Virus record (IMG/VR): IMGVR_UViG_3300038558_000079
Location: 26,555-90,554 of that record
Direction: 5' to 3' (one strand)
Length of the DNA stretch: 64,000 nucleotides
Origin: a virus
The notes beneath the pieces were generated by a model that searched no databases, was not told the origin of the DNA, and saw nothing but the letters and a program-made list of their open reading frames with translations. The translations under genes were made by a program, and so were the position numbers. Positions 1 through 64,000 of the stretch are shown one piece after another. Position 1 is the stretch's first letter; each line of letters starts with the position of its first letter.

Positions 1-150
1 GTAAAAAACCGCATCGGGATTATTGGCTAGCTCGATTGCCCACAGGTTCCTTTGATGAAAGTGATATTCCGCGATCGCCCTCAAATCGGAATTACTTAGT
101 ATTACCCCGTGTTCGTCTTTCAGGTGTTGTATGAAGGCATCATTCGACAT
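1..150 (-). CDS. Partial hypothetical protein, cut by the window edge
   Basis: An open frame starts with ATG at 150 and runs off the left edge after 50 codons (begins MSNDAFIQHLKDEHG). Its start overlaps the stop of the tail chaperone frame by 11 nt, so it is probably translationally coupled to it. The position after a G/GT-type chaperone is where a tape measure gene usually starts, but the tape measure of this genome lies at 20878-34431. The visible part is hydrophilic and was not recognised. Confidence 0.6.
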   Translation of the reverse strand, partial: MSNDAFIQHLKDEHGVILSNSDLRAIAEYHFHQRNLWAIELANNPDAVFY

Positions 151-1020
151 TGCTGTACTCACCTTTTATCTTTAAATAATCATCTGCTGATGGTATTCCC
201 ATAATATTAACAAAAGGGTTTACTGTACTTGAATTACTTCTGGGAGTAACAAGCGTATATCCAGCACGTTCTCTCAAGTCAGATATGTACTCCTGAGAAT
301 CTTTGCTACTACCGCCAAATGCTAATCCCACACACTGGTAAGTGTTAAGTGTATCCCTAGCTTTTTGGCGGTAGTAGAATTGTCTGTATTGCTCAAATTC
401 CCAGTGCTTTAAACCCAACGCTTCGGTACGACTTAAACCGTAATAAGCAGTGAATAGTGGTAAATCCTCTATTATCCCTCTGATATAAGCTTCTGCTCTG
501 TCTCTGTAGCTACTGTTGTCTCCTTTCCCACATCATCACTTTTGGTATTTTCGGAGTTCTCTTCTAAAGCTTTATTCATTTGCTCTCTGATGCTATTAAT
601 AATTAGTGCCAGTGGAACATCCTTATTGAGGTTTTTTTTGCTTAGTTCACTCTTAATAAAAGTCAGGAAAGTGCCCGCTTTGCTTTGTGTTAATGCTTCG
701 ATATACGCAGCGTTAAGTGGTAGCATTGCTTTTACAGCTTCACCCATTTTTTGAGTAATGTTGTTGATTTCAACCTGCTCATTAACAGAGATTTCATTAG
801 AGACACTTAAATCATTAAGCTTCTTAACTAACAGTTGATATTGTTGACCGAGTACCATCAATTCTACCTGACTGCTGACATACCGTAAATTATGCGCTTC
901 GGTAATGTGGTCTGGTTTCCAACACTGAAATTCTACTTCTCCAATCCGAAAGATAAAGAAGGGTTTAACTTCATCTAGAATCTCAGCTAGTAAATCTTTG
1001 ATTGGTGCTAAAGTGGTCAT
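140..1020 (-). CDS. Tail assembly chaperone GT-like fusion made by -1 frameshift
   Basis: In lambda-type siphophages a fraction of ribosomes translating the G chaperone slip back one base and make G-T, which helps load tail tube subunits on the tape measure. Here the zero frame (1020 to 472) and a -1 frame (open from 532 to the TGA at 140-142) overlap by about 60 nt. A perfect lambda-type heptamer G GGA AAG lies at 529-523 in the right register, just after the stop (533-535) that closes the -1 frame upstream. Slippage gives about 166 + 127 = 293 residues. The -1 extension has no good start codon or ribosome site of its own (only TTG at 418), which favours expression as a fusion. Confidence 0.75.
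472..1020 (-). CDS. Tail assembly chaperone, G-like (zero-frame product)
   Basis: A 182-residue mainly helical, acidic protein placed directly after the tail tube gene, the usual site of the gpG-type chaperone. I chose ATG at 1020 because GGAG lies 8 nt upstream; a longer frame reaches back to 1119 but would overlap the tail tube gene and add an unlikely hydrophobic leader. It ends at TAA 472-474. The last 50 nt carry the slippery site used to make the longer product. Family assignment rests on position, composition and the frameshift rather than on strong sequence recognition. Confidence 0.7.
   Translation of the reverse strand: MTTLAPIKDLLAEILDEVKPFFIFRIGEVEFQCWKPDHITEAHNLRYVSSQVELMVLGQQYQLLVKKLNDLSVSNEISVNEQVEINNITQKMGEAVKAMLPLNAAYIEALTQSKAGTFLTFIKSELSKKNLNKDVPLALIINSIREQMNKALEENSENTKSDDVGKETTVATETEQKLISEG
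523..529 (-). other. Programmed -1 ribosomal frameshift site GGGAAAG
   Basis: Read on the minus strand the zero frame is GTG GGA AAG, so the heptamer fits X XXY YYZ with X = G, Y = A and Z = G. It is identical to the lambda G/GT slippery heptamer. The -1 frame opens immediately upstream (TGA at 533-535, then TGT GGG AAA). Confidence 0.75.
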
Positions 1021-1035
1021 CTTCATGTCTCCATA

Positions 1036-1066
1036 ATAAAAAGTAGGTGCATGTATTACACCTACT
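1036..1066 (-). terminator. Hairpin with T-run between tail tube and chaperone genes
   Basis: On the minus strand AGTAGGTG and CACCTACT form an 8-bp stem (plus-strand arms 1042-1049 and 1059-1066) followed by TTTTTATT. It sits between the tail tube stop and the chaperone ribosome site. It could act as a partial terminator that lowers chaperone mRNA relative to the abundant tail tube. Confidence 0.5.
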
Positions 1067-1093
1067 CCTATTATGCCATAAATTATGTAAAAA

Positions 1094-1624
1094 TTATCCG
1101 TTAGCTGTAATATCACCACGGATAACCTTAATTCCTGTCACCGGATCTGGATAGGCAACAATAGTTGTCTTGTATTCCATTTGGTCTGTTTTGCTCATTG
1201 TAAGGGTAGCCATGGTTTCAATTCCAGCATTCAGAAATGTAAACCAGTTATCCCTGTTAGTCGTTGGAATTCCACCTTCGTATAGTTTGAGTAGTACTTG
1301 GAATTTTGGCACTCTTAATCCGGTCAAGTCCCCGTATTCAATCTTACGTTTCAAGGGATCAATTGTATCCACTACATACCGCATGGGATTTGTGGCACGT
1401 CTGAAAAACTCTATGTCCATTTCAGCGATAGAGATTTCTAATTTTGCGTTAAACCCGGTAAAATATTTGTCGGCGGGTGCATCCGATGCCTGAGTTTTTA
1501 ACTCCCCTACCATATCCTCCATGGTCAGAGTACCTGCATTTAGCTGATCTTTGCTACCAATCACAAATTCGGCGGGTGTGCCTGGTGAGAGTATTACTTG
1601 TACGGGTGCTGCTTCTAAAGCCAT
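1094..1624 (-). CDS. Major tail tube protein
   Basis: A 176-residue, beta-rich protein encoded between a tail-terminator-like gene and the tail chaperones, the canonical place of the siphophage tail tube subunit. Such proteins polymerise as hexameric rings around the tape measure. The sequence has short alternating strands, no signal peptide and no cysteines, and ends in a small Ile/Gly/Asn-rich tail, compatible with a tube fold. No sheath gene is visible nearby, which favours a siphovirus. The start ATG at 1624 lies 10 nt after the upstream gene. The call is mostly positional; direct family recognition is moderate. Confidence 0.65.
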   Translation of the reverse strand: MALEAAPVQVILSPGTPAEFVIGSKDQLNAGTLTMEDMVGELKTQASDAPADKYFTGFNAKLEISIAEMDIEFFRRATNPMRYVVDTIDPLKRKIEYGDLTGLRVPKFQVLLKLYEGGIPTTNRDNWFTFLNAGIETMATLTMSKTDQMEYKTTIVAYPDPVTGIKVIRGDITANG

Positions 1625-1634
1625 TTTTTTGTAC

Positions 1635-2060
1635 CTAATAAAGTGCTAACTTAAATTGATAGAGAACCGAGGCATAGTAGAGTTCAATTGACTTCTCTAA
1701 AGTAGGCTCTATAACCCCTTCAGCTTTGATCGCTTGAATTTTTTGACCTTCCATAAAGAAGGAATTAGAGTTATTCCAACCCTCCCAAATATCTATGAGT
1801 ATTTCCTGTATCTGTCTAACAATCACCCGTTTGTGTGAATACCCAGTAAACCTAAATAAGGGGTTACTAACCTTGGTTGTAATGTAGCGTCCTATGTCAG
1901 GGTTCCCTACACTACTTATGACTACTAACCCCTTACTTAAACTCACTTCAGTTTTAACATTAGGGTGACTATCCTTAATTTCACAAATAGATACTAAAGA
2001 GTTTTGGCTATTTAGAAAATCCCAAATCTTTTTCTCTAGCAGTGAAGTTTTTGGATACAT
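1635..2060 (-). CDS. Tail terminator-like protein
   Basis: A 141-residue alpha/beta protein immediately before the tail tube gene and 1 nt after the gp10-like gene. In lambda and HK97 orders this slot holds the tail terminator (gpU-like), which caps the tube and joins tail to head. Visible pattern: an N-terminal helix, a strand-rich middle (VSLSKGLVVISSV) and a long central helix (VRQIQEILIDIWEGW), consistent with that fold. No catalytic motifs are present. The assignment is by position and size. Confidence 0.55.
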   Translation of the reverse strand: MYPKTSLLEKKIWDFLNSQNSLVSICEIKDSHPNVKTEVSLSKGLVVISSVGNPDIGRYITTKVSNPLFRFTGYSHKRVIVRQIQEILIDIWEGWNNSNSFFMEGQKIQAIKAEGVIEPTLEKSIELYYASVLYQFKLALY

Positions 2061-2061
2061 G

Positions 2062-2400
2062 TTAAGTCAGGTTATCAGTTATTACTTGTCCAATTGTCCC
2101 TAAGTTTTCGGTAATATACCCAGTGCGAACCTCTACAAAAATTGCATAATCAACATCTCGATTTATGCCTACTTCGCGTAATTCACCGGGTAAATTCACG
2201 CCACCCGCTCTGATTGTGCAAGCTATTGATGTAGGGTGAATTTCCAAGTTAACGGCGCGGGTGCTGGTGAAAAGTCGTTTGGTGTCAATTGGGGTATAGT
2301 TTTGCAATTCCTCAGCACCAGCCTGACAACCTACTAACAACTTCTCAGCTAGTAGATTCTTAAATTCCTCAACACCCTTACCGTCTACTGTGTAGTTCAT
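2062..2400 (-). CDS. HK97 gp10-like tail completion protein
   Basis: A 112-residue protein with the features of the HK97-gp10 family: an N-terminal helix (EEFKNLLAEKLLVGCQAGAEEL), the phrase NYTPIDTKRLFTST, which matches the family theme of P.DTG.L..S, and a C-terminal YAIFVEVRTGY that matches the YA.YVE.GT segment. These proteins sit in the neck or tail-completion complex. It is packed in the operon with 1 nt and 6 nt gaps to its neighbours. Confidence 0.65.
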   Translation of the reverse strand: MNYTVDGKGVEEFKNLLAEKLLVGCQAGAEELQNYTPIDTKRLFTSTRAVNLEIHPTSIACTIRAGGVNLPGELREVGINRDVDYAIFVEVRTGYITENLGTIGQVITDNLT

Positions 2401-2406
2401 CTTATC

Positions 2407-2754
2407 TTACGGCTCAATAACCATTGCCTTAAGGTTGGCAATATCAGTACCAGCAGCGGTGAAAGACACCTGACTACCTGAATTAAATGCGGTACGCGCC
2501 AAACGTCCAACTGACTTAACAGCGCCTGCACCATTGATTGCCACTACTTGGTCTGCGATCGCTAATCCAGCTACCGTGGTAGGCGTGACTAGAGTAATAG
2601 CATTATCTGTAGCAACTGTGGTTGTTGCTGCATTGGTTAGCAATAATACGGTGTTACCAGTATTATCAAAAGTGTAAGTAGTAGCAGTTGCTAGGGTAGT
2701 CCATGTAGCGGTCGTTCCTAGTTGTGACGGATTAAATGCAGTAAGTGCGGGCAT
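2407..2754 (-). CDS. Small Thr/Ala-rich virion protein
   Basis: A 115-residue, Thr-, Ala- and Val-rich beta protein without charged clusters. Its low complexity and position inside the head-tail cassette suggest a small structural protein such as a head decoration or accessory tail protein. No family motif was recognised. The gene lies between a head-closure-like gene and the gp10-like gene with gaps of 13 and 6 nt. Confidence 0.5.
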   Translation of the reverse strand: MPALTAFNPSQLGTTATWTTLATATTYTFDNTGNTVLLLTNAATTTVATDNAITLVTPTTVAGLAIADQVVAINGAGAVKSVGRLARTAFNSGSQVSFTAAGTDIANLKAMVIEP

Positions 2755-2767
2755 TGTGTTTTTCCTA

Positions 2768-3157
2768 TTATGTGAATGGAACGTTTTTACTTGTGTCTAT
2801 GTAGACGTAGTAACGGTTAGTAAGCTTGCGTTCTACGCTAACTATTACCCCTCTAAGGTTTTGATTAAGCCACTCAACGATGGCATAATTACCTAACGGT
2901 ATTTTGTCAGCATCTGTATCTCCAGTAATGGTAACGCGCCAAATTTGCGCCGAATCTATTCCAAAATCTTCTCTAGAAGCGTACCCTTTCACAGCGGGTT
3001 TTACACTTACACAATTGGTGTTTAGTAATAGGACTTTTTCAAGAGGTAAATCATCATAAGGATTAGGGTTACTTGATACCAGTTGGTAAATCTTAAGTGT
3101 CCCTATTGCACTCTCACCATAACTACTTCTGAAAATGTCTATTACATTAATGTGCAA
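2768..3157 (-). CDS. Head closure or head-tail adaptor protein
   Basis: A 129-residue beta-rich protein, between the DUF4054-like connector and later neck genes. The pattern of a strand-rich body with ITGDTDADKIPLGNYAIVEW near the middle fits a head-completion or stopper protein. The only in-frame start is TTG at 3157, preceded by GGGGG 9 nt upstream, and it overlaps the upstream gene by 16 nt. Function is inferred from order and size. Confidence 0.5.
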   Translation of the reverse strand: MHINVIDIFRSSYGESAIGTLKIYQLVSSNPNPYDDLPLEKVLLLNTNCVSVKPAVKGYASREDFGIDSAQIWRVTITGDTDADKIPLGNYAIVEWLNQNLRGVIVSVERKLTNRYYVYIDTSKNVPFT

Positions 3158-3504
3158 GTGATAAATCCCCCTACAACGCTAGCCTTAAGTTGAGTAAGTT
3201 CTCTACCGTAACTAGATAACTCCCAAGAATCTTTCGGGGTTCCTACAACAGAACCTATCTCTATGTCACCATCAATCTTGAGCTTATTAATAATGCCAGT
3301 GACAGTAGTACCTTGAGTAGCTGTTGATAGATTATGAGCAGTTAAGAGGTATCTAGCTTGTAGTGTAAATTCATCCCAAAGACTCTCCTGAATTAAAGCT
3401 TTAGAGTTAGCAAGAGTGAATACCACTTTCTCAAGTTTTACAGACTCAAATTCAGGATATACATTCAAGAACCCAATTACTTCTAGAACATCTTCAGCAT
3501 CCAT
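3142..3504 (-). CDS. DUF4054-like head-tail connector protein
   Basis: A 120-residue protein with the pattern of DUF4054 phage proteins: an N-terminal helical part, ARYLLTAHNL in the middle (family theme A..LTAHLLAL), then a Gly/Val-rich loop and a closing strand. Proteins of this slot join the portal or capsid vertex to the tail. I chose ATG at 3504, which has GAGGG about 10 nt upstream and a 1-nt gap to the previous stop; a longer frame to 3534 would overlap that gene. Confidence 0.55.
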   Translation of the reverse strand: MDAEDVLEVIGFLNVYPEFESVKLEKVVFTLANSKALIQESLWDEFTLQARYLLTAHNLSTATQGTTVTGIINKLKIDGDIEIGSVVGTPKDSWELSSYGRELTQLKASVVGGFITCTLM

Positions 3505-3505
3505 C

Positions 3506-4000
3506 TTAAGCAGCCCTCTTGAGGAGTTCAGCATTTATTGCTGCTTTCTTTTTATTGGCGGCATCAATAATTGCGTTGCGAGTTTCACCTTTTACCCATA
3601 CCTCTAAAGAGTCAATATCTTCAGTCTTCCTTACCAGGTCAAGAGCAACTGTATCCTTAAAGTGTCTATATCCCGGTGAAGATGAGTCTGGTGAATCGCT
3701 GGGTACTATTTCAATAGCTCCAATCTTCACTCTGTAGGCTACCATCGGATCTGAAAGTGCGATTTTCCAAGTATCCGCTGACACTTGAAGATTACAACCC
3801 GGTCTTAGGGTGAAACCAGGCTGAAAGTCAGCAGGTAATCCCTTTTCCTTAGTAACAGGTGGTCGTTGCCAACTGAAAGGGTAAACGTTACCATTCTTGC
3901 TAGGATTCATTATCGACTCATAAGAGTCTGTCGGTTGAGATTCCTTTTGAGGTAAATAAACTAGAGCTACCCAAGCGCTCATTGTGGCAGTTTCTGACAT
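3506..4000 (-). CDS. Head-region structural protein, unrecognised
   Basis: A 164-residue protein directly after the major capsid gene (1-nt gap). It is Pro- and Ser-rich in the middle, with a charged, alanine-rich C-terminal helix (AANKKKAAINAELLKRAA). The dense packing and location argue for a virion role, for example a head completion or capsid accessory protein. No known family was recognised. Confidence 0.5.
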   Translation of the reverse strand: MSETATMSAWVALVYLPQKESQPTDSYESIMNPSKNGNVYPFSWQRPPVTKEKGLPADFQPGFTLRPGCNLQVSADTWKIALSDPMVAYRVKIGAIEIVPSDSPDSSSPGYRHFKDTVALDLVRKTEDIDSLEVWVKGETRNAIIDAANKKKAAINAELLKRAA

Positions 4001-4001
4001 A

Positions 4002-4913
4002 TTAAATATTCTCTACAATCATAGAGTTTAGAGGTTTTAAGCAATGTACACCACCAAAACGACCTACGGTGTGAACGATTATTTCAAGGTTCACAGTTTG
4101 GGGGGGCAAGATTGTGTAGGGTTTGGCGATCGCTACATAGAATTCCTCCGGATCATCAGGTAGGATTAACATAACGTCAGTACCGTTAGTCCCCTTCCCT
4201 TTCAGGTTATTATCGCCAATAATCGATTCGATGTATCCTAATTCTCGTTGATTCTCTAGGAACATCTGCCCTATGGTTTTATCACCATAAGGGCGTGGGT
4301 TGAACAGGTAGTTATATTTGTCAGTTGGTAATACTAATTTCTTGGGTTGGGCAACTTCATTGCTTGCCAAAAAACTCACATGGTCATTTAGCATCCCGAT
4401 AATTTGATCGGGTGTAAAATTCCCATTAATTTGTACCGAGCTAGATCTACGCTGGATTGGGGTATTAAAGATTCCTGGTAATCCCGCCGCTTCATCCCCG
4501 TTGTACCCCGTAAAGTTAATATATTTGTCATAAGCAGTACGTGTTGCCTCTAACCCCTCAGACTCTAGGGCACGATTAGTAGCGCGTGCTTTATTAACCT
4601 CTTCCCAACTCCACCCACAGAAGCTACCATGAGTTTTAATTTTGTATTGTGCTGTGCGTGTTACAGTCCCTACACGATTGCCACCCTTAGCATAATCTGA
4701 GATTATGCAATTGATGCCAATGCTATCAAATTCCCTTACCTCATATACGTCTGCCCATTCGCCGTCAGGTATGATTACTAAGGGTAGAATTTGACCATTG
4801 GCTAGTTTCAATGGCGGATTTTTACGACGGTAGATTTTTGAACTTTTCGCTAGTAAGTCCTTTTCGGCAAACAATAAAGTCTCTGCATCAAAATGCGAAG
4901 TAGGCGATGTCAT
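4002..4913 (-). CDS. Major capsid protein, DUF2184-like
   Basis: A 303-residue protein with features of the DUF2184 capsid family: a central helix with repeated Ala/Glu residues (SWEEVNKARATNRALESEGL), a segment around AAGLPGIFNTP, a LVLPTDKYNYL strand and a C-terminal Pro/Gln-rich finish (PYTILPPQTVNLE). It follows a protease/scaffold-like gene and a decoration-like gene, as in phages using this capsid type. It should form the HK97-fold shell of the virion. No obvious N-terminal delta domain is seen. Confidence 0.7.
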   Translation of the reverse strand: MTSPTSHFDAETLLFAEKDLLAKSSKIYRRKNPPLKLANGQILPLVIIPDGEWADVYEVREFDSIGINCIISDYAKGGNRVGTVTRTAQYKIKTHGSFCGWSWEEVNKARATNRALESEGLEATRTAYDKYINFTGYNGDEAAGLPGIFNTPIQRRSSSVQINGNFTPDQIIGMLNDHVSFLASNEVAQPKKLVLPTDKYNYLFNPRPYGDKTIGQMFLENQRELGYIESIIGDNNLKGKGTNGTDVMLILPDDPEEFYVAIAKPYTILPPQTVNLEIIVHTVGRFGGVHCLKPLNSMIVENI

Positions 4914-4926
4914 CTTATTATTATCC

Positions 4927-5745
4927 TTACATATTTACTTTGAGAATTGCTAAGTCACCAACACTACCAGAATTTTCAAACTTAGCACCGGGAAGTACGG
5001 CGTAACCTGTCCCTGTGGCATTCCTGACAGTCCCGGCTGTGCTGTCATTGTTGTAACTGTAATAGACAGTATCAGTAGGTTTAAAAGCTGTTGTTGGTTT
5101 CACCCAAATACGACCATTACAAACTGTGTTGATAGCTTCATTGGGTAACACACCATCAACGCCGTCTTGGGATTCATGTGCATTAGTTCTAACACTGATA
5201 CCCCGCGCTACATCAGTAGCCGCAGTAGGTAATTTCCCAGTACGCGCCGAATTTGAGGTTCCGGTAGCTATCACTAATCCAAATGGGAGAATCCCCGGAC
5301 TAGCAGCGGCTGTGGTTGTTGCGATACTACTAGCACCACCAGAGACTGTTATGTTATATGAGTAAGCCGCGCCGGGTTTTCGTGAAGTCAGCACAACCGT
5401 TGTAGCCGTTGTGGTGACTGAGAAAGTGCCATAAATGACACCATTAGCTATTAATGCCGCGCCAAGTTTAGTGGCAATATCAGCGATAGTATCGTCACCA
5501 TCGCTTGTGATACCTGCGATTACATCGATGTCATTATAGTTACCCTGAATTCTCACAGAATACGGTGTATTTAATGCAGCCGTACCGATAGTAATTGTGT
5601 TTACTTGTGCCGTAGAACCGCCTTCATTTACTAGTGAAGGTGTCACAAAGTCATGTGGTGGAGCATCAACCAACATTCCCTCTAACGCATTAGGGCTATA
5701 AAGAGAGGTAGGTGTACTGAAACCTTGGGCATAAAAGTTTGGCAT
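4927..5745 (-). CDS. Capsid decoration or cement protein
   Basis: A 272-residue, Thr/Ala/Val-rich protein with few charges, two Cys and many short beta strands. An N-terminal head (ALEGMLVDAPPHDFVTPSLV) is followed by a central beta-sandwich-like part (about 45-145) and a C-terminal domain with VARGISVRTNAHESQDG and LPNEAINTV. The pattern resembles structural proteins encoded beside DUF2184 capsids in other phages. It is 13 nt upstream of the major capsid gene and 1 nt after the protease-like gene. It could stabilise the shell; this is inferred from context. Confidence 0.55.
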   Translation of the reverse strand: MPNFYAQGFSTPTSLYSPNALEGMLVDAPPHDFVTPSLVNEGGSTAQVNTITIGTAALNTPYSVRIQGNYNDIDVIAGITSDGDDTIADIATKLGAALIANGVIYGTFSVTTTATTVVLTSRKPGAAYSYNITVSGGASSIATTTAAASPGILPFGLVIATGTSNSARTGKLPTAATDVARGISVRTNAHESQDGVDGVLPNEAINTVCNGRIWVKPTTAFKPTDTVYYSYNNDSTAGTVRNATGTGYAVLPGAKFENSGSVGDLAILKVNM

Positions 5746-5746
5746 T

Positions 5747-6916
5747 TTAATTTCCGATATTTACAAAGGTTTTAAGGTATTCCTCTCGTGCTGATTGCAC
5801 GTCTAATCGCAATTTATCAATCTCAGATGTAGGTGTGGTTACTGATAAATTGGTAGCGGTTAATGCAAGTTGCGATGTGTCAACGTTATAATTCTTGTCT
5901 TCAATGACACCATCAAATCTCGCTTTAACATATTCGTCAGACAGTGAATCGCAGTTGGTAACTCTGGTATTCTTAAGGATTACCGCTGTCATCAGTTCTC
6001 TATCTGTAGCAGTATCGAGATTAAAGTCATCCGGTAAGAATCCTTCGCATTGCCGCTCTAGAGAACGTCTTTCCCTAAGTAACTTGGCGACATCTACTGT
6101 AGGTTGTGAATCCAATCTGGCTTCAATACTAGTTAGCTTCTCAGCTAAAGAATCACGGGTAGCGAGTAAGGCATCAAGAGAAGTAAAACCACTACTTGCT
6201 AGCGACTCTTTAAACTTAGCAATCTCTAATCCTAAAGAGTCACACTTAGCTGTTAGTGTCTTAATCGTTTTAGCGTCTTCACAGAGTTTCCCTTTAATCT
6301 TCTCTCCAACATCTAGGGGCAACTCTACGCTAGAGTATTCATCTAATTTAAGAGTGAGACTGGGCATAGTAACACTATATATAGGTATATCGCACGAATC
6401 CAAAGTAAGTCTGACATCCTTTCCAGCGCGTCCTTGCGGAACGATAGCTAGATGATTATATTCCCTACTTGTTTGTTGAAATGTCCCGTCAGGCAGCGGT
6501 TTACAGGTAGCCATATACCCACACGAGACTTGGTTTATGCCGCTTTCAATGGCTTTGATAGCATCGGCATTAGTAATAGTCATGATTACGCCTAAGAAAT
6601 CACCGTCAATTGTGACGATATTACTAGTCGTACCTTTGGCATACTGGTTATGATTGGTGACATCTAAAAGTACAGGAGGGTGTTCGGGTACAGTGATTGG
6701 CTTCATCTTTAAGGTGTGGTAACTATCCTTGTTAAACAACACCTCCGGAGTCACCCTTTCAAAGCGCTTCTTGCCATCAGCAGTCTGATACTCAAGAATG
6801 CCAACACGCGCTACCCTCGCATGACAATTAAGGTAGCCTTCAGGTGTTCTCTCAGCTTTAAAAATATCGCCTGTATCCAGATGAAAAATACTGTCGCTAT
6901 TGTTGTCCTCAACCAT
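5747..6916 (-). CDS. DUF2213-like prohead protease with scaffold tail
   Basis: A 389-residue protein. Residues 1-170 match the DUF2213 pattern: ERVTPEVLFNKDSYHTLKMKPITVPEHP, then GVIMTITNADAIKAIESG, QVSCGYMATC and a conserved NHLAIVPQGRAG. This domain is related to capsid maturation proteases. Residues 170-389 are charged and helical, with a likely coiled coil (LEIAKFKESL to KLTSIEARL), as expected for a scaffold fused to the protease. The ATG at 6916 is the first gene of the leftward structural operon. Terminase and portal, which usually precede it, are not in the window. Confidence 0.7.
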   Translation of the reverse strand: MVEDNNSDSIFHLDTGDIFKAERTPEGYLNCHARVARVGILEYQTADGKKRFERVTPEVLFNKDSYHTLKMKPITVPEHPPVLLDVTNHNQYAKGTTSNIVTIDGDFLGVIMTITNADAIKAIESGINQVSCGYMATCKPLPDGTFQQTSREYNHLAIVPQGRAGKDVRLTLDSCDIPIYSVTMPSLTLKLDEYSSVELPLDVGEKIKGKLCEDAKTIKTLTAKCDSLGLEIAKFKESLASSGFTSLDALLATRDSLAEKLTSIEARLDSQPTVDVAKLLRERRSLERQCEGFLPDDFNLDTATDRELMTAVILKNTRVTNCDSLSDEYVKARFDGVIEDKNYNVDTSQLALTATNLSVTTPTSEIDKLRLDVQSAREEYLKTFVNIGN

Positions 6917-6919
6917 ATC

Positions 6920-6959
6920 AGTTACCTACTACTACCATTACTCTAGTGTGATAGTAGGT
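6920..6959. promoter_or_regulatory. Inverted-repeat operator candidate in the divergent region
   Basis: TTACCTACTA (6920-6929) and TAGTAGGTAA (6950-6959) form a perfect 10-bp inverted repeat with 20 bp between arms. It lies between the capsid operon start (6916, minus) and the XRE regulator (7015, plus). It is a natural binding site for that regulator. An extended -10, TGATATACT, at 6966-6974 reads toward the regulator gene. Confidence 0.5.
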
Positions 6960-7014
6960 AATATGTGATATACTTATCTCTAGTACCCTAAAAATCCGGG
7001 AAAAACCTTTAAGT

Positions 7015-7242
7015 ATGACAACAAAATTATTAAGACCCCTTACTTCCAAGCAAGAATCTCTAGGGAAAAGAGTAAGATTGGCACGAATAGCGCGTGGATT
7101 GACACAACAACAACTAGCCGCTCTGGTTTACATTACCCAAAGTGGTATTAGTGATATTGAAAAAGATATCTCTGAACCTAGATGGACGTTAATGCTTGCG
7201 ATTATTCGGGTTCTGAAGTGTGAAATTGACTATTTTCTTTAG
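7015..7242 (+). CDS. XRE-family helix-turn-helix regulator
   Basis: A 75-residue protein that is almost entirely a Cro/CI-type HTH domain: LGKRVRLARIARGLTQQQLA, then a recognition helix around TQSGISDIEKDI, and the family finish LMLAIIRVLKCEIDYFL. It has no sensing or dimerisation domain. It is divergent to the whole structural operon and an inverted repeat lies between them, so it likely controls the capsid operon and itself. Its 3' end overlaps the convergent membrane protein gene by 41 nt. Confidence 0.8.
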   Translation: MTTKLLRPLTSKQESLGKRVRLARIARGLTQQQLAALVYITQSGISDIEKDISEPRWTLMLAIIRVLKCEIDYFL

Positions 7243-7723
7243 CATTTTGAATAGCTCTAAACTCTCTCAGGGCTATTTCTAGATTATTAATCCGGTATTC
7301 ATTTTTTGCAATACTCCCCTCGCTCAAGATGCCATTCATGCGTTCCTGATTCACACGCCCCAAGTCTAGCGCTATAGATGCGCTATTCGTACCTTGATGT
7401 GCAATTGCTTTAGTTGCATATAATTCGGCTTGAAGTAGTCCAACGTCATCCTCAGTTGCACAATTCTGTAAAGCCAAAAATAGTTGCTCGATTCTACCAT
7501 TAAGACTACTGAGTTTGGCATCTACTATACTCTCAGCATCACTTATGCGCCTGTTAATGCCTTGGGCATATTCCCAGACAAAGGGGATTAGCCCACTTGC
7601 GACACCACCTAATAATTCAATGATGTTTATCCCTAAGCTCTGGGTTACGGCTAACAGGAACGAACCCACAGTGGCACAAGCACAAAACAATAAAACCTTA
7701 CCAATAGTTATTTTAGTCTTCAT
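7202..7723 (-). CDS. Small membrane protein with coiled-coil tail
   Basis: A 173-residue protein with two hydrophobic segments near the N-terminus (about 8-28 and 31-50) followed by a soluble helical tail (55-165) with heptad-like spacing. The topology suggests a hairpin membrane anchor with a long helical domain. It follows the FHA gene by 8 nt and is probably co-transcribed with it. Holin function is possible from the topology but the long tail is unusual; no family recognised. Confidence 0.55.
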   Translation of the reverse strand: MKTKITIGKVLLFCACATVGSFLLAVTQSLGINIIELLGGVASGLIPFVWEYAQGINRRISDAESIVDAKLSSLNGRIEQLFLALQNCATEDDVGLLQAELYATKAIAHQGTNSASIALDLGRVNQERMNGILSEGSIAKNEYRINNLEIALREFRAIQNAKENSQFHTSEPE

Positions 7724-7731
7724 GTTTCAAT

Positions 7732-8187
7732 CTACGAAAATGTGGTTTTATAATATTCCTGTTCCAGGAATTGGGTGATGCACCCGGATACTACCTCGAG
7801 ATTGTATTGTATTGTGATTGGTAGCGCTTCTATTTTTAGAATGTCACCATCTCTAAGAATATAATTATTGGAGATGGCGACATCATCTTTTGTAATAATC
7901 ATTTTCTTTGATTCAATTGAGAGTACATGTAGAATCTCGCCATTCACACTTTCGGTGCAACGGATAAAACCAATATGCCGTGACACATAATCACTAGGTA
8001 TATAGATTCCCTCATCAGTATTTTCAGTCAAAGGCGAACGCCCTAATGCTACTGTATATCCGGGTTTTAAAGGTATCCTGTAATAAGGTGCTGTATACCC
8101 GCAAGCGGTATGAGGTCTACCTAGTTCCGTATTAGATGATTTTTTTGTATGTTTTTTTTGTTCTAGCTTAATAATAGCGAAGTTCAT
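7732..8187 (-). CDS. FHA-domain protein
   Basis: A 151-residue protein whose middle matches the forkhead-associated fold: VALGRSP (Gly-Arg of strand 3), IPSDYVSRHIGFIRC (Ser-Arg-His core), then SIESKKMIITKDDVAISNN and LRDGDILKI. FHA domains bind phosphothreonine peptides. No kinase is encoded in this window, so it would read host phosphorylation or act as a scaffold. It is the first gene of a two-gene unit with the membrane protein 8 nt downstream. The start ATG at 8187 has a weak ribosome site. Confidence 0.7.
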   Translation of the reverse strand: MNFAIIKLEQKKHTKKSSNTELGRPHTACGYTAPYYRIPLKPGYTVALGRSPLTENTDEGIYIPSDYVSRHIGFIRCTESVNGEILHVLSIESKKMIITKDDVAISNNYILRDGDILKIEALPITIQYNLEVVSGCITQFLEQEYYKTTFS

Positions 8188-8296
8188 TTTTACACCGTTT
8201 TACCCCGTCATCCGCCAGTGTAGCACGAAACCCAGTGGTATTTTACCGTTGTTCGGTTTTAGTATCCCAGAAACGCTGCATCACATACTCTGTATA

Positions 8297-8362
8297 CTTC
8301 CTAGCTTCCGACATGTTGTATTCAATATCCATAAAGAAGTAAACATGTCGGAAGCTAGGAAG
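8297..8362. repeat. Dispersed palindromic element, copy 1
   Basis: Perfect 21-bp arms (8297-8317 and 8342-8362) include the core box GCTTCCGACATGTT at 8304-8317 and its inverse at 8342-8355, with a 24-nt middle. A GTATAC motif flanks the left arm. It lies between the divergent FHA and dnaE genes. Confidence 0.95.
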
Positions 8363-8459
8363 TAATACCAGTAAAGGGTACAGCGTTTTATATCCCCATT
8401 TATTGAAAGTATGCTAAAACATAGTACAACAACACATAGAGCTACATAAGGTGTAAATA

Positions 8460-8488
8460 TTGACATTGCCTTTTTATTGTGCTAAACT
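8460..8488 (+). promoter_or_regulatory. Promoter of dnaE
   Basis: TTGACA (8460-8465), 17-nt spacer, TAAACT (8483-8488). The first 14 nt (TTGACATTGCCTTT) are identical to the promoter at 57194, pointing to a shared early-type promoter class. Confidence 0.7.
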
Positions 8489-8527
8489 CTCTGTATAACT
8501 AATAAGCACCGCTGAGTTTTTCCTTTT

Positions 8528-11500
8528 ATGTCTAACAATAACAACGATTGTCATAGCATCACTTCTCCTAATTTGATGAGCCAAGTTATGAGAACTAGTA
8601 ATCGGAGCTACAGTCGAAAAACTACAGGTTTTGTAGGACTACATGCTCATTCCTACTTTAGTTTGCTCGATGCCTTTCGGAGTCCTACAGAGTTGGTAAA
8701 ATGTGTTGCGGAATTGGGACAACCCGCGATCGCACTTACAGACCACGGGGGGCTTTGGGGAACTGTTGAGTTAATGATAGCTTGCGAGAAGTATGGGATT
8801 ACACCCATAGCAGGAAATGAGATGTACCTTAAAGATGACGCTGCTACTCAACGTCTTAAAGAGTACGTGGGGGATGGCGATTACAAAGTTAAATCTCGAT
8901 ATCACCAATCGGTATTGGCGGTGTCACGAACAGGGTATGAAAATCTTTGTAAGCTCACCAGTGATTCATACCTAAAGACTTCAGAAAAAGTTAAAGGTAA
9001 GGTGTACCCCCTGGTAACCAAGGAAGACTTAGCAAGGCATAAAGAAGGATTAGTACTTACATCGGGGTGTTTAGCTGGTTTAGTATGTCAGGGTGTCTTG
9101 AGTGGTGATTTAGAATTTGCCAAGGATACTGCTAAGTGGTACAAAGACACCTTTGGGGATAACTATTATATAGAACTTCAAGACCACGGGATAGAGGACG
9201 ACCAACGTAAGGTAAACCTACATCTAGTTGCGATCGCTGAAGAATTAGAGATAGGGCTAGTTGTTACCGCAGATAGTCATTATGTGTACCCGTCACAAAA
9301 GGTGTCTCACAAGCATTTCCTCAGAATCAATAAGGGTGAAAAATTCTCTAATGTATACAAAGGAGATTTCTGGCATCCATCCGAATCAGAGATGGATTCA
9401 CGTCTGGTGTATCTCCCCGATTGGGCAAGGGAACAGGCAATGGACAACACTGTCTTAATTGCCCAGAAAGTACAACCGTACACACTAGCAAGTAAACCTG
9501 CTTCACCTAAGTTTACTCTACCTATGGGAACGACACCCGATGAGTATTTAGAGCAACTTTGTCTGAAAGGATTAGAGCGGATTGGAGAGAGTGCTAACCC
9601 CATATACATTGAGCGATTGTACTATGAATTGGGGATACTTAAACTTAAGGGACTAGCAGATTACTTTCTGATAGTCCAGGACTATGTGAACTGGGCAAAG
9701 GCTCAGAAGATACCAGTTGGAGTAGGACGCGGTTCAGGTGGCGGTGCATTGGCGTGTTACGTCCTGAATATTACTACCATTGACCCCATTAAGCACGGGT
9801 TGATATTTGAGAGATTTATTAATCCAGAACGCGAATCATATCCAGATATCGATGTTGACTTCTGTATGGAGCGCCGACATGAAGTAGTAGCCTACCTACA
9901 GGATAAGTATGGGGTCGGTAATGTTGCTAATATTATTACCTTCAATAAGATGGAATCAAGATCAGCTCTTAAGGATGCTGGTTGGGTGTTAGGTGTGGAC
10001 TTCACGGTACAAAACATATTCTCTAAGTCACTACCTGTAATCCGTGGGAAAAATATTAAGCTAAAAAATATCATTGAAGATCCAACATTAGCACCTGAGT
10101 TTATGGCACACTACGAAGCTAATGCAGTGGTACATTGCAATGTTACTTTTCGAGAATGGGTAGATTTAGCAGTTGCCTTAGAAGGTACAGTAAAATCTAC
10201 CGGGATTCATGCCTCTGGACTAATAATAGGAGATGAATCCTTAAGTAGTATTATCCCCTTACAGTGTACCCCTGATGGGACAATAACTTCTCAGTACAAC
10301 ATGAATGAAGTCGAATATATGGGTATCTTAAAAATGGATATTCTAGGGTTAAAAACTTTAACCATTCTCGACAAAGCCATGAAGTATATTGGCGGTGACT
10401 ATTACGACCTAGAGAAGATAGACATTAACGATAGTAATGCTCTAAACCTTCTAGCAACTACATCACCTGTGGGTATCTTTCAATTAGAAGCCGCTGAGAA
10501 AATGATCCATTTAGTCAAGCCGACTACATTCGAGGAGGTCGCTGATGTCACGTCTTTGATACGTCCAGGGTGTTTTGATATGAGTATGCACAATGAATAT
10601 ACAGCAGTCAAATTCGGGCATTCTGAACCTACATATTGTACAGAAAAACTAAGGGGTATCTTAGGTTCTACTCACTCACAGTGTCTCTATCAAGAACAGC
10701 TACTTAGGATATGCACCGAGATTGCAGGATTCTCACTCGGATATGCCGATAATGTACGGCGGGGATGTGGTAAGAAAAAGAAGGAAGTGTTAGAACCTCT
10801 TAAGGAGTCCTTTGTTAAAGGGTGCTTAGGTAATGGGGAGTCTCAGGAAGTCGCTGATGAACTATGGGAAATCATCTTAGCAAGTGCTGGTTACTCATTT
10901 AATGCCAGTCACAGCAAGGCATATACAATAATCTCCATGTATACTGCATGGGTGCGTTACTACTACCCGGCACAATTCTTTGCAGCGCTACTTTCAGGGC
11001 AGAAAGACGTTGAGAAATTTGCTGAATATAGTACGGCTTTAAAACTCCACAATTTGAAATTGATACCGCCCGATATCAACACTAGCGATAGTGACTTTTT
11101 ACCCATTAATGATGGTGTGTTGTTTGGGTTGGCTTATATCAATGGGTTAGGAGAAAAGACATTAGGGGATGTCTTCTCAGAACGCGCTAAAGGTAAATTC
11201 TTATCTCCGATTGACTTCTTTAGCAGGGTAAAAGTGTCCCAAGCAACAGCACAAAAGTTAATTAAGGCTGGAGCCTTTGATAGCTTGGAATCTAATCGAG
11301 GCAAACTTTTGGAGAATTTACCAGATATCTTTAATTGGCTATCAACACATCGCAAGTTTGCACAAAAGGAACAGACTACTCTGGCTATACCAGGAATAGA
11401 TTGGGGGAACTACCTGGTAGTACCTACACTTAAAGATTCCCCACAATTATCTCTTAGACAACGGCTTGAGAATGAGAAGGACTTACTAGGAATAGCTCTA

Positions 11501-11812
11501 ACAGGGCATATCCTGGATGAGTATAAGTTAGACGCTGTGGTTTTGAAGAATTTAGAAGTGGGGCAAGTATTAGAGGGTGTAATTGTAATTTCTGAAATGA
11601 GAAGTTATACCCAGAAAAATGGCGGTATTATGGGGTTTGTGACCTTAGAGGATATCTTGGGTAATAAGCTAAAGTGTACCGTATTCAGTAGTGCATGGTC
11701 TATCTCAAAAAGTTATATCCAAGTAAATACCCCATTGTATGTCAATGTGAAAATTGGTACATACAATGGGGAAATTAATGGGATTGTTAACCGAATTAAG
11801 AGACTAAATTAA
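8528..11812 (+). CDS. dnaE: DNA polymerase III alpha subunit (DnaE type)
   Basis: A 1,094-residue replicative polymerase, slightly shorter than E. coli DnaE (1,160). An N-terminal PHP domain (about 32-280) has HAHSYFSLLDAF and LTDHGG. The C-family catalytic core shows GVGRGSGGG (about 401) and PDIDVDF with the catalytic aspartates (about 440). It continues with the PHP-proximal fingers and tandem helix-hairpin-helix part, then a C-terminal OB fold (about 1010-1090, VLEGVIVISEMRS). No proofreading exonuclease is present. The sites where cyanobacterial DnaE is split by an intein are continuous here (AGY|SFNASH, residues 787-795). It ends convergently with the RNR gene, overlapping 9 nt. Confidence 0.92.
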   Translation: MSNNNNDCHSITSPNLMSQVMRTSNRSYSRKTTGFVGLHAHSYFSLLDAFRSPTELVKCVAELGQPAIALTDHGGLWGTVELMIACEKYGITPIAGNEMYLKDDAATQRLKEYVGDGDYKVKSRYHQSVLAVSRTGYENLCKLTSDSYLKTSEKVKGKVYPLVTKEDLARHKEGLVLTSGCLAGLVCQGVLSGDLEFAKDTAKWYKDTFGDNYYIELQDHGIEDDQRKVNLHLVAIAEELEIGLVVTADSHYVYPSQKVSHKHFLRINKGEKFSNVYKGDFWHPSESEMDSRLVYLPDWAREQAMDNTVLIAQKVQPYTLASKPASPKFTLPMGTTPDEYLEQLCLKGLERIGESANPIYIERLYYELGILKLKGLADYFLIVQDYVNWAKAQKIPVGVGRGSGGGALACYVLNITTIDPIKHGLIFERFINPERESYPDIDVDFCMERRHEVVAYLQDKYGVGNVANIITFNKMESRSALKDAGWVLGVDFTVQNIFSKSLPVIRGKNIKLKNIIEDPTLAPEFMAHYEANAVVHCNVTFREWVDLAVALEGTVKSTGIHASGLIIGDESLSSIIPLQCTPDGTITSQYNMNEVEYMGILKMDILGLKTLTILDKAMKYIGGDYYDLEKIDINDSNALNLLATTSPVGIFQLEAAEKMIHLVKPTTFEEVADVTSLIRPGCFDMSMHNEYTAVKFGHSEPTYCTEKLRGILGSTHSQCLYQEQLLRICTEIAGFSLGYADNVRRGCGKKKKEVLEPLKESFVKGCLGNGESQEVADELWEIILASAGYSFNASHSKAYTIISMYTAWVRYYYPAQFFAALLSGQKDVEKFAEYSTALKLHNLKLIPPDINTSDSDFLPINDGVLFGLAYINGLGEKTLGDVFSERAKGKFLSPIDFFSRVKVSQATAQKLIKAGAFDSLESNRGKLLENLPDIFNWLSTHRKFAQKEQTTLAIPGIDWGNYLVVPTLKDSPQLSLRQRLENEKDLLGIALTGHILDEYKLDAVVLKNLEVGQVLEGVIVISEMRSYTQKNGGIMGFVTLEDILGNKLKCTVFSSAWSISKSYIQVNTPLYVNVKIGTYNGEINGIVNRIKRLN

Positions 11813-14800
11813 GCACTTATCAGTTTCACAAGCAACTAGTACATTAGGTAAATCAACGGTGTCATACTTCAGGAGCGCATCTTCAAAATTCTTAATAGAA
11901 CGCCGCCGTCTCACACCATCTACGAGAGTGTTGTAAACCTCTTCAGAGATAGGTTCAAATGGCATCCTAGGGAAAGTTTGTTTACTCTCAAACCGCGCTA
12001 GTAGCGCTGCTGAGATATATCCTTCGTCATCTTGAATTGCTTGATAGATGGCATTTCCCAAAGGCTCTATCTCAGCTTCTGTGAATTCCAGAGTGCTACT
12101 CGTATTGTGCCCCACATAATGTTTCTGGACTTGCATCATGAAGTCGAATTGTGCCAATGCTGAAAAATTCCCTACATCTATATCTGCAACACCCACTAAA
12201 GTAGACCATGGTGCAGCTACAGGAATCTCTACCAACCATTCAGTACATCTGGGGTCATAAGGATCATCCAGTAGGTTCCCAGATTCATCACGGCTAGATT
12301 GTGAGGGGATGACAGTATACCCGTAATCGATACAAGCCAGAGCGACCGGATTGTCTCTGGCAAAGGTAATCCGACGTATGTACCAGGTTCCCTTTGGAGG
12401 ATGCCACCCTGGTGAGCTATTTGATAGTAGCGATTGTGTTCCGCTAGGTTTTACGGTAGTACACCGATTAGGAGTTTTGAGATTATGACGTTTGCAGTAA
12501 TCTGCCACGTCATTCTCTACAAACTTTTTCCATTTCTTGAGACACCGTACCTCTACATCATGAAAGGTGTCACTCAAATATACACCCGTCTCAGTTTCAC
12601 CCCATTTACTAGCACGTCCTGCTTCCCACCAGCGAAGCCAATCAACACCGAAAAGTTTCACAAAGAAATCAAAAACCCCAGTCATTCCCACCCCTACAAT
12701 GGGGTCAAGTTCTCTGGATTCTCTCAACTTCTCATCAACAAATTCGTGGTGTAGTAATGAACATGCCCATAAGCTTGCTGCTTTAAAAGCACTTTTTTGT
12801 TCCTCAATATCAAAGGGGTCTATCTGCGACAGGTGGACTTCTGACAAGTTGCACAAGTTGTCTTGTAGGATTATCTCACCACATGGATTCAGGCCATAGA
12901 TATTCATCCGATAATCAATATCATCATCGCTAGAAGCAAAACTTCTCAGATACTCTTTAGCATCAGTAGGATTGGAGTTATAAAGTCTCAAGAATTCTAC
13001 CTTCTTTTCACTAGTATCCAGTAAATCTACATTGCTACGTGCGATCGCCTCTGGAGCATACTGTATTGCACCTTCGCCTGAATAATATTGGCTTCTCACA
13101 GCTTCAATACACTCAGCTTGTGTAGGTTTCTTATGAAATACCCTAGTGTGATTTGCCATTCTCAGGGCATCTTTATCGGGGTCAATTGTCCAATTGCCAT
13201 CTGAATCTACTTTCCAAAGATTTTCCTTAATCTTGTAGGAATCGGGGTCATTATCTGAAAATTGGCGCATTCCGGCACTATTAGATACCAACAATCCTTC
13301 ACACACAAATTCGTGTATGCTGGCAACTTCAATATCGAAAGTATGCGCTGTTCTTACTTCGTGTTCTATGGATTTAACCTTAACAGGCACTAAATCGGTT
13401 GTAGTTGGAACTAGTCTTTTTAATGTTGTGACAATGACCTGTTCTTGATGACCACCATACCTGTAGCGATAACTACTTACCGTGGGTTTTACCATCTCAA
13501 CCGGGAACCCGTGGTCTTTAAAAGACTTAGGGGTTTCTTTTTTATGGCTTAAATAATGTAAGGAATGCGTTGTTAAGAATGCAGAAGTTGCTTCAAAGGC
13601 ATTTTGCCCAACAGTTACCAATTCCCCTTCCCATTTGTTAGTGCGTTTCCTTAATGAGGAACACAAACGTGTAGTAATTGCTAGGGATGAATAAAGAGCT
13701 TGTACCTGTCTGAGAAAATCTTTATGTGTTGATGTTACTAAAACACCTTGCGAGTGACACCCATCGGCATCGGCTAACCCAGCTAAATATGCTTCGCGAA
13801 TTTCCTTAACTCCCATCAAAATACAATCGGGTATTGACATTGAAGTAAAAGGACGCTTGAAGTTGCTAAAATACTCGTTAAAGGATTTACTGTTGAACTG
13901 TAGCTCAAACGCTTTACTTTTGCGTTGTTCGGGTGTTGCAAGAGAGTAGTCATTAATCCCAAATTCACATGCCACGCTGATTAGTTGCTCAAGAATTTGT
14001 GGGTGTTGTTCAGGAATACTAAATCTGACATTTGTACCATCCGAGCCAACACATCCATTCCCATGTAAGTAGCCTAAGAAATACGCTACTTTGTTAGTTA
14101 ACGCTGGTATGGTGACGGTTTTTTTGTTTCTGGTTGATTGATTTTTGAATTCTGGTAATTCAGTGGGGATACCCGGTATAGACTGAGGGACAAAAACCAA
14201 ACGATCTCCTGGTTTTAAATCTTTAGCTTTTACCATTTTATACCCACCATAAAAATCACTTAATACTGCGATTTTATGTTCTGAAGTACATTCCAAAAAC
14301 CCGTCTTCTGTTTTAATTCGAGACAACGTTTGCACACCTTGATCGAAAAAGTTAGTAACTGGGTAAAAACCCTTACTCGTTAATACGCGGTCTCCAATTC
14401 GGATTTTTTGGATTGGTACTAATCCTAATTGTGTATGAACCAATGACTCACCAGGTAAACAGCGACGCACGTTACCCGATACTATTACTAATGATGGCTC
14501 ATCAATTAACAGACAACACTCAGCACTGTTCAGCTTACGTCCTACAGCACCATTGAGAATTTTTACAATACGCGGGTATAGCTGAGGTAGTAATGTCGGA
14601 TTAGCAATTCCACCGAACCCCTTTAACTTTTCACCTTGTTGTCGTATCCCGCTAATGTCTATCTCTACCTCTATATCACCATCACCAGCTAGCAGGTTAT
14701 CAGTTGCTAATTGGAGAAGGCTTAGATAGCTATCACACCAACCTTCACGAGAATCACCAACTAGAAATAGGTACTTCCTGTCACCTACTACTTTTACAAA

Positions 14801-15253
14801 AGTCCTTTCAGTTCTAGCTTTAGAACTGCCAAACTCCCCTGTGACTTTCACATTAATAGTGTTGAGAACCGGCGGTAACTTCTCTATATATCGAGGTTCA
14901 ATAACAGCGCCAGTACCACACCCTTGCATGGTAAGATTCATCATTAACTCGAAAGCTTTTAGGGTATCTAGGTTAGATGATGAGCAATTATAAGCGCCAT
15001 AGAAGTTTTTTGGAACCTTTACCCAGTCAGTTCCTCCTACCCAGAGCCAACGACCCGATGGTAAACTCTTAAGAGCTAGTGCGTTACTGTAAAGGAGGTG
15101 CTTTTCGTCATCAGTTAACTTGCCTAATTCGGCAATTCCGTGAGTGATTCTCTCACAGGTATCTTGCCAATTTTCGCGGGTGTTATCTGGTTTAAGTCTT
15201 GAATAGGTACGCGAGAAGACCGGAGCCGCGCATGGTGCATTATTGGGAAACAT
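11804..15253 (-). CDS. nrdJ: Class II (B12-dependent) ribonucleotide reductase with intein
   Basis: A 1,149-residue precursor; after removal of a 394-residue intein the extein is 755 residues, close to the monomeric Lactobacillus leichmannii enzyme (739). The enzyme reduces ribonucleoside triphosphates using adenosylcobalamin. Visible features: NCSSSN and MQGCGTG near the N-terminus, the SGNVRR/SAGMRQF region interrupted by the intein, the radical-cysteine motif NPCGEI (about residue 791), KPSGTQSLL, and a C-terminal redox pair C1142/C1147 (CETDKC). It supplies dNTPs without oxygen-dependent metal cofactors. A 189-residue unknown gene overlaps its start by 14 nt, suggesting an operon. Confidence 0.92.
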   Translation of the reverse strand: MFPNNAPCAAPVFSRTYSRLKPDNTRENWQDTCERITHGIAELGKLTDDEKHLLYSNALALKSLPSGRWLWVGGTDWVKVPKNFYGAYNCSSSNLDTLKAFELMMNLTMQGCGTGAVIEPRYIEKLPPVLNTINVKVTGEFGSSKARTERTFVKVVGDRKYLFLVGDSREGWCDSYLSLLQLATDNLLAGDGDIEVEIDISGIRQQGEKLKGFGGIANPTLLPQLYPRIVKILNGAVGRKLNSAECCLLIDEPSLVIVSGNVRRCLPGESLVHTQLGLVPIQKIRIGDRVLTSKGFYPVTNFFDQGVQTLSRIKTEDGFLECTSEHKIAVLSDFYGGYKMVKAKDLKPGDRLVFVPQSIPGIPTELPEFKNQSTRNKKTVTIPALTNKVAYFLGYLHGNGCVGSDGTNVRFSIPEQHPQILEQLISVACEFGINDYSLATPEQRKSKAFELQFNSKSFNEYFSNFKRPFTSMSIPDCILMGVKEIREAYLAGLADADGCHSQGVLVTSTHKDFLRQVQALYSSLAITTRLCSSLRKRTNKWEGELVTVGQNAFEATSAFLTTHSLHYLSHKKETPKSFKDHGFPVEMVKPTVSSYRYRYGGHQEQVIVTTLKRLVPTTTDLVPVKVKSIEHEVRTAHTFDIEVASIHEFVCEGLLVSNSAGMRQFSDNDPDSYKIKENLWKVDSDGNWTIDPDKDALRMANHTRVFHKKPTQAECIEAVRSQYYSGEGAIQYAPEAIARSNVDLLDTSEKKVEFLRLYNSNPTDAKEYLRSFASSDDDIDYRMNIYGLNPCGEIILQDNLCNLSEVHLSQIDPFDIEEQKSAFKAASLWACSLLHHEFVDEKLRESRELDPIVGVGMTGVFDFFVKLFGVDWLRWWEAGRASKWGETETGVYLSDTFHDVEVRCLKKWKKFVENDVADYCKRHNLKTPNRCTTVKPSGTQSLLSNSSPGWHPPKGTWYIRRITFARDNPVALACIDYGYTVIPSQSSRDESGNLLDDPYDPRCTEWLVEIPVAAPWSTLVGVADIDVGNFSALAQFDFMMQVQKHYVGHNTSSTLEFTEAEIEPLGNAIYQAIQDDEGYISAALLARFESKQTFPRMPFEPISEEVYNTLVDGVRRRRSIKNFEDALLKYDTVDLPNVLVACETDKCLI
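13280..14461 (-). other. Intein with LAGLIDADG homing endonuclease in the RNR gene
   Basis: Residues 265-658 of the precursor. It begins with Cys (CLPGESLVHT) after SGNVRR and ends ...LLVSN before Ser of SAGMRQF. Block B has TSEH. Two DOD motifs, LGYLHGNGC (about 392) and LAGLADADGC (about 491), mark a homing endonuclease. The penultimate residue is Ser instead of His, as in the cyanobacterial Npu DnaE intein (ASN end). All splice residues look intact. Confidence 0.9.
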
Positions 15254-15809
15254 GATCGAAGTTCTCTAAGATAATAGGTGACCATCTGACAGTTAGGAGT
15301 GTGGGAATTTCTCCTTTAATCCACTTCTCATCAAAATTCTTGAAAAACACATTAACTTTATATGTGCGATAACCAGTAGCTCCTTTCTTATTAGGGTTAC
15401 TTTCTGCTAAATGGGGAAGTAATCTGAAGGGAGAAAGTGGCATTCTGGGATTCAAAAGCCAATGTGGAGTCACGCCGTTTTTGGTCAACAACGTCGCTAG
15501 AAACACCCAGAACATTCTTCCCATAGAAGGTAGGGTGATATGTGTACCGCGTTGATATTGGGTGTAAAATGCAATGTCATCGGGACTGACATTACTTAAT
15601 ACATCTGAAGATTTTAGGGGTCTATCAAATAGTCCTTTAAAATCTAGATATGTACGCTTCAAAGGTGCTGATAACACTTGATACACATAACACTTTCCAG
15701 GGGATTCTATGAAAGTCCCAATTGGTAATACATCATCTTCCTGAGCCTCTCCTGGGGATAAATGGCACGGATTTATTGGACATGGTGCGATTGGACATGT
15801 TGCAATCAT
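15240..15809 (-). CDS. Hypothetical protein upstream of RNR
   Basis: A 189-residue protein, not recognised. The N-terminus is Cys/Pro-rich (CPIAPCPINPCHL), and the rest is a globular-looking domain with many aromatic residues (YRTYKVNVFFKNFDEKW). It overlaps the RNR start by 14 nt, so it is likely translated from the same message and could be linked to nucleotide metabolism. It may equally be an unrelated fixed neighbour. Confidence 0.55.
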   Translation of the reverse strand: MIATCPIAPCPINPCHLSPGEAQEDDVLPIGTFIESPGKCYVYQVLSAPLKRTYLDFKGLFDRPLKSSDVLSNVSPDDIAFYTQYQRGTHITLPSMGRMFWVFLATLLTKNGVTPHWLLNPRMPLSPFRLLPHLAESNPNKKGATGYRTYKVNVFFKNFDEKWIKGEIPTLLTVRWSPIILENFDHVSQ

Positions 15810-15873
15810 TTGTTTCTGAATAATCCTGTGTTATTATTATATAATAGAATGGACTAGAATTGGTAAAAGAAAA

Positions 15874-16308
15874 ATGACAAAACAACAAAGATTGACAGGT
15901 ATTTGCACGTATGCAGATGGGATCCCTTTCAATGGTGTTCTGAGAGTACACCGGAATGACGGAAATGCTCTTGAGATTGTTATGCGGGACATTCAAATCG
16001 TCAACGGTGTCATCCCCGACTACGTGAAATTAAATCCGGGTATCTATGAGATACAATGGCTAGCAACTAACCCTAGTGGATTTTTACCTACCGAGAATTG
16101 GGTAGTGCCAGAAGCTGATGAATTACCTCTCAAAGATATGAGAGGTACACACTTACTGGAGAATGTTATCACCCGGAAAGACGCTATAATTACAGCGTTG
16201 CAGGTTGAAGTTGAGAGGTTAAGAAATGTACTGAAGTCTAAACCCGTGACTCCCCCTACGCCAGAAGACGTAATTCAGACACAAATAAAAGCTATTACAG
16301 GAGAGTAA
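15874..16308 (+). CDS. Putative tail-tip or baseplate structural protein
   Basis: A 144-residue protein with a beta-rich N-terminal domain (GIPFNGVLRVHRNDG to YEIQWLATNPSG) and a helical C-terminal part (about 105-130, ITALQVEVERLRNVL) that could trimerise. It starts a four-gene plus-strand cluster with tight spacing. The fold resembles small modules seen in tail-tip and fibre assembly proteins. A TATAAT at 15840-15845 lies upstream. Role is inferred. Confidence 0.45.
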   Translation: MTKQQRLTGICTYADGIPFNGVLRVHRNDGNALEIVMRDIQIVNGVIPDYVKLNPGIYEIQWLATNPSGFLPTENWVVPEADELPLKDMRGTHLLENVITRKDAIITALQVEVERLRNVLKSKPVTPPTPEDVIQTQIKAITGE

Positions 16309-16311
16309 TTG

Positions 16312-17142
16312 ATGGTAACTACAAAGACGATTACAGTTGAACAAGGTGCTGATTTTAGCACTAAGCTTAACTGGCTTCTTAGGAAAATTCCTATAAGCGG
16401 TATTACAAGTGGTAGCCCTACTGTGATAAGTACGGGTATACCTCATAGACTATCTAATGGCGACAAGATCATACTTAGGGAAACGACTACATACCCTGGT
16501 ATTAACAATAACTATCAGGTCACCGTAATATCTCCAAATACTTTCTCTATTACTCAAAGTACGTCTGAAGTTAGTATTACCGAAAGCCGTGATTCTTTAG
16601 AGAAGGAAACTAATTGGCCTGAGCCTTATTACGGTTTTATAGGAATACCCAACAATCTTACCGGATACTCATGGAGTGCTAAGGTAAGTAATAATTACAG
16701 CAATAGTGGGGGAATTGAAGGTGTAGTAGGAAGCGTAGCACTAGGTAGTAATCAAGTCCTACTTAATACTACTAGCAATAATCTTGATATTGAAGTAGGT
16801 GATTTAATTACTGTGGTTGGCTCTGGGATAACCAACCAGCCTGTGAAGTCTATTGCTAAAACACCTTATCGTCTTAATGCTGTCTTAGAGTTTTTTGTTA
16901 CAGCTACTAGCACAGTTGCAAATACAAAAGTATCTAGGACTTCAGGAACCATAGCACAATTCCTAATAGAAACGACAGATGACTATGGGGAGATTGTAAT
17001 AAGTTTACCGGCAAGCACTACATCACAAATCCCCATAGAAGGCGATCGTAAATACTTCTGGGATTTATTCGGAACTACAACAGAAGGTAGTAAGATAAAG
17101 CTAATCAAAGGAACCCTGGAGATAAATCCTAGTGTCTTATGA
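16312..17142 (+). CDS. Putative virion protein, beta-rich
   Basis: A 276-residue beta-rich protein (ATG 16312, with GGAG 8 nt upstream). It contains two Ig-like or sandwich-like parts: GITSGSPTVISTGIPHRLSN with GVTVISPNT-type turns, and a second half with VGDLITVVGSGI. Repeats of a hydrophobic strand and Gly/Asn turn suggest a tail or baseplate protein. It follows the previous gene by 3 nt. No precise family recognised. Confidence 0.5.
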   Translation: MVTTKTITVEQGADFSTKLNWLLRKIPISGITSGSPTVISTGIPHRLSNGDKIILRETTTYPGINNNYQVTVISPNTFSITQSTSEVSITESRDSLEKETNWPEPYYGFIGIPNNLTGYSWSAKVSNNYSNSGGIEGVVGSVALGSNQVLLNTTSNNLDIEVGDLITVVGSGITNQPVKSIAKTPYRLNAVLEFFVTATSTVANTKVSRTSGTIAQFLIETTDDYGEIVISLPASTTSQIPIEGDRKYFWDLFGTTTEGSKIKLIKGTLEINPSVL

Positions 17143-17332
17143 ATCTGAACAACCGCTAACCCCACCTCTTTTCGTGTTTGAACAAACACCTACACCTTTA
17201 GTGGTTTCAACATTAGATGATACTATCTTTCAAGTATCCTCGGAGATTTCCAGAGATGAAATTATAGTTTCGCAGCATCATGTCAGAGTCGAGACTAATG
17301 TATTTATCCCTTATGTCGCTATATTTCTTTAA
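17132..17332 (+). CDS. Small protein in the plus-strand virion cluster
   Basis: A 66-residue protein starting at GTG 17132, overlapping the upstream stop by 11 nt, with GGAG upstream. It is Pro- and Thr-rich at the N-terminus and ends in a hydrophobic stretch (VETNVFIPYVAIFL). Not recognised; translational coupling suggests a virion or assembly role. Confidence 0.4.
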   Translation: MSYESEQPLTPPLFVFEQTPTPLVVSTLDDTIFQVSSEISRDEIIVSQHHVRVETNVFIPYVAIFL

Positions 17333-17343
17333 AGGTTAAAATC

Positions 17344-17847
17344 ATGGCTGAAACTATAAGCTTACAAATCCGCCCCGGTGTTAATGGCTTTTTCCGCAAA
17401 GTTACTGGGAGTGACGAAACAAATGGTACGGTTGGTGCTATTCCAGTTCAATCAATACAAGAACTAAATGACACGAACGCTACATTGAGTGCCATTAACG
17501 GTAAATTACCAACTCAAATCGCGGGTGGACTACCTGTTTCTTTGGTGCATAGTTCAAATGGAACCCTGAGTAGTGCTAATGGCACTGTTGCTGTGAGCAA
17601 TACACTTACTGAGGTATTTACAGCTAGTACACGTACAGAATGGTTTTTGATGAACCTTAGTGAAGATTACACCTTAGAACTATGGTATGGAACAACAGGT
17701 AATGAAATATTAGTAAACGTATTAGATCCCGGTGAAAAATATTATCGTTCGCGAGTTTTAACAGGATTTCATAATATGGATACAGGTCGTATTTGTGTCA
17801 AAGCCTCAAGTACACCTGTATCCTATATTGCGTGGGGAGTTAATTAG
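17344..17847 (+). CDS. Putative tail fibre-associated protein
   Basis: A 167-residue protein rich in Ser, Thr, Asn and Gly, with beta pattern and a hydrophobic-aromatic C-terminus (YIAWGVN). The first half resembles linkers of the fibre gene on the other strand (TLSSANGTVAVSN), and the second half looks like a compact beta domain. It ends 4 nt into the convergent gene. Virion location is likely, the exact role is unknown. Confidence 0.45.
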   Translation: MAETISLQIRPGVNGFFRKVTGSDETNGTVGAIPVQSIQELNDTNATLSAINGKLPTQIAGGLPVSLVHSSNGTLSSANGTVAVSNTLTEVFTASTRTEWFLMNLSEDYTLELWYGTTGNEILVNVLDPGEKYYRSRVLTGFHNMDTGRICVKASSTPVSYIAWGVN

Positions 17848-18278
17848 GCTAATTTAGCAACTACTCTAATACCGTAAAAATCATAGCCGGTACTGGCGGC
17901 ATTTTTTGAACTCGTACTTACTGTGAGGGTGTGGAGTTTGTTATTTGTCACGGTGTAATTAAAAGTTTGACTTGCGGTAACGATTGTAGTAGCCGAATAT
18001 GTGTCGAGTGTTGCCACTATGTCCGCGTTTATTCGTATAGTAGCAATTCCAGCATTCGCAGCCGTACATATAAAAAATGTAAAGGTATAAATGCCGGGTG
18101 TGAGATAAAAGGTACAAAAAGCTTCTGTGGTTATAGACGAAGGTAATAGTCGAGCATAACGATTAAAATTAGCATTGCCATTTCTAGTTACTGAAAAACT
18201 ACCTGTTGACTTTGCGGTGAAATCCTCATAGTAGCGTTCAAAAACATTACAAACTGGATAGGTTCTTAAAACTCCCAT
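17844..18278 (-). CDS. Putative tail fibre tip or receptor-binding domain
   Basis: A 144-residue beta-sandwich-like protein, C1q/TNF-like in rhythm: CTFYLTPGIYTFTFFICTAAN is typical of a jelly-roll strand, followed by IRINADIVAT and NKLHTLTVSTSS. Small proteins like this are found as fibre tips. It lies 9 nt after the fibre gene in the leftward operon driven by the promoter at 20580-20608. Confidence 0.5.
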   Translation of the reverse strand: MGVLRTYPVCNVFERYYEDFTAKSTGSFSVTRNGNANFNRYARLLPSSITTEAFCTFYLTPGIYTFTFFICTAANAGIATIRINADIVATLDTYSATTIVTASQTFNYTVTNNKLHTLTVSTSSKNAASTGYDFYGIRVVAKLA

Positions 18279-18287
18279 TACGTCTCC

Positions 18288-20006
18288 TTAAATTAAATAC
18301 CAGAGTACATACCCAGCAACATCTGCTGTAAGCGATAAATTCATCACAAAAGCTGTGTTAGTAGCTAGAACTAGTGGGTGAGTATAGTCCGCTGCATGTT
18401 CATTTATAGCCATTGCACCTGTTATAGCTGTAGTGTCACTTTTGAGGGTAACAGCACCGTTTGAAAGTGTGAAATATAGCCCTGTAATTGCAATTTTCTG
18501 ACTTGCAACAGCACCGAGAACCGTAACATCACCGACACCTGCTGTGATACTGATAGCAGTAACAATAGGGATTCTATCTATCTTTTCTGCTATATACCGT
18601 AATTGCTGTGTGGTTGTTCCATTGGGGTTAGCAGCAGCACCTACAGTGCCAATCTTATCTTGAATAACTTGAAGTTGAGCTATAGAGTCTACATCAACTA
18701 CTTTTAAGTTTTCATTGGCATCTAATAGTAAAGGCTTAAGCACTCCTGATTTACTACCAAGTACTACATTGCCTGTAGGGGTACTATTCGTAGTCTCGAA
18801 AGCGTACTGGACATTAGTTAGATTAGGCGTAGCGACCTGTAAGTAGTTGTTCGTGTCTAACTGCAAAGCCTTAGCTACACCTGATTTATTAGCTAGTGCT
18901 ACAGTACCAGTAGGTGTTGCACTGGTTGTACCATCGGCATACTGGACATTAGTTAGATTAGGTGTAGCGACCTGTAAGTAGTTATTAGTGTCTAACTGTA
19001 AAGCCTTAAGCACACCTGATTTATTAGCTAATACCACACTACCTGTAGGTGTGGCGCTGGTTGTGTTATCAACATACTGTGTGTTAGTAAGGTTAGGTGT
19101 AGTAACCTGTAAGTAATTATTAGCGTCTAACTGTAAAGCCTTAGTCACGCCAGATTTATTAGCTAGTGCTACAGTGCCAGTAGGTGTTGCGCTAGTCGTA
19201 CCATCGGCATACTGGATTCCACCACCGCCGCCTCCTCCACTGACTACATTTACCGATATAGGAGATGAAGCTGTAATCGGAATTGCACTTTGCGCCGATA
19301 TCTGCAATGCACCCGCATTATCTAACTTGAGTGCAGTTAGTGTCCCATCGCTTTCTTTCGCTAATAGTACAGCACCCGATAGTGTTGCTGGGGAACTACC
19401 CTCTAGGTATTCTGTTGGTGCTGGATTATTCCCCGCCGCGATCGCAATCTTTAAATAACCACTTGAATCAATCTCTACAGGAAAAATTTCCCCTGTACTT
19501 CGTCTTCCCAAGAATAGATTGCCTCGTGGTGTTGCAGGATTACTACCACTATCATACTGAGTGCCTCCACCACTATTCTCACCAATAAATCGTAGTTGCT
19601 GTGAGATAGTGCCAGAAGTGGACGCGGTGTTACTTCCATCAAATAATAACTTTATGAGTAGTCTGATTAATCCACTCATCCCCGACACGCTATTATGGTC
19701 TGTTGCGGGTGCATCGGTTGTGCCCCCAATGCGTGTCTCTAAGCTAGTCTGTGTCGCTGTCAGGGTAGATTCTGTAGCACCACCTGTTGGTTGATTGGCT
19801 ACGAATATTTCCCCACTACCATTGATCTTTATCTTATTCCCTGGTGTAGTGGGGTCTTGAACTGTTACGGAATTCGCGCTGCTACCCGTATCAACAGGTA
19901 GTCTATTCTCTGATGTCCAGACCGCAGCCAAAGATGCCGCGATCTGCTTTGCTAATGCTTTAATTGCCACAAGGTTTTTCCATGTACTTTGTGGTAATTG
20001 TAGCAT
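18288..20006 (-). CDS. Tail fibre protein with tandem repeats
   Basis: A 572-residue fibre-like protein. The N-terminal region (1-30) is helical, then come repeated units of about 45 residues (TTSATPTGTVALANKSG followed by ALQLDANNYLQV). At least three are near-identical and three are diverged. Each unit looks like a short beta module, as in trimeric fibres. The C-terminal 120 residues (SITAGVGDVTVLGAVAS onward) form a separate beta domain. The tandem DNA repeat allows length variation. It lies between a small gene and a fibre-tip-like gene. Confidence 0.6.
   Translation of the reverse strand: MLQLPQSTWKNLVAIKALAKQIAASLAAVWTSENRLPVDTGSSANSVTVQDPTTPGNKIKINGSGEIFVANQPTGGATESTLTATQTSLETRIGGTTDAPATDHNSVSGMSGLIRLLIKLLFDGSNTASTSGTISQQLRFIGENSGGGTQYDSGSNPATPRGNLFLGRRSTGEIFPVEIDSSGYLKIAIAAGNNPAPTEYLEGSSPATLSGAVLLAKESDGTLTALKLDNAGALQISAQSAIPITASSPISVNVVSGGGGGGGIQYADGTTSATPTGTVALANKSGVTKALQLDANNYLQVTTPNLTNTQYVDNTTSATPTGSVVLANKSGVLKALQLDTNNYLQVATPNLTNVQYADGTTSATPTGTVALANKSGVAKALQLDTNNYLQVATPNLTNVQYAFETTNSTPTGNVVLGSKSGVLKPLLLDANENLKVVDVDSIAQLQVIQDKIGTVGAAANPNGTTTQQLRYIAEKIDRIPIVTAISITAGVGDVTVLGAVASQKIAITGLYFTLSNGAVTLKSDTTAITGAMAINEHAADYTHPLVLATNTAFVMNLSLTADVAGYVLWYLI
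18676..19214 (-). repeat. 135-bp tandem repeats inside the fibre gene
   Basis: Units begin near 19214, 19079, 18944 and 18809, spaced exactly 135 bp (45 codons). The first three are closely similar at DNA level and the fourth is diverged. In-frame repeat length means recombination would change fibre length without breaking the frame. Confidence 0.85.
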
Positions 20007-20007
20007 G

Positions 20008-20547
20008 TTACGCTGACCGCTGTAAGAGCAAACGGTGTTCCTCTTTCTCGACTAAACAGCGTAACGCGCCCTGGTCTAATTCCCATACCTTTAACTCTAC
20101 GGGGTAGCCAGTTCGTTTGCCGGGACGGGCAACACTATACTTACACAGTCCTCGTTGGTGCAGGTAGTTTTGAAGTGTTTCAGCTTCCTTCTGAGTTGAG
20201 AATCCGAGATTCACCGTCCATGGTGTGGAGTGTTCTGTGGGGAGTAGCGCAGTAATTCTCGAATTTGGAGTTAGAGCCTTGTCAACCCATTTGAATGACT
20301 TAGGAGCATAACGCTTGTGGATTAAGTGTGTCCAAATAATGTTAAGTAATTCTTGTTTCCGAAAAGCCGATACAGCTTTTCCTAGAGTGGCTTTGCAGAA
20401 TAACCACCCTTTCGCCTCTTTATTTAGCTTGTCAATCACCGCTCGTAATTCGCGGATTGTATAGGTTGACAATTCCTGTAAGTCAATCCGTGCCAAGTTT
20501 ACTTTTTTTACTTTGTCTGCTGCCTTGTAGAATAGTGAAGTAGTCAT
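20008..20547 (-). CDS. Hypothetical protein, first gene of the fibre operon
   Basis: A 179-residue basic protein. The N-terminal 70 residues are helical (LSTYTIRELRAVIDKLNKEA) with a SAP-like pattern; the C-terminal half has alternating strands with VNLGFSTQKEAETLQNYLHQRGL, resembling a small ferredoxin-like or RRM-like unit. It has no signal peptide. Its stop is 1 nt from the fibre gene start, so it is co-transcribed with the fibre. Not recognised. Confidence 0.5.
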   Translation of the reverse strand: MTTSLFYKAADKVKKVNLARIDLQELSTYTIRELRAVIDKLNKEAKGWLFCKATLGKAVSAFRKQELLNIIWTHLIHKRYAPKSFKWVDKALTPNSRITALLPTEHSTPWTVNLGFSTQKEAETLQNYLHQRGLCKYSVARPGKRTGYPVELKVWELDQGALRCLVEKEEHRLLLQRSA

Positions 20548-20579
20548 GGTCTTATGTCTCTTTTTGCTTTACTGTGTCC

Positions 20580-20608
20580 ATAATAATTCAAATCTTCTAA
20601 GGTGTCAA
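20580..20608 (-). promoter_or_regulatory. Promoter of the fibre operon
   Basis: On the minus strand TTGACA (20608-20603), 17-nt spacer, TATTAT (20585-20580), just upstream of the ATG at 20547. Confidence 0.7.
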
Positions 20609-20688
20609 GTGGTGTCTGAAAGAATTTTTAGGTGATTTCAAAACTTGGTTCTCAGAATCGCTACATACCTTACTGGTATTAACTCTCA

Positions 20689-20740
20689 GCTTCCGACATG
20701 TTGTTTTCAATTACTATATAGGATAGAACATGTCGGAAGC
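20689..20740. repeat. Dispersed palindromic element, copy 2
   Basis: Core box at 20689-20702, inverse box at 20727-20740, 24-nt middle. It lies between the tape measure 3' end and the promoter of the fibre operon. The rest of the 330-nt gap shows no further gene. Confidence 0.95.
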
Positions 20741-20877
20741 CAGAAGGTGTACAGAGAGAGGGATTTAGGGATTTTTATCAGATTTAATGCAAAGTTATTC
20801 ATTGGACTACTATATGCGATGATGTACGTTACACTATATCAGTACCAGATTTAAACTTTACTAATACCTACTGAGAC

Positions 20878-23800
20878 TTAAATACCGTGTGTAGCTCGAT
20901 ATGATGGCGAATTTAACATTCTGTCAGATATGTACTTAGCACCTTGTTCAGCACCCTGTTGAGCCGCTTTCCGAGCCAAGTCTTCACCCTGAGATTTAGT
21001 CAGGTACTCAACTCCATTAATGACTTGTGTCTCCAGTTTGACATTTATATCTTTAGGACGTGAAGCATTCTCTATAACCTTATCTGCACTTCCCCCATAC
21101 TCGGTAGTTTTGGGGACATAGCCTACCATGCCACCATCATTGAAGTTTAGGATGTCAACACCACCCAGCTTGTCAAGATTCTGAGTTTGGGCTAAATTGA
21201 GTACACGCTCACCATGGGTTAGAGCCGCGATCGCTACCCCACGCCCCCCATTAAGTGATTTCTCGCGATCGATAGCATCAATTATCCCACCCTGAGCATA
21301 GTTACCTACTATGCCACCATTCCAGAAAAAACTACCTAGTAAAGAGCTAGCAATACCTACAATTCCCCCTAAACCACCACCGCCAACCATCCCACTAACA
21401 CTAGCAAGAATACGTCCTATTCCGCCCCCACCACTGTTCTTACCATCACCTGAGAATAAACTACCAATCCCACTTACGATACTTCCAAATCCACCTTTAC
21501 CACTGAAAAAACTACCTAGTGCATTAGTGATAGGACTAAGAGCATCGGGTGCGCTTTTGATGATTCCTACGGGGACTGGATTCGCGCTATCAACTTTACC
21601 AGTGAATCCTGAGAATGTAGACGCTAGGAAGCTTGTAGTGGAATCTTCTTTGCCACCAAACATACTACCTAGAGTGCCATTATTCAATCCCCCGAAAGTA
21701 TTACCATTTACTACATTTACATACACAGGTAACACCGGGGTAGTACCCAGTTCACTACCGCCGTCTAATAGCGATAAAGGGTTAGTATCCCCACTATCGC
21801 CTTGTTCAAACATCCCACCTTGCCCTTCATTCTTGTTACCACCCAGTAAACCACCAAACAATTTCTCCACTAGGTAGTTACTAGCTATCTCAGCGACTGA
21901 ACCTAGTATGGAGTCCATTAATCCGTTGAATAACTCCTCTATGCTTTGACCACCCTTAATGATGCCAGCAAAGAATCCCTTCAATCCTGTTTGTACAGTA
22001 TCTATAACTGGCTTGAAGGCGTTAAAGTTATCCTTAACAGTGTCAAGTTTAACCTGGTTAATCTGCTCTAAGTTCTGTCTTAACTTGTCAGCTTCTATAG
22101 CACCAACTTGTGTTGTTCTGATGAATTCTTCGAGTTCTATCTTTTGCCCTCTATAAGCACTTTGTTGTTGTAATATTGCACTGTCACGTTGTAATGTGCG
22201 TGCTTTATTGGTCATACCACGGTTAGAGTAGAAGCTAGCTTGAGTCTCTAAGAGTTCTACCTGTGAGCCTGATACACGTTGCGATATCGTCTCTGTTCTT
22301 TGAGCTAGCGCTTTATCAAATTCCCCCTTAAGGTTATCAAGTGTTAAGTTGTTAAGTTCTCGAATTCTTAACTCTAATTCTGCTATTTCTTCTTGAGACT
22401 TACCAGTTGAATTGGCGAATTCCTTCATGTCGAGTATCTGTTTCTCAACACTAATCTCAAGTTCTTTCTTGTCAACCTCAAATTTTAACTTTATCGGGTC
22501 ACCTTGTTGTAGTCCCAAATTTATCGCTTGTGTAGTAGTATCAACGATTTGCTTCTGATATTGTAACTCCTGTTCTTTAATGCTTAGAATAACCTTTGAT
22601 TGTGATATCTGACTAGCAAAAGCAGTCTGTTGTGCTTGTGCATTTATGTTCTGAATTTTAACGTCATATTCACTCTGTTTCTCAGCATTAAGTTTTGTAA
22701 TTTCTTCAGGCGTTCTTTTCCCTTCAAAACCCGCTTGTTCAATTGCAGCTAACTCTTGTGCTAATTGCAGTTCAGCTTCGCGCAATGCAACTCGCTTCTC
22801 TAATTCCCCGATAGCATTATTGGCTAATTCGGGTGATAGTGGGTTAGTCTGTGCAAGTGTCTTTAATTGTTCAATCCGGACTTTATCATTAGCAATCTCA
22901 GCTTGTACCAATTCCTGTCTGGCTTCCCTATCCCGTGCTTCACTCTCACGTAGGAAAGCTAACTTAGCATTTTCAGTTTTCTGTTTAAGGGTAACGTCTA
23001 ATATCTTCTTACGCTCTCCAATTTCAGCACGTAATCTGTCAGCCTCTTCTTTGGTATACTCCTTAGCTTTTTCCTTGTCTTGGATTCCCTTAAGTTGTTT
23101 CTCAAGATTTAACTGTTCTTCTCTAGCACTTATAAGCGCTTCTAAGTCTGGTATGCCCTTCACATCGGGTGAAAATGGCGCTGTACTCTTTAGTTGTTGC
23201 AATTGGTCTAATTTAGCCTTCAAGGTGTCGATACTCGCATTCTCGATATCAAAGCTAGCCTGTTGCTTGCGTGCCTTTTCTTCAGCAGCGAAGCGGTCAT
23301 CTAGTAGCTTTTTAGATTCCTCACGCCCCTTGCGTACATTTTCTAACCCTATGGTTAATTTCTTGAGTTGGTCTTCACCCTCTGTAACCGCACGATTGAG
23401 AATATTCTTACCGTCATCTCCCAAAACACCCGTGGTTAGTGCGGTTCGTAATTGCTCTCTAAGGTTCTCTTTAATAGTCGGGTCATCTATGAGCTTCTGT
23501 ACCTTCTCACGCATCTCAGGAGATACAACACCTCCTTTACTGAGAAGTACCCTAGCAGTACCTATCTGTGATTCTATCGCTCTCTTTTGTTCAACAATAC
23601 TATTTTCTAGTTCTGTGTACTTAGTCTCTAATTGTCGTTGTTCTTGTTGTCGTTTCTGTTCATTATCTAAGGCTCCTTTGTATTCCAAGTTAGTATCAGT
23701 GACTTGATTACTCAAGCTGCTAACCTTAATCCCGTTTTGACGTAACTCTCTCTCTAAATCTAGAAAGGCTTTATTGCTAGCTCGTAATGCATTGGCGGTA

Positions 23801-26800
23801 TTTTGAGCGGCTTCATTACTAGCTTTCTGACGTGCTAATTCTACTTGACGATCGCGTTGTTGTTCGGCACGTCCGGTGACATCTGATATAGCAGTATTGC
23901 CTCTAGTCGCTATACTACCTGGTGTCCAGACGGTTGGGACTGGTGTGTTTGCTACTTGAGGTATTTGTACATTTGCGGTATTATTAGGAGTGTTTTTCTG
24001 TTGTGTAGGTAATCCCCCCTTCAGATAACTCACTAATTGATCTGCTAAACCCGGATTCCGCTTCCACCCATCATCTACACCTTGCCAATTTGAACCACCA
24101 AGTTTATTTGCTTGCATCCATCGAATAAGATCAGCGCCATCTTTAATGCGACCCGACTGAACAGCCTCGATAACTTTACTACCGTAATCGCCAATCCCTT
24201 TCTGTGAATTAGGTAAACGACGTTCACCAGCTAATATTTGCCCAAAGAAGTTCTGGTATTTCTCAGGAGTATTGATTATTTCTTTGTGATAGGCATTATT
24301 AAATTGTCCAAACCCTTGCATATTGTTGCCTGTACCACCTTTATAGGTGTAGAAAGCACGGCGGTTTGTACCCTTCTCAAATGCTTCAGATCCACCTATA
24401 CCTAATGCAAGCACTAACCTCCCACGACCTTCAGCAGTAGACGGGTCAAAATATTTATTCTGACTTAATTGACCACCCAATTCGTTCAGAGCCTCGTACC
24501 CTTTGCCTAATTTTGGAGCGCCACCTTGATTGACAACCCTCTGGGGTATATTGGGTGAGACAGAAGTATTTCTCCCCTGTAGCTGAGAAACAACATCATT
24601 ACTTGCAGATGTAATTTGTGAACGGTTTCGTGTACTGTCGCCTTGGTTTTTATAAGCAGTAATAATTACTTGCCTACCGTTAATATTGGCAAGTCCTACA
24701 TTTCCCGTAACCCGGCTATTATTACCTATTTTTCCCCCTGATTCACCACTAAAGCCAAAATTCCTAGTTTGTCCTAAAGCCGCCCTTGCAGTATCCGCAG
24801 CACCACCTTGATTAATTTGCAAATTTCTCATTGCTTTTGTTACATCGGCTGGTGTAGACGTGTTGCCAAAAGCATTAGTAGCACCAGGGATACTCAAATA
24901 ATTCCGAATTTGAGTCCCTGTAAAACCTCGTTTTTGTGCTTGTGCTGTAGCCGCTTCTGTACCACCCAGTATGCCAACTAAAGCGTTAAAACTTGTGTTA
25001 TCAGAATCACGAAGCATACGAGTCATTAAATCTCGTATAGAAACCTTCTGACCGGCTTGTATTGAGGAGCCTTCAGCTACCTGGTTTTTCGCAATAGTCA
25101 CACTTTGGTCTAATGATACTTTTCCCTCTTTAATTGCAGCATGTATCAAATCGGCGGCAATTAACTTTATAGTTGACGCTGGTGAACTTGGGGCTTGATT
25201 TGCATTATATGTACCTAATATCTCTCCACTTTTTACATCTTGTACCAAGAGAGAGTTTAGCCCATATTGACTTGCTATTTGTGAAGCATTAATGCCTTGG
25301 CGTTGAGATTGATTCTGTTTTACTTGTGTTGCACTTCCACCGTGATTATGCCCATCACCAGGATGATGTTGTTCAATTTGCCCTTTTTGTGCTGAACTTA
25401 AACCTCTACCATTTCTACCTGCTAAGAACTCAGTAGGGTTAACATTCTTCCCATTAATCCATGTTTCGTAGTGTAAATGCGCCCCCGTACCAATCCCCGT
25501 TGAGCCAACTTTACCAATCTTGTCACCAGCATTTAATTTTTGTCCTTCCACCACATCATAAGCCGACAAGTGGAAAAACTTATGCTCAATTTTACGACCA
25601 TGCTCATCGATTGACTCGACTACAACATATTTACCAGCGCCACCAGCCTGATACTTGACACCAGTAACTACCCCTGCCATGGGTGATACCACTTGTGTCC
25701 CTTCACCATACCCGTAATCTTGCCCACGGTGCATTCGTGTTTGTCCAGTTACTGGATGCCGTCTCATCCCCCAAGGGCTAGTTTTTCTACTTTCGGCTTG
25801 TGCTGCGGTAACACCTGCTATCGGAAAGACTGGTTGGCTTGCGTTCCCTACGGGTGGTTTTTCACCTATACCTAAAGCATTCTGAACAAAACCAATACCT
25901 TGCTGTACAACATTACCAGCAGTCTGCATTGCACCTTGTCTAAAGCTAACGACGCTCTGGGTTACACTTTCAAGTTGTTGACCCCAGCTATTAAATATTT
26001 GTCCAATGATATTTAGAATGGGGATATTGTTAGCAAAAGTGCTAAACCAATCCACTGTATTCTTAATAATTTCCTGAATGCTAAGAGGTAGTGAATCCAG
26101 GGCTACCTTAAGCTCGTTCTCAATCACTCCACCAACATTACTGATCTCAGTGCCCCAATTAATAGTAGCTGCTGTCACATTGCCAGTTGCCTCTAAAGAT
26201 GCGAATAGACTATCATTTGTAGCAATAACGGCATCATTATTACTATTGATACTATCGGTGTTAGTCTCGATCGCAAAACCTAAATCAGAAGCTGTAAAAG
26301 TGGTATTAAGTAGTTCTGAGCCTAATCCCTGAGTTGCATATATCCCATCTTCTGTAGTAGCTACTGTCTGCTGGATAGTATCGCCAAAGTCCAGACTACC
26401 TAACGTTACATCTTGAAATGCAGACGTTAGGTCATTTGTAGCACTCTCACTATCCTTTATAGTGTCTTTAGCCTCTAGTAAGCCATTATTGAAAGCCTTA
26501 GTGATATCAATAAATTTATTATCTATCCCTATCTTACTCAAGTCTAACTCTATCGGGATTGCTGGGATATCAATACTACCTTTAGCTGAAATACCAGGTA
26601 ATTGTCGGCGTAATTCCTCACCCTGTCTTAGGGAATCTTCAAAAGCATTATTAGCCTGTAATGCAGCACTTCCTACATCAAACTGTTTATCGGCGGCTTC
26701 TGAGAGTTGTTGGATACTTTCTATTACCGAATCTGCAAATTGAGATACTATATTATCCTGAAACCCAGAAATAGAAGTTTTGATATCGGTAGCATAAGAC

Positions 26801-29800
26801 TGTATTTTTAACTGGCTAGTTTGACGTTGTGCCTCAAGACTAGATTCTGCAAACTGTCTAGATGCACTACGGTAATATTCTTCTATTTGTTTGTTTAATT
26901 CGACTAACTTTTGATTAAATTCATACTTACCTTGTTCTACTCCAGCTTGTAGGTTAGAAATTTCTACAGAACGCTCTTGAAGTGCTGCATACTGGTCAAT
27001 AACATACTTGTCATTAACTCTCTCACCTGCTTTTTCTGATATAGTCTTAAGTTCAGCGCGTCCGGTATTCTCAGTAATACCATAGGCTTGTAGTGTATTC
27101 TGAGCATCCTTATTCTGCAACAGCGCTTTAGTCTGTGCTTGTGCATCAAGTAAACGCTTAATTTTTGCCTCTTGCTGTTGAATATCAAGTTCGCTTAAAC
27201 CAAATTGCAACTCCCCCTGAGTCTTGGAATTAGTGTATAAGCTGGACTTTAAAGTATTTCCTGCAACAGTAGCCTTATCTTCAGCATCAGCTAATTTATC
27301 AACTACACCTTGTATGTTTTTCTGCATTAATGAGAAAGCATTAACAGATTCGCCAACAGCGCGATTAAATTTATCTTGTGCTTTCTGTGCTGACGTTAGA
27401 TCGCTTTCTAGTCCTGCTAGTACATTCTTATATTGCGCCTGATTCCTACCAGGTTCATTGGCTAATTTTTGATATTTCTCAATCTCCTTTTTGAGCATAT
27501 CAACATTAGTCTGCATATTGGACTGTAATATTCCAATAGGTTTAGATATTTTTTCTCTCGCCTCTAGTATTTTTGTTTGTTCATCATCAATAACTTTAAG
27601 TCCAGCCTTATCTTGAGGATTTATAGCTACTAATGCCGCGCGTCGTGTCTGTATCTGTCTGAGTTGGTCATCATACTGCTTTAATTGTCCCAACTCTCTA
27701 ACACCTTGCCCCTTGGTTCCTAAGAGGCTTAATGCTTCTGAAGTTGTAGCATTAACACCTAAGCTTAAGTCAGATGTGGCATTAATGTTATCTCCCAACT
27801 TCTTGTCTTCATAGGTTGAACCCACTCTACCACCTGACAGTTTTTTAAGTAAGTTTGCAGGCGACTCGATTAAACCTGTAACTGCTTTCCCGGTTCCAAA
27901 TCTTAACTTATCAAACCAGTTAGCATCAGCTTTAATTTCCTTGGGTAATAACGCACCTATCCCCATTGCATCTAGCAAGGATTCATCGCGTACTAGCTTA
28001 GTAGCTTTAAATTTTTCGGTTTCCCCTCTACTTTCTGCTAGCGCTTCCCTGTACTTTTGCAAACTCTCAGTAGCGGTATCGGCAAAGTTCCTAGAATCTC
28101 CAGAGGCATCCTTGAAAGCAGCACTAATGCCTTCAAATACTTTCATCCCTACTTCGATTACTACGAACATAGTTAGCATAGGTGCGAGCGCTGACAGCAA
28201 TGCCCTAGCACCCGATGCTAATCCTATAAATCCCGCAACACCATTGATTAGCGCCGCTTTACCAAATGCCCTAACTCCAATAGCACCTCTAGTAAAATTA
28301 GCACCAATGTTAGAAATTCCATTTTTCTGTAGGCTTAGTAGTCCACCATTTAACGCTGACAATCCACCTTTCGCATTATCCAGCATAGCAACGCCGAAGT
28401 TCTTAGCACTTGACAGGACATTACTAGCACCCGATCTTAGAGATTGTACCGGGTTAGCTCTAATGTTCTGTAACGTGTCTCCTATCCCGTCTACTAGTTG
28501 TGTGGCCTTAAGTTTGTTATCACCATTTCCTAGTATTTTCTGGAATGTTCCCATAGCGGCACTTGCTGCACTCGCAACACCCGGAATTTTCATTAACGCA
28601 GCGGTTAACGCTCCAAAAGATTGGAATAGGTTAACTCCAGCCATTACAGCGAGCGCACGAAAAACACCTAGCAGAAAATCTGCGTTTTCAGTCACAAACT
28701 TGATAGCTCCGCTACCTAGTGCTAATAGCAAATTTTTGATTGGTAACAGTGTCTTGCCAATTGTTGCTTGCATCTGAAATAACGCATTATTGAAATTTAT
28801 TAATGCAGACACTGAACTATTAGCCGCTCCTTTGACACCCATCGCAGTTTCGGCGCTTAGTTGTTGAGCAAACTTAGGTAGAAAATCTTCTGACAGTAAC
28901 TTACCTTGACTCATCATCTTGTCTAGAGTTTGTGTTGTTACACCTATCGCTCTAGCTGCAATGTTGAACGCACCAGGTAAAACTTCTCCCAATTGTTGTC
29001 TTAATTCCTCAGCGCTTACCTTGCCTTTTCCAGCCATTTGTTGGACAGCAGCAAAAACTCTACTCTGTTGTTCTGAATTCAAGTCATAAACAGTGCTAGC
29101 TTGTGATACACCACTAAATATCTTCTGTGTCTGACTTTCCAGTGCGGTGTCCCGCGTTGCAGCCCCTAATGAAACATATCCTTCCATTGAGGACTTCATG
29201 TCGGTTCCCAAACGCGCCGTTTCCCCCCTAACAAATGCCAAGCTATTAGCAGCCTCTTGAGCATTGTTGCTGATAAATAGGAATCTACGCTCTAAAGATT
29301 CCATGGCTATAGCGGCTTCAATTGATGCGGGTGCAATGCTGGTTATTATATTCTGGAAAAATTGTACCCCTTTAAATGCCAGGAAACCACCTACTAAACC
29401 TTTAAGACCATCTATCAAAATGCCAGCAATACCGCTTCCTTTAAATAGCGCATCAAAGAATGTATTTACTTGTGGTACTGCAACATTGAGAGACTTGAAG
29501 ATATCTTGAGTTGCAATATTTAACTCTTGTAACTCTTGGGTTTCTTCAGGGGTTATCGTAGTCTTGCGAGTTAATTCTAAGGCTCTATTATTGTTAGCTA
29601 CTAATTTATCTTTATAGACTAATAATCTATCCGATTCTTCTTTGTCCCCTCTTAATTCCGCTTCATTAGCCGATACTACCAGGTTAGCAATTAAGGACGG
29701 CGTGTGCATCTTTAATATCTCTGTCTGTTTCCTAACCCTAGCTGCTATGCCACCAAACAAATCTGCTAGTGCTACCCCAACAGAATTAGTAAATTTGTTT

Positions 29801-32800
29801 CCTGCGTTTTGTGTAACCTGCTGTACTTTCTCAGGACTAATAAGAGGAGAAGTATTAACTACATTACCTTTTAATTCTTGTTTGTCTAAAAGTTTTGCAT
29901 TTTCCAAATAAACTTTTAGGCTTTCTAATTCGTGTTGTGACAGTTCTAACTCATCACCAGACTGTATGCTTGCTTCGGCTTTTGCCAGAAGTTGCTGGTA
30001 CTCTACCTGTCTTTCCTCAAGGTATTTTTGAGCCGCTTCAAATTGTTGCTTCTCATGCTCATCGAAGCTAGCCATAGCTTTATCTATATCGCTAGTTGTT
30101 CGATTTGCTGAGGCATTATAAACATGAGACATAGCAGCAGCAGCATTGGCATTGGCTTTATTACTCTGGCTTATACTGCGTCTGTTCTCTAGGTTGCCTA
30201 CAATACCTTCTACTTTCTGTTTGCCAGTTTCTACCATTTTTTCTGTAAAACTTGGCACAGTATTTACAGCGTTAATACCTTTATTAAACCCTTCTACTAC
30301 AAAGCGCCCTAAACGTTCAAATACCTTAGATGGACTTTGTATCTCCAGTTCTTTTTTAGCCGACTTTGTAACACCTTGCGCTAACTCAATAGATGCAAGT
30401 TCAGCACTTGGTATCGACTTTTCAATACCTTGACTTAACCCTGTTCCTAAGTTCTCTAACCCATAACTTTGAGCAAATTTAGCATCCCAATCATCGATGT
30501 CTCCAGTTTGCACATCAGGAGTAATATCTTCTAAGTCAATATTTGCCGCTTCCTGTGCAAGTAAGCTATCCCAGTCATAATCATCTATTTGTTTTGCATA
30601 ATCATCAACAACTACCTTTGTCCCTTGTTCTATTGATTCCGCTATCTTATCAGGGACAAAGCTTAAATCCTTGGATAACTTGGGGTTTATAGGAGTTTCT
30701 TTAATTACCTGTTGATGGATCTCAGGTACTTTAATTTCAGGAATTTGCTCAACTATCGGGGATTCAATCTCAGGTATTTTAATCTCAGGCAATTCAAGCG
30801 AATCAGTCCCAATATCACCGAGGACAAAACCCTCTATATTTTTAATAATACCACTTAGCTGTAAGCTTGCACCTTTAAGATATTTCTTAACACTATCTTC
30901 TAAGTCTCGACTCAATAATTCCTGAATTGTTTGGTAGTCATCTTGGATTTCCTCAAAGCTAATCTGAGGAATTTCCTCTTGTTTGATAGCATTCAACGCA
31001 CCCCGCGCCGCTGTAATTCTACCCTGTAGATGCGGCTTAAGCGCATCAGGTGTGGTAACTAACTGATCGGTCTTAGAGATGATACTTTTTTGGTGTGGTG
31101 TAAGTTGTGGAATTGTTGACCTGAGTTTTTTGAGGTCAACGTTGTTAACTAATCTTGCCGCTATTTGTTCCTTAGTACCACTTGAACCAACACCATGGCT
31201 TTTGGCTATATTTTTTAGCTCATCCTTGCTGGTGTAACTACCTGTAAGTTGCTTCAGTAAATCCTCACGGCTGCCACCTAATAACTCGGTGTGTACCTTG
31301 TTAGCAAATTGGCTAGCACTGAATGTTGTCTTTTCAATTAGAACCTGTAAGTCTTTATATAATTTATCCAGTTCATCTTGTGGCAAAATATCTATATTTT
31401 TAAGTCTCTCTAGATAAGGCTCAAAAATCTTATATAGATTATCAAATTTTGCTTCTAATAATTTCCCAGTCCCAGATGTGTCATAGGTAGCGTTCTTATT
31501 GTTCTCTATTAGTTGTTTATATTGCTCTACTTGTATTTTGCCTAAATCGTTTAAGAGTTTACCTCCTCCGCTACCTGCTAGTTGCCCAATATTGCGGAGG
31601 CTTGTCTTTCTTTGGATATTAGATATTATTTTCTCTCTATTTCTGTTCGTAAAAACGTAAGCGTCTTGTTCTATTTCTCTAGAAAATGCTTCTCGTTCTG
31701 TATCCCCCTTAAAATTACTTGCCGATCCTTCCACCCTTCGCGCCAACTTTGGATCTAGTTCGTAATCTTCTACCGTCGGCTTGAGTAATTTACGCGCCGA
31801 TTTTAGCTCTTGGAATAAATCTATTTTACCAAAATCGCTTTGCATCCCATGTGTAAGTTCATGGATCAATGTCTCTAAATTTTCTGGTGTTGCATTCCCC
31901 TTAATGAGTTGTGCCAATACATCTTTCTGTACTTTTAAAACGTTATTCTCGCTAGAATAAAACCCCGTTGCCTTTATCCCCTTCTTTTTATAATCTTCAA
32001 TTTCTTCATCCGAAAAAGCCTTCAAGGTAGGAATTTGCTCAGGACTTATACTAATTCCAGCTATAGCCGCAACTTCATCTATAACATCCTGATACTGTTT
32101 AGGTTGTTTTTTGACTTTCTTGGTTGTACCACTAGTTTTTCCCCCCCGCTCTAGTGCTTTAATAGCATCATCAGCTTGCTTCTCATACACCGTAACCTGA
32201 GCATTCATGGCTTCCATTAACTTCAATGCAGAAGCCATTTCTTCTTTACTGCTAAAGTCCAAAGTCCTGAGTTTAGCAAATAATTTCTTATATTCCGTCC
32301 CTATATTTTTAACATTTCCAGTAGAAATAGTTTTCTGAATTTCCGCTATATTATTCCTACCTCCAGAATTCTTAACTACAGTTGCTTCTGCTAAGGGCAC
32401 TGATGCTTCTGCTCTCTGTATGAAAGCTAACTCTTGTTTGTTTAACCTTTCAAGATCGGCCTTCACATTAGTGATTAAATTTTCTAATTCTTTCCTGTTA
32501 AGAACTTCTTTTTCGATAAGAGCTTTTGCTGCTAAGATGGTATCATCATCAGAATCAGATAGTGCATTCTTAAGTGCCTCTTGATATTTCAATACTTTCT
32601 TATTAGAGGCTTCCAAGACTTTCTCTGCTTTAGTAAGTTTGGTGTTCAAGTCTTCACGTTGCTTACCAACAGCTTCTTTCTTCTCACTTATAGCGAGGGT
32701 GCGTAATATTCTAGCACCTTCTAATCCTTTAGCACCTTTTACACCGACTAGATCTAAAAGATGTTCTAATTTTTGTTTCTCTCCACCTAACTTTTCTACC

Positions 32801-34431
32801 CTCTCCCTGACAGCCTCTATCTGCTTTTCTACTTCGCCTAACTGTTTCGTTTTAGCTTCTAAGTTAGCACCAAGCATTCCCTCTTTTTCCGCATCAGTGC
32901 TACCTCTGAATTGCGTTAATTTTGCCTGATTTTCAGATAGTACATATTTGCTCGCATCTTCACGCTTACCTAAAGACTTTAAATCTTCAATCGCAAAAAG
33001 CTTCTGATTACGTTCTGTTTCATTTAACCCCTCAGTGACTTCCTTTTCCTCGAAAGCGGCTATCTTTTTGGCAGTCAACGCTTTCTGTTTCTGTATCTCA
33101 ATTAAGCCTGCTTTCTGAGTTTGAATGGCATTTTTAAAATATTCTTCGCCACGCTCAGTTACACTTTTCCCCATATAGTCAGCTAAATTCCGCTCTAACT
33201 GACTTCTGTAAACTTCTAATCCCGCTAACTCATCCTCACTTTGTTTTCTCTGGACTTCATTTAACCCTTCTCTACTAAGTGATTCCTCATACTCTATTCC
33301 TAATTCTTTAGCGGCGGCTTCATTACGTCCGGTTTTAGTAACTCTCTTGCGTCCGCTTAATAATCTTTTTTCAATCTCAATTTGGTCTTTGCCGATAATA
33401 GATTGGACACGATCTATTGATTCATCTATTGTCTTTGCCAGACTTGATTCGCTATACCCTTTCTGTATAGCCCGTACTACGGGTGCTTTTGTTATTGCCT
33501 CTCTTATCCCTGGAACAATTCGCTCGAAAATTGAACGTCCTACTAAATCCAACGAGCCAATCTTAGAAGATAGTGCAGACTCTATAGAATCTGTTAATCC
33601 TTCAGAAAACTTAGAAGTAATCATTCTTCCAAAGTTTTCTGACGCTCCTACAAATATGTTGTCAAAAATACCTCTATTCTTGGTTCTTATTTTCGATGCG
33701 GTTGATTGAACTCCTGAACTGTCACTCTTAGTTGCTGAAGTGGTTGTAGTTGTTCCTGGAGTGCTAGTGTAACTTGGTAATGTAGCTGTTCCCGAAGTGT
33801 TACCCGGACTTGGTAGTGTGGCTGTTCCCTGTGGTATGTGCTGCGATAACCCTGGTGTTACTGGCGATCGCGATACAGTAGGCGTTAAGAAGCTTGTAGA
33901 ACCTACTCGGTTGCTACTTTTTTGCTGTGAATTAGTTATATTCTTAACAACATTACTAATTTTATCAGATGCGGTATCAAAACTTTTCTCAATACCGTCT
34001 TTTAAGGTTACACTTATCTTCTCCCCTTCGCTTTGCTTTATTTCTGCCTTTACCTTTACCTTTGTCTCTAATTGTTCTGACAATCCTACAATCTGTTTTT
34101 TAAAGCTAGCCTCATTAATTGGATCCGTTGTAGTTCTGATTCTTAATGGATTCTTCTCAAGCCACGCATTAACATCTTTAACATGTGTACGTTTGGATTC
34201 TATATGCTTATTGAGTTGAGTTAATGGGACATCATCAACTTTAACTTTAACTATTAAGTCTTGGCTTAGTGCTTTTTGAAGACGTTGCCGTTCCTGTGCA
34301 ATATTGGCATTATCAAAACTAACCCCAAGCTTGACAACTGGAGTTTTCACACCTGACAACGACCCCAGTCCCTGATAGAAACCACTGAGATCTAACTTTG
34401 TGCCAATATCAACTGAGGCAATCCTAACCAT
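20878..34431 (-). CDS. Giant tape measure protein with enzymatic domains
   Basis: A 4,517-residue tail tape measure protein. It sets tail length and is carried into the host envelope. In order: Ser/Thr-rich linker (178-250), long coiled coils, a gluzincin-like HELTH (H857-H861), a SAP-like motif (about 1064-1096), a tape-measure N-terminal family domain (about 1700-1860, LPGAFNIAARAIGV), hydrophobic segments, an M23 endopeptidase (H2901, D2905, HLH at 2985-2987), a class A beta-lactamase-fold domain (S3086-K3089, SDN 3143-3145, K3234-x-G), a lysozyme-like domain (about 3312-3470), more coiled coil, and a C-terminal GERVLNLAQTQNL segment. At 1.5 angstrom per residue the helical part suggests a tail several hundred nm long. 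Confidence 0.92.
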   Translation of the reverse strand: MVRIASVDIGTKLDLSGFYQGLGSLSGVKTPVVKLGVSFDNANIAQERQRLQKALSQDLIVKVKVDDVPLTQLNKHIESKRTHVKDVNAWLEKNPLRIRTTTDPINEASFKKQIVGLSEQLETKVKVKAEIKQSEGEKISVTLKDGIEKSFDTASDKISNVVKNITNSQQKSSNRVGSTSFLTPTVSRSPVTPGLSQHIPQGTATLPSPGNTSGTATLPSYTSTPGTTTTTSATKSDSSGVQSTASKIRTKNRGIFDNIFVGASENFGRMITSKFSEGLTDSIESALSSKIGSLDLVGRSIFERIVPGIREAITKAPVVRAIQKGYSESSLAKTIDESIDRVQSIIGKDQIEIEKRLLSGRKRVTKTGRNEAAAKELGIEYEESLSREGLNEVQRKQSEDELAGLEVYRSQLERNLADYMGKSVTERGEEYFKNAIQTQKAGLIEIQKQKALTAKKIAAFEEKEVTEGLNETERNQKLFAIEDLKSLGKREDASKYVLSENQAKLTQFRGSTDAEKEGMLGANLEAKTKQLGEVEKQIEAVRERVEKLGGEKQKLEHLLDLVGVKGAKGLEGARILRTLAISEKKEAVGKQREDLNTKLTKAEKVLEASNKKVLKYQEALKNALSDSDDDTILAAKALIEKEVLNRKELENLITNVKADLERLNKQELAFIQRAEASVPLAEATVVKNSGGRNNIAEIQKTISTGNVKNIGTEYKKLFAKLRTLDFSSKEEMASALKLMEAMNAQVTVYEKQADDAIKALERGGKTSGTTKKVKKQPKQYQDVIDEVAAIAGISISPEQIPTLKAFSDEEIEDYKKKGIKATGFYSSENNVLKVQKDVLAQLIKGNATPENLETLIHELTHGMQSDFGKIDLFQELKSARKLLKPTVEDYELDPKLARRVEGSASNFKGDTEREAFSREIEQDAYVFTNRNREKIISNIQRKTSLRNIGQLAGSGGGKLLNDLGKIQVEQYKQLIENNKNATYDTSGTGKLLEAKFDNLYKIFEPYLERLKNIDILPQDELDKLYKDLQVLIEKTTFSASQFANKVHTELLGGSREDLLKQLTGSYTSKDELKNIAKSHGVGSSGTKEQIAARLVNNVDLKKLRSTIPQLTPHQKSIISKTDQLVTTPDALKPHLQGRITAARGALNAIKQEEIPQISFEEIQDDYQTIQELLSRDLEDSVKKYLKGASLQLSGIIKNIEGFVLGDIGTDSLELPEIKIPEIESPIVEQIPEIKVPEIHQQVIKETPINPKLSKDLSFVPDKIAESIEQGTKVVVDDYAKQIDDYDWDSLLAQEAANIDLEDITPDVQTGDIDDWDAKFAQSYGLENLGTGLSQGIEKSIPSAELASIELAQGVTKSAKKELEIQSPSKVFERLGRFVVEGFNKGINAVNTVPSFTEKMVETGKQKVEGIVGNLENRRSISQSNKANANAAAAMSHVYNASANRTTSDIDKAMASFDEHEKQQFEAAQKYLEERQVEYQQLLAKAEASIQSGDELELSQHELESLKVYLENAKLLDKQELKGNVVNTSPLISPEKVQQVTQNAGNKFTNSVGVALADLFGGIAARVRKQTEILKMHTPSLIANLVVSANEAELRGDKEESDRLLVYKDKLVANNNRALELTRKTTITPEETQELQELNIATQDIFKSLNVAVPQVNTFFDALFKGSGIAGILIDGLKGLVGGFLAFKGVQFFQNIITSIAPASIEAAIAMESLERRFLFISNNAQEAANSLAFVRGETARLGTDMKSSMEGYVSLGAATRDTALESQTQKIFSGVSQASTVYDLNSEQQSRVFAAVQQMAGKGKVSAEELRQQLGEVLPGAFNIAARAIGVTTQTLDKMMSQGKLLSEDFLPKFAQQLSAETAMGVKGAANSSVSALINFNNALFQMQATIGKTLLPIKNLLLALGSGAIKFVTENADFLLGVFRALAVMAGVNLFQSFGALTAALMKIPGVASAASAAMGTFQKILGNGDNKLKATQLVDGIGDTLQNIRANPVQSLRSGASNVLSSAKNFGVAMLDNAKGGLSALNGGLLSLQKNGISNIGANFTRGAIGVRAFGKAALINGVAGFIGLASGARALLSALAPMLTMFVVIEVGMKVFEGISAAFKDASGDSRNFADTATESLQKYREALAESRGETEKFKATKLVRDESLLDAMGIGALLPKEIKADANWFDKLRFGTGKAVTGLIESPANLLKKLSGGRVGSTYEDKKLGDNINATSDLSLGVNATTSEALSLLGTKGQGVRELGQLKQYDDQLRQIQTRRAALVAINPQDKAGLKVIDDEQTKILEAREKISKPIGILQSNMQTNVDMLKKEIEKYQKLANEPGRNQAQYKNVLAGLESDLTSAQKAQDKFNRAVGESVNAFSLMQKNIQGVVDKLADAEDKATVAGNTLKSSLYTNSKTQGELQFGLSELDIQQQEAKIKRLLDAQAQTKALLQNKDAQNTLQAYGITENTGRAELKTISEKAGERVNDKYVIDQYAALQERSVEISNLQAGVEQGKYEFNQKLVELNKQIEEYYRSASRQFAESSLEAQRQTSQLKIQSYATDIKTSISGFQDNIVSQFADSVIESIQQLSEAADKQFDVGSAALQANNAFEDSLRQGEELRRQLPGISAKGSIDIPAIPIELDLSKIGIDNKFIDITKAFNNGLLEAKDTIKDSESATNDLTSAFQDVTLGSLDFGDTIQQTVATTEDGIYATQGLGSELLNTTFTASDLGFAIETNTDSINSNNDAVIATNDSLFASLEATGNVTAATINWGTEISNVGGVIENELKVALDSLPLSIQEIIKNTVDWFSTFANNIPILNIIGQIFNSWGQQLESVTQSVVSFRQGAMQTAGNVVQQGIGFVQNALGIGEKPPVGNASQPVFPIAGVTAAQAESRKTSPWGMRRHPVTGQTRMHRGQDYGYGEGTQVVSPMAGVVTGVKYQAGGAGKYVVVESIDEHGRKIEHKFFHLSAYDVVEGQKLNAGDKIGKVGSTGIGTGAHLHYETWINGKNVNPTEFLAGRNGRGLSSAQKGQIEQHHPGDGHNHGGSATQVKQNQSQRQGINASQIASQYGLNSLLVQDVKSGEILGTYNANQAPSSPASTIKLIAADLIHAAIKEGKVSLDQSVTIAKNQVAEGSSIQAGQKVSIRDLMTRMLRDSDNTSFNALVGILGGTEAATAQAQKRGFTGTQIRNYLSIPGATNAFGNTSTPADVTKAMRNLQINQGGAADTARAALGQTRNFGFSGESGGKIGNNSRVTGNVGLANINGRQVIITAYKNQGDSTRNRSQITSASNDVVSQLQGRNTSVSPNIPQRVVNQGGAPKLGKGYEALNELGGQLSQNKYFDPSTAEGRGRLVLALGIGGSEAFEKGTNRRAFYTYKGGTGNNMQGFGQFNNAYHKEIINTPEKYQNFFGQILAGERRLPNSQKGIGDYGSKVIEAVQSGRIKDGADLIRWMQANKLGGSNWQGVDDGWKRNPGLADQLVSYLKGGLPTQQKNTPNNTANVQIPQVANTPVPTVWTPGSIATRGNTAISDVTGRAEQQRDRQVELARQKASNEAAQNTANALRASNKAFLDLERELRQNGIKVSSLSNQVTDTNLEYKGALDNEQKRQQEQRQLETKYTELENSIVEQKRAIESQIGTARVLLSKGGVVSPEMREKVQKLIDDPTIKENLREQLRTALTTGVLGDDGKNILNRAVTEGEDQLKKLTIGLENVRKGREESKKLLDDRFAAEEKARKQQASFDIENASIDTLKAKLDQLQQLKSTAPFSPDVKGIPDLEALISAREEQLNLEKQLKGIQDKEKAKEYTKEEADRLRAEIGERKKILDVTLKQKTENAKLAFLRESEARDREARQELVQAEIANDKVRIEQLKTLAQTNPLSPELANNAIGELEKRVALREAELQLAQELAAIEQAGFEGKRTPEEITKLNAEKQSEYDVKIQNINAQAQQTAFASQISQSKVILSIKEQELQYQKQIVDTTTQAINLGLQQGDPIKLKFEVDKKELEISVEKQILDMKEFANSTGKSQEEIAELELRIRELNNLTLDNLKGEFDKALAQRTETISQRVSGSQVELLETQASFYSNRGMTNKARTLQRDSAILQQQSAYRGQKIELEEFIRTTQVGAIEADKLRQNLEQINQVKLDTVKDNFNAFKPVIDTVQTGLKGFFAGIIKGGQSIEELFNGLMDSILGSVAEIASNYLVEKLFGGLLGGNKNEGQGGMFEQGDSGDTNPLSLLDGGSELGTTPVLPVYVNVVNGNTFGGLNNGTLGSMFGGKEDSTTSFLASTFSGFTGKVDSANPVPVGIIKSAPDALSPITNALGSFFSGKGGFGSIVSGIGSLFSGDGKNSGGGGIGRILASVSGMVGGGGLGGIVGIASSLLGSFFWNGGIVGNYAQGGIIDAIDREKSLNGGRGVAIAALTHGERVLNLAQTQNLDKLGGVDILNFNDGGMVGYVPKTTEYGGSADKVIENASRPKDINVKLETQVINGVEYLTKSQGEDLARKAAQQGAEQGAKYISDRMLNSPSYRATHGI

Positions 34432-34508
34432 AATAATACCGCTTTAGCTCTCGTTTATGATAGCACGGGTGACTTGGCGGTATTATGGTAGATCCAATGG
34501 TTAATGGA

Positions 34509-34794
34509 GTTTAAACGGAAGTACCCCGCTTCGCGGGGTAACTTCCGGCTGAAAGCATCACCGGATAAGACTTTCCAGAATTGAGGAAAATCATTACATG
34601 ACTACCAATCGTTGTAACCCTTATGTGGCGGGGATTTCAGCCGTTCTTGTCATTGCAACCATTTTAGTACATTTTTTTGCGATCGCCACCCATACATGAC
34701 TACCTACGAAGTAAATACAACAGCCTGAATTTCTTGCTACACAAGGATTTCAGCCCACAAAAGTACATTTGTATGGGGTAACTTCCGTTTAAAC
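34509..34794. repeat. 287-bp inverted-repeat element, MITE-like
   Basis: Outer ends GTTTAAACGGAAGTACCCC (34509-34527) and its inverse (34775-34794, one base longer) bound the element. A third copy of the arm, GGGGTAACTTCCG (34535-34547), lies just inside the left end, so the left end can also fold on itself through the loop TTC. Inside, the phrases GGATTTCAGCC and ACATGACTACC each occur twice. No gene is seen inside and no clear target duplication. Confidence 0.65.
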
Positions 34795-35037
34795 ATTTAA
34801 AGTTGCAAATAGTTCTAGTGTCTTCCCCCTCACTGATGCTTCGCCACTAATAGTTCTCGAAACCGTCAATAATTCTGTCCTGAAACCAGCTTCCCTATAG
34901 TAATCCTCTAACAATGGAGAATTACTAACCGCTATAGTACATCCTCGCTTGGCAGACAGCAGTGCTATAAGTTCTAACTGGTGACCGGGGTTGTTGACGT
35001 TGTTAACTGTACTGATTATATCAACAGTATACCAGTA
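34789..35037 (-). pseudogene. 5'-deleted DNA adenine methylase (C-terminal fragment)
   Basis: An 82-codon open frame without ATG, GTG or TTG near its beginning. From residue 16 it reads NPGHQLELIALLSAKRG, then TIAVSNSPLLEDYYREAGF, then VSRTISGEASVRGKTLELFAT, matching the C-terminal end of D12-class (Dam-like) adenine methylases, including the RSIS...RGK.EELL theme. The SAM and DPPY parts are missing. A strong promoter abuts the fragment. Its stop codon lies inside the terminal repeat of the adjoining 287-bp element, so that element probably inserted at the gene end. Confidence 0.65.
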
Positions 35038-35054
35038 TCACTAGGTAATGTCAA
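35026..35054 (-). promoter_or_regulatory. Promoter facing the methylase remnant
   Basis: TTGACA (35054-35049), 17-nt spacer, TATACT (35031-35026) on the minus strand. It begins right at the 3' end of the primase-helicase gene and has no ribosome site between it and the methylase fragment. Confidence 0.65.
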
Positions 35055-38000
35055 CTACCCTTTGATGTATTTCATACCCTTCGCTGCCACATCCTGACGT
35101 AATAACTTGAAGGCTAATTTACCGTCGGATAAGAGTGCATCGTCTTCACATCTTTGGTAATTTGCAAGTAGGTTTTGAATATAAAGGTATGGTGTGTCCA
35201 CCGCTTTAAATTCTGGGGTGTATTCCTCACCCGATGCGTAGGTTTCTCGAATTCGTAGCATAGCAATAGTAACCCGTACCATATCTTCAAGTTCTATCTC
35301 TGTGAGATTGGTGTTACAGGCTTTGCAGAAAAACTGCAAAGTATTAGGATTTCCAAGGTCGTTCAATGGGAGTATCTCGTGCAGGGTGATCACCTCTTGA
35401 AAGTCGTCAAATACCTGCTTAGGTGTTAAAGTCTCATAATTATTAAGACCGCTGAGAATAGTCTCTAGAGTACGTCCTGTTGTAGATGCAATAGGTAAAG
35501 TATCGAGTGTCATTTGTGGTGTTGAGATTGCTAAGGTTTCTTCATCCATTATATCATCATTAGATTCTGTTACTACATCAGGTGTCTGATTGTATTTCCG
35601 GTCATATCCCGCTAATAAATTCTGACGTGTTACATCAGATAAGAATTCAGAGGAAAAGCTGTATGTGTACTGCTTCCCCACTTTCTGAGACGTGAAACTA
35701 TACCCCAACTTCTCCAATATCCAGGTAGCTAACTTCGCGGCTCTTACATCGTTAGTGCCTGCTATTATCTTGGGGAAATTATCGTTAAATTCTGTAGCTA
35801 ATTCATCCTTTATCTTCGCTGATACCTTATTGACTTTTAGTGCCCATTCCTTTAATCCCGGCGTTGAGCTACTAAAAGTTAAGTTAGGATTCTCTAAATC
35901 CAATATAGACTCCAATTCCTGAATCTTGAGATACTTCGTTAGTGCATGTACTTTATATCCCAGTAGCTTCACATCCTGTAAGCAAAATTCTAATCCTTCC
36001 TGGTAGTTTTTAGCATAGCGTTTTAACTTGCTGACATCTAGAGCAGGTACTAAGTGTGGGTTCTTGTAGAGAAACCAGAGTAAGTTAGCGTGAATTACTT
36101 CCCGGTAATTATATTTCCAGTGATACACCATGGATACAGTGCATTCTGGTTCTAGTATCCCGGTAGAAATGAGTATTTTTGATTTTGTTCCTTGTCGTTG
36201 TATTTCCGGGTCACAAGCCATCTGTTCAGCCGAATGAGCCGTTGCATAGTCCGTAAAGATTGCCTCTACCGCTGCAACTTTCTCACATGATTCGAGCCGT
36301 GTCACTTCTATGGTTTCTTTGATTACTTCGTTGTACGAATTTTTGAACCCGTCTGCAAATGTTATTTCATGACCTGCGGCTCTTAATTCGGCTACCATCA
36401 CGTCGTAAAAATTAGCCCGTGCCCAATTCTGGTTCGCTACAAGTTCATAATAGTACCAGCTATGCTTGGGCGACAAGGTAGGATAATCATCCCCTTCAAG
36501 GAATTTTTCCAATAACCCTATGAGCGCTTTACCATTAATGTAATCGGGGTTATCAGTCGCTGTGGAATCTGTAAAATTATTGGCTGTATGTTGCCGCAGC
36601 ACTTCCTTAATAAGTTGGTCTGCTATCTCTGTTAAGTTGGACTCCTGACGCTTCTTATCAGCAATCACACCTTCTACCGTAACCGCCCCATGATACTTGC
36701 CCTTACTGGCGTATATATTCCAATCAGTGAGATGACGATCGCGTGCCATCTGCTGGAGGGATTCAATAGGAGTATTAACCGCAAAAAATAGACCATAAGC
36801 CTTCTGGAAATACACAGCATCAATCGATAACCCATTAGCTAATGTAGGCGAAAACATGAACAGATCCGGGGTCTTAGTAAGAATAGACTGATTTAAGTTA
36901 TTCATCACGCTGCGTGCTTCATCGGTGCGTGATGAGTCGGAATCTAGCCGGATAACGCTCTTAGGTGTTTTTCCCTGAGACACTAAGGAATCCTGTGCTA
37001 GTGATTCTAGAGCCTGTAGATTTTCCTTACTATCTGATGCTACCAACGCGGGTACATCAGACTTTACCAGTTGTGCTACTGTTGTCTCGAAAAAACTTGC
37101 CTTCTCCTTACCTGTTAATACCACATTTCTCTTTTTGGGTTTTGTGGTATTAATAAGTACTTTTACAGGTGTGTCTGGCATGAACTGTAGGACATACTTT
37201 ATCGTACTTTTCCTCAATGTCGCATCACTAAGAATACAGCCGCCATTATTGGCATTGGCTAATGCTAATAACTTACAGAGTGCAGATATATTCTCAGCAC
37301 GCTTGAGACGATGTGTCTCTCCAGTGAGTAAGTGAATCAAACCTGATTCACATTCATCTAGTACTAAATGGAAAGGTTGGTCGGTGTTGAATGTTGAGAG
37401 TTTGTGAAGTGAATCGTAACACAATCCAATCCGCTTAACACGTCCTTGTAGGAAGTCAGATACTTGAATATCATCTATCCAATTTATCTTTTCCTGTGGG
37501 GTGTTACCACTTAATGAGATAGCTTGGGAATATCCCAGAGCAATCCGATTATAGATGAAAATCTTAGGAGTATCAGTAGTAGTTAACCACTGCTTTAATG
37601 CTGTAGACTTACCCACTCCCATTGCGGCTTGAATACCTACTACTCCGCTATGGGGGATGTTAGCTAGGAAGTTCTCACTACAATAGGGTGTAGATTCACT
37701 GTAGCAGGGATACCCGGAATCGAGAAGATTCCGAGATTCAAAATGTTGCTTAAGCCGCTCCGAAAATTCAGATGTCTTAGTAGCGGCATCTTTCTTGAAG
37801 TTGTTCTTTAGCTTGATTCCATACTCTGTAAAATATGGCTTTAATATTGAAAAGTTGCCGCTCCACTTTATTTCCCCAGTCTCACGCCAAATCAAGTAAT
37901 TAGCGAGTCCAACAGACCCCACATCACAGGCGTGACAGCGCCAAGCGTGGTCGCCATCAATCTCTACCTGAAATGATGTACCTGACGTTGACTCATGTCG

Positions 38001-39128
38001 TGGGCAATTACCCTGTAACCAGCCGCGTCCATGCTCTGTAAAATCGTGACCATGCCAGTCAAAACCGTCAATCCCAGCACGATTATTTAATTCCTGTGCA
38101 GCTTCTAAAATGTCTTCAAATTCGTCACAATCACTGTCATCTACTATTACTCCCGACTTCGCTCTCTCAACTTTCTTAGCTTCTCTCTCGGCTTTCTTCT
38201 GGGCAAATTCTAACTGCCTCTGTTCCTTCTTTTCGGCTTCAATCGCCTCTAAGTCAGTCCATGCTGTTATCAGATCCAGTAGCCGCTCTGGTAGGGGGGC
38301 TACCTTAGTGTCTAAGGCTGAGTGTATCCATTTGTACATCCCCGTGGCAGGATGCCGGGACGGGGGTAGGACACTATAGCGACCGTTGTATCTGAATTCT
38401 AAAAGTTCACCCTTATCTGGAGTGATTAGCTCTTGTTCAGGTGATACTGGGTACTTATCCCTAAATGCCTTGGGAAGTTCAGCGTAAGACTTTGGTATAC
38501 ACGTCACCCAATCCTCAAACCGTTCCCAGTGCGATCGCGGTACTTGAAACAGCATTTGATAGCGACCAGGTTTTCCCGATGTCCAAGATACCGTCTTGGG
38601 AAGAGGTTCACCGCCAAGAATTAACTCTAGTAATGGTTGTGCTGATGCCCCGTCTACATCGATAGCCAGTAGCCCATCTGAGGAATTACCAGTTATTAGT
38701 CCTATGCCGCTATAGTATTCGCGGTACAGGTAACGTTGAAGTTCTGGGTATTCCCACCCATAGTCCTCAAGCATCTGTGCTACAACAGCACTACCCCGAT
38801 ATTCCTTCTTAATACACCGCTTACCCTCAGCCAGATAGTCGATTACATCGCGTCGTTCCATGAGGTCGATGTAGTAATTCTCACCACTTGCTGGTGACTT
38901 GTCCCGGCACAATAGCAATTGCCACCAATAGGGAACCCTAATGGCTGTATTCACCAACTCAGTCCGCTGCGGGTCATCAAGAGGTTTAAAGGGATAAAAG
39001 GCATTCGGGTCGTAAACCCTTGACTTTTTCTTAGTACTGGAATATACTGAAGGTATCTTTTTGCTTTCGTCCTCTTCTCCGGTCTCAACGGGGTGGGGGT
39101 ATTTTTTTGTGGAGGTACTGGTAATCAT
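35055..39128 (-). CDS. Primase-helicase replication protein (cyanobacterial plasmid Rep-like)
   Basis: A 1,357-residue multidomain protein. Residues about 120-290 look like a prim-pol (archaeo-eukaryotic primase) domain: GIGLITG, LLAIDVDG (about 155), GRYQMLFQVP and RYSVLPPSRHP. Then a CHC2-type zinc ribbon (about 372-401, CPRH to CHAC). Then a helicase part with Walker A GVGKST (about 501), a DECE box (about 588) and helicase C-terminal features (LFMFSPTLANGL). The C-terminal 450 residues are unassigned. The order resembles large cyanobacterial plasmid replication proteins of the CyRepA1 type; that link is inference. It could be the initiator and/or primase of this element. Confidence 0.75.
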   Translation of the reverse strand: MITSTSTKKYPHPVETGEEDESKKIPSVYSSTKKKSRVYDPNAFYPFKPLDDPQRTELVNTAIRVPYWWQLLLCRDKSPASGENYYIDLMERRDVIDYLAEGKRCIKKEYRGSAVVAQMLEDYGWEYPELQRYLYREYYSGIGLITGNSSDGLLAIDVDGASAQPLLELILGGEPLPKTVSWTSGKPGRYQMLFQVPRSHWERFEDWVTCIPKSYAELPKAFRDKYPVSPEQELITPDKGELLEFRYNGRYSVLPPSRHPATGMYKWIHSALDTKVAPLPERLLDLITAWTDLEAIEAEKKEQRQLEFAQKKAEREAKKVERAKSGVIVDDSDCDEFEDILEAAQELNNRAGIDGFDWHGHDFTEHGRGWLQGNCPRHESTSGTSFQVEIDGDHAWRCHACDVGSVGLANYLIWRETGEIKWSGNFSILKPYFTEYGIKLKNNFKKDAATKTSEFSERLKQHFESRNLLDSGYPCYSESTPYCSENFLANIPHSGVVGIQAAMGVGKSTALKQWLTTTDTPKIFIYNRIALGYSQAISLSGNTPQEKINWIDDIQVSDFLQGRVKRIGLCYDSLHKLSTFNTDQPFHLVLDECESGLIHLLTGETHRLKRAENISALCKLLALANANNGGCILSDATLRKSTIKYVLQFMPDTPVKVLINTTKPKKRNVVLTGKEKASFFETTVAQLVKSDVPALVASDSKENLQALESLAQDSLVSQGKTPKSVIRLDSDSSRTDEARSVMNNLNQSILTKTPDLFMFSPTLANGLSIDAVYFQKAYGLFFAVNTPIESLQQMARDRHLTDWNIYASKGKYHGAVTVEGVIADKKRQESNLTEIADQLIKEVLRQHTANNFTDSTATDNPDYINGKALIGLLEKFLEGDDYPTLSPKHSWYYYELVANQNWARANFYDVMVAELRAAGHEITFADGFKNSYNEVIKETIEVTRLESCEKVAAVEAIFTDYATAHSAEQMACDPEIQRQGTKSKILISTGILEPECTVSMVYHWKYNYREVIHANLLWFLYKNPHLVPALDVSKLKRYAKNYQEGLEFCLQDVKLLGYKVHALTKYLKIQELESILDLENPNLTFSSSTPGLKEWALKVNKVSAKIKDELATEFNDNFPKIIAGTNDVRAAKLATWILEKLGYSFTSQKVGKQYTYSFSSEFLSDVTRQNLLAGYDRKYNQTPDVVTESNDDIMDEETLAISTPQMTLDTLPIASTTGRTLETILSGLNNYETLTPKQVFDDFQEVITLHEILPLNDLGNPNTLQFFCKACNTNLTEIELEDMVRVTIAMLRIRETYASGEEYTPEFKAVDTPYLYIQNLLANYQRCEDDALLSDGKLAFKLLRQDVAAKGMKYIKG

Positions 39129-39158
39129 GGGTTGTATCCCTCGGTGTGGTTCCTCTTT

Positions 39159-39202
39159 AATATAACAGACTTTTTGCGTAATGTCTATGTGTATGTTATA
39201 AT
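39159..39202. promoter_or_regulatory. Overlapping divergent promoters
   Basis: Plus strand: TTGCGT (39174-39179), 17 nt, TATAAT (39197-39202), toward the ribbon-helix-helix gene. Minus strand: TAGACA (39187-39182), 17 nt, TATATT (39164-39159), toward the primase-helicase. Overlap of the two suggests mutual or regulator-dependent control. Confidence 0.65.
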
Positions 39203-39232
39203 ATAGGCGTAATTAATTCGGAGCAACAGGTA

Positions 39233-39670
39233 ATGACGTACACAGGGTTAGAAAGCGGTGAACCACGTCCTCTTGAGTACCAAGATATTATAGCTACTAC
39301 TACTAGTCAGTTAAAGCGAGCGGTAGGAAATAAAAATGAAATTTTGGCACTGCAAAAAGAAGTAAACAAACAGCGACGCGCTGCTGCTGCAATACTCAAA
39401 AGGCGATTTGACAAAATGTCACTTACCACTGAAGTTACTGAGGTGGTAAGTATCAAACGGGGGAAAGGAAGACCACCATTACCCAGAGAGAGACGAAAGT
39501 ACTCTAGACATATTGTTGCAACAGACAATCTGTGGGACGATCTACTACTCCTGTCTGACTTTTATGGAGTAGCTAGCCGTAGCGAGGTCATCGCGCAACT
39601 CGTAAAAGAGAAATTCGTGCGGTTGAAAGAACAGCACGCTGCAAATCCTGAAAACCCTTTCCCTATATAA
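39233..39670 (+). CDS. Ribbon-helix-helix-like DNA-binding protein
   Basis: A 145-residue basic protein. A helical N-terminal half (about 25-60, KNEILALQKEVNKQRRAAAAI) precedes a basic linker and a C-terminal part (about 92-130) that looks like a ribbon-helix-helix domain: KYSRHIVATDNLWDDLLLL, then SRSEVIAQLVKEKFVRL. It is divergent to the primase-helicase gene with overlapping promoters, so it may control replication gene expression or copy number. Confidence 0.6.
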   Translation: MTYTGLESGEPRPLEYQDIIATTTSQLKRAVGNKNEILALQKEVNKQRRAAAAILKRRFDKMSLTTEVTEVVSIKRGKGRPPLPRERRKYSRHIVATDNLWDDLLLLSDFYGVASRSEVIAQLVKEKFVRLKEQHAANPENPFPI

Positions 39671-39676
39671 GTCCTG

Positions 39677-39728
39677 GCTTCCGACATGTTTACCTCTTTA
39701 TAGATTATGGATACAACTTGTCGGATGC
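39677..39728. repeat. Dispersed palindromic element, copy 3 (inverted, degenerate)
   Basis: Box at 39677-39690 and a degenerate inverse (AACTTGTCGGATGC) at 39715-39728, 24-nt middle. The middle reads as the reverse complement of the other copies, so the element is inverted. It lies between the convergent ribbon-helix-helix and helicase genes. Confidence 0.85.
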
Positions 39729-39770
39729 TGAAATCTGTACACTGCATGGTTTCTAGGCTGTCACAAAACA

Positions 39771-39804
39771 AAAAACTACTACGGGGTGTTTGTAGTAGTT
39801 TTTT
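39771..39804. terminator. Bidirectional terminator
   Basis: AAAAACTACTAC (39771-39782) and GTAGTAGTTTTT (39792-39803) form a 12-bp stem with A/T runs on both sides. It separates the ribbon-helix-helix gene (plus) from the SF1 helicase gene (minus). Confidence 0.8.
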
Positions 39805-39954
39805 AATGTAAAATCTTTTTTGGCAGCCCCTAACCCCACATCGACTCTGTTTTTACCGATAAGACTGTCGTGATGGTTAACTCATAGTCTAGAGGTGTAT
39901 CTATGTTCACGATCGCCAGTATCAACTCCAGAAGTAATCGAATCAATATTATCT

Positions 39955-41370
39955 TCATCGGCATATCACCAGTTGCCTCTTAGCACGGCTAGAACCTACA
40001 TACTGTAACTCTCTGTGAACCTCTAGATCTGAACACTTGGCAATATCACTATAGAGAAACACTACATCGTAAGTAGCACCCTGAGCTTTGTGGACAGTAG
40101 AGGCGTAAGTCCTGCTTACATCCGTAAAAGCTTTTCTGAGCTGATAGTAGTTCCTAAAAGTTTCTTTCCGTTGACGGGATGTTATGGGATAGTTTAGCGC
40201 TTCGGCTTTAAGTTGGGAAAGATGCGCTTGATAATTGCCTCTCTCCTCACTATCTAAGACATAGATAGTTTCCTCTTTAATATTGAATGCACTGAAGCTT
40301 AAGGGCGAATCATAGCCCCCGGTGTTATCATCAGGTGTTTCTGGCTCTATCCACCAAATAGTTAGTCTAGAACAGCGGAACCCTAAGATAGTTGTAGAGT
40401 CCACATAGGAGACATTTACAACGGTTCCGTTATTGCCGATGATTTCCTCATACTTTCGTTTTGAATTCCATTTGAGAAGCGGTTCCCGCAAGACAAGCTT
40501 CTCACCTATGGAATAGCCGTACTCTTTACAATCTTCTAAGTCAGGAATGCTATAGTTATTCACTTCAATACTCTTTAATGAATCGTTAAACCTGTCAACA
40601 TTCTTATTGGTATAAGCTAGCACCTTGTAAGTGTCTCCACTTTGCATCGCAGCACACACCCTTGCTAACCACTCATCATACTCACAATAGATTACCGTGT
40701 CATCTCCCATAAAATCTGCGGGTGACACTTCGAGATGTGATTCTGTCTCATAGCCATCTCTAAGCACTGCTAGGTAATCTACAAGTAACCCATGATGCCT
40801 GACAACCTCGGTTAGCTTGAAGCTATTCTGTGGCTTTATCTTGGTAAATACTGGCGATATTGTACGTGCATTTACTGGTCTTAGTTGATAGCGATCACCT
40901 ACGAATAATGTGGGAGGTAATGATGGGGTGGTTGTTAGGATTGCCCACAAAAAACGATCAATCATAGAAGCTTCATCTATGATTAACAGGTCATAGTCTG
41001 AAAAGTCTAATGGCTCTCCACTTTGGACAAATCTTTCTTCACCTAAATCGTTCACTTCTGGCTTTAACCCTAAGACAGAGTGAATGGTACGGGTTGGTAC
41101 TATTACATTCTGTTCGGTAAGAAAGTCTAGTAATAAGTTCTTAGCAGGGTGCGTTGGTGCTGCTAAAAGTACTCGGTTTTGTCTAGCCTTAAGGACTTTG
41201 ATTAACTCTACTATTATAGTAGACTTACCCGTACCTGGGAAGCCAGTTAGTATAGCAAAACGTTCATCGCGGGGTAAAGATTTCCGCTGAAGAGGTGAGA
41301 CTCTTAGGAACCACTTTTGTACATCTCTCAAAAAATCACTTTGTCCTTTAGTAAACATTGTTTTTCCCAT
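39955..41370 (-). CDS. SF1 DNA helicase, RecD/Dda-like
   Basis: A 471-residue helicase. Walker A GFPGTGKST is at about 43-51, motif II DEASMID at about 128, YQLRPV as motif III, AYTNKNVDRFN as motif IV-like, and TVHKAQGATYDVVFL (about 420) as the SF1 motif V/VI region. The size and motif set match small 5'-3' helicases of the RecD2/Dda type used in phage replication and recombination. It follows the unknown 401-residue gene by 45 nt and probably shares its message. Confidence 0.88.
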   Translation of the reverse strand: MGKTMFTKGQSDFLRDVQKWFLRVSPLQRKSLPRDERFAILTGFPGTGKSTIIVELIKVLKARQNRVLLAAPTHPAKNLLLDFLTEQNVIVPTRTIHSVLGLKPEVNDLGEERFVQSGEPLDFSDYDLLIIDEASMIDRFLWAILTTTPSLPPTLFVGDRYQLRPVNARTISPVFTKIKPQNSFKLTEVVRHHGLLVDYLAVLRDGYETESHLEVSPADFMGDDTVIYCEYDEWLARVCAAMQSGDTYKVLAYTNKNVDRFNDSLKSIEVNNYSIPDLEDCKEYGYSIGEKLVLREPLLKWNSKRKYEEIIGNNGTVVNVSYVDSTTILGFRCSRLTIWWIEPETPDDNTGGYDSPLSFSAFNIKEETIYVLDSEERGNYQAHLSQLKAEALNYPITSRQRKETFRNYYQLRKAFTDVSRTYASTVHKAQGATYDVVFLYSDIAKCSDLEVHRELQYVGSSRAKRQLVICR

Positions 41371-41415
41371 TAATAAAATTATAGGGGGATTTTTCGGTAT
41401 CCCCCAAAAACCATC

Positions 41416-42621
41416 CTAGTAAGGTAGTTCTGACACTGGTATCTCTGTTGCTCCAGTTTCTTCACTAATCTTTATGAGGATTCCTTTGATTCTTTCCTCG
41501 AATAGTTTATGTTTTTCAGCAGGTGGCAAAGTGATATCAATTGAGGCAATAACTTGTTGCTCAAGTCCACCATCGGACTCTTCAGCAATGCGTTCTGAAG
41601 TTATTCCTAACGATTGAGCGTACACACGCCAATCAAAGGGTATAACATTCTCTGTCGCTTCATCAGTGTCAATACCCTCGGTTGGGAGTGCAGGTGATTC
41701 TTGGCTAGGCAAACCACGGACAATTGCATGGGTTACATCTACATGTTTCCCGGTAGCATTTTCCCACTCTCGCTTGTCCACAATCGATAACTTATGTGGT
41801 ACTCCTGACTTAATCTTGTTTGCCAGAGCATGAAAGGCTTTATTACTTTCACCATTCCCTTTTTCCTCAGCAGTTTGCCCCATCTGCTTAAGTGATTTTC
41901 CCTTTGCGAATACTGAGACACCACCTTCAAGAAAGATTTTGTAACAGAACAGTCCGTAAGTGGTGTCAGACTTTTTGTACTGTTCTATTCGCTCTATCTT
42001 GTACTCTCCAATTTCTAAATCTTCTAATGAGAAAGTGTGTGCAAAACCCGAACCATCATTAACAGGTACGGGTTTTAAAAATTGTGCAATGCCTTGACCG
42101 CTATTTAGCGCAGCGGTAAACACGGGTTTTTTAACCTCTACTTCTTTGGGTATTGCTAGAGGTACGGTGTAATACGTGTAGGGGTCTGTTTCAGAGACTA
42201 GCTCTAACCAAACTTTCTGATAAGTAGTACCATCAAGCGTCTTCTTAGTTTCCCAGGCAAATTCCCCAGAAAAACTCCCAACAGAAATCTCTTTTCCCTT
42301 CATGGTAACTGGGAAAGTGTTTTGACCAAACTTTATAACTAGCGATTCCGACGCGCTAGACTCTCGATACAATGACGCGCCATAAACCCCATCGGGGATA
42401 CCATGTGCCAACTTCACTAGTAGCAACTTCTCAAAATTAAGAGGTATCTCGCTATCCCCTTTCAGTCCAGCAAGTAGCGCTAAAGGGTGCTTCTGTTCAT
42501 CTTCATCGATGGCACTTAAATCGATCGAAGTGAAGTCTGTAGTTTTTGTACTTTTGAACTGGAGGTAGAGTACTGAGGGCAATAGATCTAGGTTGAACTT
42601 AATGTTTATTACTTCAGGCAT
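41416..42621 (-). CDS. Hypothetical replication-associated protein
   Basis: A 401-residue, mostly beta protein encoded between two helicases and expressed from its own promoter (42657-42685). The N-terminal half contains many short strands (VINIKFNLDLLPSVLYLQF), then a middle region with YTYYTVPLAIP and YKIERIEQYKKSDTTYG, and an acidic linker before a helical end (HKLFEERIKGILIKI). Position suggests a DNA-binding or annealing accessory factor. No known motif was recognised, and no SSB-type acidic tail is present. Confidence 0.55.
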   Translation of the reverse strand: MPEVINIKFNLDLLPSVLYLQFKSTKTTDFTSIDLSAIDEDEQKHPLALLAGLKGDSEIPLNFEKLLLVKLAHGIPDGVYGASLYRESSASESLVIKFGQNTFPVTMKGKEISVGSFSGEFAWETKKTLDGTTYQKVWLELVSETDPYTYYTVPLAIPKEVEVKKPVFTAALNSGQGIAQFLKPVPVNDGSGFAHTFSLEDLEIGEYKIERIEQYKKSDTTYGLFCYKIFLEGGVSVFAKGKSLKQMGQTAEEKGNGESNKAFHALANKIKSGVPHKLSIVDKREWENATGKHVDVTHAIVRGLPSQESPALPTEGIDTDEATENVIPFDWRVYAQSLGITSERIAEESDGGLEQQVIASIDITLPPAEKHKLFEERIKGILIKISEETGATEIPVSELPY

Positions 42622-42656
42622 TGTTTTAGGTTCTGTTTTTGTTTTACTACAATTCT

Positions 42657-42685
42657 ATTATACACAATATATCAGCTAAAGTCAA
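42657..42685 (-). promoter_or_regulatory. Promoter of the 401-residue gene and SF1 helicase
   Basis: TTGACT (42685-42680), 17-nt spacer, TATAAT (42662-42657) on the minus strand. Confidence 0.75.
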
Positions 42686-42694
42686 CATAGAAGT

Positions 42695-44554
42695 TTAACA
42701 TCTTTTATGCTTTTTTGTAGCTATTTGAACCTGATAATGTACCCAGCCTGAATCATACCCACATACCTTTGCAATCTCCCATAGTTCCCGCGATGTAGGT
42801 AGATAATTAGAATGCCCATCACGCATAAGCTCTAACCATTGGTTATAAATATGTAGCGGTTTGGATTTGACGGTTTTTTTCAAGGCTTTCTGATACTTAA
42901 CAATGACATCTAGAACTTCTAGAAGATGTACCACGCTAGGTTTCCAATTATTACCATATATCTTTCGCTGTCCTGTTATCCACTGCGAGAAAGTAGCAGT
43001 TACATCAGCGTTAGGAGTCCGGGCTGCTAGCGCTAGTAGAGTCTGAAAGGTTGGTGCATAATTTAGAAATTGTGCGATCGCCCAACCGTCAACTCTCTCA
43101 TTGCTAAGTAAGTTGTTATACAGGTCTAGTTCATCAGGGATAATTGGTATTAATTCGATACCTTTGTTGTGGGGTATGCTCTCATCCTTTTCAAATACAG
43201 TGATGGTCACCGGGAACATGTACCCGCAGTGTGGACATACTTTTGCGGTTCTCAGTACATCGGTAGCACCGCATCCAAAATCTTCATCGGGGCATCGTTT
43301 TGTAGATTCCCCTACCCTGGTAGCAGCACCCTCTAGAGTCCAGTTGTACGGCTGATCTGGTGTCCCAAATTCCTTATATGCGCCCCAATGGTCTAGATAT
43401 ATTGCTTTAAGCTTTCCCTCCCATAAGAAACCTCTTGCACGTCCTACTTTTTGCTTGTGTCGCTTGATGGATAGTGTAGGTGCTAAGTCTTGCACACATC
43501 CTATCGATTTAAAATCTAATCCTACAGATTTGGCATAAGTAGCTAAATCAAACCCTTCAATCGCTTTCTGACAATTTACAAGAAAAGTTGCCTCACCACT
43601 AGCGAATTGCTGAAGCGCTACCCTTATCTGCTCAGTACCCATCGCACCATCTATATGTACTGCTTTGTAGCTAGAATTATCGGTGATACAAGTAGCATAT
43701 TCTTTACTTAGAGCTACCGAACGCGCAAATATGATAGTGGGAATTATGCCATAAGGTACTCTCACATATTTCTCCCATGTTGGCAAAATGTCACCCTGTA
43801 GTAGAGAGTCCTTAAGTGCTTTATCGAGTGCTTTTTGCTCAAATTCACCCTTCACCCTTGGGATATTATCTAGGTTCGCTTTACACTGTATACCTTTGGA
43901 TTCCCAATAAGGGAGATACCCAAAATGTGCTAATTCAATCTGTGATTCGCCAGAGATTATTAAATCGAATAAGTTGGTGAATCCCTTGTCGGATTCTGGT
44001 GTAGCCGTGTACCCTACTATCTTAGCTTCTGAATATCTAGCCCACAAATCTTTATATGATTTATCAGCACCATTATGGGCATGATGGCATTCATCTATGA
44101 CAATTAGTTCAAAGTAACTAGTATCTATCGCTATTGGCAAATCTGACCACTTCTCATACCGTCTTCTGAGCGTGGGAATTGACGCTATCTGGATTGGTTT
44201 GTGTAGCTCCAATCTGTATCCATTCTTAATAATTCCTATCTCGTTATCTGAGATTCCTATATTAAGTAACTGCTGTCTAGCGTTGATTATAATCTCATCC
44301 TTCTCACCTACCATCAATATCTTTCTACTACTTCCCCGTGCTTTACCTAGCTCATAGTAGTATCGAATTAAAGCACTTTGTTCGACACTTTTACCAGCAC
44401 CCGTACAGAGGTGTCTAATCGGTTTTTGCCTTTGTGTGAGAGACAAAATCACTTTAACAAAACCCTCTAACTGGTAGGTTCTTAATTGGGAGAGATAATC
44501 AATTTCTTTAATCTTATCTCTGAGTATCGTCTCAACTTCTGATATGGTGGTCAT
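42695..44554 (-). CDS. SF2 DEAD/DEAH-type helicase with zinc ribbon
   Basis: A 619-residue SF2 helicase. Motif I is CTGAGKS (about 48), motif II DECHH (about 148), motif III GYTATPES, and the second RecA domain has VGRARGFLWEG (motif VI). A four-cysteine ribbon follows (about 424-444, CGATD and CPHCGYMFP). The C-terminal 150 residues form a helical domain. It is similar in arrangement to UvsW- or Rad25-like phage recombination and replication helicases. It is expressed leftward from the promoter at 44583-44611. Confidence 0.85.
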   Translation of the reverse strand: MTTISEVETILRDKIKEIDYLSQLRTYQLEGFVKVILSLTQRQKPIRHLCTGAGKSVEQSALIRYYYELGKARGSSRKILMVGEKDEIIINARQQLLNIGISDNEIGIIKNGYRLELHKPIQIASIPTLRRRYEKWSDLPIAIDTSYFELIVIDECHHAHNGADKSYKDLWARYSEAKIVGYTATPESDKGFTNLFDLIISGESQIELAHFGYLPYWESKGIQCKANLDNIPRVKGEFEQKALDKALKDSLLQGDILPTWEKYVRVPYGIIPTIIFARSVALSKEYATCITDNSSYKAVHIDGAMGTEQIRVALQQFASGEATFLVNCQKAIEGFDLATYAKSVGLDFKSIGCVQDLAPTLSIKRHKQKVGRARGFLWEGKLKAIYLDHWGAYKEFGTPDQPYNWTLEGAATRVGESTKRCPDEDFGCGATDVLRTAKVCPHCGYMFPVTITVFEKDESIPHNKGIELIPIIPDELDLYNNLLSNERVDGWAIAQFLNYAPTFQTLLALAARTPNADVTATFSQWITGQRKIYGNNWKPSVVHLLEVLDVIVKYQKALKKTVKSKPLHIYNQWLELMRDGHSNYLPTSRELWEIAKVCGYDSGWVHYQVQIATKKHKRC

Positions 44555-44582
44555 GACATGGGTTAATGTTAGTTAATACTAA

Positions 44583-44611
44583 TTCTAACTTCAATATCAG
44601 AGGAATGTCAA
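44583..44611 (-). promoter_or_regulatory. Promoter of the SF2 helicase
   Basis: TTGACA (44611-44606), 17-nt spacer, TTAGAA (44588-44583) on the minus strand. Confidence 0.65.
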
Positions 44612-44621
44612 CAAAAATGCC

Positions 44622-44773
44622 TACCTACGGGTTCCCCCCCCACAACATTGGCTGCAATGTACAGTAGTGGAGAGTTCTAGCTTCCGACATGTTGTATCCA
44701 TTATCTATAATAGAAGTAAACATGTCGGAAGCTAGGAAGTATACAGGGTATTGGATGCAGCTTCCGACATGTT
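44622..44773. repeat. Composite dispersed element, copy 4
   Basis: It has three parts: a 33-bp module with an eight-C run (44622-44655), the box pair (44680-44693 and 44719-44732, 25-nt middle), and a third box (44760-44773) after a 27-nt spacer that includes GTATACAGGGTATTGG. It lies in the divergent region between the SF2 helicase and the methyltransferase. The same three-part layout recurs at 48911-49062. Confidence 0.95.
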
Positions 44774-44851
44774 AGAGTTTTTGCCAAGCGCCAAAATCAA
44801 AGCCTAGCTGTGGTATAGTGGTGATAACACGATAAAATCTTCTGTAAAACT

Positions 44852-45811
44852 ATGAGTAAAGCTTTAGTACTATTCGCGGGGATTGGTGGTTCAACATTAG
44901 GACTGAGGTTGGCTGGATTCCAGACTTTAAGCATAGAAATAGACCCCGATATAGCTGAGATTCACAAACGGAATATAGGAGAATGTCAAATCGCTGACAT
45001 CTTGGAAGTTAACCCATTGCATATTAAGATAGGGATTGGTATACCTGATGTAATATTCCTGTCACCACCCTGTCAGGCATACAGTAGGGCATCAATTGGA
45101 AAAGGGAAAGCGACCAGTAAGAATAGAGAAGACAGGGATATATTATTAGAATTAATAGCTAAGGGTTGGTTTGAGGTTTTAGAATCACCTTATGTGGTTT
45201 TAGAGAACGTGCCAGAATACAGGAAGTCTAAAAGTTTTTACCGATGGTGCAATCATCTAATCGGACTAGGATACACTATTAGGTATGACATCTTAAACGC
45301 TTATGACTTTGGTATCCCGACAAAACGCTTGCGGTTGTTCGCAGTTGCTAGTAAAGGAGATTTACCTATCATTAAATGCCCCTACAGGCATGTAGGGTGG
45401 CATAGTGTTATCGGGCAATTGATAGAGGAAATGACTGACTCTAGTCTAATCCCAGTACAAGAAAAGTATGTGTTAGACAATGAAGTAGAATATCCTATTC
45501 TTATAGAGAGAGTAGGCATCTATAGTGGTAAACCTAAAGTAGCGTTAGCCAGTGAACCAATTTGGACTATTCGTAAAAGTATTGGTAGCGATGGCAAGGG
45601 TGCAAATAGGAGCAAATTTATTAATGTAGTTGATGGTAGCACTGTTAAGGACTTATCGGTACAGGGTTTAGGAATGCTTCAGGGTTTTCCCGCTAATTAT
45701 CAGTGGGGAGAGAGTCCTGGTGTTGCGGTAGCAGGGATTGGTAATAGTGTATGTCCCCCATTAGCGCAAGCGATTGGGAATAGTATTAAGGAGGTATTAT
45801 GCAGCAGATAA
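44852..45811 (+). CDS. C5-cytosine DNA methyltransferase
   Basis: A 319-residue DNA (cytosine-5-)-methyltransferase. Motif I is LFAGIGGSTLG, motif IV PPCQAYSR with catalytic Cys74, motif VI ENVPEY (Glu118), and motif IX/X LQGFPANYQWG and GNSVCPPLAQAIG near the end. Length is at the low end for the family, and the target-recognition region is short. No cognate nuclease lies beside it. It may protect the element from host restriction. The RuvC-like gene overlaps its end by 13 nt. Confidence 0.9.
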   Translation: MSKALVLFAGIGGSTLGLRLAGFQTLSIEIDPDIAEIHKRNIGECQIADILEVNPLHIKIGIGIPDVIFLSPPCQAYSRASIGKGKATSKNREDRDILLELIAKGWFEVLESPYVVLENVPEYRKSKSFYRWCNHLIGLGYTIRYDILNAYDFGIPTKRLRLFAVASKGDLPIIKCPYRHVGWHSVIGQLIEEMTDSSLIPVQEKYVLDNEVEYPILIERVGIYSGKPKVALASEPIWTIRKSIGSDGKGANRSKFINVVDGSTVKDLSVQGLGMLQGFPANYQWGESPGVAVAGIGNSVCPPLAQAIGNSIKEVLCSR

Positions 45812-46296
45812 TTGGAATAGATCCGGGTGAGAAGGGCGCGATCGCTGTTCTCAATGTAGTAGAAGGTGTGGTATGTGTTGATGCGGTATACGATATGCCC
45901 TCTAAGATTTCAGAATTGGCGGCAATAATACGGGGTATCTCAACTAATAGTCACGCCTGTATTGAATCACCTTTCACTAATACCAAAGGTGACGCTGACA
46001 AGGAGTTGGCAAAACTTGTCAGGAAACTGCCATTACTAGCCAATTACAACCGGATTATCGGGATGTGTGCGTTTCATGGTATCCCGATCCAATCAGTAGC
46101 ACCCAAGACTTGGCAGGCTACCTTTGCAGTGACGGGAAAGCGCAATGGACATACAAGTATCGCGCAATGCTTAAAGGTGTTCCCGGAATGCAGCGCTCTA
46201 CTCATATCAGAAGGGCATCACTACGATGGACGCAGTGATGCCCTTCTGATTGCTAGGTGGAAACACCTACAGCTAATGGCTAAAAGGAGGTACTAG
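45799..46296 (+). CDS. RuvC-like Holliday junction resolvase
   Basis: A 165-residue RNase H-fold protein. IIGIDPGEKGAIAV places the first acidic residue at Asp8; CIESP gives Glu56; HHYDGRSDALLIA gives Asp143 and Asp147. The layout matches RuvC and its phage relatives, which cut branched DNA during recombination or before packaging. It has a strong ribosome site (AAGGAGG) and is translated with the methyltransferase. Its 3' end overlaps a convergent small gene by 4 nt. Confidence 0.88.
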   Translation: MQQIIGIDPGEKGAIAVLNVVEGVVCVDAVYDMPSKISELAAIIRGISTNSHACIESPFTNTKGDADKELAKLVRKLPLLANYNRIIGMCAFHGIPIQSVAPKTWQATFAVTGKRNGHTSIAQCLKVFPECSALLISEGHHYDGRSDALLIARWKHLQLMAKRRY

Positions 46297-46625
46297 ATAC
46301 GTCCTTCGCTGCGCACCCTGTCATCAAACGCGGCATCTAAATCTAAAAGCCAGAAACTACGTGGTAGCTCTATTAGGTTTATGGGGTCATTTCTCCCCGG
46401 TTGAAACTCCGGGGACTCGATCGCCTCAATAGAGACGATATGAATCCCTGGCATGTCGGCTGCTACCTGTGCTTTTTGGGATTCCGTTGAACTAAGGAAA
46501 ACCTCGCTTAGGTACTTCATTCTCAATGGTAGTTGAGATACACTAGATATTTTTATCCACTTTGGAGTTAGCCACGACAGCTTATCTACTACTGTTTTCG
46601 TTCTTTCTGTATAGTAAATTTTCAT
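46293..46625 (-). CDS. Hypothetical small protein with own operator-bearing promoter
   Basis: A 110-residue protein, not recognised. It has an N-terminal Lys/Tyr-rich start (MKIYYTERTKTVVDK), a middle beta-helical part and an acidic end. It is a single-gene unit with a promoter at 46655-46683 whose -10 is covered by a 12-bp inverted repeat, so it is probably tightly regulated. It ends convergent with the resolvase. Confidence 0.55.
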   Translation of the reverse strand: MKIYYTERTKTVVDKLSWLTPKWIKISSVSQLPLRMKYLSEVFLSSTESQKAQVAADMPGIHIVSIEAIESPEFQPGRNDPINLIELPRSFWLLDLDAAFDDRVRSEGRI

Positions 46626-46648
46626 TGTCTATTGCCTCTGTTGGTTAT

Positions 46649-46678
46649 ATCACCACAATAACACGGTATTGTGGTGAT
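46649..46678. promoter_or_regulatory. Perfect 12-bp inverted-repeat operator candidate
   Basis: ATCACCACAATA (46649-46660) and TATTGTGGTGAT (46667-46678) with 6 bp between. It covers the -10 and spacer of the promoter below, the classical place for a repressor site. Confidence 0.6.
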
Positions 46679-46683
46679 GTCAA
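46655..46683 (-). promoter_or_regulatory. Promoter of the 110-residue gene
   Basis: TTGACA (46683-46678), 17-nt spacer, TATTGT (46660-46655) on the minus strand. Confidence 0.7.
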
Positions 46684-46723
46684 CTATTTTTAAAATAATT
46701 CTCAAAACTTGTCAGAGTCTTAA

Positions 46724-46762
46724 GAAAAACACCTCGCTAAAAAGTAATTCTAGCGAGGTGTT
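46724..46762 (-). terminator. Terminator of the Csx3-like gene
   Basis: On the minus strand a 12-bp stem AACACCTCGCTA / TAGCGAGGTGTT is followed by TTTTCTT. It lies 26 nt after the Csx3-like stop. Confidence 0.85.
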
Positions 46763-46787
46763 AACAGTTGCTATTATCTTTATGTCA

Positions 46788-47114
46788 CTACGGCAAGTCT
46801 ACAGTAAGAACGTCTCCAATGTTCACATTTGGGGTACGAGTGGCTACAATCACAACACCTAAACGTGGATCGTAGCACCCTAGCCAAGGTGCAAAATGAC
46901 AACATTGGTTGACTAAATACCCGTATAGCCAAATTGGAGCTTTCCCCTCAATGACAATACCTTTTGAAAAATCTATACCCTGTGGAAATTTTACCCCTTT
47001 AATATCGCTGGGTACAATTACACCACTTTCGTTGACAATTTTGACACGTAGGAGTTGGCAAGGTAACCCGTCATGGGTTTTATGGGGAATGGCTTGAAGT
47101 TCAATTGCGCTCAT
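46788..47114 (-). CDS. Csx3/Crn3-like cyclic-oligoadenylate ring nuclease
   Basis: A 108-residue protein whose last 60 residues match the Csx3 (Crn3) family: GIVIEGKAPIWLYGYL, then a linker ending in CCHFAPWLGCYDPRLG, then VVIVATRTPNVNIGDVL. Archaeal Csx3 reads GVVISGRGPIWLHCFL ... VYDPRLGAVVVQSHSELREGDVI. Putative active residues His73, Asp82 and Arg84 keep the same spacing as the family His60/Asp69/Arg71 (recalled numbering). Crn3 cleaves cyclic tetra-adenylate, the alarm signal of type III CRISPR. No cas gene is nearby; it is a stand-alone gene with a consensus promoter and own terminator, which suggests a viral counter-defence role. Confidence 0.85.
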   Translation of the reverse strand: MSAIELQAIPHKTHDGLPCQLLRVKIVNESGVIVPSDIKGVKFPQGIDFSKGIVIEGKAPIWLYGYLVNQCCHFAPWLGCYDPRLGVVIVATRTPNVNIGDVLTVDLP

Positions 47115-47146
47115 GGATTTTTCGCCTCGAATGTTAATCTAAACAC

Positions 47147-47175
47147 ATTATAACACCTACTACCGGAAATGTCAA
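47147..47175 (-). promoter_or_regulatory. Consensus promoter of the Csx3-like gene
   Basis: TTGACA (47175-47170), 17-nt spacer, TATAAT (47152-47147) on the minus strand: both boxes match the sigma-70 consensus exactly. Confidence 0.85.
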
Positions 47176-47209
47176 TAACTAGGATATCACGTTTCGCAAT
47201 AACATAGTC

Positions 47210-47248
47210 AAAAAAATATCACTACAGCAGTACCAATACTGTAGTGAT
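47210..47248 (-). terminator. Terminator after the 58-residue gene
   Basis: ATCACTACAG / CTGTAGTGAT 10-bp stem (plus-strand arms 47218-47227 and 47239-47248) followed on the minus strand by ATTTTTTTG. Confidence 0.8.
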
Positions 47249-47328
47249 GGGCTAACCCGAATTAGTTCCCTCTCATAACTTATACTTCCTACCCGTTCCA
47301 GAGGTTGGAAATATTCTGAGGTTCAAAT

Positions 47329-47358
47329 CTATTATAACAACTACAATTGTTATAATAG
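47329..47358. promoter_or_regulatory. 12-bp inverted repeat downstream of the 58-residue gene
   Basis: CTATTATAACAA (47329-47340) and TTGTTATAATAG (47347-47358) with 6 bp between, the same arm and gap lengths as the operator at 46649-46678. It contains TATAAT on both strands. Function unknown. Confidence 0.5.
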
Positions 47359-47366
47359 CCCAATAC

Positions 47367-47543
47367 TTAATCCCTGATAATAGTGAAAGTCGCATTAAGA
47401 TTCGCGATTCCACGTCGCAATGCGTGAATGTCAGGATAAGTAACATATCTTAACTCTTTGTTCCAATACCCCTTGGGACACAGATACATTTGGGTGACTT
47501 TATTTTGGACAATTGCCTTCACTGAGTCTGATGACGGTTTCAT
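47367..47543 (-). CDS. Small hypothetical protein (58 residues)
   Basis: The frame starts at ATG 47543, with AAAGGAG 12 nt upstream, and ends at TAA 47367. It begins MKPSSDSVKAIVQNKVTQMY and is basic, with a Cys-Pro-Lys-Gly turn and an R-rich middle (HALRRGIAN). It has its own perfect promoter (47578-47606) and terminator, strong evidence that this short gene is real. Not recognised. Confidence 0.7.
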   Translation of the reverse strand: MKPSSDSVKAIVQNKVTQMYLCPKGYWNKELRYVTYPDIHALRRGIANLNATFTIIRD

Positions 47544-47577
47544 ATAACGAATTCACTCCTTTGCTGTTTTCAGTACT

Positions 47578-47606
47578 ATTATAATATACCACAGCGCGAA
47601 TGTCAA
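47578..47606 (-). promoter_or_regulatory. Consensus promoter of the 58-residue gene
   Basis: TTGACA (47606-47601), 17-nt spacer, TATAAT (47583-47578) on the minus strand, exact consensus in both boxes. Confidence 0.85.
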
Positions 47607-47608
47607 TA

Positions 47609-47665
47609 GCACTAAAAAAACTTCCTGAACCTACACGTTACGGGTTTAGGAAGTTTTTTTAGTGC
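47609..47665. terminator. Bidirectional terminator
   Basis: GCACTAAAAAAACTTCCTG (from 47609) pairs with AGGAAGTTTTTTTAGTGC (ending 47665), giving a stem of about 20 bp with A/T runs on both sides. It ends the gene at 47675-48496. Confidence 0.85.
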
Positions 47666-47674
47666 CACTAATGA

Positions 47675-48496
47675 CTACAGCAGTTCAAAATCACTGCGCA
47701 CGAGAAAAAGTTCAACGGGGATATCATCAGCCTTGACGCGCCAAGGCTTCTCATCACCATCAACATACCCAGTCACCTTGCCGACCATCGCTGACCCGTA
47801 GGCACTGGTCGTGATTGTCTTACCTATCAGTAAGTGTGGCGACTCCGCATCGTCTTGTGGCGCTAATTCGAGAGTTTCCTTATCTAGTACCGACTCTTGC
47901 GGCTGCACTTTGGTATCAACGATTGGGATAAGATTCTCATCGATATTCAGTGGTACGAATTGCCCACCTGCTACTGGTGGAACCTCAAAGTTCATAACGG
48001 CAATAGTAGCTACATCTTTCAATGTAGCATTCCAACCTACTAGCAGATACCGTCCTTTGACAGGTGAATCTTTGAGATTATCTACTATCTCGATAGTGCC
48101 TTCTGAGGGATACTCGGATAGCAAGTAATTTCTCCACACCGATGTAGAATTCTGGTTGTCTCCCTTCACGCGGCGATAATCAATGCCGCAAAAATACGTG
48201 TAACCGTCTGCATCTTTCTTAGCACCAAACCGCTCTTGTAGCATCACAACCCCATTAAAGTCTAAAACTTTTTCAGGTGTTGGAGATAGGTACTTCTTAA
48301 GATGTGTAATCACCTGGTTTACAATGAAACGTTTTCCGTCATCTGATTGATTACTCAATTCTTCATCAAGGTAGGAGATGACTCTCTCCAATACTTCAGA
48401 ATTTTCCTGTGCAGCTTCTACCAGTTGTGCTAATTCTCGGTAGCGTTTTTCGGCTTGCTGTAGTTCTTTTTCGAGTTCACTAATGCTGTTAGTCAT
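47675..48496 (-). CDS. Hypothetical protein with N-terminal coiled coil
   Basis: A 273-residue acidic protein. Residues 1-50 are a predicted coiled coil (ISELEKELQQAEKRYRELAQ), the middle contains mixed strands (YTYFCGIDYRRVKGDN, GRYLLVGWNATLKDVATI), and the C-terminal 60 residues form a small beta domain. It follows the 99-residue ribbon-helix-helix-like gene by 37 nt, probably in one operon. Not recognised. Confidence 0.55.
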   Translation of the reverse strand: MTNSISELEKELQQAEKRYRELAQLVEAAQENSEVLERVISYLDEELSNQSDDGKRFIVNQVITHLKKYLSPTPEKVLDFNGVVMLQERFGAKKDADGYTYFCGIDYRRVKGDNQNSTSVWRNYLLSEYPSEGTIEIVDNLKDSPVKGRYLLVGWNATLKDVATIAVMNFEVPPVAGGQFVPLNIDENLIPIVDTKVQPQESVLDKETLELAPQDDAESPHLLIGKTITTSAYGSAMVGKVTGYVDGDEKPWRVKADDIPVELFLVRSDFELL

Positions 48497-48533
48497 GCGA
48501 TTCTCCTTATTATTTAGGTATCTTTATTATACC

Positions 48534-48833
48534 CTAATCGCCATCTTCTAGCAATATCTTTCCAGATATTACAGAATTCATAATTACATCTAAAACTTCT
48601 GATGGCTCGAACCCTCTCTCCCTTACCCATGCCGCAAACTTAGCACGGATGTTTTCAGAACCAGCGTCTTTATGAACGTATTCCCCTTCGTTCCAGGCAT
48701 TGATAAATCCACCGATAACTGCACTCTGGGTTAATCGTTGTTCCCGGCATTTCTGTTTGAAAGTATTGAATTCGTCTTCTGTCACTCTAAGACTAGCCAT
48801 TAGTGGTTGTCTCTTAGTTGTCTCAGTTGTCAT
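48534..48833 (-). CDS. Small ribbon-helix-helix-like protein
   Basis: A 99-residue protein. The N-terminal half, LMASLRVTEDEFNTFKQKC then LTQSAVIGGFINAW, fits a CopG/Arc-like strand-helix-helix unit, as in small DNA-binding regulators. The C-terminal half is helical and acidic. It precedes the 273-residue gene in one leftward unit; a TATAAT on the minus strand lies near 48872. It could regulate the neighbouring membrane operon. Confidence 0.55.
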   Translation of the reverse strand: MTTETTKRQPLMASLRVTEDEFNTFKQKCREQRLTQSAVIGGFINAWNEGEYVHKDAGSENIRAKFAAWVRERGFEPSEVLDVIMNSVISGKILLEDGD

Positions 48834-48910
48834 GACGCTTCTCCAGTTATTTACTACTATTAATTATTATACCTTAACCCACACATACAAGCAATTATGT
48901 ACGTTTGTGC

Positions 48911-49062
48911 TACCTGCGGATTCCCCCCCCACAACATTGGCTGGATGATGTACGGCGTTGGTGTTCCAGCTTCCGACATGTTGTATTCAATATCTATAAC
49001 AGAGGTAAACATGTCGGAAGCTACACCCAATACCCTGTATGCTTCCTAGCTTCCGACATGTT
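48911..49062. repeat. Composite dispersed element, copy 5
   Basis: Same three-part layout as copy 4: eight-C module (48911-48943), box pair (48969-48982 and 49008-49021, 25-nt middle) and a third box (49049-49062) after 27 nt. The eight-C module matches copy 4 in 31 of 33 bases. It lies between the 3' end of the membrane ATPase gene and the ribbon-helix-helix-like gene. Confidence 0.95.
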
Positions 49063-49072
49063 GAAGTTCTGT

Positions 49073-50380
49073 TCAGGGGTCAAATTTACGAAGATATTCT
49101 AGGCTCGGTAGTTCCAGAACCTCAAAAGTAATCCCATTCTTTTCGAGTAATGCCACTCCATAACCTGCTTTCACTTTCTCTGAAAGATATCTAGACAATC
49201 CATTTTTCCCAAACTTTGCTGCTATCTCTATGGCAGCTTTACCAGGGTATAAATGCCAAGCTATATCCCTAGCTGTCGAGATTCCACTAGCACCGATGCT
49301 TTCTACAGTTTCACTCTGGCATCCGACAAACATTTGGACTTTTTGACCTCTAAAATTGAAGAATGCTGACTTAATGCACTGCTCCATATACCCCTTCGCT
49401 TTTATGATTTCCTTCTTGTCTTTTTCGGGGTCTAGAAAACCATTGGTATAGATATCTGACCATTCATCTCCAAAGATACGCCAATATTGGGCATCAGCAC
49501 TCATACCATATTGTTGGCGATTAGTACTTTCCCGGAATGTAGCCGCTACAAAGTCTAGATAGTGACTACCATCAGGTTTTGCTGTTAGATACCAGGTGAG
49601 GTCGTGGGATTCTAAGGTGTCAAAGTTTGATGTATCTCCGATATACCGCCCCTTTTCTCTGTCAGCGTCATAGCCAAATTTCAGATCGTAAACTTCTGCC
49701 AATGCTGCATTCCGATGGTCATGTATTTTTGGAGTAGCAAGGACTTTGTACCCCTCTAACTTTTCAAAGATAGAGGCGACAGTTACAGTCTTTCCACTCC
49801 CCTGTTCCGCAACGACCATCACCACAGGATACCTGTTGATATCATTCAGTGCATCAGGTGTAATCGCGATCGCACCATCAGGAATTTCTGACTGGCGTGT
49901 CTTTGTAATGACTGGATGTACGGTTACGGGTAGTGGAGGTTTTGACTCAGGTGTGTCTACCTTCTGTTGTGGAGTTTTCTGTGAAGGTGTAGGGATTGGC
50001 GATTGTGGTACAGGGATTGGCGTTGGCAGCGTTTGAGAGAGGTTTTCAATGATGGTTTCTTGTGCTACAACCTCATGGCTATCTAGAATAGCCTGAGCCT
50101 CAATTACACCTTTCTGGAGTAATAAATTTTGTGTAATTTCTCTCTGTTGTTCAAAGATGCTAGCAGATTGTGCAGCTACTAAGGCATCTTTACTGGCTGA
50201 TGCTAAGAAAGCTGTACTAGTAAGTAGTGCAGCAGCTTTAATAGCACCCTTAGTGGGGACTGTACCGCTAATACCTACTACCAATGCTGATAGTCCTAAC
50301 AATGCACTAATTATTATCTGTGCATTTAGCGCATTGTAATCCGGTAATGTAATGTCCTCTATCTCGAATATACCTCTCAT
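49073..50380 (-). CDS. Membrane-anchored P-loop ATPase
   Basis: A 435-residue protein. Two hydrophobic segments (about 21-40 and 44-62) precede a long Pro/Gln-rich linker (118-155) and a P-loop ATPase: Walker A AEQGSGKT (191-198) and Walker B-like WRIFGDEWSD (about 300). No other motifs of a known ATPase class were recognised; HerA/FtsK- and TraD-like or Zot-like membrane ATPases share the layout. It starts within the previous gene (4-nt ATGA overlap) and is the last gene of a three-gene operon with an HNH nuclease and a four-segment membrane protein. Confidence 0.7.
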   Translation of the reverse strand: MRGIFEIEDITLPDYNALNAQIIISALLGLSALVVGISGTVPTKGAIKAAALLTSTAFLASASKDALVAAQSASIFEQQREITQNLLLQKGVIEAQAILDSHEVVAQETIIENLSQTLPTPIPVPQSPIPTPSQKTPQQKVDTPESKPPLPVTVHPVITKTRQSEIPDGAIAITPDALNDINRYPVVMVVAEQGSGKTVTVASIFEKLEGYKVLATPKIHDHRNAALAEVYDLKFGYDADREKGRYIGDTSNFDTLESHDLTWYLTAKPDGSHYLDFVAATFRESTNRQQYGMSADAQYWRIFGDEWSDIYTNGFLDPEKDKKEIIKAKGYMEQCIKSAFFNFRGQKVQMFVGCQSETVESIGASGISTARDIAWHLYPGKAAIEIAAKFGKNGLSRYLSEKVKAGYGVALLEKNGITFEVLELPSLEYLRKFDP

Positions 50381-50775
50381 CTCTTGTTCTCTCTCCTTTG
50401 ATAGATTCTTTCCAGCACTACAGCTAGTAGAAATGTTCCAGCCGACATTAAGATGTTTATCCCGTTCACTTCGCCTATCTTAAATGCTAAGAGGTAGAGA
50501 TAGAGAGCATCCCACCAGCCCGCTACCAAGCTAAAGAAAATCGCTCCAAATATCCCCGCCGCTAGTAGGCGATACTCACGTACCCGCGTTACCAGAAATA
50601 CTACCAATGATGTTAGTAGGGTTCCTAACTGTAAGAAACCACCACCCGGTATTAACACGGGTATGAGACGGGATATTATACTTAGTGTTGTACTAAGTGC
50701 CAATAGAGCGCCAAGTCCTAATGCAATAGCAAGTAACTTATAGTTTCTTTCTAACTTTGATGACTTATCAGTCAT
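50377..50775 (-). CDS. Multi-pass membrane protein
   Basis: A 132-residue protein with four predicted membrane segments (about 13-33, 37-60, 67-88 and 102-122) and a positively charged C-terminus (ERIYQRRENKR), so that end is probably cytoplasmic. It is coupled to the membrane ATPase by a 4-nt overlap and lies 10 nt after the HNH gene. Not recognised; within the operon it could form the membrane pore or anchor. Confidence 0.6.
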   Translation of the reverse strand: MTDKSSKLERNYKLLAIALGLGALLALSTTLSIISRLIPVLIPGGGFLQLGTLLTSLVVFLVTRVREYRLLAAGIFGAIFFSLVAGWWDALYLYLLAFKIGEVNGINILMSAGTFLLAVVLERIYQRRENKR

Positions 50776-50785
50776 AATGGACTCC

Positions 50786-51346
50786 TTAAATTGAGATTAA
50801 TAGTAATAGCAGCAATACCACTAATGCACCTATGGGTATTGCTAGAGATCTGAATACATTATTAGCACTCTCTAACCAGCTAACCCTCTTATATCTGATG
50901 CCCTTAAGTCTTTCCCTGCTTAACTCAAGCGCTATATCACCTAGTTGTTGTTGGTACTTTAGAGGGGGATAAGTAGTTGGGAAATTCCCCACAATTTCAC
51001 CCTGAATTAATTGCCAATTGGTTTGTAACTTCTTAATAACTTCTGACCTATTCCTATTCCCCCATTGCGGATTGTCCTTATCCCTTATGTAATATTCGGG
51101 TGTATGGAGTAGATGGTGGCATGAGCCAGGTTTAGTGGTAGAACCACACACCGCTACTAAATTTTCACCAGCTATCCCGTCACTACCTTGTGTGTAGTAA
51201 AGGTGGTGTGTTTCTACAGCATCCTTACTGTAAAACGCGAGACAACACGCACACTTTACCCTCCCATCAGGATAAGTCTGTAAGCGCTTAACTTCAGCAC
51301 TTACAGTAGACCAATTCGCACTATACCTCTGGCTATAATCAATCAT
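50786..51346 (-). CDS. HNH endonuclease with C-terminal membrane anchor
   Basis: A 186-residue protein. An HNH domain spans about 20-85: a zinc-type CACC, ETHHLYYTQGSDGIAGENLVAVCG, and CHHLLH. The C-terminal 22 residues (LAIPIGALVVLLLLLLISI) form one membrane span, so the nuclease would face the cytoplasm at the membrane. I chose ATG at 51346; a longer frame to 51421 would add a hydrophobic leader and overlap the divergent gene. It is the first gene of the HNH, membrane protein, ATPase operon. Confidence 0.7.
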   Translation of the reverse strand: MIDYSQRYSANWSTVSAEVKRLQTYPDGRVKCACCLAFYSKDAVETHHLYYTQGSDGIAGENLVAVCGSTTKPGSCHHLLHTPEYYIRDKDNPQWGNRNRSEVIKKLQTNWQLIQGEIVGNFPTTYPPLKYQQQLGDIALELSRERLKGIRYKRVSWLESANNVFRSLAIPIGALVVLLLLLLISI

Positions 51347-51407
51347 TAGTGTCTGGTCATATACTATTATTAATGTTACCATATAATAGTAAGAATTGAT
51401 AGACGAT

Positions 51408-52145
51408 ATGGATTTAAACAAGTTAGAAGATTTTAAAAAGCCTGTAAGTGGGACTGGGTATCCAACAGCACTTACAAAGGCTCAGACCCCACGAAAGAAT
51501 CCACAACTCAAAAAGTCCGGAAGCATCTCTAAAGGCTACCTGGGTTTTGATGTGGTAGCGGAGCTAGAAGGTGCGAACGCGGGTAGTAACTTACAGCTAC
51601 TTGCTGAGGTTCAGAAGCTAGAGACAAAGACAGCCGATATGTCAATCGCGGGTGAAGCATTACGGCGTAAAGCCAGTAACTTAGCACAACAGGGCATTAT
51701 TAGAAGCACTACTGTGCAACATATCCTGAGCGAAGCTGAGAAGTTAGCACTCGCACAGAATCAAGAGAATACTGCTGTAGGGGAATTTCTTAGCAAGATT
51801 GCGCTTGCCAATACCAAGGCTGATAACAGCGATGCCTACACGGCACATGCGGGTCGTGTAGCATTCGATGATGAGAATGCTAGCTTTGCTGAGAGAATTA
51901 GAAAGCTGTATGGTGGGGTAAAACAGAAGGCTATCAGCTACGCGGAATCCCAACAGCTTGCTGAACAACAGAAGGCACGTAAAGCGCTTGAAGGTAGTGT
52001 CCAGAAGTGGATTGAGGGGAAAGGCGACACTTCAGAAGCCATGCGTGCTTTAGATGCCTTAAAGGGCGATCGTAGCAAGAACAATGAAGGCAAGTCGGTA
52101 TTGGGGTCTTTAGGGAAGTTAGCTAAAGATACCTTTGGATTGTAA
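51408..52145 (+). CDS. Hypothetical helical protein
   Basis: A 245-residue protein, Ala/Gln/Lys-rich and mainly helical (about 60-220), with a Lys/Pro-rich N-terminus (KPVSGTGYPTALTKAQTPRKN). A start at TTG 51396 is possible; ATG 51408 was preferred. A -10 TATAAT at 51382-51387 lies close upstream. Composition resembles assembly or virion internal proteins, but no family was recognised. It ends in a strong terminator. Confidence 0.55.
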   Translation: MDLNKLEDFKKPVSGTGYPTALTKAQTPRKNPQLKKSGSISKGYLGFDVVAELEGANAGSNLQLLAEVQKLETKTADMSIAGEALRRKASNLAQQGIIRSTTVQHILSEAEKLALAQNQENTAVGEFLSKIALANTKADNSDAYTAHAGRVAFDDENASFAERIRKLYGGVKQKAISYAESQQLAEQQKARKALEGSVQKWIEGKGDTSEAMRALDALKGDRSKNNEGKSVLGSLGKLAKDTFGL

Positions 52146-52155
52146 TGTGTACACA

Positions 52156-52199
52156 GTAAAAAAAGTATTAAGGATTCAATGTCCTTAATACTTTTTTAC
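52156..52199. terminator. Bidirectional terminator
   Basis: GTAAAAAAAGTATTAAGGA (52156-52174) and TCCTTAATACTTTTTTAC (52182-52199) form a long stem with A/T runs, 11 nt after the helical protein gene. The next 110 nt show no further feature. Confidence 0.85.
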
Positions 52200-52307
52200 T
52201 TTACCCTACCCCCGAATACTTGGTAACGTGTTTTCTCTCTCTTATAGATACTGAGAAACACCGCTTTTGTATACCAACAAATGCGATGTTTTCTCTAAGT
52301 AGCACTA

Positions 52308-52535
52308 TTACGATGCTGGTCTTACCACCCAATTAGGATCGGCAAGGAATTCTTGAAACACTTTGTCTGTGGGGGGATATACCGCATCCCAGTCAGCCCT
52401 TGTGTAAGTCTCTGAACAGAGATGAGTTGCTATCTTCCGCTCCCAGTCTACAAGGTAGCAACTGGAATTGCAGCAGTATGGAATTGCTTGTTCGCAAAAT
52501 ACCTCAATCTCCTCAGCAGACCAGTTATTGTTCAT
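52308..52535 (-). CDS. Small hypothetical protein with own promoter
   Basis: A 75-residue acidic protein with five cysteines in the first half (CEQAIPYCCNSSCYL, ATHLCSE). It is transcribed alone from a TTGACA promoter at 52565-52593, as are the Csx3-like and other small genes. Not recognised. Confidence 0.55.
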   Translation of the reverse strand: MNNNWSAEEIEVFCEQAIPYCCNSSCYLVDWERKIATHLCSETYTRADWDAVYPPTDKVFQEFLADPNWVVRPAS

Positions 52536-52564
52536 CTGTCTCTCCAGTTTTTCTTGATACTCTC

Positions 52565-52593
52565 ATTCTAGTACTACAACCGGGTAATGTCAA
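52565..52593 (-). promoter_or_regulatory. Promoter of the 75-residue gene
   Basis: TTGACA (52593-52588), 17-nt spacer, TAGAAT (52570-52565) on the minus strand. Confidence 0.75.
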
Positions 52594-52650
52594 CACATTT
52601 TAAAAGTATCTTCTCTAAATCGCTATAAGCCATACACTGCTTTACTTCTA

Positions 52651-52702
52651 GCTTCCGACATGTTTACCTCTATATAGATATTGAAAGCAACATGTCGGAA
52701 GC
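52651..52702. repeat. Dispersed palindromic element, copy 6 (inverted)
   Basis: Boxes at 52651-52664 and 52689-52702, 24-nt middle whose sequence reads inverted relative to copy 1. Its right flank with GTATAC continues into the 3' end of the gene at 52711. Confidence 0.95.
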
Positions 52703-52710
52703 TGAAAACA

Positions 52711-53544
52711 TTACCCCGTATACGCTGTAGCGATTTGAGCTACCAAATTCCGGAAAACACCCTTTAGTGCGTTATCGTCTAGTGGTAGGGACTGGATAAT
52801 GGTGTATTCTGCACTTAAACCCAGTGCCCCCGACATCATTTGTGATTCCAGTGCCACTACTCGTTTTACGGTGCAGCGACTGGCAAATGGGTAGTCATGA
52901 CGCTGGTAATAAGTAAGCCTACTACCATAAAGACTTAACTGACTCTGCCAATAGTCGATCGCCCTCTTGAGCCTCCACAGTCGCTTGAATACGTGGAGAG
53001 TAATGGGAGTGCCCTTGGGGTATCCCAAACCTCTCATGTACCCTGTGATGGTAGCGGGGGATGTATCGAAGTGTCTTGCCACTACATCCCTAAGCGCATA
53101 GTGCCCATGGTTACGTTTCACCCTTCTGAGATATCTCTGTAGTCCGGGTGGGTGTGCCCTTAAGTATCCCCCAGTCCGGATACACTTCCCGGTACTCAAC
53201 CAATAGCTGTAAGCACTGGCAAAGCGACTCATCGCACCAACGCCACCCTCCACCTTCTCCATGTACTTTGCGAGAATTCTCAAATCTCCAGTAATCAGGG
53301 ATGTGAACGAGCGCTTAGTACCACTCTCTGCTAGTAACAACACCCGGAAACACCACATCCTATAAGCGCTTGGTAGGTCAAATCGGGTGCTAATTCGTAC
53401 AGCCGTATTTATGCCTAATAATCTACAGTCGCTGGACAATACAGACGGTGATATTCCTAGCAATGCCGCCAGATCTCTCGAAAGCAATGGTGCAAAGCAT
53501 TTTGGAACATCGCAGAATAACTCGTAATGGTTTGGTGTTTTCAT
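52711..53544 (-). CDS. Hypothetical protein with HTH-like segments
   Basis: A 277-residue basic protein. SRDLAALLGISPSVLSSDCR (about 22-41) and VVARHFDTSPATITGYMRGL (about 158-178) both look like helix-turn-helix units, and there are several Arg-rich stretches. It could bind DNA, for example as a replication or partition factor. Its codons are richer in G and C than the neighbours. The ATG at 53544 is far from any consensus promoter. Family not recognised. Confidence 0.5.
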   Translation of the reverse strand: MKTPNHYELFCDVPKCFAPLLSRDLAALLGISPSVLSSDCRLLGINTAVRISTRFDLPSAYRMWCFRVLLLAESGTKRSFTSLITGDLRILAKYMEKVEGGVGAMSRFASAYSYWLSTGKCIRTGGYLRAHPPGLQRYLRRVKRNHGHYALRDVVARHFDTSPATITGYMRGLGYPKGTPITLHVFKRLWRLKRAIDYWQSQLSLYGSRLTYYQRHDYPFASRCTVKRVVALESQMMSGALGLSAEYTIIQSLPLDDNALKGVFRNLVAQIATAYTG

Positions 53545-53654
53545 AAAAAGCTTAAAGTGTTTACAGATATACGTTTGATGCTAGAGCCAGTAAGTCACAA
53601 TTGGCTAACTTGTAAGAAATTACGGTTAACTTTCCAGAGTACTCGCTAACTTTA

Positions 53655-53683
53655 TTGTTATTGTCCAGAATATAAGTTATAAT
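53655..53683 (+). promoter_or_regulatory. Promoter of the 132-residue gene
   Basis: TTGTTA (53655-53660), 17-nt spacer, TATAAT (53678-53683). Confidence 0.6.
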
Positions 53684-53714
53684 CAAACATAACACATCAT
53701 CCTTGGAAAAGACA

Positions 53715-54113
53715 ATGGCTAAAAATCCGAATAATAGCGGCATAGTATTAACAGATGATAGTATGGGTGCAACAGGTGATGATACCCTGTTATCACCAGT
53801 CATCGAAACACCAAATGTCACTGTGTCACAGCATACAGAGAACTCCACAGAGGCAATGGCTGGGGAGATGGTCGCCCTCATCCAGGAGAACGCCTCAGTG
53901 TTGCAAGAGCTAATCAGAAGTAACACCGAGGAGGCACTAGCACAGATCCAGATGGTCTACGCCGACTGCCAGCGACAGGTTGAGGACTATTACCTCACCC
54001 AGCAACAGCAACTACAGGAAAGCATTACCGCCAGTATCGCGAGTGGTAATGCAGCGCTTCTCAAGAAGCTACAGGGTGAGAAGCTAACACTCGCTAATCT
54101 TAGGAAAAAGTAG
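53715..54113 (+). CDS. Small coiled-coil protein
   Basis: A 132-residue protein (ATG 53715, preferred over TTG 53703). A flexible N-terminus (about 1-40) is followed by a long Glu/Gln-rich helix (QVEDYYLTQQQQLQES), likely a coiled coil, and a basic end (LRKK). It may be a multimeric assembly or structural accessory factor. Not recognised. Confidence 0.55.
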   Translation: MAKNPNNSGIVLTDDSMGATGDDTLLSPVIETPNVTVSQHTENSTEAMAGEMVALIQENASVLQELIRSNTEEALAQIQMVYADCQRQVEDYYLTQQQQLQESITASIASGNAALLKKLQGEKLTLANLRKK

Positions 54114-54120
54114 CATCCCG

Positions 54121-54149
54121 TTGACATATCTGCTAGTATTATATATGGT
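54121..54149 (+). promoter_or_regulatory. Promoter of the two small membrane protein genes
   Basis: TTGACA (54121-54126), 17-nt spacer, TATGGT (54144-54149). Confidence 0.65.
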
Positions 54150-54170
54150 TATGATATAGCATTAGCAGGT

Positions 54171-54467
54171 ATGTCAATGGATGTTAAGTTAAAGATTACT
54201 GATTCAGATATTGTCTATGTGGGAGATGAATTAGGTGTCCCTGTAAAGATTGAAACTGAGGCAATAACTTATGTAGGAAATAGCGAGTACGTTCGCGATG
54301 TTTTAGACTATTCGCTAGAGTGTGCGAAGGTGAAGAGAGACATTAAAGGACAGGGGATAAGAGAGAATTTTATCCTAGTCCTACCAGTGATACTGCTACT
54401 AATAATAACCGGGGTACTTATTGATAGACATTTGCCAGTAAAGCATCAAGTTGAGGTCGTAAAATGA
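54171..54467 (+). CDS. Small single-span membrane protein
   Basis: A 98-residue protein with a soluble N-terminal region (1-63) and one membrane span near 66-84 (ILVLPVILLLIITGVLI) followed by a short charged end. It overlaps the next gene by 4 nt (ATGA), so both are made together. Not recognised. Confidence 0.55.
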   Translation: MSMDVKLKITDSDIVYVGDELGVPVKIETEAITYVGNSEYVRDVLDYSLECAKVKRDIKGQGIRENFILVLPVILLLIITGVLIDRHLPVKHQVEVVK

Positions 54468-54997
54468 TAGAGTCTAGATTTATATCCGAATTACAAGAAG
54501 TAATACCTTATGCTAATGAAAATACCTACATGGAGTTAGCACGGGGGATACAAGATAGTGGTGTACCTTTGCCATCTACTCTTGCTGAACTTCATGTGAT
54601 GATATTGGAGAGTGCGATCGCAGGAACGGCTAGAGAGTTAGGTAAGGCTAAGGTACAAACATTAGGGGAAGTCTTTAGTCAGAGTTATGTAGAGAATTTT
54701 GCTGACTGGTTAGAGGATACCGAGCCGTTACTGGTAACTAAGGATGAAGCGCTGCGCGAAGTGACTCTCAAGCTAATTCATAAAGTCGAAACTCTAAAAA
54801 GAGAGAGGACTTCTACTAAGAAGTCGGTAATTATGGCAATCCTTATGAATACTGTGCGGCTATGGGTAGCAGGAGTGGTATTCGGATTACTACTACACAA
54901 TTACCGCATCTTTAGCGGTGTAAAGGTAGTATTACTCTTTAGTAGTATAGCTAGTATTGTTAGCCCTATAGCCGTACTACTAGAGAGTGATAAGTAA
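54464..54997 (+). CDS. Membrane protein with helical cytoplasmic domain
   Basis: A 177-residue protein. The first 120 residues form a helical soluble domain rich in charged residues (SAIAGTARELGKAKVQTLGEV). Two membrane segments follow (about 122-142 and 150-172). It is translationally coupled to the gene before it. The pair could be a membrane complex; no family recognised. Confidence 0.55.
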   Translation: MIESRFISELQEVIPYANENTYMELARGIQDSGVPLPSTLAELHVMILESAIAGTARELGKAKVQTLGEVFSQSYVENFADWLEDTEPLLVTKDEALREVTLKLIHKVETLKRERTSTKKSVIMAILMNTVRLWVAGVVFGLLLHNYRIFSGVKVVLLFSSIASIVSPIAVLLESDK

Positions 54998-55001
54998 ACT
55001 A

Positions 55002-56240
55002 CCTACACCAACCTGAGTACAGGTATGGTGTAGGCTTTCAGCAGCCCTGTACCAAATCGAATAAACTAGGTTGGAAGTACTCGACTTTCCGACATAATTC
55101 ACACGATAGGTACGAACCTCTAGGCTGGCTTACGGTCAGCCCCAAAAGTTTGATTACGTTGGCTCCATTAAAATCGGCATCGCCCTTCCAGTGGCAGTGT
55201 CCACAAGAGAAAGTCTTGCCACTACGGTAGGACTTTCCTTTTATTGGATGGATGTGCAAACACTTGTGGCAAGTCTGGCTTGTGTAGGCTGGATTGACTT
55301 TGATAATTTCAACTCCAGCACCAAGAGCTTTGTAGTCCAAGAACATTCGTAACTGAAAAAACGCCCAACTGTTAGATCGTCTGCGTTCAGTTTTGTTTCT
55401 TGGTTGCTCGTTTGTACGCTCTCGAATTCCTGTTAGGTCTTCGAGGGCAATTGAGTATTCAAACTGTTTTGCTCTACTAACAATGTGCTTACTGACGTTA
55501 TGGTTGACCCATGACTGGAAGCGCCTCTCCCGACCAGATAACCGTTGCAAAATCTGCCTAGCCCTACGTCTAGTTGACCTTGTGCCTTCTGTAGCCTTCT
55601 TTTGGAGAGATGCTCTTACCTTTGAATATTTGTCTCGAATTTCTGTTATTTGTTGTCCCGAAAAACTTTCGGACTCACTGGTTACAGCTACGTCTCTACG
55701 CCCAAAGTCCACCCCAATTACACCTTGGGATTTTTGAGGACTTGGAGCTTCATTCTTTACCTGAATATTGACCGAGTAAGTACCATTTTGATACTTAACC
55801 AGTGTTGCCGATGTTGGCGTAAAACCAGATAATTTTCCTTTCTGGTAACTACCAACATCAACTAGGAAACGCTCTCTCCCACCAACTAACGTTAGCGACA
55901 CTGACCAATCTTTCTCTCTAAAGGAGAAAATTCGTGCATCGTAATCAACAGAGGTTGGGAGAAACTTTTTAACGGGTTTGCTCATTCGCTTCGCTGTTTT
56001 GCGATTGGCACTCACCCGATTGATAGCACGGATAGCAAGGTTGGAAGCTAGCCCAAAACGTTCCCTCACTTCACCATAAACCTGATTTTGGATGGTTACG
56101 TTGTGGGTAATCTTGGGTTCTACAGCTTCGTTGATATGGTTGCAAGCACCCGCAAACGCTTGAAGGGTCGCATCTATCTTGGCAACCTGTTCGGGAGTCG
56201 GATTAATTTTGCAGACTATCGTCAACACTTGCTTTTCCAT
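55002..56240 (-). mobile_element. IS200/IS605-type element with tnpB only
   Basis: The element holds tnpB and, just beyond its stop, a hairpin at 55002-55034 with outer arms CCTACACC/GGTGTAGG and an inner ACCTG-AGTA-CAGGT. This structure is nearly the same as the right end of the complete element at 62045-62077, so it is the right end. No tnpA is present, and the left end was not located. Confidence 0.75.
55038..56240 (-). CDS. tnpB: TnpB, RNA-guided nuclease of IS200/IS605 family
   Basis: A 400-residue TnpB. RuvC-like catalytic residues are Asp178 (GVDFGRRD), Glu267 (ALEDLTG) and Asp356 (GDADFNGAN). The zinc ribbon has C324, C327, C346 and C349. All three acidic residues are present, so it may be active. 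In this family the guide RNA is read through the element's right end, here the hairpin immediately downstream. There is no tnpA next to it. TnpB lineage differs from the copy at 60847. Confidence 0.92.
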   Translation of the reverse strand: MEKQVLTIVCKINPTPEQVAKIDATLQAFAGACNHINEAVEPKITHNVTIQNQVYGEVRERFGLASNLAIRAINRVSANRKTAKRMSKPVKKFLPTSVDYDARIFSFREKDWSVSLTLVGGRERFLVDVGSYQKGKLSGFTPTSATLVKYQNGTYSVNIQVKNEAPSPQKSQGVIGVDFGRRDVAVTSESESFSGQQITEIRDKYSKVRASLQKKATEGTRSTRRRARQILQRLSGRERRFQSWVNHNVSKHIVSRAKQFEYSIALEDLTGIRERTNEQPRNKTERRRSNSWAFFQLRMFLDYKALGAGVEIIKVNPAYTSQTCHKCLHIHPIKGKSYRSGKTFSCGHCHWKGDADFNGANVIKLLGLTVSQPRGSYLSCELCRKVEYFQPSLFDLVQGC

Positions 56241-56361
56241 ACCATGATTATATCACTGCAATGATTATTTGTGTCGCGCTACATCCTGTCCGCAATTCCT
56301 CTCATCACCAAATCGGAGATTATGGCGGGAGCCTCCTTGCGGTTGAAGGTGAGCGTGCTAG

Positions 56362-56967
56362 CTAGTCACCTGTAATCTGCTTTTGTGTCTGTAACGAGTT
56401 AGAGAAGTTCTCTAGCTCTATTTTCGCTGCGTTGAGGGTGTGGTCGATCTCCTCTTGGAAACAAGTTTTGAGGTATTCGAGGTTACTAGCTAAGGTTCCT
56501 GAGATATTACCCGTCAGGCTAACGAGCCGCCGCTTATCGTCAGCGGTTAGTTTTGGTTTTTCGACTAACTTCGCTACTTCACTCTCTAACTCCTGTACTT
56601 TGGACTGCATGACTTTCAGGTAGTCGTTCAATTCCCCTTCAAATACCTCACGGGTATTGATTGGAGGACATTCTTCTATATACCCTTCTCCTTGACGATA
56701 GGTGAGAGTACACGGTGTCCCCTCACCTTGCCCGCTACTCATCACAAACTGTGCAAATTGAGCCAAGGACAACTCAACCTCCAGTATTGGTTTGTCAGCA
56801 CGATGCCAGTTACTGTTGAGTTTTCGACAGTGAGAGGCCGTACTTATTCTGAGTACGGCGGTCACCTCATGTTTCGCAGCACTACCAAAGAGGGGTTTTC
56901 CCCTACTTGAGTACCGTCGTGTTAGTGTGATAATACCGTAACTGGGGTGTTTGGTTGTGACTTCCAT
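56362..56967 (-). CDS. Hypothetical protein with C-terminal coiled coil
   Basis: A 201-residue protein. The N-terminal half is beta-rich (YGIITLTRRYSS, TAVLRIS, LEVELSLAQFAQFV), and the second half is helical (MQSKVQELESEVAKLVEK and IDHTLNAAKIELENFSNSL). Such a layout occurs in phage single-gene units of unknown role. It has its own TTGACA promoter at 56998-57026. Not recognised. Confidence 0.55.
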   Translation of the reverse strand: MEVTTKHPSYGIITLTRRYSSRGKPLFGSAAKHEVTAVLRISTASHCRKLNSNWHRADKPILEVELSLAQFAQFVMSSGQGEGTPCTLTYRQGEGYIEECPPINTREVFEGELNDYLKVMQSKVQELESEVAKLVEKPKLTADDKRRLVSLTGNISGTLASNLEYLKTCFQEEIDHTLNAAKIELENFSNSLQTQKQITGD

Positions 56968-56997
56968 TGTGCATCTCCTTACTCTTGATACCCCCCC

Positions 56998-57026
56998 ATG
57001 TTACCTTTTGTGTGGGGGAATGTCAA
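56998..57026 (-). promoter_or_regulatory. Promoter of the 201-residue gene
   Basis: TTGACA (57026-57021), 17-nt spacer, TAACAT (57003-56998) on the minus strand. Confidence 0.65.
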
Positions 57027-57083
57027 CACCTTTAAAATTCTGAGTTGCCAAATGCCTAGAAGTGTTACACTGTAAGCATCCTA

Positions 57084-57136
57084 GCTTCCGACATATTGTA
57101 TCCTTTATCTATAATAGAGGTAAACATGTCGGAAGC
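57084..57136. repeat. Dispersed palindromic element, copy 7
   Basis: Box with one changed base (GCTTCCGACATATT) at 57084-57097, inverse box at 57123-57136, 25-nt middle. It is in the divergent region between 56967 (minus) and 57251 (plus). Confidence 0.95.
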
Positions 57137-57193
57137 TGAGAACCTTATAGTGTATAGCCTGTAGGGATTCAGAGATAAAAGTTTTGAAAAGTA

Positions 57194-57222
57194 TTGACAT
57201 TGCCTTTGTCTTGATATATGAT
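57194..57222 (+). promoter_or_regulatory. Promoter of the 146-residue gene
   Basis: TTGACA (57194-57199), 17-nt spacer, TATGAT (57217-57222). Its first 14 nt are identical to the dnaE promoter. Confidence 0.75.
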
Positions 57223-57250
57223 AGAGATATCAACCAGAGAGAGGAGAGGT

Positions 57251-57691
57251 ATGAACAACTTAACCATTACACCACAGGGCGATAACCTCTATACAGTGGT
57301 TATCGGAGGGATGAGCAAGGGGAAGATGCAAGATTGGGCATCTTTACTAGTAGGAGATGATGCGCTCGTCACCGAGCCAGAGGATGGTAACTGGAAGTAT
57401 GTCTTCGCAATTGGGAACGTTACACAAAAGGGTGTTGAAAAGCTTCGTGGGTATGACTACACCTTGCATCCAAGTAGTTGTACCCCAGAACTCTTAGAAG
57501 GGGGTGATGTCATCCCCAAAGATGTACCAGAACTGAAATCGGGTTTCCGATTCAGAAGGCGGGATGGATATATGGCGACTTACCTGTTCAAAGCCCAGCA
57601 GGGTTATTGCTTTATCACAGAAACAGAAGCCCGCCCACTTCTGATGGCGGTTAAAGAAGACGACTTAAGGGGCTTTCTATGCGCATCCTAG
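57251..57691 (+). CDS. Hypothetical protein
   Basis: A 146-residue soluble protein starting at ATG 57251, preceded by GGAGAGG. An upstream ATG at 57218 overlaps the promoter -10 and was rejected. It contains strands around YTVVIGGM and RFRRRDGYMATYLF, with a C-terminal LMAVKEDDLRGFL. It was not recognised. It is the first gene of a small plus-strand unit. Confidence 0.6.
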   Translation: MNNLTITPQGDNLYTVVIGGMSKGKMQDWASLLVGDDALVTEPEDGNWKYVFAIGNVTQKGVEKLRGYDYTLHPSSCTPELLEGGDVIPKDVPELKSGFRFRRRDGYMATYLFKAQQGYCFITETEARPLLMAVKEDDLRGFLCAS

Positions 57692-57750
57692 CTGAAATAT
57701 TGCTCTGGTATGGCACATTAAGTGTAATGTGCTACCTAATACACCATTAA
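57679..57750 (+). CDS. Possible 23-residue hydrophobic peptide
   Basis: ATG 57679 to TAA 57750, overlapping the end of the previous gene by 13 nt. It begins MRILAEILLWYG and is hydrophobic enough for one membrane span. No ribosome site is obvious. It may be chance. Confidence 0.25.
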   Translation: MRILAEILLWYGTLSVMCYLIHH

Positions 57751-57765
57751 CTACAAGGAATAACG

Positions 57766-58059
57766 ATGAATATTAAAATTGAAATCGATTGGAACAGCAT
57801 GGATTGGCAACAGTACAATCACTTACTATTTGGCGCTCATGCCCAGGTCGATGAAGCAAAATTAAGTCACCTACCTCCGAATTTCTCAGGATGGAATACA
57901 GGAGTTCTCATCCTACTTCCCGTGAAAATCACCCAAAATGGGGAATATACAGACATTGATGTAATGGGAGAGATCGTAGAAGTCCTCTACATCGATACCG
58001 TATCGTCCCCCTACAATGTAAGGCTAACAGTTAAGATGCTGAAGCCTTACACGCTATAA
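57766..58059 (+). CDS. Hypothetical protein
   Basis: A 97-residue protein with AAGGA upstream of the ATG. It shows alternating strands (VLILLPVKITQ, YTDIDVMGEIVEVLYID) and acidic N-terminus. It lies in the same plus-strand unit as the gene at 57251 and is followed by a terminator. Not recognised. Confidence 0.55.
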   Translation: MNIKIEIDWNSMDWQQYNHLLFGAHAQVDEAKLSHLPPNFSGWNTGVLILLPVKITQNGEYTDIDVMGEIVEVLYIDTVSSPYNVRLTVKMLKPYTL

Positions 58060-58117
58060 GCTACTGCTAGTGGTGGTGTGCATTGAATGTTAGTTAAAAC
58101 ACCACTTACTCAGAACT

Positions 58118-58143
58118 AAGCCGCCAATCACTGGCGGCTTTAA
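58118..58143 (+). terminator. Terminator after the 97-residue gene
   Basis: AAGCCGCCA (58118-58126) and TGGCGGCTT (58132-58140) form a GC-rich stem followed by a short TTT run. Confidence 0.7.
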
Positions 58144-58161
58144 AATGTTCATTGAAAAGTA

Positions 58162-58365
58162 TCAAGATGAGATATGTGGGAATATACAGTATATATCTAT
58201 AGGTTTATCTATCCCCTCTAACTTAACTGCATACCCTGAACCTACCGGGTAATTCGTAAGCACATATTCTACCTTTGCAATATATGGTGTCAAACTGCCA
58301 TAAGTACAACCGACAGAATTCCCTTTTTTTAAGCTTTTTACCCATTCAATTGTATCGATAATCAT
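58162..58365 (-). CDS. Small hypothetical protein with own promoter
   Basis: A 67-residue protein. GNSVGCTYGSLTPYIAKVEYVL followed by GYAVKLEGIDKPIDIYCIFP suggests a small SH3-like or OB-like beta barrel. It is a single-gene unit behind a TTGACA promoter at 58395-58423. Not recognised. Confidence 0.55.
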   Translation of the reverse strand: MIIDTIEWVKSLKKGNSVGCTYGSLTPYIAKVEYVLTNYPVGSGYAVKLEGIDKPIDIYCIFPHISS

Positions 58366-58394
58366 TGTTGTCTTTACCTTATGCTGATACTTCT

Positions 58395-58423
58395 ATTTTA
58401 GTGTAAAGGTAACCAGATGTCAA
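58395..58423 (-). promoter_or_regulatory. Promoter of the 67-residue gene
   Basis: TTGACA (58423-58418), 17-nt spacer, TAAAAT (58400-58395) on the minus strand. Confidence 0.75.
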
Positions 58424-58573
58424 GAGTTTAAGCTTTAACCGTATCTGAGAGAACGAAGTGTAGAACTATCAACTTACTGGTGTTTTTAAGTATTCATTGA
58501 AATTCCCAAATGCCCTCTAGAAAACTTTTCGCGTGACTTTCTAGCTTGTGCCCCTTAACGGGAAATCAGGTGT

Positions 58574-58690
58574 TTTTGGCACTTGGCGAAAACTCTAACA
58601 TGTCGGAAGCCGTACCCGATACCCTGTATACTTTTCAGCTTCCGACATGTTGTGTTCAATATCTATAATAGGATACAACATGTCGGAAGC
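58574..58690. repeat. Composite dispersed element, copy 8
   Basis: A third box (58597-58610, inverse orientation) with an extension also found beside copy 4 (TTGGC.AC/GC repeats, 58574-58596), a 27-nt spacer carrying GATACCCTGTATAC, then the box pair at 58638-58651 and 58677-58690 (25-nt middle). It lies between the 67-residue gene (minus) and the thymidylate synthase gene (plus). Confidence 0.95.
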
Positions 58691-58764
58691 TAGGAAGTAA
58701 TACCAGTAAGGTGTACAGCGTTTTCGGGAAGTGACTTTTGAAAATGTGATATTTCACCCCACTC

Positions 58765-58800
58765 TGGTATACTATTGTCACTACTACTAATGGTATACTA
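58765..58800 (+). promoter_or_regulatory. Tandem extended -10 elements before thymidylate synthase
   Basis: TGGTATACTA occurs at 58765-58774 and 58791-58800. Each gives a TGn-TATACT extended -10. No good -35 is visible upstream, unlike the TTGACA promoters of the small genes. Confidence 0.45.
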
Positions 58801-58821
58801 GAGAAAAAGTAGAGAGTGAAA

Positions 58822-60276
58822 ATGCCAAAGTACACGCCGCATTACAAACCTAATCAGTTAATTTGTGGAACCGGAACAATAGCGGTAATCTCAGGATGGA
58901 CTGTGAAGGATACGATTGCTAAAAAGTTAGAATCTCATGAGTATGCTGTCATCGGACAATTGTATAGTCCTACTAGAGGGATTAGCTTTTTGATTAGAAA
59001 CCTATTGGCTAACCCTCATGTGACTAACCTAGTAATTCTTGGCTGTACAAAAGAGGATAAAAGTTCTGGTAGCTGTCAATGCCTGATTGATTTCTTGCGT
59101 AATGGTTTTCGAGCAGGTATCAGTGATACAGGACGTGAGACTTGGATAATTAACTCTAAGATTACTGGCTATATCGATATTGAAATTACTGCTGATGCTC
59201 TTGAAAGATTCCGACAATCTGTAGTGTGGAGTGAGGCGAAGTCAGTTAGCGAAGTGGTAGATAAAATTAGGGAAGGCGTGAGAGTAATTGAACCTTATGG
59301 TGAACCCATGATATTCCCTATTACAGAAACATTACCCCGCGTATTGCCGGGAACACGCTATGGTCATCGGATTGAGGGGAAAACTATTGCTGATACTTGG
59401 GTTAAAATAATTCATCGGATTAAGACTACGGGTACAATTAGACCAACTGGATATGACGGTCAATGGCAAGAGTTAATCGATTTGATGGCAGTTGTTACCG
59501 ATGAGCCTGCGGGATTCTATTTTCCAGAACCGAATTATCTTCCCTGCGATCGCGCATTCATCACCGAATATATCCCACATATACTCTGTGATGCTCCAAT
59601 TAGAGAAGGTATTAAGTACACCTATGGTCAACGTTTACGCTCTTGGTTTGGTGTAGACCAGATTGAACAAGTGATTCAGAAGCTAATTGGTGAGATTGAC
59701 GCTGCTAGCGCTGTGATGTCGCTATGGGATACTCAAGATCATATCAAGGGCGGTAGTCCGTGCCTCAATCACATTTGGTTGAGGGTAGTTGATAATGAAC
59801 TCTCTCTTACGGCTGTATTCCGGAGTAATGATATGTTCTCAGCTTGGGTTAGTAATGCCATGGGTTTAAGAGCATTACAGGGGCACATCAGAGATGAAAT
59901 CGCTAACCGTAGCGAGTACAATCTCACTTTAGGGGCATTGATCGTAATCTCACAGTCTGCGCATATATACGATGATTGCTGGGACAATGCAGACATGCTG
60001 ATTAAGAATCATTATGGTAAAGGTAAACGGGATTACTATGACGCTAGCGGTAATTTTATTATTGAGGTATGTGATAATGAGATAATTGTTGCCCAGACTT
60101 CACCGGGTAGCGGGGAAGTGGTGAGGACATATAACGGAAAAATCCCCCTGACGATAATCAGAGAGATTGCTGCTAATTCACCTGCGATCGCACCTGAGCA
60201 TATAGGATACTTAGGAATTGAGTTGGAGCGTGCTAGGGTACTGGGGTCTGGGTATCGACAAGATGGATTACCTTGA
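58822..60276 (+). CDS. Thymidylate synthase-like enzyme with N-terminal DUF4346-like domain
   Basis: A 484-residue protein (ATG 58822). Residues about 15-160 resemble the DUF4346/MtrA-like module (YSPTRGISFLIRNLLANP, LVILGCTKEDKSSG). From about 185 it follows the thymidylate synthase fold: YTYGQRLRSWFGVDQ, GGSPCLNHIWLRV with catalytic Cys314, SLTAVFRSNDMFSAWVSNAMG and LGALIVISQSAHIYDDCW, like the methanogen-type ThyA. It converts dUMP, or possibly a modified pyrimidine, using a folate-like methyl donor. It would feed dTTP to the phage together with the class II RNR. Confidence 0.8.
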   Translation: MPKYTPHYKPNQLICGTGTIAVISGWTVKDTIAKKLESHEYAVIGQLYSPTRGISFLIRNLLANPHVTNLVILGCTKEDKSSGSCQCLIDFLRNGFRAGISDTGRETWIINSKITGYIDIEITADALERFRQSVVWSEAKSVSEVVDKIREGVRVIEPYGEPMIFPITETLPRVLPGTRYGHRIEGKTIADTWVKIIHRIKTTGTIRPTGYDGQWQELIDLMAVVTDEPAGFYFPEPNYLPCDRAFITEYIPHILCDAPIREGIKYTYGQRLRSWFGVDQIEQVIQKLIGEIDAASAVMSLWDTQDHIKGGSPCLNHIWLRVVDNELSLTAVFRSNDMFSAWVSNAMGLRALQGHIRDEIANRSEYNLTLGALIVISQSAHIYDDCWDNADMLIKNHYGKGKRDYYDASGNFIIEVCDNEIIVAQTSPGSGEVVRTYNGKIPLTIIREIAANSPAIAPEHIGYLGIELERARVLGSGYRQDGLP

Positions 60277-60378
60277 AGCAATTTTTAGCTTAACGCCGGA
60301 AGCCTCACGCCATATCTGTACTCAGATTGGCGTGAGATGGATAGGCGGGTTGTCGGAGGTACGGAGGCAACCAATAAA

Positions 60379-60789
60379 TTAATCGGGCGTGTCCTGATTC
60401 TCTATATACTTCTTTAATGCTGAAACTGTTACTCCACCACATGATGCAATGAAGTAAGAGCCATTCCATAAAACATCTTTGTGGTAGAACTCATCAACCC
60501 TACTTTCAAACTCAGACCGTAGCTTTCGACTGGTTACGGTTTTGATGTTATTAACCAACTTACTGAGTTCAATCCCTGGATGGTACTGAAATAGCAAGTG
60601 AACATGATTTTCCTCACCGTTGAACTCAATCACCTTGCATTCCCATTTTTCTAGTAAACTCTCGAATATTTCATGCAAGCGGTCTAGCATCTCTTTGGTG
60701 AATAACTTACGGCGGTATTTTGTGGTCAACACCAAATGAGCCTTTAAGTCTGACACAGAACGACCTCTGGAAACAAAATCATTTTTCAT
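60379..60789 (-). CDS. tnpA: TnpA, Y1 HUH transposase of IS200/IS605
   Basis: A 136-residue Y1 transposase. The HUH motif is NHVHLLF (His62, His64), and the catalytic Tyr128 is in LKKYIENQ. Length is normal for the family. It cuts and joins single-stranded ends at the flanking hairpins. It is divergent to tnpB with 57 nt between the starts. Confidence 0.93.
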   Translation of the reverse strand: MKNDFVSRGRSVSDLKAHLVLTTKYRRKLFTKEMLDRLHEIFESLLEKWECKVIEFNGEENHVHLLFQYHPGIELSKLVNNIKTVTSRKLRSEFESRVDEFYHKDVLWNGSYFIASCGGVTVSALKKYIENQDTPD

Positions 60790-60846
60790 CCCGCAAAGCC
60801 CCTTAATTGGTGTATACTAAAACAGTAACATCAATTAAAAGAGACA

Positions 60847-62076
60847 GTGAGAACAGCCTACCAGTACCGACTACGCCCAACAAAACAGCAAGCTGCCAAC
60901 TTTGACAGATGGCTTGTAATGCTGTGTAGTCAGTACAATTACCTATTAGCTGACAGGTTTAATTGGTATGAGCAAAACCGTTCTCCTGTTAATGCTTGTC
61001 CTCTAGTTTGTCACCTCCCAGAACTGAGAGACAAACCAGATTATTATTCGCAAAAGAAAACCTTACCTTTACTCAAGAAAACTCATCCTTGGTATGGAGA
61101 AATTTACTCACAAGTCCTTCAAGATGTAGTTAAGCGAGTTAAAGTGACGTTCGACAGGTTCCTCAAAGGGGACAGTAACGGTAAGCGTAGCGGCAAGCCG
61201 AGATTTAAAGCTCGTAATCGCTATCGCACGTTTACTTATCCTCAGATGAAAGATGGGTGCTTACAGGGTAATCTGATTAACTTACCAATGCTCGGAAAAG
61301 TTAAGGTTGTTCTGCATCGACCTATTCCGGATGGATTTAAAATCAAAACCGCATCTGTCACCAAGAAAGCTGACGGGTTTTACCTCACACTATCTTTAGA
61401 AGACAAAACGGTTCCTGAGATTAAGCCAGATTTCAATCCGGATAAAATTACTGGAATTGATGTTGGATTGAAGGAATTTCTAACAACCTCTGAAGGCGAA
61501 ACGGTTTCTATTCCGACTCTTTACCGCAAATCACAAAAACGTTTACGTGTTATCCAAAAACGAGTATCACGCCGAAAAAAGGGAAGTAACGGTAGACTTA
61601 AAGCTATCAAGCAACTAGGGAAACAGCACAAAAAGGTTGCAGACAAGCGCAAGGATTTTCATTTCAAAACAGCTAATTGGCTGTTATCAAAATATGACGT
61701 AATTGCTCATGAAGACTTAAACATCAAAGGACTTGCGCGTACCCGATTGGCTAAATCTGTGTTGGATGCTGGGTGGTCAAGCTTTCTGTCGATACTAACA
61801 AACAAAGCCGAAAAAGCTGGTTTGTTGGTTGTCTCAGTCAGCGCCCATAACACTTCACAAGATTGCTCCAATTGTGGCGAGAAAGTACCAAAGAAACTGC
61901 ATATTCGGTGGCATGACTGTCCTTATTGTGGGTGTAGTCTAGACCGAGATCATAATGCGGCGATAAATATAAAGAATAGAGCGGTAGGGCAGTCCGTTCT
62001 TAAAGCCAAACGCCTCCTAAGCAATAGCCGGATTGGTTTGGAAGCCTACACCGTACCTGTACCCAGGTCGGTGTAG
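60847..62076 (+). CDS. tnpB: TnpB, RNA-guided nuclease of IS200/IS605 family
   Basis: A 409-residue TnpB starting at GTG 60847. Catalytic residues Asp205 (GIDVGLKEF), Glu289 (AHEDLNIKG) and Asp368 (LDRDHNAA) are present, and the zinc ribbon is CSNCG and CPYCG. The stop lies inside the right-end hairpin, the region that yields the guide RNA in related elements. It differs clearly from the TnpB at 55038. Confidence 0.93.
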
Positions 62077-62666
62077 GAGCTGTCACTGTCCGTTAACCTT
62101 GTATTCCGTAGCTTTGCACCCGTTAGATTAGCACCCGTAAGATTAGCATCCGTTAGTTTAGCACCCGTCAGTTTTGCCTCCATCAGTTTAGCGTCTGTCA
62201 GGTTAGCACCTGTCAGGTTAGCACTACTTAGATTAGCCCCCTTGAGGTCAGTAACCTTCAGATCAGCATCTGTCAGGTCAGCATCCATCAAGTTAGATTC
62301 CGTCAGGCGGGAACCTGTCAGGTCAGCACCCGTTAGGTTAGCACCCTTGAGGTTAGCACCCTTAAGGTTAGCAAACCTAATGTTAGCCCCCGTAAGGTTA
62401 GCCCCCGTCAGGTCAGTCCCCGTCAGGTCAGCAACCTTAAGGTTAGCGACCTTAAGATCGGCATCCTCAAGGGTAGCACCCGTCAGGTTAGTACCCGTCA
62501 GGTTAGCACCCTTGAGGTTAGCACCCTTAAGGTTAGCACCTCTTAAGTCAGCCCCACTTAAGTCTGATCTGCTCAGTTCAATACCTGATAAGTCTTTACC
62601 ACTCAGAGTGAGACCAGACCAATCTACACCGCTGAAGTTTAGACCGTCTAAATCTTGTATTCTCAT
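62046..62666 (-). CDS. Pentapeptide-repeat protein, 3' end replaced by IS sequence
   Basis: A 206-residue protein made of about 36 A(D/N)LXX repeats (for example [20 protein letters not shown]), which fold as a right-handed quadrilateral beta helix. Some such proteins mimic DNA or act in the membrane or cytoplasm with unknown partners. The last dozen residues ([11 protein letters not shown]) come from the right-end hairpin of the adjacent IS605 element, so the original C-terminus was changed by its insertion. It has AAAGGA before the ATG and a TTGACA promoter upstream. Confidence 0.9.
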
Positions 62667-62695
62667 AATCTTTTTCCTTTACTCTTGACACTTTC

Positions 62696-62723
62696 AGCAT
62701 ACCTCAGTAGGTAGGAATGTCAA
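62696..62723 (-). promoter_or_regulatory. Promoter of the 206-residue pentapeptide gene
   Basis: TTGACA (62723-62718), 16-nt spacer, TATGCT (62701-62696) on the minus strand. Confidence 0.65.
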
Positions 62724-62780
62724 TACTTTGTAAAAAGATTGTTCTAACCCTTGCACCCCTTGTGGTATGGTATTTCTGTT

Positions 62781-62870
62781 TTTCGACATATTGCAAAAAT
62801 CATAGTACCTGGATAAAACATATCGGAGCCTGAATCCCCTACGGTGAGGTAATTCAGGCTCCGATATGTT
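62781..62870. repeat. Composite dispersed element, copy 9 (diverged)
   Basis: Left arm TTTCGACATATT (62781-62792), 24-nt middle, right box AACATATCGGAGCC (62817-62830), 26-nt spacer, third box GGCTCCGATATGTT (62857-62870). Bases differ from the consensus but the spacing is kept, which argues for function. It lies between the two pentapeptide genes. Confidence 0.8.
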
Positions 62871-62889
62871 GGCTGAGAGTATTGGGGTA

Positions 62890-63717
62890 TCACATATCCT
62901 TTATCCCTGTAGTACGGAATAAAACAGTATTTGGTAAGTCCACCCCCTTTAAGTTAGCACCTGTCAAATCAACACCCAGAAGATTAGCGCCCGTAAAGTC
63001 AGCACCTTGCAAATCAGCGCATTGCAAGTTAGCACCCCCTAAGTTAGCACCAATCAAAATAGCTCTCTGTAGGTTGGCATTGCTCAGATTAGTATCCTGT
63101 AAATATGCGCTATAGAGAATAGCACCTTCTAATTTAGCTTTATGTAAGTTAGCACCGCGCAGATTTGTCCCCTGTAAGGTGACATCTTTAAGATTAGCAC
63201 CCGTTAAATCAGCACCCCGTAAATCTGCGTATGCCAGACAAGCTGACTGTAGGTTAACTTGCCATAAATTGGCGCTTGAGAAATTGGCATAATACAGTTT
63301 TGCGCTTTCTAGGTTAGCGCTTTCTAGGTTAGCACTCGTTAAATCAGCGTCCCATAAGATAGCACCCGTCAGGTTAGCACCATATAGGCAAGCACCTCTC
63401 AAGTTAACATCCTTGAGGTTAGCCTTCATTAGGTTGCTTTGTGCTAACTTAGCACCTTCTAAGTTAGCATCTTTGAGATTGGCTTTTACCCACCTCGCGT
63501 CCCTAGCTTTCACCTCCTCTAGATTTGCACCCTCTAGATTTGCACCCGTCAAATCAGCAAGATTAAGGTAGATGTCACATAAAAAAGCACCCTTCAAGTT
63601 AGCATTAACCAACTTTGCACCAGTGAAATCGTAACCTCGCAAGTCAGCACCCTGTAGGTTGGCATCGGTCAGGTTAGCACCACTTTGGTCTTTACTGTTT
63701 AATTTTGTTTGTGTCAT
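62890..63717 (-). CDS. Pentapeptide-repeat protein
   Basis: A 275-residue protein of about 48 pentapeptide repeats (ANLQGADLRGYDFTGAKLVN pattern) with few interruptions, and a short non-repeat C-terminus (NTVLFRTTGIKDM). It is a paralogue of the neighbouring 206-residue protein, with its own TTGACA promoter near 63743-63771. No signal peptide is seen, so it is probably cytoplasmic. Confidence 0.9.
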   Translation of the reverse strand: MTQTKLNSKDQSGANLTDANLQGADLRGYDFTGAKLVNANLKGAFLCDIYLNLADLTGANLEGANLEEVKARDARWVKANLKDANLEGAKLAQSNLMKANLKDVNLRGACLYGANLTGAILWDADLTSANLESANLESAKLYYANFSSANLWQVNLQSACLAYADLRGADLTGANLKDVTLQGTNLRGANLHKAKLEGAILYSAYLQDTNLSNANLQRAILIGANLGGANLQCADLQGADFTGANLLGVDLTGANLKGVDLPNTVLFRTTGIKDM

Positions 63718-63742
63718 GGTTTATCCTCACTTGTTATCCCTA

Positions 63743-63771
63743 CTATAACACAACTATTTAGGTAATGTCAA
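63743..63771 (-). promoter_or_regulatory. Promoter of the 275-residue pentapeptide gene
   Basis: TTGACA (63771-63766), 17-nt spacer, TTATAG (63748-63743), or TATAGT with 18 nt. Confidence 0.6.
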
Positions 63772-63775
63772 TACA

Positions 63776-64000
63776 TTAAGGAAGTACAATCTGTATAGGA
63801 CATCCAAGGTAACCCTTCTCATCCGCAAGTGCTTCAAATTCAATCCAATCAAAGGGTTGGTTATCCTTCAGGGCATGAAGTCCCTCTACAAGCATTTCAA
63901 AGTGCCATGCAAGCGCTTCAGGGGCGAAATAATAGATACCTGTGGCATCAGGCGATGCACATATTAATAGTGCTTGATTGAGCGCGTACCGATTCCCAGT
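63776..64000 (-). CDS. Partial hypothetical protein, cut by the window edge
   Basis: An open frame enters from the right edge and stops at 63776 after 74 residues. The visible end (FAPEALAWHFEMLVEGL, FDWIEFEALADEKGYLG) is acidic and helical, followed by a small strand. The start is outside the window. Not recognised. Confidence 0.5.
   Translation of the reverse strand, partial: TGNRYALNQALLICASPDATGIYYFAPEALAWHFEMLVEGLHALKDNQPFDWIEFEALADEKGYLGCPIQIVLP

Follow-up and report, generated by a model that had tools for sequence, protein, structure and literature searches.

The open reading frame described here raises the question of why a phage should encode a thymidylate synthase (TS) joined to two further domains, and whether the product of such an enzyme is dTMP or a modified pyrimidine. 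The DNA analysed, a stretch of 64,000 nucleotides that we call the window, belongs to a 90,554-bp IMG/VR record with phage structural and replication genes, among them those for a major head protein, head protease, terminase, tape-measure protein, DNA polymerase, primase and helicase. With a probability of roughly 0.8, we read the frame as a copy, borne by a phage of cyanobacteria, of a cyanobacterial TS that would provide phage DNA synthesis with dTMP made from dUMP. The frame is real, conserved and host-derived; it is kept open, and its sequence is preserved, in 91 relatives, well above chance. An alternative in-frame GTG start lies at 58816, 6 bases 5' of the ATG used in Table 1.

Table 1. 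Positions in the window of the TS gene, its parts and the second dNTP-supply gene of the phage
Feature	Position	Strand	Remarks
Three-domain thymidylate synthase gene	58822..60276	+	484 aa from ATG 58822; 91 full-length relatives
MtrA-like N-terminal domain, aa 34-151	58921..59274	+	PF04208/NF002126 matches; cobalamin-ligand His replaced (residue 80)
Methanogen-type TS core, aa 184-396	59371..60009	+	TIGR03283, PF00303, fold match
Codon of catalytic Cys314 (= E. coli ThyA Cys146)	59761..59763	+	Invariant in 92 rows
PterinBD-DUF4346 domain, aa 407-480	60040..60261	+	PF14251; 43/43 family members match
B12-dependent-type ribonucleotide reductase, 1149 aa	11804..15253	-	Intein with LAGLIDADG homing endonuclease; phage's other dNTP-supply gene

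As judged from profile matches, the protein is ordered as an MtrA-like domain, then TS, then DUF4346. The preliminary description of this DNA had recognised a TS with a catalytic Cys314, which is borne out by the match to PF00303 (Thymidylat_synt; aa 264-396, 46.3 bits against a Pfam cut-off of 24.3), by TIGR03283 and by Cys314 at the catalytic position. It had put the TS in the C-terminal part and DUF4346 at the N terminus; the TS domain is in fact central, and the PF14251 match (47.7 bits, cut-off 29.6) sits at the C terminus. Its likening of the N-terminal part to MtrA holds on weak scores, NF002126 (NCBIfam MtrA) matching aa 34-134 with an E value of 1e-9 and PF04208 (Pfam) aa 41-151 with an E value of 0.003, both under their cut-offs, and the MtrA model is matched by 39 to 40 of the 43 family members tested. 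The accompanying idea that DUF4346 is related to MtrA does not hold, the two being separate families here. An alignment to methanogen-type ThyA, as that description had proposed, is provided by TIGR03283 (NCBIfam), which covers aa 184-389 with an E value of 2e-38; at 131.9 bits the match falls short of the equivalog cut-off of 174.55, and the protein is thus related to methanogen TS without being a member of that group. The broader view that TS is joined here to domains of the methanopterin and folate one-carbon world stands.

Each part has its own nearest known counterpart. Methanogen-type TS (TIGR03283, the tetrahydromethanopterin-dependent ThyA) is the best family match, over the full model length and in all 43 members tested; the window protein differs in its two extra fused domains, in its score under the equivalog cut-off and in belonging to cyanobacteria, which use folate. 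With ThyA (PF00303/COG0207) it has in common the fold and the catalytic Cys, Arg, Asp, Asn, His and Tyr, whereas three other active-site residues are replaced, further domains are fused and the N-terminal half of the classical domain cannot be aligned to it. Residues 34-151 show weak, consistent homology to MtrA (PF04208) models and structures, but lack the cobalamin-ligand His and the membrane helix. The C-terminal domain is homologous to stand-alone DUF4346 proteins and to TIGR00284 (dihydropteroate synthase-like), except that the fusion has no pterin-binding TIM barrel. In the structure predicted for the full protein (mean pLDDT 80.8, pTM 0.62), the TS core was the sole part with fold matches among the matches listed.

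Residue conservation was assessed in an alignment of 92 sequences, in which E217, Y268, C314, R334, S335, D337, N345, H381 and Y383 are invariant. A profile alignment to E. coli ThyA, with the E. coli numbering counted by hand, equates C314 with C146, R334-S335 with R166-S167, D337 with D169, N345 with N177, H381 with H207 and Y383 with Y209. C314 is invariant in a Pro-Cys context and the PF00303 score lies above the curated cut-off, which places the protein in the TS superfamily. At the position that distinguishes the two pyrimidine substrates, all 92 rows have the dUMP-type Asn (N345) and not the dCMP-type Asp, and at each catalytic site checked the phage copy agrees with the family. Counting against our explanation, the E. 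coli positions H147, Q165 and W80 are replaced in this family by L, F or L, and L, respectively. The TS of a Methanobacteriales virus also has the PCL and FRSND motifs, so that the H147 and Q165 replacements mark the methanogen-type branch. We know of no reconstitution of the full reaction of a methanogen-type TS.

The same three-domain protein is encoded on 11 other virus contigs (49-67% identity). A genome scan returned 128 relatives, of which we kept 80, all cyanobacterial by title and 59-73% identical. A phage-specific fusion was therefore rejected, since the protein at these 80 loci is a cyanobacterial housekeeping protein; a search for plasmid homologues gave a weak TS match only. Among the 194 cyanobacterial genomes sampled, we found the fusion in 30 and ThyX in 161, with both in one and neither in four (Fisher p 4e-29, uncorrected for relatedness). 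The one genome with both, G132, also has a strong DHFR match. In all 30 fusion genomes PF00303 matches one protein, the fusion itself, with no second ThyA, and thymidine kinase (PF00265) was found in none of them, indicating that they have no classical salvage. Photoautotrophs that have neither ThyX nor a second ThyA nor thymidine kinase must draw their dTMP from the fusion protein, which thus appears to be the sole dTMP route in about one in seven (~15%) of the sampled cyanobacteria. Carriers include relatives of Nostoc, Microcystis, Microcoleus and Crocosphaera. A COG survey of 31 cyanobacteria recorded ThyA in 8 of them and ThyX in 23 (PMC5954106), and its ThyA entries are very probably this three-domain protein. 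The presence of ThyA in some cyanobacteria was accordingly known already, while the three-domain make-up seems undescribed; in the open-licence literature we found no paper on DUF4346, alone or with TS, and none that links MtrA, tetrahydromethanopterin and TS (in both cases weak evidence of absence).

The host gene neighbourhood is one of nucleotide metabolism. At 53 of the 80 host loci a dCMP deaminase gene follows the TS gene on the same strand, usually as the next gene, and adenylate kinase is nearby in 26; dCTP deaminase and dUTPase genes are found downstream in about 12 and about 7 of the 80, respectively. The dCTP deaminase gene of Aliterella atlantica, which adjoins the TS gene (L057, 6221-7966, minus strand), is interrupted by an intein. 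A phage contig (L003) likewise has dCMP deaminase directly downstream of TS, as in the hosts.

The MtrA-like domain invites a more unusual reading, namely that it carries a cobamide methyl group and that the protein is a corrinoid-linked methyl-transfer thymidylate synthase. Besides the MtrA homology itself, this would fit the B12-type ribonucleotide reductase of the phage and the corrinoid adenosyltransferase gene (CobA_CobO_BtuR) found 3' of TS, on the other strand, at 35 of the 80 host loci (for example L049), an enzyme equally compatible with a B12-type ribonucleotide reductase. MtrA binds cobalamin via His84, which is linked to Glu54 (PMC4915002). In our alignment, His84 falls at residue 80, where none of the 92 rows has His, Glu54 falls at P50 of the window protein and the meander motif GAIPF is not retained, so no corrinoid methyl group is to be expected on the domain. 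The loop round residue 80 is strongly conserved (T76, E78, D79, N81), and the alignment thus describes a domain that appears to have kept the pocket and lost the corrinoid ligand. We regard a corrinoid-linked enzyme as extremely improbable and have rejected the domain as a corrinoid carrier; the earlier suggestion of a one-carbon-handling domain next to the active site is likewise not supported. The domain probably binds another ligand, such as a pterin or folate tail or a nucleotide, or serves in assembly.

DUF4346, alone or fused, is present in 89 of the 194 cyanobacterial genomes, and it occurs as a separate protein of ~130 amino acids in many cyanobacteria, all 30 fusion genomes among them. 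Its predicted fold has three strands and two helices (pLDDT 86.7); the model has no PDB match better than an E value of 0.07 that might point to a function, and by neither sequence nor fold was a PDB relative found. The domain probably also holds or positions a pterin cofactor. Of 53 genomes compared, about 20 (for example L101 and L102) have a ~240-aa RibD_C gene of reductase fold 5' of the stand-alone DUF4346 gene on the same strand, with one gene between; the arrangement is alike in genomes with and without the fusion and is a lead only.

We infer the activity, the cofactor and the roles of both flanking domains along the following lines. Cys314 of the middle domain would attack dUMP, and the one-carbon unit of methylene-tetrahydrofolate would be moved to C5, giving dTMP; together, TS and the phage ribonucleotide reductase would supply dTTP during phage DNA replication. 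Classical TS produces dihydrofolate, and the cofactor economy of the hosts is a puzzle. PF00186 (DHFR) had no match in 21 of the 30 fusion genomes. Strong PF00186 matches are more frequent where the fusion is present (6 of 30 genomes, against 4 of 164 without it; p 0.001), a point in favour of ordinary TS chemistry. The absence of DHFR from bacteria such as Prochlorococcus was noted earlier (PMC1971073). RibD_C was considered as a substitute and proved uninformative: all genomes in a subset of 60 have such proteins, whether or not they carry the fusion. The family seems to combine altered reduction-site residues with an unexplained cofactor economy, in many cyanobacteria as the sole TS. A third chemical route to dTMP, with a ThyA fold, an altered reduction site and pterin and MtrA-like domains that bind or regenerate the cofactor independently of DHFR, is in our view unlikely; if true, it would explain the 21 fusion genomes without recognisable PF00186.

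Base modification, raised in the preliminary description, would have the phage enzyme make a modified pyrimidine such as 5-hydroxymethyl-dUMP for altered virion DNA in place of dTMP. Among the best fold matches to the complete model are indeed the dCMP hydroxylase AfhB of phage HY126 (target TM 0.80) and the CMP hydroxymethylase MilA, and the equivalents of W80 and Q165 are replaced; the fold likeness is expected of any TS-fold protein. With the uracil-type N345 invariant and the family residues kept at the catalytic sites checked in the phage copy, with hosts that depend on this enzyme for their dTMP, and with no modification pathway or companion base-modification genes recognised among the contig frames scanned in a partial survey, we hold a modifying enzyme to be very improbable. 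Beyond the likeness to dCMP hydroxylase and CMP hydroxymethylase, we found nothing in its favour, and synthesis of dTMP remains the preferred reading.

Two features make expression of TS by this particular phage less certain: the contig ends 3.7 kb beyond the gene, and an IS200/IS605-like element lies behind it. Read from the sequence, two TnpB-like frames and one IS200/IS605 TnpA-like frame flank TS (55038-56240, minus; 60379-60789, minus; 60847-62076, plus), and two pentapeptide-repeat proteins are encoded at the contig end (62046-62666 and 62890-63717, both minus). This setting, together with few phage matches among the flanking genes, could mean that the contig end was poorly trimmed and that the gene lies in host DNA. 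Against this, a gene 2 kb upstream belongs to the phage family phrog_6452, which is seen in 95 phage records, independent virus contigs carry TS near ribonucleotide reductase, DNA polymerase, portal or terminase genes, and the window copy, which is nearest to Limnofasciculus and relatives, sits on a long branch with 73% identity to its nearest host. A host fragment is therefore decidedly unlikely. Elsewhere in the window, the tape-measure protein (20878-34431, minus; 4517 aa) contains peptidase M23 and beta-lactamase-family (PF13354) domains.

The tree places the 12 viral copies at scattered points, several of them nested among hosts; parsimony gives six changes between viral and host labels, at least two of which are forced by supported branches. 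The other viral contigs with TS have few further genes in common with this phage. The simplest account is that diverse phages have repeatedly captured a host dTMP synthase for dNTP supply. Between the window copy and its nearest host, dN is 0.21 with dS saturated, which indicates purifying selection; the dN/dS ratio was dropped owing to the saturation.

The role of TS in the phage is thus probably ordinary, and the interest resides in the TS family itself. Thymidylate synthesis is essential, and about 15% of the sampled cyanobacterial species seem to rely for it on a three-domain TS that phages also carry. The family opens to experiment the standing question of how cyanobacteria that lack folA reduce dihydrofolate and by which enzyme, and the question whether DUF4346 is a pterin-binding partner.
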